Of a stretch of DNA of 31,723 bases, positions 1-31,723 are shown in pieces. Made by a program: the position numbers and the translations under genes. The DNA is from a virus: positions 1-31,723 of the IMG/VR virus record IMGVR_UViG_3300035183_000956, one strand, 5' to 3'. Position 1 is the first letter of the stretch; every line of letters starts with the position of its first letter. The notes under the pieces are model-generated. The model saw nothing but the letters and a program-made list of their open reading frames with translations, had not been told where the DNA came from and made no database searches.

Positions 1-697
1 GCGGGCCCTTTCCCAGGTGCGCTACGCCGCCAGCAGGGAGGATTGGCGGGCTGTCTTCCGGGGGGTGCAGCTGGAGTTCTCCGACCAGGGTTTCCGGGCT
101 GTGGCCTCGGATGGCTACCGCCTGGCTCTCTTTGACCTGGAGAGACCCCAACCCTTCACCAAGAAGGCCGTGGTCCCGGCCAGGAGCGTGGACGAGCTAA
201 TGCGGGCTCTGAAAGGGGCCGAGGGCGAGGTAGACCTGGCCATCGGGATCAGCACTATGACCATGGCGGCGCGGCGAGAGGAGGGGGTCGTGCGCATGGC
301 GGTGAGGCTCATGGAGGGGGAGTTTCCCGACTACGAGCGGGTTATCCCCAAGGAGTTCGCCCTCACCGCCGCGTTTGACGTGGGGCCCTTCCGGGATGCC
401 CTAAAACGCGTCTCGGTCCTGGCCGACAAGCAGAACCACCGGGTGGACCTCTTCCTGGAGGAGGGGCGGGCCCTCCTTTCCGCCGAGGGGGACTACGGCA
501 AAGGGCAGGAGGAGGTCGCCGTTTCCCTGGAAGGGGCTCCCATGACTCTGGCCTACGATGCCCGCTATCTCCTGGACGCGCTGAGCCGGGTGGAGGGGCG
601 AGCGGTGATGCGGTTCTCGGGGCAGTTTGAGCCCACCCTCATTGAGCCCGCCGATGGGGGCGGGTATCGGGCGGTGGTGGTGCCGCTCAGGGTGTGA
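1..697 (+). CDS. dnaN: DNA polymerase III beta sliding clamp, C-terminal two thirds (split by the circle junction)
   Basis: This is the 3' part of a clamp gene whose 5' part lies at 31181-31596; joined across the exact 127-bp end overlap they give a 370-residue protein, close to the usual length of bacterial beta clamps (about 365-380). Clamp signatures are visible: SDGYRLA (the counterpart of TDGHRLA in E. coli), EGEFPDYERVIP in the middle, and a C-terminal PTLIEPADGGGYRAVVVPLR that matches the family's ending before the last beta strand. The protein should form a ring that tethers a polymerase to DNA. No phage polymerase is visible, so the partner is probably host DNA polymerase III (inference). 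The first complete codon in the window is at position 2; the internal GTG at 17 is not the real start. Confidence 0.92.
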   Translation, partial: RALSQVRYAASREDWRAVFRGVQLEFSDQGFRAVASDGYRLALFDLERPQPFTKKAVVPARSVDELMRALKGAEGEVDLAIGISTMTMAARREEGVVRMAVRLMEGEFPDYERVIPKEFALTAAFDVGPFRDALKRVSVLADKQNHRVDLFLEEGRALLSAEGDYGKGQEEVAVSLEGAPMTLAYDARYLLDALSRVEGRAVMRFSGQFEPTLIEPADGGGYRAVVVPLRV

Positions 698-708
698 GGA
701 GGTGAGGT

Positions 709-1056
709 ATGCCGTGGTACGCGTGGCGGCACGAGGACGTTGAAGGCGTTCTGAGGGCATCGTCCCCGGCGCAGGCGGCGGCGCTGGCGGCCAAACGACT
801 CGGGGCCATCGGCCAGAAGGACCATCCGAAGGTAGAGGGTTTGGGCAACCGGCTCTACCGGGTCATCTCCGGCAATGGCCGCCGGAATGTTGTGGTGGAG
901 GTGTTCCACCTCGGGAACCGCCGGCCCGAGGGCTATGTGCGCCAGGGCGTGGGAGAGCGTGAGACCCGCACCCTCTCAGATATGGCGGTGCTGGCTGTGA
1001 TAACCCGCTACCTCCAGCATGGCGGCACCCAGGAGGGCGCGGATGCTCTCTGGTAG
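709..1056 (+). CDS. Hypothetical protein, 115 aa
   Basis: I do not recognise this protein. It starts at an ATG preceded by a strong GGAGGTGAGGT ribosome binding site, 11 bases after the clamp gene stops, so the two are probably co-transcribed. The N-terminal half looks alpha-helical (an alanine-rich stretch around residues 20-30), while the middle (RLYRVISGNGRRNVVVEVFHLG) looks like beta strands. No cysteine pairs, signal peptide or membrane segment are visible. The lack of a long spacer and the good codon bias support a real gene; its position next to replication genes is the only hint of role. Confidence 0.7.
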   Translation: MPWYAWRHEDVEGVLRASSPAQAAALAAKRLGAIGQKDHPKVEGLGNRLYRVISGNGRRNVVVEVFHLGNRRPEGYVRQGVGERETRTLSDMAVLAVITRYLQHGGTQEGADALW

Positions 1057-1103
1057 GTGCATGAGCACTACAGGGAGTTATATCGGCGGAGGTGAGGTCT
1101 GTT

Positions 1104-1238
1104 ATGCGCCATGTGATGGCCCTCGGCATGCGGCGCTATGTTTCGCCCGTCTCCGAGGGCCATTCGGCTAGGGGCGGCGGTGTGTTAGGTGGCGGGCCAT
1201 TTTCCTGCAAACTAACGCGCCAGGTGGTGGTACTATAG
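1104..1238 (+). CDS. Possible small protein, 44 aa
   Basis: A 44-codon reading frame starts at an ATG with a GGAGGTGAGGT ribosome binding site seven to ten bases upstream and ends just before the next gene. The predicted product is basic and has no recognised domain. The segment also contains an 11-bp perfect inverted repeat (1116-1126 with 1153-1163) and, at its 3' end, a promoter-like TGGTACTAT, so it may be regulatory DNA or RNA rather than coding. The ribosome site is the main argument for translation. Confidence 0.4.
   Translation: MRHVMALGMRRYVSPVSEGHSARGGGVLGGGPFSCKLTRQVVVL
1116..1163 (+). repeat. 11-bp perfect inverted repeat
   Basis: ATGGCCCTCGG at 1116-1126 is the exact reverse complement of CCGAGGGCCAT at 1153-1163, with a 26-base loop. 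There is no following T tract, so it is not a classical terminator. It lies inside the possible 44-aa frame and could be an RNA hairpin or a protein-binding site. Confidence 0.5.
1228..1236 (+). promoter_or_regulatory. Putative extended -10 promoter
   Basis: TGGTACTAT fits the TGnTAnnnT extended -10 pattern and sits about 12 bases before the ATG of the next gene. No good -35 box is visible 16-19 bases upstream. The same TGGTAC core occurs at the two promoters flanking the XRE gene (26502-26510 and, on the minus strand, 26403-26395), which raises its credibility. Confidence 0.4.
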
Positions 1239-1247
1239 GGGGAGAGA

Positions 1248-1595
1248 ATGAGAAAGTGGGCCGATGCCACGATTGAGCTGGTGGATAACGTAGTCTGTGC
1301 CGTCTTCCTCATCGTCTATCTCGTGTTTCTAATCTTCGTCCTCTGGGCCCTATGGAGCGGGCTCCCGTCACTCCAGGCCAAGGAGCCCCCCATCGTTATC
1401 CGCCTGGACCTTACCCCGGTGGCCATGCGGGCATGCGCTGAGGCCTTCATTCGCTTCGGGTTCTGGTCCGTACAGGACTACGAGTGCCGGGTGGAGAAAG
1501 GGGCTAAGGGCGTGGTGGTGGCCCTCTACGGCCCAGGGGCGGACGGGAAGGCCGGGGAGAAAAAACGGCTAGGGGAAGTGCCCCTTGGGAGGTGA
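1248..1595 (+). CDS. Hypothetical single-pass membrane protein, 115 aa
   Basis: The protein has one strong hydrophobic segment at about residues 13-37 (VDNVVCAVFLIVYLVFLIFV and on), preceded by a short polar N-terminus, then a soluble C-terminal domain of about 75 residues with two cysteines (CAEAF, YECRV). It could be an inner-membrane anchored protein; topology cannot be fixed from the sequence. A GGGGGAGAG ribosome site lies right before the ATG. It is followed after five bases by another small membrane protein, suggesting the two form a pair. No family recognised; exclusion or early host-takeover functions are possible but unproven. Confidence 0.7.
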   Translation: MRKWADATIELVDNVVCAVFLIVYLVFLIFVLWALWSGLPSLQAKEPPIVIRLDLTPVAMRACAEAFIRFGFWSVQDYECRVEKGAKGVVVALYGPGADGKAGEKKRLGEVPLGR

Positions 1596-1600
1596 TATGT

Positions 1601-1771
1601 ATGGTCGCCATTCTAATCAGCTACCTTCTGGCCCTCCTGGCCACCATCGCCACCGTGGCCTGGGCACTCAGGGGTGGTAGGCAGGCCCCTGAGGGGGCGG
1701 TAGTGGGGTACATGTGGCTCTTCCTCTTCTGGTGGGGCGTTATCGCCCTGATATGGGGGGCGCTGAGGTGA
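1601..1771 (+). CDS. Small two-helix membrane protein, 56 aa
   Basis: A 56-codon frame follows the previous gene with a GGGAGGTGAT ribosome site. It encodes two hydrophobic segments (residues about 2-22, ILISYLLALLATIATVAWAL, and about 37-54, YMWLFLFWWGVIALIW) separated by a short polar loop containing RGGRQ. This is a typical small phage membrane hairpin protein. It is far from the lysis cassette, so a holin role is less likely than membrane targeting of another kind. Its stop overlaps the next gene's possible GTG start (GTGA), consistent with translational coupling. Confidence 0.65.
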   Translation: MVAILISYLLALLATIATVAWALRGGRQAPEGAVVGYMWLFLFWWGVIALIWGALR

Positions 1772-2103
1772 TCTCTATCCGCGTTGCCAACCGCAAAAAC
1801 ACCAGGGAGGGGCGATACGTGGGTAGGCCGACCCCTCTGGGGAACCCTTACCGGGTGGAGGCGTTTGGGCGAGAGGGGGCGGTGCGCAGGTACCGTGATT
1901 GGTTCGCTCGGGTCAAAGGGGAAGGGAAAGTGGCTCGGGCTCTGGCTGCGCTGGAGAGGGAGGCCGAGAAGAGGAAAACGCTCACGCTCCTCTGCTGGTG
2001 TGCTCCCGAGCCCTGCCACGCCGAGGTGGTGGCGGAAGAAATAGCCTCCCGGCTGGAACGAAAGGGGTACCGAGTTGAGGTGCGTGTAGATGGCAGAAGT
2101 TGA
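1753..2103 (+). CDS. DUF4326-type protein
   Basis: The N-terminal VANRKN, the central VGRPTPLGNPYRV and the C-terminal LTLLCWCAPEPCHAEVVAEE match the conserved pattern of the DUF4326 family, small proteins common in phages and other genomes, whose biochemical role is not established as far as I know. The CWC...CH cluster could bind metal (inference). The ATG at 1753 gives 116 residues and begins within the preceding membrane-protein gene; a GTG at 1768 overlapping its stop is an alternative, and a GTG at 1714 would add an unconserved extension. Function is unknown; base-modification or nucleotide-related activity would be a guess. Confidence 0.75.
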   Translation: MGGAEVISIRVANRKNTREGRYVGRPTPLGNPYRVEAFGREGAVRRYRDWFARVKGEGKVARALAALEREAEKRKTLTLLCWCAPEPCHAEVVAEEIASRLERKGYRVEVRVDGRS

Positions 2104-2302
2104 CCCTCGCAGGTGCAGGTACCTGCACCTGAGGTACCGGCCCAATCGGGGTCGCCGGGCACCCCTAACCCGCCCGGAGCTAGGTCCTGGGTCCGATTCC
2201 CAGGTAGGGCGAACCCCATATCTTGGCTGGCTAGCTAGCGTCCCTTCCACCCGCGGGGCCTCGGAGGGCCGGGGGGCTCCGTGGGGTGGATGGGGTGTAT
2301 AG
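2090..2302 (+). CDS. Doubtful 70-aa frame over a structured segment
   Basis: This frame has a plausible GAGGTG ribosome site seven bases before its ATG, and it neatly fills the space between the DUF4326 gene (14-base overlap) and the next gene (8-base gap). Against it, the product is low-complexity, rich in Arg, Pro and Gly, with no recognisable fold, and the DNA holds a perfect 22-bp palindrome and tRNA-like stems. I think the segment may work as DNA or RNA; the frame may be incidental. Confidence 0.3.
   Translation: MAEVDPRRCRYLHLRYRPNRGRRAPLTRPELGPGSDSQVGRTPYLGWLASVPSTRGASEGRGAPWGGWGV
2110..2131. repeat. 22-bp perfect palindrome
   Basis: The half-site CAGGTGCAGGT is followed immediately by its reverse complement ACCTGCACCTG with no spacer, centred on GGTACC. 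Within each half, CAGGT is itself repeated (CAGGT-G-CAGGT). A loop-free palindrome suits a dimeric protein site better than an RNA hairpin. A further GAGGTACC follows at 2131-2138. Confidence 0.85.
2140..2211 (+). ncRNA. tRNA-like element or degenerate tRNA remnant
   Basis: The segment has tRNA length (71 bases plus discriminator). A T-arm-like hairpin CCTGGG-TCCGATT-CCCAGG lies at 2186-2204, with a B-box-like GGTCCGATTCC. A D-arm-like stem GGGG/CCCC (2148-2151 with 2162-2165) has a GG-containing loop. The ends GCCCAAT and GTAGGGC (2140-2146, 2204-2210) can pair six of seven positions including one wobble. No proper anticodon stem or U33 is found, so it is not a normal functional tRNA. It could be a decayed tRNA, a tRNA mimic, or chance in GC-rich DNA. 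Confidence 0.35.
2246..2290 (+). repeat. Nested GC-rich stem before the next gene
   Basis: TCCACCC (2246-2252) pairs with GGGTGGA (2284-2290), and inside it CGGAG (2262-2266) pairs with CTCCG (2277-2281). The structure ends about ten bases before the AGGAGGG ribosome site of the next gene, so in RNA it could influence translation. Confidence 0.4.
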
Positions 2303-2310
2303 GAGGGAGT

Positions 2311-2607
2311 ATGAGCAAAAGGACTGAGCGCGGGAGCATTTTTGAGGTCGCCGGGATTCCAAAATCCCGGTGGAAGGCCGCCGTTCGGGAATCCATGTCG
2401 TATGCCCGCCGGTATGTGGTGGGGCTGGACGGGCTGGTCTACCCCTCCAGCGTGGCCGTCCGGCGTGGGGTGGATGGCTACCCCGTGTCCTCCGACCGGG
2501 TGGCCCTCGGGATGGCCAGGCTCATCCGGGCCGGGCGGGTACGGGACGCTGAGCGTAGGTGGCTCCATCACCTGCGCCAGAGCGGTGGGGATTTATGGGA
2601 CGAGTAG
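2311..2607 (+). CDS. Hypothetical protein, 98 aa
   Basis: The gene starts at ATG 2311 after a GGAGG ribosome site four bases upstream; an earlier in-frame ATG at 2281 lacks one. The product is basic, with a middle that could form a small beta sheet (VGLDGLVYPSSVAVRRGVDGYPVSS) and a C-terminal helix rich in Arg and His (ARLIRAGRVRDAERRWLHH). No family recognised. Its end overlaps the RusA start by 13 bases, so it is in the same transcription unit and may be a DNA-binding accessory (inference from charge and location only). Confidence 0.65.
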   Translation: MSKRTERGSIFEVAGIPKSRWKAAVRESMSYARRYVVGLDGLVYPSSVAVRRGVDGYPVSSDRVALGMARLIRAGRVRDAERRWLHHLRQSGGDLWDE

Positions 2608-2963
2608 CCACGGGCACGAGACTGGAGGTCAGGCTACCCTGGCCGCCATCGGTGAATCACTATTGGAAGACCCGTGGCAACCGGCGCTACATATCTCCCA
2701 TGGCCCGGGCATGGCTCAACGAGGCGGTTCCGCTCCTGCGTGCTGCCAGGGTGCGGTTTGATGGGCAGGTGCGTGTCCGTATGTACCTCTCCCCGCCGGA
2801 TAGGCGCACGCGGGACGGGGACAACCTGGAGAAGGCCATCATGGATGCCCTAGTCAGGGCGAGGGTAATCAAGGACGACTCCCTAAAGTACGTCAGGAAG
2901 TCTTGCAAGGAAGTCCTGGATGAGTACATGGGCTATGTCCTCCTAGTGGTAGAGCCGGTGTAG
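2595..2963 (+). CDS. rusA: RusA-family Holliday junction resolvase
   Basis: RusA enzymes are small dimeric nucleases that cut four-way DNA junctions, clearing branched DNA before packaging. The family pattern is clear: LPWPPSVNHYWKTRGNRRY near the N-terminus, then PPDRRTRDGDNLEKAIMDAL with the acidic DGDN catalytic cluster, then VIKDDS, where the second aspartate pair contributes to metal binding. At 122 residues from ATG 2595 it matches the normal length (about 120). A GGTGGGG sequence precedes this ATG; an upstream GTG at 2559 would add an unconserved extension. It works downstream of RecT-type recombination and feeds packaging by the terminase encoded just after it. Confidence 0.92.
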   Translation: MGRVATGTRLEVRLPWPPSVNHYWKTRGNRRYISPMARAWLNEAVPLLRAARVRFDGQVRVRMYLSPPDRRTRDGDNLEKAIMDALVRARVIKDDSLKYVRKSCKEVLDEYMGYVLLVVEPV

Positions 2964-2977
2964 GATGGGGGTGAGGT

Positions 2978-3229
2978 ATGACCGACAGGGCCCGGGAACT
3001 CATGCGTCAGCTGGCGGAAGTGGCGTACGAGTACATCCCGCCGGATGCGTGGGGGCTCCTCCAGGAAACCCTCCGGTGTGTGGAGGAGCTGGCCAGGGCG
3101 CATGACGAGGCCACCCGGGCCCTGGAGGCCGCTATGGCCAGGGAGCGGCGCTACCGGGAGCGGGAGAGCGTGATGGAGCGGGCGCTCCTCCTCATCCAGG
3201 AGGAGGCCAGGAGGGCGAGGGGGGTGTAG
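2978..3229 (+). CDS. Hypothetical coiled-coil protein, 83 aa
   Basis: The product is almost entirely helical and highly charged (heptads in LLQETLRCVEELARAHDEATRALEAAMARERRYRERE), with no membrane segment. It has a GGGGTGAGGT ribosome site and sits one base before the terminase small-subunit gene. A packaging or DNA-end accessory is possible from position, but nothing in the sequence proves it. Confidence 0.65.
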   Translation: MTDRARELMRQLAEVAYEYIPPDAWGLLQETLRCVEELARAHDEATRALEAAMARERRYRERESVMERALLLIQEEARRARGV

Positions 3230-3230
3230 C

Positions 3231-3722
3231 GTGCCGGGGAGGAAGTGCACGATATGCACCCACCCCCAGCGGGAGGAGATAGACCGGGCCATCGCACGGG
3301 GGGAGTCATACCGAGACATTTCGGCACGCTATTCCGTAACGGTCCAGGCCATTTACCGGCACGCCCGGGCGCATCTCCCCCAGCCGGTACAGGCCGCCGT
3401 GCAGGCTGAAATGGTAGAGCACGGGGCTCGCATCCTCTCCCAGGTCCGGGAGCTGAACCAGCGAGCCCGCCAGCTATTGGACGAGGCGGCCGCCCATCGC
3501 CGCTACACCGGGGCGGCGGCGTTCCTGAAGGAGGCCAGGGAGTTGCTGACCCTCGAGGCCCGGCTCCTCGGGGAACTGGACACCCGGGACAAGGTAGAGG
3601 TGCATACGCACCTGGACGTTAGGGCCCTCGCCGTCCGCCTCTACCGGGAACTGGAGGACGAGCCGGAACTGGCCGAGAGGGTGGGCCGGGTTCTGATGGA
3701 GCTAACGGATGGGGGGAGGTGA
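3231..3722 (+). CDS. terS: Putative terminase small subunit with zinc-stabilised HTH
   Basis: Terminase small subunits recognise phage DNA and bring it to the large-subunit motor. The N-terminus has C6xxC9 and H44xxxH48 bracketing a helix-turn-helix-like stretch (YRDISARYSVTVQAIYRH, about 27-44), fitting a small zinc-supported DNA-binding domain. Residues 55-150 are helical, suited to oligomer formation. Start is GTG after a GAGGGGGGTG ribosome site; no better ATG exists. It precedes the large subunit with one small gene between. Small subunits are poorly conserved, so the call rests on domain plan and position. Confidence 0.7.
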   Translation: MPGRKCTICTHPQREEIDRAIARGESYRDISARYSVTVQAIYRHARAHLPQPVQAAVQAEMVEHGARILSQVRELNQRARQLLDEAAAHRRYTGAAAFLKEARELLTLEARLLGELDTRDKVEVHTHLDVRALAVRLYRELEDEPELAERVGRVLMELTDGGR

Positions 3723-3728
3723 GGCGCT

Positions 3729-3989
3729 GTGGGCAGGGATGAGTTCACGAAACGGCTAGAGCGGGCGCTGGATGTGGCCATCGTGGAGCTAGAGGAGCTG
3801 AAACGGCTGGGGTTCCTCACGAGGTACGACAAACAGCCCTCCCTGGAGGAGGGCATCTACCACCTGACCGCATACGCCAAAGACCCCAACAGGGTGGACA
3901 GGCTACTAGGCAACTTGTCTGCCCGTCTTTCCATTGAGTTTGATGTGCCGCTAGTTATCGTCCTATCCCGGGAGGAGGATGGCCGCTAG
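3729..3989 (+). CDS. Hypothetical protein between terminase genes, 86 aa
   Basis: A GTG start follows a GGGAGGTGAGG ribosome site. The protein is a mixed charged small domain: a helical N-terminus (FTKRLERALDVAIVELEELKRLGF) and a beta-like end (IEFDVPLVIVLS). It overlaps the large terminase gene by 11 bases, so translation is probably coupled. No family recognised; location suggests a packaging accessory. Confidence 0.65.
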   Translation: MGRDEFTKRLERALDVAIVELEELKRLGFLTRYDKQPSLEEGIYHLTAYAKDPNRVDRLLGNLSARLSIEFDVPLVIVLSREEDGR

Positions 3990-5241
3990 ACCCGCGCCAC
4001 GAGACCGCAGCCCTGCCCTCATCGTCTCCCCGAGGGTGGGGTTCAGTCTCATGGGGATAGAGAACCCCGACCCCTGGCAGCTCCAGGTGGCCCACCTGGC
4101 CCTTCGCCGCCATACCCTCGTCCTCACGGCCAGGCAGGCCGGGAAATCTACCACCGCCGCCGTGGTGGCCCTTCGCACGGCGCTCCTAACCGGCGGCACC
4201 GTCCTCATCGCGTCCCCCACGGAGCGCCAGTCCACGGAGCTAGCCCTGAGGGTGCGGGCGCTAGCCCGGCTGGCCGGCGTGGCCCTAGAGGCTGAAGGGA
4301 GGACCTACCTGGAGTTGAAGGGGGGCGGGAGGGTCATCGCCCTCCCCGAGAACCCCGAGGGCGTGCGGGGCTACTCCGCCCACCTGGTCATCCTGGACGA
4401 GGCGGCGTATGTCGCTGACGACCTCTACATCGCCGTGCGGCCCATGCTGGCCATGACGGGCGGGAAAATCCTCGCCCTCTCCACCCCCGCCGGTACGAGG
4501 GGCTGGTTCTGGAGGGAGTGGGTCTCCGAGTCTGACGATTGGGCCAGGGTGCGGGTGACAGCGTATGACATTGGCCGCTACGACCCGGCGTTCCTGGAGG
4601 CCGAGCGCCGCGCTCTCGGGGAGGTGGCGTTCCAACAGGAATACATGGCCGAGTTCATCGTCCAGGGCGGCGCTATTGACCCGGAACTGGTCCAGATGGC
4701 CGTGCGTCTCCCCGGCCCCGAGGACCCCCGTCCCGGAAGGGTCTACGTAGCCGGGCTGGACCTGGCCCGGCTCCAGGACTGGACGGCGCTGGCCGTGTTG
4801 GACATCACGGAGGAGCCGTACCGGGTGGTGCGGGTTGAACGCTGGCAGGCCACCTGGGAGGAAACCGTACAGCGGGTCCTTCAGGTGGTAGGGGCGTATG
4901 GGGCCAGGGTGGTGGTGGACAGTACCGGCGTGGGCGACCCTGTCTACGAACGCATCAGGGCGGGCTGGGCGAGGGCGCATCCGTACAGGTTCACCGCCCA
5001 GTCCAAACCGCCACTCATCCAGGAACTCAGACTCTCCCTGGCGGAGGAGCGGCTGGTCCTCTACCCGCACCCCGTCCTTCTCTCGGAACTCCACTCACTC
5101 CAGGCAAAACAGACGGCGTATGGGGTCACGTATGAGCATCCCCCTGGCGGTCATGACGATACCGTGATGGCCCTGGCCCTGGCCCTGTGGGGCGCTAGAG
5201 GGGCCGTGGTGCCGCCAGGGGTGCAGAGGTTGGGGTGGTGA
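3979..5241 (+). CDS. terL: Terminase large subunit (packaging ATPase and nuclease)
   Basis: This is the DNA-packaging motor. The ATPase half shows an adenine motif (DPWQLQV, 31-37), a Walker A variant (ARQAGKST, 51-58), and Walker B LVILDE (136-141) followed by a coupling-like LALSTPAG stretch. The nuclease half (RNase H-like fold) shows the three acidic stations: GLD261LA, VVVD314STGVGD and H392DD394TVMA. At 420 residues it is on the compact side for the family but has all key residues. Start at ATG 3979 overlaps the preceding gene. It loads DNA through the portal encoded at 5750. A cos or pac site could not be located. Confidence 0.95.
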   Translation: MAARPAPRDRSPALIVSPRVGFSLMGIENPDPWQLQVAHLALRRHTLVLTARQAGKSTTAAVVALRTALLTGGTVLIASPTERQSTELALRVRALARLAGVALEAEGRTYLELKGGGRVIALPENPEGVRGYSAHLVILDEAAYVADDLYIAVRPMLAMTGGKILALSTPAGTRGWFWREWVSESDDWARVRVTAYDIGRYDPAFLEAERRALGEVAFQQEYMAEFIVQGGAIDPELVQMAVRLPGPEDPRPGRVYVAGLDLARLQDWTALAVLDITEEPYRVVRVERWQATWEETVQRVLQVVGAYGARVVVDSTGVGDPVYERIRAGWARAHPYRFTAQSKPPLIQELRLSLAEERLVLYPHPVLLSELHSLQAKQTAYGVTYEHPPGGHDDTVMALALALWGARGAVVPPGVQRLGW

Positions 5242-5242
5242 G

Positions 5243-5473
5243 TTGCGCTATAGCGCCGCCCATGCTAGTATGGACCTAGAATCGGGGAAACTACGTATAC
5301 ATTGCCCGGCGTGCGGGAGTAAAGAGCACTCCACCCACCGGGTGGCACTGGAGGGGACGTGGCCCGACTGGATATTGACCAGAAAATACAGGTGCAGGCG
5401 CTGCGGCGCTACGTGGCGGACCGTAGAGGTGCCAGAGGAGCTGATCCCGCCCTCCTCCTCTACGGAGCCCTGA
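5243..5473 (+). CDS. Small zinc-ribbon protein, 76 aa
   Basis: Two CxxC pairs, C21PAC24 and C51RRC54, with the pattern CPACGS...YRCRRCGATWRTVE, make a zinc ribbon resembling the finger of NrdR and of small phage transcription factors such as Ogr/Delta. A role as late-gene activator or DNA-binding accessory is possible but not shown. The chosen start is a TTG one base after the terminase stop (GTGAGTTG, likely coupled); ATG 5270 is the alternative and keeps all cysteines. Its 3' third overlaps another frame by up to 115 bases, which is unusual and suggests that the next gene starts later. Confidence 0.65.
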   Translation: MRYSAAHASMDLESGKLRIHCPACGSKEHSTHRVALEGTWPDWILTRKYRCRRCGATWRTVEVPEELIPPSSSTEP

Positions 5474-5781
5474 GGAGCCGTCTCCGCGAGATAGGGCCGC
5501 CCCGCCCCTCCCACGGCTCAGAGTCCCCCCGCCCTTTGACCGGGCGGGGGTCAACTTTTGCTATCCGTGTCGGGGGCCGCTGGTACCCGTGGGAACTGGT
5601 GCGGGCGCTCCTCCGGGCGGCGCTAGAGGTAGACCGGCCGTTGCACGAGCGTAGCCAAGAGGCCCGAGACCTAGCGGCCTTCCTCTGGTCTGACCGCCCC
5701 ACCACCGTCCAGTACGCTCTGGCCCGCCCTGCCCTCATGAGGATTTGGCATGCTCTCCATTCCGCTACAGCGCGTGCGTGA
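5359..5781 (+). CDS. Hypothetical protein before portal, start uncertain
   Basis: A frame of up to 140 codons fills the space between the zinc-ribbon gene and portal and overlaps portal by 32 bases. The C-terminal 80 residues (RVGGRWYPWELVRALLRAALEVD and onward) look like an ordinary globular helical protein, while the N-terminal 50 residues overlap the zinc-ribbon gene and are Arg/Pro-rich. The GTG at 5359 has GGAGGGG too close to it; GTGs at 5395 and 5416 or a later TTG at 5536 are alternatives. No family recognised. Confidence 0.5.
   Translation: MARLDIDQKIQVQALRRYVADRRGARGADPALLLYGALRSRLREIGPPRPSHGSESPRPLTGRGSTFAIRVGGRWYPWELVRALLRAALEVDRPLHERSQEARDLAAFLWSDRPTTVQYALARPALMRIWHALHSATARA
5526..5554 (+). 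promoter_or_regulatory. Two mutually exclusive hairpins
   Basis: CCCCCGCCC (5526-5534) pairs perfectly with GGGCGGGGG (5542-5550) around the loop TTTGACC. Overlapping it, TTGACC (5536-5541) can instead pair with GGTCAA (5549-5554). The two cannot form together. A short ACTTTTG follows, too weak for a convincing terminator. This could be an attenuator-like switch ahead of the portal gene or a fold within coding sequence. Confidence 0.35.
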
Positions 5782-7054
5782 TGCCCTGGCCATCGCGTCC
5801 CGGGCCGAAAAGGAGGCCGAACTCTGGGACATGGCCGCTGGCACCTGGACACCCCCCCCGGGCGAGGTGGGGCCACAGCCCCGTTCTGATGAGGCCAGCG
5901 CCGCCTATAACCGGCTCATCCGACTCGTCTACCCCGTTGGCCCCCAGGTGGTCCGCACCCGGCTGGCCGGCACCATCGCGGACGTGACGTGGTCCGATGC
6001 CGGGCGGGGTGGGAAACAGCTGGACCGGCGACTTCAACAGCTGGACCTCTATGACCTCGCATCGGGCGGGCTAATCCAGATGCTGGTGACCGGGCTCGTG
6101 GCGTACAGCGTGGTGCGGCGTGGGGATGAGGTGGCCGTGGCCCGGCTAGGGGGCTACCTTGAGCCCCTTCTGGACCCCGATGACGTGGAGGTCATCACCG
6201 GGCTCCTCCAGGCCTGGCAGACGAACGATGAGCGCCGCGCGGGCCGGCTGTGGAGGGTGCGCATCTACGACTTCCAGGACCGGGTCCTTCGGGAGTGGGT
6301 AGACCTGGCAGACCCGGCGGACGCGTTTTCCCGCCCCCCCACCTCGGAGACCGCCGTGGGCTACATGCCGCACATCGCCATAGCGTACCGGGGGGCGGAC
6401 GGGCTGCCCCTCTCCGAGATGCGCCAAGGGGCCAACCTTTTGCGGGCCAACTACGCCATCCAGCTACGCATCCACCGGGTGGCCGAACTCCACGGCTACC
6501 CCGTGCCGGTGGTGGTGGGCCAGGCCGAAATCCCTCGGGACTGGGGGCCGGGCCAGGTGTTGGCCTTCCCCACGGGGCAGGGGGAGTTTAGGTACGTGTT
6601 CCCCGATGCCCTTCCAGTCCTCTATGAACTCCTCCGGCAGAACCTGGAGTCCATTCGGGAGTTCTTCTCCCTCCCCGGCGGCTCCCTCGGGACGCAGACC
6701 CCCAGCGGCGAGGCGCTGAAGGAGGCCAACCGGAAGTACGTCCAGGTTTGCAACTATTACGCCCACAAACTCTCCGCCGCCCTCTCCGCCGCCGCGCGGG
6801 ACTACGCCAGGGCCATCGGGGCCGACCCGGTGGAGGTGGAGGTGGTGCCGCACGACATGGGCCGCTCGGACGAGATGCTGGCCCAGGTGGTGAACCTCTA
6901 CCGGGAGGGCATCATCCCGCTCTCTGTGGCCGCCAGGGTGGCCCAGTCCCACGTGCCGGGCTGGAGCGATGACGAGCTGAGGGAGTGGGTGGAGCGCCAG
7001 GAAGGGCTGGCCACCCCTGAGGTGGTCGCCCGTCTTCTCGGAGGTGGCGCGTGA
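5750..7054 (+). CDS. Portal protein (SPP1 gp6-like class)
   Basis: Portals form the dodecameric ring through which DNA enters and to which the tail attaches. At 434 residues the size suits this class. Family-like parts include a long mid-region of beta strands and helices, YELLRQNLESIREFFSLPGG, and the characteristic TPSGEALKEANRK segment near residues 320-335 followed by a long helix (the portal stem/crown region). The order terminase, portal, MuF-like protein, scaffold and coat is the standard head module. Start is ATG 5750; the stop overlaps the next gene's GTG by four bases. Confidence 0.9.
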   Translation: MLSIPLQRVRDALAIASRAEKEAELWDMAAGTWTPPPGEVGPQPRSDEASAAYNRLIRLVYPVGPQVVRTRLAGTIADVTWSDAGRGGKQLDRRLQQLDLYDLASGGLIQMLVTGLVAYSVVRRGDEVAVARLGGYLEPLLDPDDVEVITGLLQAWQTNDERRAGRLWRVRIYDFQDRVLREWVDLADPADAFSRPPTSETAVGYMPHIAIAYRGADGLPLSEMRQGANLLRANYAIQLRIHRVAELHGYPVPVVVGQAEIPRDWGPGQVLAFPTGQGEFRYVFPDALPVLYELLRQNLESIREFFSLPGGSLGTQTPSGEALKEANRKYVQVCNYYAHKLSAALSAAARDYARAIGADPVEVEVVPHDMGRSDEMLAQVVNLYREGIIPLSVAARVAQSHVPGWSDDELREWVERQEGLATPEVVARLLGGGA

Positions 7055-7698
7055 CCCTGGAGAAACTGGGCCGCATCCTGGACCGGGCCATCCAGCGCAT
7101 GGAGCGCCGTGGGCTCCACCGCGTGGCCGAGCGGCTGAAGGAGATGGTCCGGCGTGGTGAGTTCACCGCCCTTCGCCAATGGGCCATGACCGGGTTCCTC
7201 GGGGCTGAGTTGCGGGCGTGGGCGCTCCACGCCACCTGGCTGGACCTTCCCACCCTCCCCCCGACCTCTATCCAGGGGGAACTGGTGGAGCGGGCCATAG
7301 CGTTCGCCAACGATGTGGTGGCCAGGGTCAGCGCCGTCTACGGGGCCGGCGAAACCCCCGTATCCCCCCGGCTCTACGTCCGACTCGTGGCCGATGTGGC
7401 CACCCGGCGGGGGTGGAGCGAGGGGGCCGATGTGGCGGCCCGTGAGGGCGGGGCCAGGTGGAAGACCTGGGTGCGGGTCTACCCGGTGCGTGAGCCCCGT
7501 GACTGGCATGTGGCCCTCGAGGGCCAGACCATCCCAGAGACTGAGAAGTTCACCCTCCCTGGCGGCCCAAACGCCGGCCAGCGTGTGGATGCGCCGCACG
7601 ACTGGGATGCCGTGCCGGACCCCAGGGAGTGGATCAACTGCGGCCACGCTGTCATCTACACCCCGCACGCCACGTGGGGAGATGTGATGAGGAGGTGA
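7051..7698 (+). CDS. MuF-like minor head protein
   Basis: The gene directly follows portal with a GTGA overlap, the usual place of Mu gpF-like (SPP1 gp7-like) head morphogenesis proteins. The C-terminal half carries the family-like pattern WKTWVRVYPVREPRDWHVAL, then EGQTIPETEKFTLPGG, and a final PDPREWINCGHAVIY, matching the conserved D/H...L.GQ...F..P....P.....NC ending. The N-terminal 100 residues are helical. It is probably packaged in or near the portal and helps procapsid assembly or DNA entry. At 215 residues it is shorter than many, with no toxin domain fused. Confidence 0.75.
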   Translation: MTLEKLGRILDRAIQRMERRGLHRVAERLKEMVRRGEFTALRQWAMTGFLGAELRAWALHATWLDLPTLPPTSIQGELVERAIAFANDVVARVSAVYGAGETPVSPRLYVRLVADVATRRGWSEGADVAAREGGARWKTWVRVYPVREPRDWHVALEGQTIPETEKFTLPGGPNAGQRVDAPHDWDAVPDPREWINCGHAVIYTPHATWGDVMRR

Positions 7699-7701
7699 GC
7701 T

Positions 7702-7953
7702 ATGGCGGATAAACCCTCGGTCCCGGCTAACGTGCCCGTCTACAAACGGGAGGAACTGGACATCCCGGACAGCGTCTACTTGTTGCCGTCAGAAAAAAAG
7801 TTCCCGGTGAAGAGGTTGCGTGATGGGAAGTGGGTCTACTCTTGCGCCGACATCCGGGACGCTATCCGTCTAGCGGCCGCTCACAAATACCAGAGCGTGC
7901 TGGAGAAGGCCCAGAAACTCTACGAAGAACATTGCAAGGGCGGGAATGACTAG
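7702..7953 (+). CDS. Small head-region protein, 83 aa
   Basis: The pattern of a 'DSVYLLPSEKKFPVKRLRDG' opening followed by SCADIRDAIRLAAAHK and a helical VLEKAQKLYEEHC end resembles small domains in phage head modules (and at the ends of some prohead proteases) where a short 'LPDSAF..., FPVKD..., vR.Ai.r' motif recurs. No protease catalytic residues are present. It has a GGAGGTGAGCT ribosome site. The role is unknown; position suggests capsid assembly. Confidence 0.6.
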   Translation: MADKPSVPANVPVYKREELDIPDSVYLLPSEKKFPVKRLRDGKWVYSCADIRDAIRLAAAHKYQSVLEKAQKLYEEHCKGGND

Positions 7954-7980
7954 CCCCACCTAACCCCACCTTGGCCCAAC

Positions 7981-8001
7981 CGGGCACCCAGGCGGTGCCC
8001 G
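7981..8001 (+). promoter_or_regulatory. Hairpin upstream of the scaffold gene
   Basis: CGGGCACC (7981-7988) pairs with GGTGCCCG (7994-8001) around a five-base loop, ending three bases before the GGAGG of the scaffold gene. There is no T tract. A tandem CCCCACCT (7952-7959 and 7962-7969) lies just upstream. The structure could tune scaffold translation or mRNA processing. Confidence 0.45.
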
Positions 8002-8014
8002 TGGGAGGAACGCT

Positions 8015-8560
8015 ATGCCAGAGGAAGTGCTGACACAGGAACCGGCCCCCCAGGAGGGGGCCCCGGCTGAGCCCCAGCAGGGAACACCCCAGGAGGGTGC
8101 GACCGACCTGGAGGCTCGTTTGCGGGAGCTGGAGAAGGAGCGGGGGCGGCTCCAGAAGGAGCTGGAGCGGACTCGTCGGGAGGCCGCCGAGCGCCGCGTA
8201 GAGAAGAAGACCCTGGAAGAGAGGCTGGCCGAGTTAGAGCGGCGCTGGCAGGAGGCCGAACGTGCGGCCAAACTCGCCGAGACCAGGGCCCGGCTCTACG
8301 CCGTCATCGGCTCTGACGATGCCAGAATCAACGCCGCTCTGGCCCTGATGGAGAAGGAGGGCGTGGATGACCCCACGGTCCTCCTGGAACGCTACCCGTT
8401 CCTCCGCGCGGCTCCCCCTGCCCCTGGCCCCGCTAATCCGGGGAGCGGTGCCAGGAGACTCACCGCAAGTGAGATAGCCAGGATGAGCCCGGAGGAGTAC
8501 GCCCGCAGGCGGACGGAAATCCTCCAGGCCATGGCCCGCGGTGAAATCGCCCCGGAGTAG
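8015..8560 (+). CDS. Capsid scaffolding protein
   Basis: Scaffolds guide coat assembly and leave before DNA fills the head. This 181-residue protein has the classic plan: a disordered acidic Pro/Glu/Gln-rich start (residues 1-28), a long charged coiled coil (about 30-95, LEARLRELEKERGRLQKELE), a Pro/Ala/Gly linker (about 130-147), and a short basic C-terminal helix (TASEIARMSPEEYARRRTEI), the usual coat-binding part. It lies directly before the major capsid gene. No separate head protease is evident, so removal is probably by exit rather than cleavage (inference). Confidence 0.88.
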   Translation: MPEEVLTQEPAPQEGAPAEPQQGTPQEGATDLEARLRELEKERGRLQKELERTRREAAERRVEKKTLEERLAELERRWQEAERAAKLAETRARLYAVIGSDDARINAALALMEKEGVDDPTVLLERYPFLRAAPPAPGPANPGSGARRLTASEIARMSPEEYARRRTEILQAMARGEIAPE

Positions 8561-8576
8561 ACACAGGAGGTAAGCC

Positions 8577-9479
8577 ATGCCGATTAACGTGATTGACTCC
8601 ACGAGCGCCAGCACCTGGGTCCCGCAAATCTGGGCCCAGGAGATCTTGACGAACCTTCGGAACGCCATCGTTCTGACAAAACTGGTCAACAAGGACTACT
8701 CCAACCAGGTGGCGGACTACGGCGGCCAGGTCAACGTGCCCCTTCCCGTCACCCTGACCGCTCAGGACATCCCCTACACCACCACCACGTCCAGCGTTAA
8801 CCTGCAGACCCGGGCCGTCACCCTCAACAAGTGGAAGGGCGTGCCCATCCAGATCACCGACCTGGCCCTGGCCCAGTCTCGCCCCGACATCCTGAGCCAG
8901 CTGACCAGGGCGGCGGCCATCGCCATCGCCGAGGCCATTGAGAACGACCTGTTCGCTCTCTATACGAGCGCCAGCGCGTCTGTGGGCACCGCCGGAACGG
9001 ACGTGACCCCGGCCACCGTGGCGGCGGCGCGGCGGAAGTTGATTGAGAACAAGGTGCCCGCGTCCGAGCGGAAGTTCCTTGTCCTCTCTCCCAAGGACTA
9101 CGCCGCTCTTTTGACCAGCCAAAACGTGGCCTACGCCTACAACTACGGCGGGGCGGAGGCCATCCAGCAGGGCCGGGTGCCCACCCTCTACGGGATGGAG
9201 GTGTACGAGTCCCAGCTGGTTCCGACCGTGGCGGGAACGCCAACGACCACCTACAACCTCGCCCTGGCCCGGGACGCCATCGCCCTGGTGACCCGTCCTC
9301 TCCCCGCTCCTCAGGCCTACGTGCGGTCCGCCGTGGTCACGGACGATGAGACCGGCATCGCGTTCCGCATGACCCTCACATACGAGAACGCCCCCCAACC
9401 CACTCACATCCTGAACATTGACGTTCTCTACGGCGTGGCCGTCCTGCGCCCCGAGTTCCTCATCCAGGTCAAGGGCTGA
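8577..9479 (+). CDS. Major capsid protein, HK97 fold
   Basis: The 300-residue protein has the length and layout of HK97-fold coat proteins without a long scaffolding N-arm. It has an N-terminal arm (STWVPQIWAQEILTNLRNAIV), an extended loop region (GGQVNVPLPVTLTAQDI), a spine-helix region (ILSQLTRAAAIAIAEAIEND), and a C-terminal A-domain-like ending with LVLSPKDYAALLTS. The NKDYSNQVADYGGQVNVP stretch resembles the P22-type/gp5-like capsid group. A strong CAGGAGGTAAGCC ribosome site suits a highly expressed gene, and the gene directly follows the scaffold. Confidence 0.92.
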   Translation: MPINVIDSTSASTWVPQIWAQEILTNLRNAIVLTKLVNKDYSNQVADYGGQVNVPLPVTLTAQDIPYTTTTSSVNLQTRAVTLNKWKGVPIQITDLALAQSRPDILSQLTRAAAIAIAEAIENDLFALYTSASASVGTAGTDVTPATVAAARRKLIENKVPASERKFLVLSPKDYAALLTSQNVAYAYNYGGAEAIQQGRVPTLYGMEVYESQLVPTVAGTPTTTYNLALARDAIALVTRPLPAPQAYVRSAVVTDDETGIAFRMTLTYENAPQPTHILNIDVLYGVAVLRPEFLIQVKG

Positions 9480-9485
9480 TAGACC

Positions 9486-9650
9486 ATGGCCAGGAAGGTT
9501 AGGAATCAGTTCGGGGTCGTCTCCGAGGTGCCGGACGACTACCCCCAGGACCTCATGGCCCAGCTGGGGCTGGAGGAGGTCAAGGAGGAGGACGGTGCTG
9601 AGGAGCACGAGCCCCAGTCCCAGCGGGAGGGCCGCCGCTCTAGGAGGTAG
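9486..9650 (+). CDS. Small acidic protein after capsid, 54 aa
   Basis: A 54-codon frame lies between the coat gene and the next neck gene. The product starts MARKVRNQFGVVSEVPDD, then turns acidic (LGLEEVKEEDGAEEHE) and ends with a basic tail. Short proteins of this kind often follow phage coat genes. Its own ribosome site is weak, but its 3' end carries the AGGAGGTAG used by the next gene. No function assigned. Confidence 0.6.
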   Translation: MARKVRNQFGVVSEVPDDYPQDLMAQLGLEEVKEEDGAEEHEPQSQREGRRSRR

Positions 9651-9652
9651 CC

Positions 9653-10054
9653 GTGAGGACCTATGACCCCGCCAGTCTGGACCCCATAGACCCCACCTCT
9701 CTCACCTGGGCTCTCGCGTGGGCCCGCCGGCTGGCGGGGGATGTCCCCACGGACGGCGGCGCGTGGCCCCTCCACTCCATGCATGACGAGGAGTGGGCGG
9801 CGTGGCTGAAGGCCACCGCCCTTGAGGTGGACGGCACCACCTACTACCGCCCCCACGCCGCCGCGGCCGCCGTCATCCGCTCCAACCCGGCGTGGGCATC
9901 CCGGCTCTCCATCGCCGGCGTGTTCCAGGAGGGTAGGGCACCCGAAGAGATAGCCACCGCCATCCTGGCCGCTGGGGCGTGGATAGACGACACCATTCAG
10001 CGCCTCTCTGGAAAAATCCCGCCATCCGGGAGGGTCCTATGGCCGGCCTTTTGA
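9653..10054 (+). CDS. Putative head-tail connector (adaptor), 133 aa
   Basis: This is the first gene of the neck module, starting at GTG after a strong TAGGAGGTAGCC ribosome site. The helical layout (LTWALAWARRLAGD near the start, ATAILAAGAWIDDTIQRL near the end) and the FYRP-like YYRPHAAAAAVIR stretch are reminiscent of adaptor proteins such as gp15 of SPP1 or gp6 of HK97. I assign it by position and general plan rather than by a firm motif. Confidence 0.55.
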   Translation: MRTYDPASLDPIDPTSLTWALAWARRLAGDVPTDGGAWPLHSMHDEEWAAWLKATALEVDGTTYYRPHAAAAAVIRSNPAWASRLSIAGVFQEGRAPEEIATAILAAGAWIDDTIQRLSGKIPPSGRVLWPAF

Positions 10055-10284
10055 ACCTGGTCCTGCTCAATGGCCCTCGGGGCCCCGTGTCCGGCATCCT
10101 CTCTGAGCCCAGGCCGGGATTGGAAACGGTGTTGGGCCACTACGTCCCCAACATGCGGTTCATGACCACCGGGGACGTGCGGCCCGGGGACATTCTCACC
10201 GCCCCCGATGGGAGCAGGTACGCCGTGACCAGGACCTGGATGGCCGGGGGCTACGTTGTGGCCGAGGTGGCGAAGGAGTCGTAA
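10039..10284 (+). CDS. Putative head-completion (stopper) protein, 81 aa
   Basis: ATG 10039 follows a GGGAGGGT ribosome site and overlaps the previous gene by 16 bases. The product is a small beta-rich protein: FMTTGDVRPGDILTAPDG followed by SRYAVTRTWMAGGYVVAEV, similar in feel to small stopper proteins (SPP1 gp16 type) in this genomic slot. An earlier in-frame ATG at 9979 would add an unlikely His/Arg-rich extension. The call is positional. Confidence 0.55.
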   Translation: MAGLLNLVLLNGPRGPVSGILSEPRPGLETVLGHYVPNMRFMTTGDVRPGDILTAPDGSRYAVTRTWMAGGYVVAEVAKES

Positions 10285-10754
10285 TGGCCGAGAACTGGGA
10301 CCCCCTTCTCCGCATCCCCGAGAACCTGACGGCCGTGGTGAACGCCGCGTTCCGGCGCATGGTGGATGACGTGGTGGCCCGGGCGAAGGAGAACGTGAGC
10401 ATGGGCCGCCCCGGGCTCATCCCCCGCACCGGCCGGCTCAGGGACTCTATCCGCAAGGGCCCCTACCGCCAGTACACTCCCGGCTCCTACGGCGAGCAGA
10501 GGGTCTTCTCCAACCTCATCTACTCCAGGGTGCACGAGTACGGGGCCGTCATCACCCCCAAAAGGGGGCCATTCCTGGTCTTCCGGCTCTGGCAGTTCTC
10601 CGACACCGACCAGCCCACCGGCCCCTGGGTGCGTGCCCGCCGGGTAGAGATTCCCGCCCGCCCCTACCTCATGCCGGCCGCTAGGGATGCCGCCCGTAAC
10701 TGGCCGGACTACATCCGTGACGCGCTGAACTACATCCGGGGGCAACTGAGATGA
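10284..10754 (+). CDS. HK97 gp10-like neck/tail completion protein
   Basis: The core pattern RTGRLRDSIRKG, then VFSNLIYSRVHEYGAVITPK, and a closing IPARPYLMPAARDAARN is typical of the HK97 gp10-like family, which joins the tail to the head. The 156-residue length is normal. The ATG overlaps the previous stop (TAATG), and the end overlaps the next ATG by four bases, so this neck module is translated in a coupled series. Confidence 0.85.
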   Translation: MAENWDPLLRIPENLTAVVNAAFRRMVDDVVARAKENVSMGRPGLIPRTGRLRDSIRKGPYRQYTPGSYGEQRVFSNLIYSRVHEYGAVITPKRGPFLVFRLWQFSDTDQPTGPWVRARRVEIPARPYLMPAARDAARNWPDYIRDALNYIRGQLR

Positions 10755-11152
10755 CCGCGAGTCAACTCCTTCAGACCCTGGCCACCGCCATCCAGGCCGC
10801 TCTCCCTGGCTGGCGGGTGAGCCCTGTGCCGCTACCGGACCCCGCTGACCGCCAGGTGATGCTCAGCTACGGCCCCGCCACGGCCGGCCACGCCCAGTAC
10901 GCCGCCCCGGCCATGGAGGAGCAGGTGCGGGTGACCATGAGCGTCAGGGTGGCCCCCGGCGCGTATGAGGTCCTTGTGGATTCCCGGGACGCCGTGGTGA
11001 GGGCGGTGTACGAGCTGTACGGCGATCTCATGGCGGCCGGGGTGGAGTTTCTGCCGCCGGCCAGCTGGCAGGCCCCACGGGTGGAAGGGTCTTCCGCAAC
11101 TCAGATGTACTGGGTGGCGGAGGTGTACTTCCCCATGCGGAGGAGATTGTGA
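10751..11152 (+). CDS. Putative tail terminator, 133 aa
   Basis: Tail terminators cap the tail tube and join it to the neck. This gene sits exactly in that slot, between the gp10-like gene and the major tail protein gene. It opens with a helix (SQLLQTLATAIQAALPGWRV), has a strand-rich middle (EEQVRVTMSVRVAPGAYEVL) and a helix (DSRDAVVRAVYELYGDLM), then ends in strands, the alpha/beta plan of the gpU/gp17 family. No definitive motif is visible. Confidence 0.6.
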   Translation: MTASQLLQTLATAIQAALPGWRVSPVPLPDPADRQVMLSYGPATAGHAQYAAPAMEEQVRVTMSVRVAPGAYEVLVDSRDAVVRAVYELYGDLMAAGVEFLPPASWQAPRVEGSSATQMYWVAEVYFPMRRRL

Positions 11153-11331
11153 AACGAGTGCGGGTACTGGTCACCGTGGATGTTACCGGCTACGGCCGGG
11201 TGGAAGAGGGTATCCAGGACCTCCCCGAGGACCTGGCCCGGCTCCTGGTGGAGCGTGGGTTCGGCCACCCGGCTGAGGACTCTGCCCCCGAGGACGCTAG
11301 CCCCGGGGATTCTGGAAAGAAGAAGAAGTAG
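11149..11331 (+). CDS. Small tail-region protein, 60 aa
   Basis: A GTG start overlapping the previous stop, with AGGAG just upstream, begins a 60-residue protein. It has a short beta part (RVRVLVTVDVTGYGRVEEGIQ, followed by DLPEDLARLLVERGFG), then an acidic Ser/Pro linker and a C-terminal run of lysines. Similar tiny proteins occur before major tail genes; this one could be an assembly accessory. Function not recognised. Confidence 0.6.
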   Translation: MKRVRVLVTVDVTGYGRVEEGIQDLPEDLARLLVERGFGHPAEDSAPEDASPGDSGKKKK

Positions 11332-11341
11332 GAGGTAGAAG

Positions 11342-12253
11342 ATGCCGCTGAACTTTGGATATGTTGGAGTCGGGAAGGAGACCACGAAAGGGACGGCTGT
11401 AGCGCCCACGCTGTTCTTCCGCCCGTCCCGTCCCGTTGCCCCGGCGCTCCGCCAGGAGATGGCCGAGGTGCCGGATATTTCCACCTACGGGGTGGCGGAC
11501 CTCATCCCCACCGCCCGCCACGTGGAGGGGGACCTCGGGGTCATCGTCACGCCGAACGCCATTGGGGCCCTGCTCGCCGCCCTTCTCGGGGCCCCCTCCA
11601 CGACCGGGACTAACCCCAACTACACCCACACCTTCACCCCCAAGACCACCATCCCCACCTTCACCGTGGAGGCCCAGTCCGGCGTGGGGATTTTCCGCGT
11701 CCCCGGGGCCGTGGTAAACGAGATGGAGTTCAGCCACTCCGCCACCGGGCTCCTGGAGGCCACGGCCCGCTACCTGGGCCGGGACAAGACCACTCAGGGC
11801 ACGGCCGCCACGCCCACCGTGGAGACCGTGGTGTTCACGCCCACACAGGTCTCTCTGAGCGTGGATAGCGGCTCTCTCCAAACCTACGGCGAGGACCTGC
11901 GTCTCCGGTTGAGCTACCCAAAGGAGGTCATCCAGACTTTTGGATCCAGCACGCCCTTTGACATCCTCCCCACCGGCGAGGGCGACATCACGCTGGAGAC
12001 GACCGTGGTGTTTGACTCCACCGCTGGCGCTAACTGGCTCACCCGCTACACCACCGGCACTTCCATCCCGGTTTCCGTGGCGTGGACCAAGGACACCAAC
12101 ACCTCCATCACCGTCACCTTCAACGGGTGGTTCACCGAGGACCCGTACATGCTCCAGAATAACGACCTCAAGTCGGCCCGGGTGCGGCTCTCCATCCGCG
12201 GGAAGGCCAGCACGCTCCAGGTGGTGCTGAAGAACAGCCAGGCCAGCTACTAG
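11342..12253 (+). CDS. Major tail (tube) protein
   Basis: The start MPLNFGYVGVGKETTKGTAV and the following AVAPTLFFRPSR match the common opening of siphovirus tail-tube subunits ('...VGKETTWGTAVAPT...'). The body is rich in beta strands, Thr and Gly, with a second Ig-like or tube-like half after about residue 170. The 303-residue length fits. A strong TAGGAGGTAGAAG ribosome site precedes the ATG, and the gene lies before the tail chaperones and tape measure, the standard order. Subunits should stack into a long tube; there is no sheath gene, so the tail is non-contractile. Confidence 0.87.
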   Translation: MPLNFGYVGVGKETTKGTAVAPTLFFRPSRPVAPALRQEMAEVPDISTYGVADLIPTARHVEGDLGVIVTPNAIGALLAALLGAPSTTGTNPNYTHTFTPKTTIPTFTVEAQSGVGIFRVPGAVVNEMEFSHSATGLLEATARYLGRDKTTQGTAATPTVETVVFTPTQVSLSVDSGSLQTYGEDLRLRLSYPKEVIQTFGSSTPFDILPTGEGDITLETTVVFDSTAGANWLTRYTTGTSIPVSVAWTKDTNTSITVTFNGWFTEDPYMLQNNDLKSARVRLSIRGKASTLQVVLKNSQASY

Positions 12254-12261
12254 GGGGATTG

Positions 12262-12711
12262 ATGCGGCGGAAGACCGTCCAGATTACGGTGGGCGGGGAG
12301 CCCCTTCAGGTTGTCCTGCGCCCGATTACCCCGGCGGCGTTGGTGAAAACCGGTCTAACCGACATGCCATCGGCGTTCGCCACGGGGGAGGGCCAGCAGG
12401 ACATCCTGACGGCGGTGCGGTTCATGCACGGAATCATTGTGGCCGGCACCGTGGCGGTCATAGACTCCTCTGGCCGCCGCTACCGACTCACGATGGAGCC
12501 CAGTCCCGACCCCGACACCCTCACCCCCGAGGAGCTGGACGAGCCCGGGTTGGGGAGCATGGACAACACCCAGACCCTGTTCAGGGAGATTCTGGAACTC
12601 TCCGGGCTGGGAGAACTGTTTCGCACCTCGGGAGGAGAGGGCGGAACGGGTGGCGATGTGGGCGGCGATGGCCCCGGCGCTCCACAGTCTGGCGAGACAC
12701 TACAGAACTGA
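12262..12711 (+). CDS. Tail assembly chaperone, first frame (G-like)
   Basis: Positioned between tail tube and tape measure, this acidic 149-residue protein fits the role of gpG-like chaperones that coat the tape measure during tail assembly. The end is a Gly-rich stretch (TSGGEGGTGGDVGGDGPGAP), and a second frame, open over the same DNA, carries a short conserved-looking extension (12650-12835). ATG 12262 is preferred over the TTG three bases earlier. Confidence 0.7.
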   Translation: MRRKTVQITVGGEPLQVVLRPITPAALVKTGLTDMPSAFATGEGQQDILTAVRFMHGIIVAGTVAVIDSSGRRYRLTMEPSPDPDTLTPEELDEPGLGSMDNTQTLFREILELSGLGELFRTSGGEGGTGGDVGGDGPGAPQSGETLQN

Positions 12712-12835
12712 CCCCTGGACCATTGCCCAGGAGTGGGAGCTCGGGCGCTACGACTTCAACCTGTTCATACTCCAACGAGCGCTAGAGGAGGAGGCTAGGG
12801 CGTTGGAGAGGGCCAGGAGGAACCATCGTGGATAA
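12650..12835 (+). CDS. Tail assembly chaperone, second frame (T-like extension)
   Basis: This frame is +1 (equivalent to -2) relative to the first chaperone frame and ends eight bases into the tape measure gene. The product contains RTDPWTIAQEWELGRYDFNL, then a helical basic tail, much like the T parts of G/T chaperone pairs ('...dPw.i..w....y.f...'). It could be made by ribosomal frameshifting in the GGTGGCGATG/GGGCGGCGATG zone (12650-12672), or independently from GTG 12650 or ATG 12656, using the GGAGGAGAGG upstream. Confidence 0.65.
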   Translation: MAMWAAMAPALHSLARHYRTDPWTIAQEWELGRYDFNLFILQRALEEEARALERARRNHRG

Positions 12836-15800
12836 CATCGTAGAAGTCATTTTGAGGGTACGGGACCAGGCCAGCGCCGCCCTGGCCCAGGTGCAGAGGG
12901 CCGCCGGCGATGTGCGGCGGTCCCTGGGGGAGGTCCAGCGCGGTTTGGAGGGGCTGGGCTCCTCCCTCGGGGTCATCCTGGGCACGGGCGGGCTGGCCTA
13001 CGCCCTCTCTTCCGCCGCTAGGGCCGCCCAGGAGGCCGATGCCTCCATGCGGGTCCTGGCTAACACGGCCCGGGCGGCCGGGGTGGACTACGCTCAGCTA
13101 TCCGCCGCTCTAAACCAGGTCCTGCAACCTCTAGGGGTCCTCCCCTCCCAGGCCGCGTCCGCCGCCGCCCAGCTACTCCGGGCCGGGTTCACCACGGAAC
13201 AGATTATGGCGGCGTTCCAGGCCGGCGCGGCATCGGCCCTCAACGCCGGGAAGACGGCTGCCGAGGGCATCAACAACGTGGCGATGGCCCTGAGCACGGG
13301 CCAATCTATCTACCTCAACTACATCGGCATCGCCGAGAACATCGGCCTGACTCTGAACAAAATCGCATCCAGCATGAAGGGGGCCTCGGATGAGGCCATC
13401 CGCCAGGCCCAGAACCAGGCCGCATTGAATATCATTCTCCGTGCCACGGCCCAGGAGGTGGCATCTCTCCCGGACCTCCTCACCGGGCTCACAGGGGCCG
13501 CGAACAGGTTCAATCTAGAGCTGTATCAGTTGAAGGTCACTATCGGCCAGCAAGTGCGGCCGGCCCTGACCGCCCTGTACCAGATTGGGGCAGACCTCCT
13601 CGGGCTCTTCCGCAACCTGGACCCCGCCGTCCGCCAGTCCATCACCACCTGGACCATGGCCACCACGGCCGCCACCGGGCTGGCAACGGCCGCTGGGATG
13701 CTCCTTCCCGTCATCAGGAACGCCGCCACGGTGCTCCTGGGGTTGGGCAGGACCCTCCTCTGGCTGGTCTCGTCCCCCATTGGGCTCGTGGTGGCCGGCG
13801 TAGCCCTCCTAGCCAGAGAGTGGATACGGATGTCCGGCGATGCTGAAGAGGCTCGCCGGAAACTCTACATCCTGGGCCAAGCGCTCTGGGGGCTAGCTGA
13901 AGTGGCCCGTGGCGTGGTCCAGGCCATGGGCGGGCTCCTCTCTAACCTGGGCAACGGGCTGGCCGCTATCGCCAGGGCGTTCCTAAAGGTCGTCCAGGGG
14001 GATTTCGCCGGGGCGTGGGAGGAGATCAAAAAGTCGTGGAACCTCGAGGGCTGGGCCCAAAGGTTCATCGCCGCCAATGAGTCGTTTAAACGTGGGCTGG
14101 ACCTCATCGGTAGCTCGTTCCGTGGCGAGGTCCGGCCCGAGGTTGAGAAAACCGGCAAGGCCCTGGAGGACCTGGTAGCTAGGTGGCAATCGTTCTTCAA
14201 CGCCGCCCAGAAACAGGGCGGGGGCGCTCCGAAACTTCCTCCCATCCCCGGGCTGGAGACTGGCGCTGGAGCCGGGACCGGTGGCGATAGCAAAACCCAG
14301 ACTGTCGCCGATAAACTCAGGGATTCGCTAACCGCCCTCAAACAGCTGTATGAACTCGGGCGCATCTCGGCCGAGCAATACGCTCAGGGGCTCAAACTCA
14401 TCTACGACCGGGCGGTAGAGCTGGAGAAACGATTCCCCCAGCTGGCCAGCGCCCTCCGGGACGTTGCCCTGGATGCGAAGAAGGGGTTGGAGGACCTGCG
14501 CCAGGCCGCCGAGGAGAACGGAAAGGCCATTGCGGATGCCGTCTTCAAGGCGGTCCAGGCCATCACGGATGCCAAAGAGCAGGCCAGACTTAGGGCGTGG
14601 GAGATAAACTTCCCGCCCCCGGACAAACTCCGTGAGCGCATAGCGGAACTCCAGCGGCTCTATGAGTTGGGCCGCATCCCAGCTGAGCAGTTCATCCAGG
14701 GGCTCCAGGAAGTCTACGACAAGGCCAGCCAACTGGAGGCCATGTTCCCCAGCCTGGCCCCCGGCTACCAGGATGTGCTCCTTATCGCCCAGAGGGGGAT
14801 TGAGGAGGTGCGCCGGGCCATTGAGGAAGACGGGAAGGCCGCCGCTGACGCTCTCTTCAGGTGGGTTCAGGACGTTACGAACGCTAAAGAGCAGGCCAGG
14901 CTGAATGCGTGGGAGATAAAGTTCCCGCCCCCGGACAAACTCCGTGACCAGCTAACTGAACTGCGCCGGCAACTGGACCTGGGGCGCATATCCATCAACG
15001 AGTACATTGATGCCGTCCAGGCCATCAAGGAGAAGGCCCTGGAACTGGAGCCCATGTTCCCGGCCATGGCCGCCGGGTACAGGGACATCGCCATCCAGGC
15101 CGATAACGCCGCCCAGGCCGCCGCTAGACTTGCGGCTGAACTGGCCGCTACCGAGCCAGACTCTCGCCGGGCGGTGTTTGGGGCGTTCAACCCGCCGCCA
15201 GACAAACTCCGGGAAGAGCTATCGGCCCTCCAGCGGCTCTTTACCCTCGGCCGCGTCTCTGTGGAGGACTACGCGAACGCACTCCAGGACATTTATGACC
15301 GTGCGTCCATCCTGGAGCAGAAGTTCCCCCAGTTGGCCGCCGGGTATCAGGACGTGCAGGTGGCGGTTCAGTCCGCCATGCGCTCCATCCGCCAGGAGGT
15401 CCAGGACCTCCCAGACTGGGAGTACGTAGCGTCCGGGTTGAAGACGCTCCTGGAGGGTGCCCCCGATGTGGCCAGGGGGACCGTGGAGACGGTGCGGTCC
15501 CTCATCGGCCAGCTGGGGGCGGATGACCTGAAGGAGGTCTATGAGAAGAACATCGCGTTCCTAGTTGACCTCCAGCAACGGGTGCCGGAGGGCACGGACG
15601 CGTACCGAGCCCTGGCCGCCGCTATCGCCGAACTGCGGCTTGACTACATAAACCTCTTCCCAGTTGTCCGGGAAACCAATGAGGAGATTTTCACGCCCGC
15701 CGAGGACTACTACGATGTGGTAGCCGGGGCCACGGCGTACCGGGAGGAGTTAGAAAAACTCCTGGACGAGTACGAGCGGGGCAACATCAGTCAGGAGGAG

Positions 15801-16934
15801 TTCAATCAGAAACTGGCAGAACTCCTGGAAAACCTCCAGGGCATCCTTCCGGCGTGGGAGGAGTGGGTGGCGGCGATGGAGGCCGCTGGGGTCAACATGG
15901 ACGATGCCCGCCAGGCCCTGGCCACCCTCAACGCCGCCCTGGCCCAGCACGAACAGCGCGTCCGCTCTATAGAGCAGACCCGTTTAGACCGCTGGGTGGC
16001 GGACCTCACGAACGCCATCCAGACTGCAACGGATGCCGTCTCCGGGATGCTGGACGCGTTCAGCGCCGATTCTTTTGGGAAGGGGTTGGCCCAGTTCGCC
16101 AGGGGGCTGGGTGGCCTAATCGGCCTCTTCCCTGGCGGCGGTATCATCGGCGGGCTGGTGAGCGCCGTGGGGGGTGCCATAGGGCGGCTATGGGACACCC
16201 TGGCCAGCGCGTTCGCTAACTCGTTTGAATCGTTTACGAGCAGGGTGGAGCGGGCCCTCCAGCCCATAGCCGAGCGGTTCAGACTCATCACCATAGACGC
16301 ATTCCGCTCGGCGGCCCGTGACCCCAGGACCGCTAGGAGTCTCGCCGAGCTGATTGACATCGCCAAGAACCCCCTCAACAAACTCACCGTGGAGACCCTC
16401 ACCGCCATCGCCAGCGCCTTGGAGGGCGGCGTGCTCAATGGCGTGAAACGGGCCGCCACGGCGTTCCTCCGTGGTGCGGCGGACTGGGCTGAGCAACTTC
16501 GGCAGGGGATTCAGGAGGCCATAGAGTCCGCCGTCATAGAGGCCGTCATCCAGGGGAGCATAATCAAAGGGGCCCTGGGCAAACTCCTGGACCAGCTGGT
16601 GGCCGCCCTTGGAACCGGGGACTACTCCTTGGCCCAGAACATCATCCGCCAGATAGCGGCCGCCATCCCGGGGCTCGTGAGCGCCCTCGAGGGTGTTCTG
16701 ACCCCATTCCGAAATGCGCTAGAATCGGCGTTCCCATCCGATAGCCTCACCGGCCCCGGTGTGAAGGCCATCCAGTACCAGCTCCCCACCGTCTCCATGG
16801 GCGCTCCGGCGTGGGTGTCTGAGATGGGGAAACACGTGGAGAGGTTCGGACTCTATATAGAGGACCTGGTGGAGCGGGGCATCCGTGTCCAGGTCGTGGG
16901 CGCTGACTGGGTTCTCAGGGAGGTGGCGGTGTGA
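12828..16934 (+). CDS. Tape measure protein, 1368 aa
   Basis: The longest gene of the genome, in the standard slot after the chaperones. Tape measure length sets tail length; by the usual 0.15 nm per residue rule this would give a tail near 200 nm. Visible parts: helical N-terminus (VRDQASAALAQVQRAAGDVR), transmembrane-like stretch about residues 290-325 (LLPVIRNAATVLLGLGRTLL and on), four tandem repeats from residue 495 to about 880 (each with PPDKLRE..., LYELGRIS..EY, FPQLA.GYQDV), a degenerate fifth near residue 970, and a Gly-rich hydrophobic segment about 1090-1120. The start is GTG 12828, overlapping the second chaperone frame. No lytic transglycosylase or peptidase domain is evident. 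Confidence 0.93.
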   Translation: MDNIVEVILRVRDQASAALAQVQRAAGDVRRSLGEVQRGLEGLGSSLGVILGTGGLAYALSSAARAAQEADASMRVLANTARAAGVDYAQLSAALNQVLQPLGVLPSQAASAAAQLLRAGFTTEQIMAAFQAGAASALNAGKTAAEGINNVAMALSTGQSIYLNYIGIAENIGLTLNKIASSMKGASDEAIRQAQNQAALNIILRATAQEVASLPDLLTGLTGAANRFNLELYQLKVTIGQQVRPALTALYQIGADLLGLFRNLDPAVRQSITTWTMATTAATGLATAAGMLLPVIRNAATVLLGLGRTLLWLVSSPIGLVVAGVALLAREWIRMSGDAEEARRKLYILGQALWGLAEVARGVVQAMGGLLSNLGNGLAAIARAFLKVVQGDFAGAWEEIKKSWNLEGWAQRFIAANESFKRGLDLIGSSFRGEVRPEVEKTGKALEDLVARWQSFFNAAQKQGGGAPKLPPIPGLETGAGAGTGGDSKTQTVADKLRDSLTALKQLYELGRISAEQYAQGLKLIYDRAVELEKRFPQLASALRDVALDAKKGLEDLRQAAEENGKAIADAVFKAVQAITDAKEQARLRAWEINFPPPDKLRERIAELQRLYELGRIPAEQFIQGLQEVYDKASQLEAMFPSLAPGYQDVLLIAQRGIEEVRRAIEEDGKAAADALFRWVQDVTNAKEQARLNAWEIKFPPPDKLRDQLTELRRQLDLGRISINEYIDAVQAIKEKALELEPMFPAMAAGYRDIAIQADNAAQAAARLAAELAATEPDSRRAVFGAFNPPPDKLREELSALQRLFTLGRVSVEDYANALQDIYDRASILEQKFPQLAAGYQDVQVAVQSAMRSIRQEVQDLPDWEYVASGLKTLLEGAPDVARGTVETVRSLIGQLGADDLKEVYEKNIAFLVDLQQRVPEGTDAYRALAAAIAELRLDYINLFPVVRETNEEIFTPAEDYYDVVAGATAYREELEKLLDEYERGNISQEEFNQKLAELLENLQGILPAWEEWVAAMEAAGVNMDDARQALATLNAALAQHEQRVRSIEQTRLDRWVADLTNAIQTATDAVSGMLDAFSADSFGKGLAQFARGLGGLIGLFPGGGIIGGLVSAVGGAIGRLWDTLASAFANSFESFTSRVERALQPIAERFRLITIDAFRSAARDPRTARSLAELIDIAKNPLNKLTVETLTAIASALEGGVLNGVKRAATAFLRGAADWAEQLRQGIQEAIESAVIEAVIQGSIIKGALGKLLDQLVAALGTGDYSLAQNIIRQIAAAIPGLVSALEGVLTPFRNALESAFPSDSLTGPGVKAIQYQLPTVSMGAPAWVSEMGKHVERFGLYIEDLVERGIRVQVVGADWVLREVAV
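14310..15470 (+). repeat. Four tandem repeats within the tape measure gene
   Basis: The segment encoding DKLR...L..L..LYELGRIS..QY begins at 14310, 14622, 14934 and 15201. The first two steps are exactly 312 bases (104 codons), the third 267 bases (89 codons). DNA identity is high around TTCCCGCCCCCGGACAAACT in copies two and three, which suggests recent duplication. Confidence 0.85.
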
Positions 16935-18475
16935 GCACCTGGACGCTAAAGGTCTTCGCCCCTGGTACCGGGCCCTGGTCCTCCTCCCCCACAGCCCAGT
17001 ACACCACCACCTCCCCTGGCGGCATCGTGGGGGGGTTCCGGTGGTCCATGGACGGCGATGGGGATTGCGTGCAGATGGAGTTTGAAGGGGTGCCGAAATT
17101 CCTGGACATTCCGCCCAGGGCCAACGTCCAGCTACTAGTAGATGGCTCGCCGGTCTGGTTCGGCACGGTCGTCCGTTCTGGAGCCCCAGGTAGCGGGCGC
17201 TCCTGGCGCTACGTGGCCCTCGGGGGACGGCACATGTTGAAGTACGCATACGCTAACTACACCTTCAACGACCCCAACACGCCGCAGGACATCGCCACGC
17301 TAGCTAGTAACGCATGGGACACGGTTCAAAATAAACCCCTAAACCCCACCATGAGCACCCGCCCCACCGGCTACACCCTCACCCGGCTCACCGCCCAATG
17401 GGTTGACATGCACACGCTCCTCTCCGACCTGGCCCGGGCCGCCGGGGACGTGCCGTGGGGGGTGGATGCCACGGGCCAGCTGTTCTTCAACAAACTCCCC
17501 ACCTCCAGCCGTGTGAGCGCCAGTCAGGTGGACATAGACCCCCTGCCCGTGGATGCGGACGATGTGTGGGGTACCGTCATCCTCTACCACCCCCAGAGCG
17601 GCTACGCGTACCGCTATGTGGGGGACGCTCGCTATGGGGAGCGGGTGGTGGCGGTGCCGAACATGTTGGACTATATGGACATACAGCCGGGGACCTACTA
17701 TAGCATTTACGCTAGTTACGGCCAGCTGTACAGAATCACCCCGACCGGAAGGACAGCAACAACAACCATAGACCCGAAACTACTAATGGATTTAGATAGT
17801 AAAACCGGTTACAACATCTACAAACCAGCGTCCCCAGCGGGGTCTACGTGCTCCACGACAGATGTTGAACTTTTCGCATTCAACATTGATAGTAGTTTTT
17901 GGTCCCCGGGCGACAGCCTACTCATCTATACCCACACCCAAGTCCAACCAGTAACTGGGGCGTTTGATCCAGCGTGGAACTTGTGGTGGGGGGTTACTCT
18001 CTACGGCCCATTAGGGGCCTTCTTTGACGAGGCCTTCACGCTACCAACCGGACAAAAGTTCAACATTTATCATCACCCCGGCCCGGGCTACTCTGCGCCC
18101 CGACTGTACATAGGATTCATTAGAGTAAACAGTTGCTCTGGGTTTTCCGTAGATATTTTGGAGTTCATTGTCGCTCGCCCAGGTGCCCGGCTCCAGTCCC
18201 TCGCCCAGTCCCTCCTCCAGCCGCCGTATCTCTCCCCCCAGGACATCCGCATCACGGGGTACGTAGCGCCCGCAAACTACCTCTACATAGACGGGCTGGG
18301 GACCTTTGAAATAGACACCTGGGAATACGACTACACGGCGGAGAAGGGGCTCCTCACCACCGCCAGGGTGGGCCGGCGGGGGAGTGAGCACCAGCAGTCC
18401 CAGCGTCTCGCCATCACGGGGCTATCTCGTGAGTGGGCTGAGCGGCTCCGGCTATCCATCGGGAGGACCCCATGA
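16931..18475 (+). CDS. Tail-tip / baseplate hub protein
   Basis: The gene after the tape measure usually encodes distal tail or hub proteins. The 514-residue product opens with strand-rich sequence (WTLKVFAPGTGPW) and has hub-like parts: VDGSPVWFGTVVRSG, a helical SDLARAAGDVPWGVDATGQL reminiscent of gp27-like folds, and a closing FEIDTWEYDYTAEKGLLTTA typical of tail hub domains. Start is GTG 16931, overlapping the tape measure stop. Residues about 256-416 are encoded by clearly more AT-rich DNA with different codons, looking like an inserted or exchanged domain. Confidence 0.75.
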   Translation: MSTWTLKVFAPGTGPWSSSPTAQYTTTSPGGIVGGFRWSMDGDGDCVQMEFEGVPKFLDIPPRANVQLLVDGSPVWFGTVVRSGAPGSGRSWRYVALGGRHMLKYAYANYTFNDPNTPQDIATLASNAWDTVQNKPLNPTMSTRPTGYTLTRLTAQWVDMHTLLSDLARAAGDVPWGVDATGQLFFNKLPTSSRVSASQVDIDPLPVDADDVWGTVILYHPQSGYAYRYVGDARYGERVVAVPNMLDYMDIQPGTYYSIYASYGQLYRITPTGRTATTTIDPKLLMDLDSKTGYNIYKPASPAGSTCSTTDVELFAFNIDSSFWSPGDSLLIYTHTQVQPVTGAFDPAWNLWWGVTLYGPLGAFFDEAFTLPTGQKFNIYHHPGPGYSAPRLYIGFIRVNSCSGFSVDILEFIVARPGARLQSLAQSLLQPPYLSPQDIRITGYVAPANYLYIDGLGTFEIDTWEYDYTAEKGLLTTARVGRRGSEHQQSQRLAITGLSREWAERLRLSIGRTP

Positions 18476-18873
18476 TGACCCTCGTCAGCACCAGCGGGAA
18501 CGTGGCCCTCATCCCCCGGCGGGAGCCCACCCTGGACCTCTCCCTGGCCGTCACGCTAGCGGGGCCAGACTCCACCCTGGTCCTCGGCGACCGGCTCTAT
18601 GAACCTTCCACCATCCGCATCCCGTGCGTATACGTGGGCGACCTCACTTCCGTCCTGGCCCATTACACGGCCCTCGTGCGGGCGGTGCGGACAGCCACAC
18701 AGCTCCGGCACACCGTGGGCGGCACCACTTACACCCGCACCCTCATCGCCGGTGGGGAGATACGGCCCCGAGGGGGGAAACTGGCCCCACGACTGGAGTA
18801 CGAACTGATTCTTATCCCCGCCGGCCCGTTCTGGACCGACCCGAGTAGTAATCCGGTAGCCATGTGGTGGTGA
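18472..18873 (+). CDS. Minor tail protein, 133 aa
   Basis: ATG 18472 (followed by a second ATG) overlaps the previous stop. The product is beta-rich (VALIPRREPTLDLSLAVTLA; HTVGGTTYTRTLIAGGEIRP) and ends in ILIPAGPFWTDPSSNPVAMWW, a pattern common in small tail-tip proteins where an 'ipa.GpfW.dp' ending recurs. It is probably part of the tail tip complex with the neighbouring genes. Confidence 0.6.
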   Translation: MMTLVSTSGNVALIPRREPTLDLSLAVTLAGPDSTLVLGDRLYEPSTIRIPCVYVGDLTSVLAHYTALVRAVRTATQLRHTVGGTTYTRTLIAGGEIRPRGGKLAPRLEYELILIPAGPFWTDPSSNPVAMWW

Positions 18874-18929
18874 GAGGGGTGATAGCGGCCATTCTAATAC
18901 CGATGGTTTTCCAGGGAATGAGGTGAGCG

Positions 18930-19382
18930 ATGCCGGTGTACGTGATAAACCAGACTGGAGCTAGGACCACCCTGACCTTTACTGAGGTGGCGGGCATCCT
19001 CCGCTACCAGGTGGACATGGCCCCTTCCCGGGCTCCAGACTCCCAGACATGGGTGGGGGTGGGAGAGGGCCTACCGATGCCGGTGGAGGTCAGCGTCTCC
19101 CTGGACCGGAATGACCTTCCCACCGGTACCAAAACGGCCACCGATGCGTTGGCCGGGGCGGCGTGGATAGGGATAGATGACGGTGCCACCCCCATCCTGG
19201 AACGCCAGGTGCTGGCCCTAAAACGGGTGTCCATAGCTGACGCTGGCAACCGCTGGGGCCGGATGCAGGCCACCCTGGTCCTGGGGCCAGCGGTGTACGC
19301 GGCCAATACGCTCACCGACCACACCAACGACCCCCTCACCGACCACACCAACGACCCGCTATACGCTATAGAGGAGGTGTAG
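18930..19382 (+). CDS. Minor tail protein, 150 aa, with a duplicated tail end
   Basis: An ATG after a GAGGTGAGCG site starts a strand-rich protein (RTTLTFTEVAGILRYQVDMA; MPVEVSVSLDRNDLPTGTKT) of unknown family. Its closing part holds an exact duplication of LTDHTNDP, encoded by a 24-bp tandem repeat. Location among tail-tip genes suggests a structural role. Confidence 0.6.
   Translation: MPVYVINQTGARTTLTFTEVAGILRYQVDMAPSRAPDSQTWVGVGEGLPMPVEVSVSLDRNDLPTGTKTATDALAGAAWIGIDDGATPILERQVLALKRVSIADAGNRWGRMQATLVLGPAVYAANTLTDHTNDPLTDHTNDPLYAIEEV
19311..19358 (+). repeat. 24-bp tandem repeat, two copies
   Basis: Positions 19311-19334 and 19335-19358 are identical except the last base. They encode two LTDHTNDP copies at the C-terminus of the minor tail protein, an in-frame duplication. 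Confidence 0.9.
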
Positions 19383-19383
19383 C

Positions 19384-20322
19384 ATGCCGAAAAGGATACG
19401 CGACCTGACAGCGCTGACCCCCGCCACGGGGGACTACGTGGCGATTGACCGACCCGGTGGGGCTACCGGTAGGGCTACCATCGCCACCGACCCCATCCCC
19501 AACACGCTAGTCGCCCGCAACGCTCAGGGCACAATCCAGGAGGGGACGGTTTACGATGTAATCAAGACCCTAAACCTAAGGGGTGTGTATGTGTGGGACC
19601 CGGCTCTGTCCTTCAAGTGGGTGCCACTAGTTAGGTGGACGGGGTTTGTAGGGCCCTACAACGGGCTCTTCGCCGACCTCAGAATCGCCCGGGTGCACGA
19701 GACTAGCCTGGGCTCCAGGCTACGGGTAAAGGTGTCCACTGACCAGAACGCGTCTGTTTACGACCAGGTCATCTCCCTGGCCCATGACTTTGACGTAGTT
19801 GTCGGAAATGCGGTGCTGGTGCAGCCAGCTGTCGGGGTGTTTGAGCTCTGGGCGTACGTCCCGTATACCGACATCTACGTAGATGGGTTAGCCGGCACCG
19901 ATGAGGGGGACATAACCATCACCCCATATGGGGAAATCAGCCCTCTAGTCCAAAACAGCCCCCCGCCCCCCATGTCTGGCGGGATATACCTAGAGTGGCA
20001 GAGCGCCCTACCACACCAGACATTCCTCGGTCCTGGCTACATCGTGGCGGCGGGCCGAAACTCTACATCGGGCTACGTTCGCTACGACAACAGCGTTCAG
20101 GTAGCCTGGGCCACCATCACCGTGGGCTCCGGCTCCTGGACCTACCCAGCGGCGTTTGCGAGCGCGCCACGGGTTGTGGCCACAGCTGAGGCCTCCGGGG
20201 TCCCCAGGGTTGTTACCATCACCAGCGTCTCCACCACGGCGGCGGGGCTCCTCAGGACTGACCTATCCGGAAACACACAGTCCGGCACGGTGCACCTGTG
20301 GGCCATCGGGCTGTGGAAGTAG
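19384..20322 (+). CDS. Tail fibre protein with gp53-like C-terminal domain
   Basis: The 312-residue protein begins MPKRIRDLTALTPATGDYVA followed by IDRPGGATGRAT, a common opening of phage fibres. Its end (VTVGSGSWTYPAAF... then VVATAEASGVPRVVTITSVS and HLWAIGLWK) matches the pattern of the gp53-like fibre C-terminal domain, ending in the family's 'v.ai.lW' beta strand. It likely contacts the host surface. The ribosome site GAGGAGGTGTAGC is strong. The middle third (residues about 60-190) is more variable and AT-richer than flanking genes. Confidence 0.75.
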   Translation: MPKRIRDLTALTPATGDYVAIDRPGGATGRATIATDPIPNTLVARNAQGTIQEGTVYDVIKTLNLRGVYVWDPALSFKWVPLVRWTGFVGPYNGLFADLRIARVHETSLGSRLRVKVSTDQNASVYDQVISLAHDFDVVVGNAVLVQPAVGVFELWAYVPYTDIYVDGLAGTDEGDITITPYGEISPLVQNSPPPPMSGGIYLEWQSALPHQTFLGPGYIVAAGRNSTSGYVRYDNSVQVAWATITVGSGSWTYPAAFASAPRVVATAEASGVPRVVTITSVSTTAAGLLRTDLSGNTQSGTVHLWAIGLWK

Positions 20323-20331
20323 GAGGTAGCC

Positions 20332-20571
20332 GTGATCAGGATTGTGGAACACGAGCAGGTTGGGCTCCCCGGCCATACCCTTTCCCACGTCCTAGAGGGC
20401 TATACCCTGACCATCCGCTACGATGGCCAGGAACACGTAGTAGACCTCTCCGATGTGCCCCCCGAGGGGCTGCCCCCCGGCGGCCCCACCCTCCCCGAGG
20501 CGGCGTTCCTGGGGGCCGAGTGGGACGGGGAAGACCTGGTGGCCCACGTCATCGTGTGGGTGGAACCGTGA
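20332..20571 (+). CDS. Hypothetical protein, 79 aa
   Basis: GTG start after TAGGAGGTAGCC. The product has a strand-rich N-terminus (YTLTIRYDGQEHVVDLSDVP), a Pro/Gly linker and a strand-rich end (DLVAHVIVWVEP). It may be a small tail fibre accessory. Its stop overlaps the next start (GTGA). Not recognised. Confidence 0.6.
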   Translation: MIRIVEHEQVGLPGHTLSHVLEGYTLTIRYDGQEHVVDLSDVPPEGLPPGGPTLPEAAFLGAEWDGEDLVAHVIVWVEP

Positions 20572-20990
20572 GCGTTGACCTCCTCAAACTCCTCATCCTC
20601 CTGGCCGGCATGTGGGGCCAGGGGAACCCTGACGGCTGGGACGTGGCGGCTCAAGTGCGGTTTACCCTGGCCCTCCCCGGCCCCACAGGGGCGGTGGAGC
20701 TAGCCGTTGACCCCGTCCCCATCTACTACCGGCCCCTGGAAGGGTACTGTGGGCTGTTCACCGGGGTCATCCTGGTAGACCCGAACGCCGCGTTGAAGGG
20801 GTGCGAAAACACCCTCCAGCATGAGCTGAACCACGCATGGCAACTGAGAACATGGGGGCTACTCTATCCCATCTCCTACCTGGCCAACCCCGACTATTGG
20901 GAGTCCGACCCCCAGCCCGCCCCACGCTCGCTGAACTGGCCACTAATCAGGGTCTGGGTACCTCTAGACCCAGGTGGAGAAAGGAGGTGA
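20568..20990 (+). CDS. Putative zinc metallopeptidase-like protein (HExxH)
   Basis: The 140-residue protein has H85ELNH89 in the sequence TLQHELNHAWQLRTWG, a canonical HExxH zinc site, followed by a hydrophobic LLYPISYLANPDYWE112SDP in which E112 could be the third zinc ligand; the 'HExxHxxQ...NP.yE.e' spacing recalls small gluzincin-like families seen in phages and bacteria. The N-terminus has a short hydrophobic stretch (LLKLLILLAG). Start is GTG 20568, overlapping the previous gene. It lies directly before the holin-like gene, so a role at the cell envelope or in virion maturation is possible; activity is not proven. Confidence 0.6.
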   Translation: MSVDLLKLLILLAGMWGQGNPDGWDVAAQVRFTLALPGPTGAVELAVDPVPIYYRPLEGYCGLFTGVILVDPNAALKGCENTLQHELNHAWQLRTWGLLYPISYLANPDYWESDPQPAPRSLNWPLIRVWVPLDPGGERR

Positions 20991-20994
20991 GAGA

Positions 20995-21231
20995 ATGAAA
21001 CCGTTCTGGCGCTCAAAGACGTTCTGGGCCGCATTCATCGCCGGGGTCATCGGTCTCTGGAACTCCCTGACCCCGTACACCGGGCTCCCCCCGGTGCCGG
21101 ACTGGCTCATCACCGTCCTGGCGGCCCTCGGGCTCTACGGCCGGGCTGTGGCCACGGGGCCGCTCACGTGGGGGGGCGGCGATGCGAAGGGCGGTACTGG
21201 TACTGACGCTAGCCGTAGCCGTCTCCGGTAG
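20995..21231 (+). CDS. Holin-like membrane protein, 78 aa
   Basis: The protein opens with MKPFWRSKTFWAAFIAGVIG, one hydrophobic segment about residues 9-23, then a second at about 38-54 (WLITVLAALGLYGRAV), and a polar C-terminus. The SKTFWAA opening is very common in small phage holins and holin-like proteins. It has a GAAAGGAGGTGAGAGA ribosome site. It lies in a cluster with a secreted protein and a coiled-coil/TM protein and a little before the M23 endolysin. It probably permeabilises the inner membrane at lysis. Confidence 0.75.
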   Translation: MKPFWRSKTFWAAFIAGVIGLWNSLTPYTGLPPVPDWLITVLAALGLYGRAVATGPLTWGGGDAKGGTGTDASRSRLR

Positions 21232-21490
21232 CGCCATATCGGGGGGCCGGGCGGCGTGCCGGGTCGTCCACGGCCCCCCGCTGTGGGGAGTCTGCTATGC
21301 CGAACAGGTCATCATGGCGGCGGGTCCTCTGGAAGTTGCTCTGGGAACGGAAATCCGCACGTGGCCCGAGACTCAGGTAGCGGCGTACACGGTCCTCGGG
21401 TTCTACCTCCCAGGGTGGTGGGCTACGGTGGAGGTGGGACGGGGTCTAGACTCGTGGCGGTGGGCCATCGGGGCCGGGGTGAGGTGGTAG
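21182..21490 (+). CDS. Putative secreted protein, 102 aa
   Basis: The N-terminus MRRAVLVLTLAVAVSGSAIS followed by GGRAA is a good signal peptide (two arginines, hydrophobic core, AxA-like cleavage near residue 25). The mature part has two cysteines (ACRVVHG, GVCYAEQ) and a strand-rich end with several tryptophans (GWWATVEVGRGLDSWRWAIG), a bit like small outer-membrane strands. There is no lipobox cysteine, so an o-spanin lipoprotein is unlikely. It overlaps the holin-like gene by 50 bases in another frame, reminiscent of nested lysis genes. Confidence 0.55.
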   Translation: MRRAVLVLTLAVAVSGSAISGGRAACRVVHGPPLWGVCYAEQVIMAAGPLEVALGTEIRTWPETQVAAYTVLGFYLPGWWATVEVGRGLDSWRWAIGAGVRW

Positions 21491-21763
21491 ATGGACGAGG
21501 AGCGGATCTACATGCGGCTGGAGTCCCTGGAACGCACGCAGGAGCGCCACTCCGCCCTGCTCCAGGAGCTCCAACGCCGCATGGACGGCGTGGAGGAGAT
21601 GCGGGACGACCTGCGGCGGGTGGAGCAGGCGCTAACCCGGCTGGAGGGGCGGCTGGAGACCATTTTGGGGCGGATGCAGACCTGGCAGGCCATAGTGTGG
21701 GCCTTGCTCTTTATGCTCGTCAGTGGGGTGGTGGCCGCCGGGTTTGAGCTGTTTAGGAGGTGA
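21491..21763 (+). CDS. Coiled-coil protein with C-terminal membrane anchor (XhlA-like)
   Basis: Residues about 1-62 form a charged coiled coil (LESLERTQERHSALLQELQR; RRVEQALTRLEGRLETIL), followed by one membrane helix at about 66-87 (AIVWALLFMLVSGVVAAGF) and a short basic end. This is the plan of XhlA-like and similar phage lysis accessory proteins. ATG follows GAGGTGGTAG directly. It probably works with the holin-like protein. Confidence 0.7.
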   Translation: MDEERIYMRLESLERTQERHSALLQELQRRMDGVEEMRDDLRRVEQALTRLEGRLETILGRMQTWQAIVWALLFMLVSGVVAAGFELFRR

Positions 21764-21766
21764 CTT

Positions 21767-22081
21767 ATGAGAGAGATCCCCATCCGCGTCTACCCCGGCG
21801 AGACCATCGTCCGGGAGGCCAGGTTCCGTTCCACGGACGGCGCTCCCATAGACCTCACCGGGGCCAGCCTGGCTATAGACGTTCCCGGGCTCACCCCGGC
21901 CCTCACCGTCCAGGTGGTAGACGCGGCCCAGGGAAAGGTGGTCATCCGCCAAGTGGTAACCAGCCCGTTATCCGCCACCCCCGGCATCTACAAGGGCCGG
22001 CTGACTATATCCATGCCCACGACTTACGGCGTGCCCGACATCCGGGTAGTGCCCGTGGTGGTGGCGGTGGGAGGTGAGTGA
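21767..22081 (+). CDS. Baseplate/fibre N-terminal-type protein (BppU-like)
   Basis: The pattern VYPGETIVREARFRSTDGAP, then IDLTGASLAIDVPG, and a closing SATPGIYKGRLTISMPTTYG fits the beta-sandwich N-terminal domain seen in baseplate upper proteins and many fibres ('...G.piDLTGas.........tG.y.g.l...'). It is 104 residues, a stand-alone domain. The ATG has an AGGAGGTGACTT ribosome site. It likely links fibres to the tail tip. Confidence 0.65.
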   Translation: MREIPIRVYPGETIVREARFRSTDGAPIDLTGASLAIDVPGLTPALTVQVVDAAQGKVVIRQVVTSPLSATPGIYKGRLTISMPTTYGVPDIRVVPVVVAVGGE

Positions 22082-22413
22082 TGCCGGATATAGAGGTCGT
22101 TCTGGAGAGCCGGGACATAGCGGTCCAGGTGGAGGACACCCGGCCGCTGGTCCTGGAGATGGGTCCTCAGGGGCCGCCGGGGCCGCCAGGACCGCAAGGG
22201 CCGCCAGGACCGGGGGGTGGGTACTATGAGGTCTACCCCATCCCCACCTACACCACCTCAGCCACCATCAACCACAACCTGGGCCGGCGGCCGGTCGTCC
22301 AGTTCCTAACCCTATGGGGTGAACTGATTGATGGGCTGGACATAACGGTTACGGATACTCAGGTCATTCTGTCGGCGGAAACCCCGTTCGCGGGGTACGT
22401 GATACTGATGTGA
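22081..22413 (+). CDS. Collagen-like fibre protein, 110 aa
   Basis: Residues 28-47 form a short run of Gly-Pro-X triplets (GPQGPPGPPGPQGPPGPGGG), a collagen-like trimerising segment as found in phage fibres. The end (TINHNLGRRPVVQFLTLWGE and on to FAGYVILM) is the usual strand-rich tip domain with a HNLGR..v motif. N-terminus is a small docking domain. The GTG at 22078 could add one residue. It overlaps the previous stop and should form a trimeric short fibre. Confidence 0.75.
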   Translation: MPDIEVVLESRDIAVQVEDTRPLVLEMGPQGPPGPPGPQGPPGPGGGYYEVYPIPTYTTSATINHNLGRRPVVQFLTLWGELIDGLDITVTDTQVILSAETPFAGYVILM

Positions 22414-22428
22414 AATCGGAGGTGAACC

Positions 22429-23214
22429 ATGGCTAAAAAGTTTCTGACCAACATTGACATGAACAACCTGCGGATTACCAACCTTGGTAACCCGCAATCC
22501 GCCCAAGACGCGGCCACCAAGGCCTACGTGGATTCGCTCGTGGAGGGGCTGAACTGGAAGGACAATGTGCGCGTGGCCACCACGGGCAACATCAACTTGA
22601 ACGCCCCGGGCTCCACGATTGACGGGGTAACCCTCAACATCGGCGACCGGGTCCTGGTGAAGAACCAGACCGCCGCTGCCGAGAACGGCATCTACATCTA
22701 CAACGGCGCGTCTACGCCGATGACCCGGGCCTCCGATGCCAACACGGCTGACGAACTTGAGAACGCCGTGGTGGTGGTGGACGAAGGTACCCAGGCCGGC
22801 ACCACCTGGCGGCAGACCAGCGTCAACTTCGTCCTGGGCACCGACCCGGTGAACTGGACCTCCTTCGGCACCTCCGCCCCGCCCGCCAGCGAGTCCTCCG
22901 CCGGAATCATTAGGATTGCCACCCAGGCGGAGGTGGACGCTGGGACGGCCAACGATGTCGCCGTCACGCCGCTGAAACTGGCCAACACCATCCTCCGGCT
23001 CAAGAAGTACGCCACAGTCATCGGGGACGGGTCCGCCACCACCTACACAATCACGCACGGCCTCAACACTCGGGATGTGATCGTGCAGCTCTACGACAAC
23101 TCCACCTACGAGACCCTAGAGGCCGATGTGGTGCGCAACGGCGTGAACACCGTTCAGATCACCTTCGGCACCGCCCCGGCCACCAACAGCGTCCGAGTCG
23201 TGGTCATCGGCTGA
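22429..23214 (+). CDS. Tail fibre protein
   Basis: The opening MAKKFLTNIDMNNLRITNLG, then NPQSAQDAATKAYVDSLVEG and LNWKDNVRVATTGNI, is a widespread fibre/appendage signature ('...nl.nP.s..DAatKaYVDs...gl.wk..vr.at...'). The C-terminal part (YTITHGLNTRDVIVQLYDNS and on) is a strand-rich tip of the same kind as in the preceding fibre. The length is 261 residues with a TCGGAGGTGAACC ribosome site. It is likely a receptor-contacting or adaptor fibre. Confidence 0.85.
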   Translation: MAKKFLTNIDMNNLRITNLGNPQSAQDAATKAYVDSLVEGLNWKDNVRVATTGNINLNAPGSTIDGVTLNIGDRVLVKNQTAAAENGIYIYNGASTPMTRASDANTADELENAVVVVDEGTQAGTTWRQTSVNFVLGTDPVNWTSFGTSAPPASESSAGIIRIATQAEVDAGTANDVAVTPLKLANTILRLKKYATVIGDGSATTYTITHGLNTRDVIVQLYDNSTYETLEADVVRNGVNTVQITFGTAPATNSVRVVVIG

Positions 23215-23215
23215 T

Positions 23216-24067
23216 ATGGCTAGGAATCTCGGACGTGTAGCTAGCTGGCCCAGAGTGGCCACCCTCCCCGACCCTTCCACGGCCCGGGAGGGGGATGTCA
23301 TCATCTGGAACGGTGTCCCCTGGATGCATGACGGCCTCATCTGGAGGCCGGTGCCGGAGGAGGGCGGGGCGGGTTACTGGCGGGGGGTGTACGCCGCCTT
23401 TCCGGGGGCCACCACGCTCCAGGGCCGTGGTATCACCCTCACCGCCACCGGGACGGCTACCGCCTACACCGTGGCCGCCACGAACCGTATCACGGCCATC
23501 CCGGCGGTGGAGGCGCTAGTTACGACCGCTAGCACGTCCGCCGTGGCGGGTTTCCGGATAAATGCCCTCCCTTTCAGGCTGGGCCAGATAGGTGGGGTGG
23601 GCGGGCTCTACCTGCGTGCTCTCGTCAGGAACGCCACCGGCGCCTCCACGGCCACGACCCGGGGGTTTTTCGGTCTCCGTGGGCTTTCGTCCGCCCCAAC
23701 GGATGTAAACCCTAGCGCCCTGGCCGACATCATTGGGCTGGGGTGGGACGCTAACGATTCCAACCTCTCCATCATTTACAACGATGTCAACGGTAGCGCA
23801 TCTAAGTTAGCCCTCGGGGCCAACTTCCCCCGCCCCACAACGGACCGGTCGGCGGCGTGGGACCTCATCATCCTGAGCGATGGCCAGGGGAAGGTGTATT
23901 GGGCCGTGAGGTCTTTGGCCAACGGGGCCACGGCCAGCGGGGTCCTCACGACAGACATCCCGGCGGGCAACACGCTACTCACCTTCAACTCCTACATCAG
24001 CGTTGGCGGGACTAGCTCTGTGATTGGCATGGGGCTGGCCACGTTAGAGATTCTGCAGGTGGTGTAA
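23216..24067 (+). CDS. Tail fibre / receptor-binding protein candidate
   Basis: ATG 23216 comes one base after the preceding stop and has only a weak ribosome site, so it may be translated by coupling. Residues 20-50 (TAREGDVIIWNGVPWMHDGL) look like a short docking domain used in fibres ('p.pG..i..ngv....'); the rest is a Gly/Ala/Thr-rich beta structure (VNGSASKLALGANFPRPTTD; WDLIILSDGQGKVYWAVRSL), resembling lectin-like or jelly-roll tips. It probably binds host surface sugars or protein. Confidence 0.65.
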   Translation: MARNLGRVASWPRVATLPDPSTAREGDVIIWNGVPWMHDGLIWRPVPEEGGAGYWRGVYAAFPGATTLQGRGITLTATGTATAYTVAATNRITAIPAVEALVTTASTSAVAGFRINALPFRLGQIGGVGGLYLRALVRNATGASTATTRGFFGLRGLSSAPTDVNPSALADIIGLGWDANDSNLSIIYNDVNGSASKLALGANFPRPTTDRSAAWDLIILSDGQGKVYWAVRSLANGATASGVLTTDIPAGNTLLTFNSYISVGGTSSVIGMGLATLEILQVV

Positions 24068-24729
24068 TGAGAATAGTGCACCCGTTAGGGCGGGCTGACG
24101 TGGCCCGCATAGATGCCAGATTCCTGGACCCTAACTACCCCGTCTGGCGGCGGCGGGCTGGGTTGAGCCCCGATGAGCACCCCGGGGTGGATTTCAACCT
24201 CCAGGGCACCTCGGGGGACCAGGACCTGGGCTGGCCCGTGGTGGCCATCACGCTGGGGAAGGTGATACACGCTCGGGCGCACCGGGTTTGGGGGAACATC
24301 GTCCTCATAGAGCACCCCACCTGGTTGGCCCAGCGGCTAGGGTACCCAGGTCTCTGGACGCAGTACGCCCACCTCCACCAGGTGTGCGTGCGGGAGGGAG
24401 ACGTGGTGTGGCCAGGGGAGCCGGTGGGGAGCATCGGGAAGGGGGACCCGGCCCGGCCGTTCGCCGCCCACCTTCACTTCGAGGTCAGGGTCAGGGGGCC
24501 CCAGGACCTTCCTCCCGATGCGTGGCCCAGGACCAGGACCGCCATCCTGGCGGCCGGCTACCTGGACCCCGAGGTGTTCCTAGCCCGCGCCCTCTCCCCC
24601 GCCCGGCGGTATGAGTTCCCCCGGGGGGTGGTGTATGGCCCTGAGGGGCAGGTAGTGGGGGCTATGGTGGTGAACCTGGAGGACCCCGCAAAACCGCAGG
24701 TGCGGGTGGTCGCGGATAGCCGAAAGTAA
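24067..24729 (+). CDS. M23-family peptidase endolysin, 220 aa
   Basis: M23 (lysostaphin-type) enzymes cut peptidoglycan cross-bridges with a zinc at an HxxxD...HxH site. Here H38PGVD42F and H135LH137F are present, with the usual strands between (GKVIHARAHRVWGNIVLIEH; TQYAHLHQVCVREGDVVWPG; VGSIGKG). A C-terminal extension (residues about 175-220) has no recognised cell-wall domain. No signal peptide is seen, so release would depend on the holin-like protein. Its ATG overlaps the previous stop, and it is the last rightward gene before a hairpin at 24732. It could also be a tail-tip peptidoglycan hydrolase. Confidence 0.85.
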   Translation: MRIVHPLGRADVARIDARFLDPNYPVWRRRAGLSPDEHPGVDFNLQGTSGDQDLGWPVVAITLGKVIHARAHRVWGNIVLIEHPTWLAQRLGYPGLWTQYAHLHQVCVREGDVVWPGEPVGSIGKGDPARPFAAHLHFEVRVRGPQDLPPDAWPRTRTAILAAGYLDPEVFLARALSPARRYEFPRGVVYGPEGQVVGAMVVNLEDPAKPQVRVVADSRK

Positions 24730-24731
24730 AA

Positions 24732-24756
24732 GTCCCGGGGCCAGGTAGCCCGGGAC
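24732..24756. terminator. Hairpin at the end of the rightward unit
   Basis: GTCCCGGG (24732-24739) pairs with CCCGGGAC (24749-24756) around a nine-base loop. On the plus strand only GTTGCGTTG follows. On the minus strand a TTTTACTTT tract follows, so this is a better leftward terminator, though it may stop both directions. Confidence 0.55.
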
Positions 24757-24761
24757 GTTGC

Positions 24762-24796
24762 GTTGTGATACTCCACACACCTTCTTGTATCACAAC
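24762..24796. repeat. 10-bp perfect inverted repeat
   Basis: GTTGTGATAC (24762-24771) and GTATCACAAC (24787-24796) are exact reverse complements around a 15-base loop. It lies between the two convergent transcription units, is less GC-rich than the flanking hairpins, and may be a protein-binding site. Confidence 0.6.
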
Positions 24797-24862
24797 CCGC
24801 CCGCTCCTAAACATCCGTTTCACATCTCAACACCACGGGGTTCTGGCCGCCGCATGGACGGG
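24797..24862. other. Intergenic stretch without a gene
   Basis: Part of the 184-base gap between convergent genes. Apart from the hairpins at either side I see nothing here: no frame with a ribosome site and no clear promoter. Confidence 0.5.
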
Positions 24863-24897
24863 ATAAAAACAGGCCCGGGGCCATGCGGCCCCGGGCC
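24863..24897 (-). terminator. Rho-independent terminator of the leftward unit
   Basis: On the minus strand an 11-bp perfect GC stem (GGCCCGGGGCC with GGCCCCGGGCC, loop of four) is followed by TGTTTTTAT. It begins 16 bases past the stop of the last leftward gene. This is a textbook intrinsic terminator. Confidence 0.9.
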
Positions 24898-24913
24898 GTC
24901 CTCGGGCGGTAAC

Positions 24914-25519
24914 CTACTCGCTGACCCATTCGGCCTTGGCCTCAAGGGCCCTGGCCAACCACATGGGGAGGTAGCGGGGGCCGTCAACGGTCCCCACATA
25001 CGTCACCTCCCCATCGGGGGAAACCGTCCAGGCATCCCACCAGGACGGCTCTCCCCACGACTCCTTCACGCCGATGGTCCCATCGGCCCATACCGTAACC
25101 CGAGAGTAGCCGCTACGGTCATGGGCCGTGAAAATCAACTCGAGGTCCTCGGGAAAGGAGCCATCGCCGAAATAGTAGTTCATCAGGCCTAGGCTAGAGG
25201 GGCCGAGGTGGAGGGTCACATTGCCCTCGTTCTCGGCCAAGAAGTGGCGAAGAACCCGGAGAGCTAACCCCCTAATGGTGAGCGCCGCCATGGGCACATC
25301 ATCATTAGAGAGGGGAACGGGATCCAACTCGCCAACAGCGAGGCGAGTGCCACCCGCCTCAACGGAGAGGTGGGTAGGATGAGGGTCCCAGCCCCACCTC
25401 GCCGCCTTGTCCAGGGTCTGGCGGCTCACCCAGGCCCTGACCTCCACTTCATCCGCCCCCATGAGGAGGGCCCTCAGGTCCTGATTGAGATGAACAGTAA
25501 TCCCGTGCCGCATCCTCAT
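24914..25519 (-). CDS. Hypothetical protein, last of the leftward cassette, 201 aa
   Basis: No family recognised. The protein is acidic and globular, with no membrane segment: helical start (TVHLNQDLRALLMGADEVEV), mixed middle (MAALTIRGLALRVLRHFLAE), and a strand-rich Trp-rich end (YSRVTVWADGTIGVKESWGE; EPSWWDAWTVSPDGEVTYVG). The start region reads ATG AGG ATG AGG ATG after AGGAGGCG; the second ATG (25519) has the best spacing (eight bases), so I prefer it to 25525 or a longer frame beginning at 25603. A GC-rich hairpin precedes it and a strong terminator follows. A host-takeover or defence-related role would be a guess. Confidence 0.7.
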   Translation of the reverse strand: MRMRHGITVHLNQDLRALLMGADEVEVRAWVSRQTLDKAARWGWDPHPTHLSVEAGGTRLAVGELDPVPLSNDDVPMAALTIRGLALRVLRHFLAENEGNVTLHLGPSSLGLMNYYFGDGSFPEDLELIFTAHDRSGYSRVTVWADGTIGVKESWGEPSWWDAWTVSPDGEVTYVGTVDGPRYLPMWLARALEAKAEWVSE

Positions 25520-25539
25520 CCTCATCGCCTCCTCTATTA

Positions 25540-25564
25540 GGGGCCGGGGCTGGCCCCGGTCCCC
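25540..25564 (-). repeat. GC-rich intergenic hairpin in the leftward cassette
   Basis: GGGGCCGGGGC and GCCCCGG(T)CCCC pair along 11 positions with one bulged base. It lies between the 69-aa gene and the 201-aa gene, directly before the ribosome site of the latter. No T tract follows in the leftward sense. Confidence 0.5.
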
Positions 25565-25571
25565 ATCGTCA

Positions 25572-25781
25572 CTACTCCTCACCCCCCATGAGTCCCCATT
25601 CATCCGAGTACTCCAGCATGTGCGGGGGTTTCATGGTGATAGTGAGCCGAGCCACCCGGTCGCGCTCATCGGCGGCCGTGAGCGTGAGGGTGTCGCCCTG
25701 CACCTCAACCGAGATCCACTCGGCCCGCTCCGCCGCAGCCTCCAAAAACCGAGCCATGAACCGCGCCTGCCAATGCAACAT
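25572..25781 (-). CDS. Small hypothetical protein, 69 aa
   Basis: Helical N-terminus (MLHWQARFMARFLEAAAERA) followed by strands (WISVEVQGDTLTLTAADERD; RVARLTITMKPP) and an acidic end. No recognised family. The start module on the minus strand is GGAGGTGATGGAGATG, giving ATG 25781 eight bases after the ribosome site, the same arrangement as in the next two genes upstream; ATG 25787 is possible but badly spaced. Confidence 0.65.
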   Translation of the reverse strand: MLHWQARFMARFLEAAAERAEWISVEVQGDTLTLTAADERDRVARLTITMKPPHMLEYSDEWGLMGGEE

Positions 25782-25804
25782 CTCCATCACCTCCCTCTAA
25801 CGGG

Positions 25805-25837
25805 TGGCCCGGGTGCGGCCAATGAGCACCCGGGCCA
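25805..25837 (-). repeat. 12-bp perfect intergenic hairpin
   Basis: TGGCCCGGGTGC (25805-25816) pairs exactly with GCACCCGGGCCA (25826-25837) around a nine-base loop, between two leftward genes. No T tract follows in the leftward direction, so it may protect or process mRNA rather than terminate transcription. Confidence 0.6.
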
Positions 25838-25845
25838 TGCCCGTT

Positions 25846-26106
25846 TTACTCCTGGACCTCCTCGATCCTGGCCACGTACCGGTCTCCCAGAGCCGTCCCC
25901 CCGCCCCTAACCCGCCGGGTGGGGTAGATCCAATAGGTGCTCCCGCCGGGGTGGTGCTCCATGTATGCACCGGCATTTTGTGGCCACACCTTCTTCCGGC
26001 GCACAAACCGAAGGAATGCGTCGTGGGGGGATTCCCCGCTGACCACACCATCCACGTCCAGCCCCATCCTGTCCTGACGAACCCTGATGTACCACTTCCG
26101 TGCCAT
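25846..26106 (-). CDS. Small hypothetical protein A of a paralogous pair, 86 aa
   Basis: The protein (MARKWYIRVRQDRMGLDVDG..., DAFLRFVRRKKVWPQN..., RYVARIEEVQE) shares its layout with the upstream neighbour: basic KW-V/I-strand start, a 'V.GE.P..AF/I' helix, and the closing (R)(Y/F)VAR(I/V)EEV. These look like duplicated small alpha/beta proteins. The start is ATG 26106, eight bases after GGAGG in GGAGGTGATGGAGATG. The function is unknown; small basic/acidic phage proteins in such cassettes often act on host proteins, which is inference only. Confidence 0.7.
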   Translation of the reverse strand: MARKWYIRVRQDRMGLDVDGVVSGESPHDAFLRFVRRKKVWPQNAGAYMEHHPGGSTYWIYPTRRVRGGGTALGDRYVARIEEVQE

Positions 26107-26111
26107 CTCCA

Positions 26112-26375
26112 TCACCTCCCAACCTCTTCCACCCGGGCCACAAACCGATTCTGCGGGGCATTGCCAATAAAGGTCTGCACAACGTAGTTCATGTCATAGG
26201 TGCGCTCCATCTCGGCCCTAACCCTGCCCCCCCACAGCCTGAACTTCTCCGTGGCCACCAGGTGAATGGCCTCTTCGGGGGTGTCAGCGCTCACCCGGCC
26301 CCGGAAAACCTCCCTAGACTTCCTCACGCCACTCCAGGAGATCTCCACCTTCCACTTCTTCGCCGTCTTCGCCAT
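26112..26375 (-). CDS. Small hypothetical protein B of a paralogous pair, 87 aa
   Basis: First gene of the leftward cassette. It begins MAKTAKKWKVEISWSGVRKS, has a helix (SADTPEEAIHLVATEKFRLW) and ends NRFVARVEEVGR, parallel to the next gene. ATG 26375 follows the same GGAGGTGATGGAG start module; longer starts up to 26423 overlap the promoter and are unlikely. It is read from the promoter at 26395-26423. Confidence 0.72.
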   Translation of the reverse strand: MAKTAKKWKVEISWSGVRKSREVFRGRVSADTPEEAIHLVATEKFRLWGGRVRAEMERTYDMNYVVQTFIGNAPQNRFVARVEEVGR

Positions 26376-26394
26376 CTCCATCACCTCCATCATC

Positions 26395-26423
26395 AGGGTA
26401 CCACGGGGTGCGTACCATGTCAA
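26395..26423 (-). promoter_or_regulatory. Leftward promoter
   Basis: On the minus strand TTGACA (26423-26418, a perfect -35) is followed after 17 bases by TACCCT (26400-26395), extended by TGG (TGGTACCCT). The predicted start lies just upstream of the first leftward gene. A GGTACC palindrome (26397-26402) overlaps the -10. Confidence 0.7.
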
Positions 26424-26507
26424 TCCCCCACCCAGTTATCAATCAGGACTAAACATGCGCAGTCCCTTATGGTACCTCCATTGACTGGGTTGGCCCGGTC
26501 ATGGTAC
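26412..26507. promoter_or_regulatory. Divergent regulatory region with GGTAC repeats
   Basis: GTACCATG (26412-26419) and CATGGTAC (26500-26507) are inverted copies flanking the divergent region, and GGTACC also occurs at 26397 and 26471. They overlap or adjoin both promoters and are candidate operators for the XRE protein encoded next door. Confidence 0.45.
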
Positions 26508-26510
26508 TCT
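26481..26510 (+). promoter_or_regulatory. Rightward promoter of the XRE/early unit
   Basis: TTGACT (26481-26486), an 18-base spacer, and TACTCT (26505-26510) preceded by TGG give an extended -10 type promoter. The predicted start lies within about 10 bases of the GGAGGTGAGC ribosome site of the XRE gene, so the leader is very short. Confidence 0.65.
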
Positions 26511-26526
26511 GGGGGTGGAGGTGAGC

Positions 26527-26799
26527 ATGGGAGAAGTAGGACCGGCAATAGGAGCTAGCATCAGGAGGTTGCGGGAGGACGCTCGGGCCCCCCGCCGCAT
26601 CCTCGCCCACAGGGCGGGGGTTGGGGAGACGTTCCTCGGCGACCTGGAGCGTGGTGAGCGTGGGGACATCAGGGTCTCCACGCTCGTCCGCATCGTGAAG
26701 GGGCTGGCTAGCATCACCGGCCAGCCCCCGATGGTGGTTCTGGGACAGGTGCTCCAGGACGTGCTGGCAGACAACGCCCCCGCTGGCGGGGGGCGCTAG
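26527..26799 (+). CDS. XRE-family helix-turn-helix regulator, 90 aa
   Basis: Residues about 10-60 match a Cro/CI-type HTH: IRRLREDARAPRRILAHRAG, then VGETFLGDLERGERGDIRVS, then TLVRIVKGL, the last two being the recognition helix and the closing helices. The C-terminal 30 residues are short, without a CI-type protease or dimer domain. ATG 26527 is best (GGAGGTGAGC). It lies between divergent promoters and probably controls both, possibly its own transcription. It could be a lysogeny or early/late regulator. Confidence 0.85.
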   Translation: MGEVGPAIGASIRRLREDARAPRRILAHRAGVGETFLGDLERGERGDIRVSTLVRIVKGLASITGQPPMVVLGQVLQDVLADNAPAGGGR

Positions 26800-26813
26800 T
26801 GAGGAGGTGTGGG

Positions 26814-27077
26814 ATGAGCCAGAAACTGTATCTGGTGAGTAGACTACGGTGGGCCTCCATCCAGTTGGAGGACGTTGAGGCCGAAATCCGTGGCATTGAG
26901 TCCCTGTGGGGCGGCCCGCCCAACAGGGTCAACATCATCCAGTACGAGCATGACCCGGTTGCGTGGGGGGACCTGGTTCGTGCCAGGTCCCGCTACGCCC
27001 ACCTCCTGGAGGAGCGTGAGAGGCTGAAGGGGCTGGTGGCCGCCCTTCAGCGCAAACTGGAGGAGGTGGCAGGATGA
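26814..27077 (+). CDS. Hypothetical coiled-coil protein, 87 aa
   Basis: ATG 26814 follows GAGGAGGTGTGGG; a longer start at 26799 lacks support. The protein has helices at both ends (SIQLEDVEAEIRGIESLW; LLEERERLKGLVAALQRKLE) and no cysteine. It overlaps the next gene by four bases. Not recognised; possibly a DNA-replication or RecT accessory by location. Confidence 0.65.
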   Translation: MSQKLYLVSRLRWASIQLEDVEAEIRGIESLWGGPPNRVNIIQYEHDPVAWGDLVRARSRYAHLLEERERLKGLVAALQRKLEEVAG

Positions 27078-27751
27078 TCCGCCACGGCCACATGGCCCGT
27101 GCCCTCGCTGAGTGGCGCTCCCGCTACTCTCTGCTCACCAGGGCCAGGGAGTGGTTTGAGGAGGGCCATCAGGAGCGTGGCCGCCAGTTGGCCATTGCGG
27201 CGTTTGATGGTCTCCACCCTACGCTCTTGGAGACCGTTCTCTCCGACTTGGAGCACGCCCCCCGCATGGAGCGGCGGGGGGTCTACGTTACGGCGCGGCC
27301 CGCCATGGGCTCCATCAGGGCCGCCCAGGTGCGTGGGGACCATGTCCACGCCGCCGAGCTGGCCCGGCGTGCGTTCCAGGGCCTCCCCGAGGAGGTCATC
27401 CAGGAGATTCTGGAGGACATCAGCACCGCCCCCGTGATGGACCGCCCTGGCCGGCGCATCTACGCCCTCTGCCGGGAGTGCGAGGGGTCCGGGGTAGTCC
27501 CCCACCCGCTGATGCGGGACCATTTTTGGAGGTTAGACCCTGAGATGCAGGGGGACTGGGAAATCCCCTGCCCCAGGTGCCAGGGGGAGGGGATAGAGCC
27601 GGAGGTGGTAGAGGACCTCGAGGGTCTTCACGGCGAGGAGGATGAGGTGGCCCATGACGGGGGCGCTGATGACGGGTTCGGCACCCCCGACTGGTGGGGT
27701 AGCGTGGGGGCTGACGTGTCATGGGACTGGCCCCCTGAGGAGGAGGTGTGA
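27074..27751 (+). CDS. Protein with DnaJ-type zinc finger, 225 aa
   Basis: The first 130 residues are helical with no recognised domain. Then come two CxxCxGxG motifs, C133RECEGSG and C166PRCQGEG, about 33 residues apart, the zinc-finger repeats of the DnaJ cysteine-rich domain (only two of the four repeats normally present). There is no J-domain HPD. The last 50 residues are acidic and Trp-rich. The ATG overlaps the previous stop (ATGA) and the gene sits directly before RecT. It may be a zinc-bound accessory of recombination or a chaperone-like factor; no firm function. Confidence 0.65.
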   Translation: MIRHGHMARALAEWRSRYSLLTRAREWFEEGHQERGRQLAIAAFDGLHPTLLETVLSDLEHAPRMERRGVYVTARPAMGSIRAAQVRGDHVHAAELARRAFQGLPEEVIQEILEDISTAPVMDRPGRRIYALCRECEGSGVVPHPLMRDHFWRLDPEMQGDWEIPCPRCQGEGIEPEVVEDLEGLHGEEDEVAHDGGADDGFGTPDWWGSVGADVSWDWPPEEEV

Positions 27752-27752
27752 T

Positions 27753-28637
27753 ATGGGTACTGAACTGGCTAGGAGCGGGGCTGAGGTTTTAGAGCGGGTC
27801 ATCGTCCAGGGCGACCTGGCTCAGCTGAGCCCGGCCGAGCGGGTCCGGTACTACCGCCAGGTGTGCGAGTCGTTGGGGTTGAATCCCCTGACTCGCCCCT
27901 TCGACTACATCGTGTTGGGGGGGCGGTTGACCTTGTACGCCCGGAAGGACGCGGCGGACCAGCTCAGGAGGATTCACGGCATCTCTGTCAGGATTGTGGC
28001 CCGGGAGATGATAGACACCCTCGGGCTCTACGTGGTCACGGCCCGGGCCACGACCCCCGATGGCAGGGAGGACGAGGCTATTGGTGCCGTGAGCGTGAAG
28101 GGGCTCACCGGCGAGGCGCTGGCCAACGCCATCATGAAGGCCGAGACCAAGGCGAAAAGACGCGTCACATTGTCAATCGTTGGGCTCGGCTGGACGGATG
28201 AGAGTGAGGTGGAGTCTATCCCCGGGGCCAGGGCGGTGCGGGTTGACCACGAGACGGGGGAGATTCTTGAGCCGGCCCCCGTTCCCGCCGCCGCGCCCGC
28301 TAATGCGGCCCCCGAGGAGCACAGCAACACCAAACCCCCCACGGACAAACAGTACCGGCTCCTCGGGGTGCTCATAGAGCGCATAGGGCTGACCAGGGAA
28401 GACGCGCCGGGGTACATCTCCGCCGTCATCGGCCGGGAGGTTCACACGGCCCGGGAGATGTCCCGGGAGGAGGTGTCGGGGGTCATTGAACACCTCCAGA
28501 CCCTGGCCGGCTGGCTGGATGAGCTGGGGGTCTCGGAGGAGGTGCGCCACCAACTGATGCGGGACGCGGCACGGAACGGGAGCGTGATTGACTCCAGGGA
28601 CACGCTGGAGTCTATCCTGGAGGGCTACACCGAGTAG
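27753..28637 (+). CDS. RecT-type single-strand annealing protein
   Basis: The central block YRQVCESLGLNPLTRPFDYI, then LYARKDAADQLRRIHGISV, a GLYVVTARATTPDGREDEAIG stretch, and ALANAIMKAETKAKRRVTL with LGWTDESEVESIP closely follow the pattern of phage annealing proteins ('CeSLGLNPlTrPF.yi', 'NA.MKAeTKAkRRvtLsi.GLG..DEsEv'). The C-terminal third (after a Pro/Ala linker about 180-200) is a helical extension. ATG 27753 follows GAGGAGGTGTGAT. No paired 5'-3' exonuclease is adjacent; the PD-(D/E)XK protein at 30563 is a candidate. It promotes annealing of DNA ends and concatemer formation. Confidence 0.88.
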   Translation: MGTELARSGAEVLERVIVQGDLAQLSPAERVRYYRQVCESLGLNPLTRPFDYIVLGGRLTLYARKDAADQLRRIHGISVRIVAREMIDTLGLYVVTARATTPDGREDEAIGAVSVKGLTGEALANAIMKAETKAKRRVTLSIVGLGWTDESEVESIPGARAVRVDHETGEILEPAPVPAAAPANAAPEEHSNTKPPTDKQYRLLGVLIERIGLTREDAPGYISAVIGREVHTAREMSREEVSGVIEHLQTLAGWLDELGVSEEVRHQLMRDAARNGSVIDSRDTLESILEGYTE

Positions 28638-28640
28638 AAA

Positions 28641-28666
28641 GGTGGGGGGCCATCCGGCCCCCTACC
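28641..28666 (+). terminator. GC-rich hairpin after RecT (weak terminator)
   Basis: GGTGGGGGGCC (28641-28651) pairs with GGCCCCCTACC (28656-28666), loop ATCC, one G-T pair. Only ACTTTGG follows, so termination would be partial; it may separate the expression levels of RecT and downstream genes. Confidence 0.45.
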
Positions 28667-28685
28667 TGGGACTTTGGAGGGTCAA

Positions 28686-28961
28686 ATGGGGACTCTACCA
28701 TTTACCGTAGTTCTGCAGGATATTTGGGCCGCGCGCGACCTAGATGCGCACGCGAAACTCCTGCTCATCTACCTAGCTGAGTCGGAATCTAAACGGCAAC
28801 CATGGGTGCGAGTGCGTGATGCGGCCAGGGCGCTGGGACTCAGGCCGAGCAGGGTTCTGGCCGCCCTCTACCGGCTACATGGACAGGGGTACATACGGTT
28901 GGGAATGGAGGACACCGACTCGCGGCAATGGTTCAGAACCAAATGGACCGGCTGGGAGTGA
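28686..28961 (+). CDS. Small winged-helix protein, 91 aa
   Basis: ATG 28686 has GGAGGG five bases upstream; the TTG at 28674 is the alternative. The pattern LDAHAKLLLIYLAESESKRQ, WVRVRDAARALGLRPSRVLA, ALYRLHGQGYIRLG is a winged-helix DNA-binding domain very like the N-terminal domain of the initiator gene at 29117 (ETIVLIYLALRAGEKGVCWP...). It may be a duplicated DNA-binding domain that regulates the origin or the operon. Confidence 0.7.
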   Translation: MGTLPFTVVLQDIWAARDLDAHAKLLLIYLAESESKRQPWVRVRDAARALGLRPSRVLAALYRLHGQGYIRLGMEDTDSRQWFRTKWTGWE

Positions 28962-28972
28962 GGAGGTAGACG

Positions 28973-29056
28973 ATGCGGCGGCGTGGCGGTACAATAACGG
29001 CAAAGGGCTCCCCGCCGGGAGCCCTGAGCGAAAGGAGGTCTAGCGATGGACCATAG
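28973..29056 (+). CDS. Possible small basic protein, 27 aa
   Basis: ATG 28973 has AGGAGGT five bases upstream. The 27-residue frame is Arg/Gly-rich and overlaps a 9-bp hairpin (29004-29025). It could be a leader peptide; there is little other support. Confidence 0.3.
   Translation: MRRRGGTITAKGSPPGALSERRSSDGP
29004..29025 (+). repeat. 9-bp perfect hairpin
   Basis: AGGGCTCCC (29004-29012) and GGGAGCCCT (29017-29025) pair around a four-base loop. AAA precedes and no T run follows, so a leftward-facing or partial terminator or an mRNA structure is possible. Confidence 0.5.
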
Positions 29057-29129
29057 TCATTATATACCACACAACCCGCTCAGCGCAACCCCACTCCGGT
29101 GGGGGGGAGGTCTAGCATGTACGAGATGA
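29046..29129 (+). CDS. Possible 27-aa leader peptide before the initiator gene
   Basis: ATG 29046 follows AAAGGAGGTCTAGCG, and the frame ends 13 bases inside the initiator gene, whose own ribosome site repeats GGAGGTCTAGC. The overlap could couple translation of the two. The product (MDHSHYIPHNPLSATP...) resembles nothing known to me. Confidence 0.35.
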   Translation: MDHSHYIPHNPLSATPLRWGGGLACTR

Positions 29130-30214
29130 CCAACGCAATCTGGGAACTGGACGAGTTGACGACAACGGAAACAATAGTCCTCATATACCTGGCCTTGAGG
29201 GCTGGGGAGAAGGGCGTGTGCTGGCCATCGCTGGCCACAATCTCGCGGCACACGAAACTGAGTGCCAGCGGCGCGTGGAAAACGCTCCGGCGGCTCAGGG
29301 AGAAGGGACTTATCAGCTGGGAACGTGATGGCTACGGCAATAACGTTTACCGCATAAACGCCGCCGCCATTATGGGGGCTACGGTAGCGAAGAAGGAGGG
29401 GGATTATGACGAGGTAAGAGAGGGTGTGTTACCTGGTCATAGAGGGGATTATGACCAGGTAATAGAGGGTATAGTACCAGGTACTAATCCCATTAGTACC
29501 AGGTACCAGAGGGATTATGACCAGGTACCAACTAACAAGTCATTAAACATACCATTGAACAAACCAATAAACACCGTACCCTCCACTGTGGCCACGCACA
29601 CAGTTAGCCAACCTGGCGAACCGCAGGCAGCGCGGCGGGGGGAAAGTCAGGTAGAAACCCCCAAACCCCCGAAAACCCAGGACACCTCTCCTAACCGGAA
29701 CCTGAACTTTAGCTCCGGTAAAACTATCCCGGCCGGCGCGGCTGAACCGGCTCCAGACTCCGGCCCCCGCCCAGCGGCCACGCACAGCGTCCAGGCGCAC
29801 GTTCCCGGGCCACGGCCCACCGGCTACCCCTACTCCCCCGAGCGTGGGGCGCTGGTGAAGTCCCTCAGGGATGCTGGGCTCTGGGAGAGGTTCAACGGGC
29901 TCCTCCGCCGGCACGCCAGGGATGAGCGGGCGTGGTGGGCGTGGCTGGATAGGCTGGCCCCCGAGCACCAGCGGCTGAACGGGCATTTCGCGGAGGCCGT
30001 GCGGGCCGCCCTGGATCGGCTGGAGGCCTGGCCGGATGCCAAATACCCCTTCTCGGTGGTGGAGAAGGTGGTCCGGGAATACACGCCGCCACCGCCGAAA
30101 CCGGAGCCGGACCCCTACATGGCCGCCGGGGAGGCCGTGCGGAAGGGTGATTTCGAGGAGTTCATTGAGTGGTTGCAGTCCCTGCCTGTTGAGGAGGATA
30201 ACCATGTGGCATAG
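29117..30214 (+). CDS. Replication initiator-like protein with winged helix
   Basis: The N-terminal domain (residues about 10-75: ETIVLIYLALRAGEKGVCWP, SLATISRHTKLSASGAWKTL, RRLREKGLISWERDGYGNNV) is a winged helix typical of phage replisome organisers such as the lambda O class, which bind iterons in their own genes. The middle (about 85-235) is low-complexity Pro/Thr/Ser-rich linker, and the end (about 240-365) is a helical domain (LVKSLRDAGLWERFNGLLRR; FSVVEKVVREY) that may load host helicase. ATG 29117 follows GGAGGTCTAGC; the ATG-like start at 29099 lacks support. The gene contains the iteron array at 29401-29528. Confidence 0.75.
   Translation: MYEMTNAIWELDELTTTETIVLIYLALRAGEKGVCWPSLATISRHTKLSASGAWKTLRRLREKGLISWERDGYGNNVYRINAAAIMGATVAKKEGDYDEVREGVLPGHRGDYDQVIEGIVPGTNPISTRYQRDYDQVPTNKSLNIPLNKPINTVPSTVATHTVSQPGEPQAARRGESQVETPKPPKTQDTSPNRNLNFSSGKTIPAGAAEPAPDSGPRPAATHSVQAHVPGPRPTGYPYSPERGALVKSLRDAGLWERFNGLLRRHARDERAWWAWLDRLAPEHQRLNGHFAEAVRAALDRLEAWPDAKYPFSVVEKVVREYTPPPPKPEPDPYMAAGEAVRKGDFEEFIEWLQSLPVEEDNHVA
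29401..29528. repeat. Six iterons on a 22-bp pitch, probable replication origin
   Basis: ACCAGGTA occurs at 29454, 29476, 29498 and 29520, spaced exactly 22 bp. A variant ACGAGGTA lies at 29409 (45 bp before the first), and an inverted TACCTGGT at 29430-29437 fills the slot between. Three of these sites (29401, 29446, 29512) extend to GGATTATGAC(C/G)AGGTA, and two (29472, 29494) to TAGTACCAGGTAC. A 22-bp pitch does not fit codon triplets, so the pattern is kept at DNA level. Confidence 0.88.
29528..29585. other. AT-rich stretch next to the iterons (possible unwinding element)
   Basis: The bases following the last iteron (around AACAAGTCATTAAACATACC and CCAATAAACACC) are far more AT-rich than the rest of this genome, as expected for a DNA-unwinding element beside iterons. 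It is inside the linker-coding part of the initiator gene. Confidence 0.6.
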
Positions 30215-30566
30215 CGAACTCGGGCTGTCTGAGGACGCGCTGATTTTTGACCTCGGGGCGTGCCCCTGGTGCGGCCAGGAGTTCATTTATGTCGCCCAAA
30301 ACGGCATGGCCGCCGGGCGCAAACCGCCGGACGATTGCTGCACTAGGGGCACCCTCGCCGCCGTGGCCCGCATCAGCGCCGCCATGCACGGGAGGCTGGG
30401 GCAGGACGAGCGGGAGTACCTGGCCCGGGAGGCTAGCCGGCTCGCGGCCAGGCTCCGGGAGGTGCCACAGGATGAGCTGCGGGCGGCGGCCAGGGAGGTG
30501 GAGGGGCGCTACGCGCTGAGGGTGGACTGGGCCGCCCTTTTGGCTCGGGTGAGGAGGGGCGCATGA
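30204..30566 (+). CDS. Small protein with cysteine cluster, 120 aa
   Basis: ATG 30204 follows GAGGAGGATAACC and overlaps the initiator gene by 11 bases. C20PWC23 and C44C45 (GACPWCGQEFIY; PDDCCTRGT) suggest a zinc site, followed by helices (RISAAMHGRLGQDEREYLAR; ASRLAARLREVPQDELRAAA). It is not a recognised family; location between initiator and nuclease hints at a replication accessory. Confidence 0.65.
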   Translation: MWHSELGLSEDALIFDLGACPWCGQEFIYVAQNGMAAGRKPPDDCCTRGTLAAVARISAAMHGRLGQDEREYLAREASRLAARLREVPQDELRAAAREVEGRYALRVDWAALLARVRRGA

Positions 30567-31177
30567 CGAGGATGCCCGGGCTGACTGATTTGAACCGGCA
30601 CCACGAGGCCCTGGTCGTGAGGGTGCTGGATTTCGCCAGGTCCATGGGATGGCGGGCTATCACGATGACCTACCACGAACAGGACGGCGGGGACGCGTTT
30701 AGGTTGGCCGGCGATAGCACCGGGCTCTACGTGAGGACGTTCCCGGACCTGGTCCTCACGAACGGAAAACGCACCATTCTGGTGGAGGTCAAAACGCACG
30801 TATCTGGCCGCTACTCGGATGCGACCATAGAGCTATTCCCGCTCGTGGCCGCCCGCTCCCGGTGGCGGGATTTGGGGGCACGCACCCTTTACCTCTACGA
30901 GGACCCCAACGCTGGCATATCGGCGGCGTGGTGGGGCCACGAGGTTTTTGAGGGGGTGCCGGTGGTGGCTATCTACGTGGGCACCCAGCGGCAGGGCTGG
31001 CAGGAGCACATGGACAGAATCAGGGCGTGGAAATCCTCTGGGCTCATCCCCAGGAACGTTCCGGTGAAAACGGTCCAGACCCTGGGCTCGGGAGACCCCT
31101 ATGTGGTCATCCCCGAGTGGGTTCTGCGAACGCTGCTCCCCTGGCACGTGGTGCTGGGGGACGCGTTGAGGAGGTGA
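30563..31177 (+). CDS. PD-(D/E)XK-type nuclease, 204 aa
   Basis: The active site of the PD-(D/E)XK fold is visible: E15 in the first helix (RHHEALVVRVL), then P61D62LVLTNGKRTILVE75VK77. The rest is alpha/beta (IELFPLVAARSRWRDLGART; VFEGVPVVAIYVGTQRQGW). The size resembles small phage exonucleases/endonucleases and VRR-NUC-like enzymes. It overlaps the previous gene by four bases and is followed by the clamp gene. It could supply the resecting or end-processing nuclease paired with RecT, or a restriction-like cut of host DNA. Confidence 0.78.
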   Translation: MTRMPGLTDLNRHHEALVVRVLDFARSMGWRAITMTYHEQDGGDAFRLAGDSTGLYVRTFPDLVLTNGKRTILVEVKTHVSGRYSDATIELFPLVAARSRWRDLGARTLYLYEDPNAGISAAWWGHEVFEGVPVVAIYVGTQRQGWQEHMDRIRAWKSSGLIPRNVPVKTVQTLGSGDPYVVIPEWVLRTLLPWHVVLGDALRR

Positions 31178-31180
31178 AGG

Positions 31181-31723
31181 ATGCTGGTTAGGCGAGACCT
31201 CATGAAAATGGCGTTGGCCCTGGCCAGGGGGGTTGCGCCCTCCGGCCGCGTCCTCAATCCGCTCTGGACCTACCTCTACCTGGAAGGGCGGGAGAAGGAG
31301 TTGGTGATTAGGGCCGCGAATGAGGAGGTAGACCTGGAGGTGCGCCTGCCCGCGATGGGGGAGGGGGGTGGCCCCGTTCTGGTTCCCGCCGCCCCGTTCA
31401 TTCGCGCTGTGGAGAACGCTCCGGGGGATGTGGACGAGGAGGGCCGGGAGGTGGTCATCCTCATCCGGGAGGGGCAGGTGGAGGTGAGCGCGTGGCCCTG
31501 GAAGGCCACCATAAACGCCGCTGACCTTGAGGGATTCCCCGCGTGGCCCGAGTTTGACACCACGCTCCGGACCCGAATGGATGCCCAGGAACTGGTGCGG
31601 GCCCTTTCCCAGGTGCGCTACGCCGCCAGCAGGGAGGATTGGCGGGCTGTCTTCCGGGGGGTGCAGCTGGAGTTCTCCGACCAGGGTTTCCGGGCTGTGG
31701 CCTCGGATGGCTACCGCCTGGCT
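31181..31723 (+). CDS. dnaN: DNA polymerase III beta sliding clamp, N-terminal part (continues at position 1)
   Basis: ATG 31181 follows a strong GAGGAGGTGAAGG ribosome site. The first 181 residues encoded here are the clamp N-terminal domain and the start of the middle domain (MLVRRDLMKMALALARGVAP; VVILIREGQVEVSAWPWKAT; LEGFPAWPEF, the counterpart of the 'aeeFP..p' loop). The last 127 bases equal positions 1-127, so the frame carries on at 2-697 to a full 370 residues. Placed immediately after the nuclease and before the small-gene block. Confidence 0.92.
   Translation, partial: MLVRRDLMKMALALARGVAPSGRVLNPLWTYLYLEGREKELVIRAANEEVDLEVRLPAMGEGGGPVLVPAAPFIRAVENAPGDVDEEGREVVILIREGQVEVSAWPWKATINAADLEGFPAWPEFDTTLRTRMDAQELVRALSQVRYAASREDWRAVFRGVQLEFSDQGFRAVASDGYRLA
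31597..31723 (+). repeat. 127-bp terminal direct repeat (circle closure)
   Basis: Bases 31597-31723 are identical to bases 1-127. An exact repeat of 127 bases in a coding gene is what an assembler leaves on a circular or circularly permuted molecule when it uses a 127-base overlap, rather than a biological terminal repeat. The true circle is 31,596 bp. Confidence 0.92.

Follow-up and report, generated by a model that had tools for sequence, protein, structure and literature searches.

A probable lambda O/oriλ-type replication origin within the initiator gene of a presumed Thermaceae phage

The window analysed here is the whole of IMG/VR virus record IMGVR_UViG_3300035183_000956, 31,723 nucleotides in length and presumably from a hot-spring virus of Thermus type, and the locus under study is an O-like replication initiator gene (29117-30214, + strand, 365 aa), assigned by Pfam, PHROG and AlphaFold. 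The N terminus matches Pfam HTH_36 (2.1e-10), and the protein matches PHROG 391, 'replication initiation O-like' (2.1e-15), as well as the replication initiation families PHROG 1032 and 270, in agreement with the initial annotation, which had read it as a winged-helix initiator. The AlphaFold confidence profile divides the chain into a confidently predicted winged helix (residues 1-95), a low-confidence, disordered linker (about 95-237) and a helical C-terminal domain (241-355). An array of six iterons lies under residues 96-139, within the linker, and is followed by an AT-rich, A-biased arm (29533-29580, + strand), presumably the melting element. Directly upstream of the initiator, a second small winged-helix ORF (window 28674-28961) is weakly O-like; its DNA is 81% conserved in L002, an IMG/VR sequence in which the ORF is joined to further coding sequence, and it may be a relic of an earlier initiator N terminus.

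The iterons have their dyad centres at 29412, 29434, 29457, 29479, 29501 and 29523, in steps of 22, 23, 22, 22 and 22 bp. Iteron 1 (29403-29421, +, ATTATGACGAGGTAAGAGA) matches at 4 of 8 dyad positions, iteron 2 (29425-29443, -) at 5, iteron 3 (29448-29466, +, ATTATGACCAGGTAATAGA) at 6, iteron 4 (29470-29488, TATAGTACCAGGTACTAAT) at 7, iteron 5 (29492-29510, +, ATTAGTACCAGGTACCAGA) at 6 and iteron 6 (29514-29532, +, ATTATGACCAGGTACCAAC) at 5. The repeats originally described, plus-strand ACCAGGTA at 29454, 29476, 29498 and 29520 and the variant ACGAGGTA at 29409 (+), are exact, as is the minus-strand copy of ACCAGGTA at 29430-29437; the latter fills the missing slot to within 1 bp, its centre lying 23 bp from the next. 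All five exact copies of ACCAGGTA in the 31.7-kb window belong to the array. All six sites are imperfect palindromes: they match at 4-7 of their 8 dyad positions, where the background averages 2.1; the most palindromic, TAGTAC-CAG-GTACTA at 29479, has no meaningful orientation, and the other five reach 4-6 of 8. Because the sites are imperfect palindromes, their orientation means little and the 'inverted' second iteron is no anomaly. The view that a single inverted site is unusual was therefore mistaken; in lambda, too, the iterons are inverted repeats, to which O binds as dimers (PMC7466680, PMC6022878).

As the array is coding DNA, synonymous-codon shuffles were used as the null for an array-chaining score that accepts sites in either orientation at a pitch of 19-25. 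The initiator gene scores 28, which none of 300 shuffles reached (mean 12.1, maximum 20). Among 1-kb tiles of the window, the next-best scores are 19, in a tile overlapping the array, and 14; the median is 10 and nothing away from the array exceeds 14. As a positive control, lambda O was scored in the same way, and exactly its four annotated iterons were recovered, with a score of 21 against a null maximum of 12 in 40 shuffles. The chaining score took the place of a fixed-lag autocorrelation test, which proved too blunt for a pitch varying from 21 to 23. These numbers bear on whether the repeats could simply reflect a repetitive peptide or codon bias, a reading that could appeal to the coding nature of the array and to the 21-bp (7-codon) steps seen in some relatives, such as Lalka. 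We consider it scarcely credible: the 22-bp step rotates the reading frame, synonymous shuffles destroy the array, the linker over it is predicted to be disordered, and relatives keep palindromes and pitch while their peptides are entirely different. The original statement that the 22-bp pattern is not an amino-acid repeat is thus borne out.

The AT-rich stretch that had been noted directly after the array is real: positions 29534-29573 are the AT-richest 40 bp of the entire record (72.5% AT in a genome of 65% G+C). The composition of 29531-29580 is A24 T9 G3 C14, and the A bias in the 50 bases after the array (A24/T9) is close to that in lambda (A28/T8). Repeats of 12 nt within the AT arm stand out in Riverbug, L002 and Cumys and are weak in the window itself. 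They were considered as a conserved DNA-level element and not secured as such: most lie in one reading frame, as four-codon repeats, and a different frame is used for the motif only in Lalka. Further along, Riverbug (L005 2278-2310) and Lalka (L007 2500-2525) share CCCCCCCCTATAATCCCCCCCC after the origin, in different reading frames, and Cumys has a counterpart of the form C8-TTTAT-C8.

The arrangement closely resembles that of phage lambda, where O dimers bind iterons that are inverted repeats of 18-19 bp, an AT arm comes next and the origin lies within O, the N-terminal half of which binds DNA while the C terminus binds P (PMC7466680, PMC4488673, PMC6022878, PMC3349717). Here too, the initiator gene contains near-palindromic sites of this kind, flanked on the same (right) side by an AT-rich, A-biased arm. 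As in lambda O, a DNA-binding N-terminal domain, a flexible linker and a C-terminal partner domain follow one another (PMC4488673, PMC6022878), and the lambda array underlies residues 117-145 of 299, compared with 96-139 of 365 here. The proposed lambda-type layout, with a mid-gene array and an AT-rich arm directly to its right, is thus the layout of oriλ, and we class the origin with this known type for that reason. There are also differences. Lambda has four iterons at a pitch of 20, 24 and 23, whereas we find six at 22, 23, 22, 22 and 22; the site sequence here, xTxACC-n-GGTxAx, is another one; the similarity between the two initiators is of family level, strongest in the winged helix; and the presumed host here is thermophilic. 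In number of sites, the Shiga-toxin phages 933W and P27 come closer, having six iterons in gene O with an adjoining AT-rich region, although site sequence and host differ and their two extra iterons are bound weakly (PMC7466680).

How does the array fare in related phages? L002, Cumys, phiMa, Riverbug and Lalka all have palindromic arrays in the corresponding part of the gene, mostly with a pitch of 21-23 bp and with differing site sequences. The Thermus phages among them (Cumys, phiMa, Riverbug and Lalka8/27a) share with the window a homologous initiator and an A/C-rich strand after the array, whereas their half-sites are different (GTGGTGCAC, GTGGTCAAC, TGGTGAAC, TGGTGCAC). The comparison with related genomes suggested by the initial annotation thus shows the pitch kept while codons, peptides and site sequence change, and relatives that have the protein were found to carry the pattern, the opposite of the case that would have spoken against it. 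In L172, which has a different winged helix, C/G-rich inverted sites do not rise above the sequence's own low-complexity null. Riverbug has a good array, but the winged-helix region of its initiator is displaced by an apparent RusA-resolvase coding sequence in another frame (L005 1848-2080); its N-terminal binding domain seems to be missing or recombined, which counts against the lambda-type reading. Beyond these phages, a scan of 147 O-like genes of phages and prophages from many bacteria found 87 that outscore their own shuffles by a margin of at least 4; with six shuffles per gene, it is a survey rather than a fine test. Neither iterons nor a replication origin is mentioned in the main text of the 2024 publication describing these Thermus phages (PMC11437467), and our literature searches turned up no account of an origin of this kind in phages of Thermus or of Thermaceae.

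How the locus changes can be seen in more detail from the closest relative, L170, which covers more of the L002 contig. Its DNA is 81% identical to the window over 28797-29040 and 80% from 29582 on, with no blastn match in the block between (29041-29581, + strand), which holds the winged helix, the iterons and the AT arm. At the protein level, identity is 73% in the C-terminal part of the initiator and 39% in the winged helix. Because homology is absent exactly there, between flanks of about 80% identity, we conclude that winged helix, sites and AT arm were replaced together. Elsewhere, window 1616-2883 is 79% identical to L170 and includes a 316-aa minus-strand ORF that matched no family. Within the wider family, the strongest covariation among all pairs of protein columns and half-site bases links recognition-helix column 53 to base ±6 (z 8.2): Gln occurs with C in 22 rows and Arg with G in 11, the crossed combinations in none, and a further 9 rows have T or A. 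The column 53 residue changed about six times on the best tree, which is poorly resolved, and twice on well-supported branches; with so few independent changes, the Gln/Arg covariation is suggestive rather than proven. The window's own initiator has W at this position. Together, the block exchange with L170 and the family covariation, with its few independent changes, support the view that winged helix and iterons form one specificity unit. In the lambdoid phages, O specificity has been mapped by means of hybrid phages (Furth and Yates 1978, as cited in PMC6022878).

The gene downstream (30204-30566, + strand) overlaps the initiator: its ATG at 30204 lies inside the initiator's end, the stop codon of which is at 30212-30214, much as lambda P overlaps the stop codon of O. 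It encodes a 121-aa protein with a CPWCG...CC motif, a candidate initiator partner or helicase loader. The gene is conserved directly downstream in L002, Cumys, phiMa, Riverbug, L171, L172 and L173. In Lalka, a gene for a DnaB-type helicase stands next to the initiator in its place. Whereas the next gene in lambda is P, this ~120-aa Cys-motif protein has a confidently predicted fold (pLDDT 87) that found no match in PDB or BFVD, and its sequence matched neither lambda P nor any known family. A role as helicase loader would be a guess from its position.

The record carries an exact 127-bp direct terminal repeat (window 1-127 and 31597-31723) and can be read as circular, with a closed length of 31,596 bp; a DnaN-like sliding-clamp gene spans the record ends. 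The terminase shares 60% identity with its counterpart in Thermus phage Riverbug and also lies close to those of Meiothermus phages; the host is hence very probably a bacterium of the Thermaceae. Direct DNA searches of phage records found nothing, and single-sequence searches of genome contigs found no relative. The ORFs tested included no recognisable helicase, primase or polymerase, and the phage would have to recruit the host replisome. The GC skew of the closed circle, which had been suggested as a check, has its minimum at about 26.5 kb and its maximum at about 8.3 kb; this is loosely compatible with the proposed origin and not decisive, in a genome in which nearly all genes run one way.

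We propose, with a probability of about 0.89, that 29117-30214 contains a lambda O/oriλ-type intragenic replication origin of a Thermaceae phage. The N-terminal winged helix of the initiator would bind each of the six near-palindromic, ~19-bp iterons as a dimer. The spacing of two helix turns would place all dimers on one face of the DNA, wrapping it into a compact complex, and this complex could strain and open the adjacent 40-50 bp of A-biased, AT-rich DNA (29533-29580). The C-terminal domain would then bring in the host DnaB helicase, either directly or with the small protein from the overlapping gene. The same winged helix fold resembles regulators of the MarR/ArsR type, palindromic sites are frequent in operators, and extra copies of the lambda origin inhibit replication (PMC3349717, PMC4488673); the sites might hence mainly be an autoregulatory or immunity operator, through which the initiator limits its own transcription or excludes related phages, with replication starting elsewhere. 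We regard this as improbable, given that six in-phase sites with a directly adjoining, strand-asymmetric arm, the AT-richest of the record, have the anatomy of an origin, that the families matched by the initiator are replication initiators, and that the C-terminal domain and the overlapping partner gene are retained together. Still less probable in our judgement is that the array serves as a partition or centromere-like site or as a recombination hot spot instead of an origin: its neighbours include no recognised partition genes, and both its location, inside a gene for an O-like initiator, and the AT-rich arm follow the lambda pattern, even if iterated palindromes occur in centromeres too, one weak fold match points to a plasmid centromere-binding protein (4rs8), and block exchange does occur here.

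The origin proposed here would extend the lambda-type intragenic origin to phages of the Thermaceae, with a site-by-site anatomy. As O-like genes widely carry recognisable arrays, origins of this type could be read automatically from phage genomes. The natural exchange of winged helix and cognate sites offers matched pairs for studying how initiator specificity changes, and structural work would be well served by a thermostable O-type initiator with a possible new loader. It is tempting to generalize further, to O-like initiators whose origin specificity resides in a self-contained block of ~0.5 kb (winged helix, palindromic iterons and melting arm) swapped between conserved flanks, with the half-site read by the recognition helix through a simple Gln-C/Arg-G rule at ±6 and, in Thermus phages, a small, previously undescribed Cys-motif helicase loader replacing lambda P; we put this forward as a speculative idea, possible rather than probable. 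On a smaller scale, Lalka27a (L006 2376-2549) differs from Lalka8 by an exact 87-bp tandem duplication in the iteron array and AT arm, and iteron number therefore changes by duplication between sister phages.
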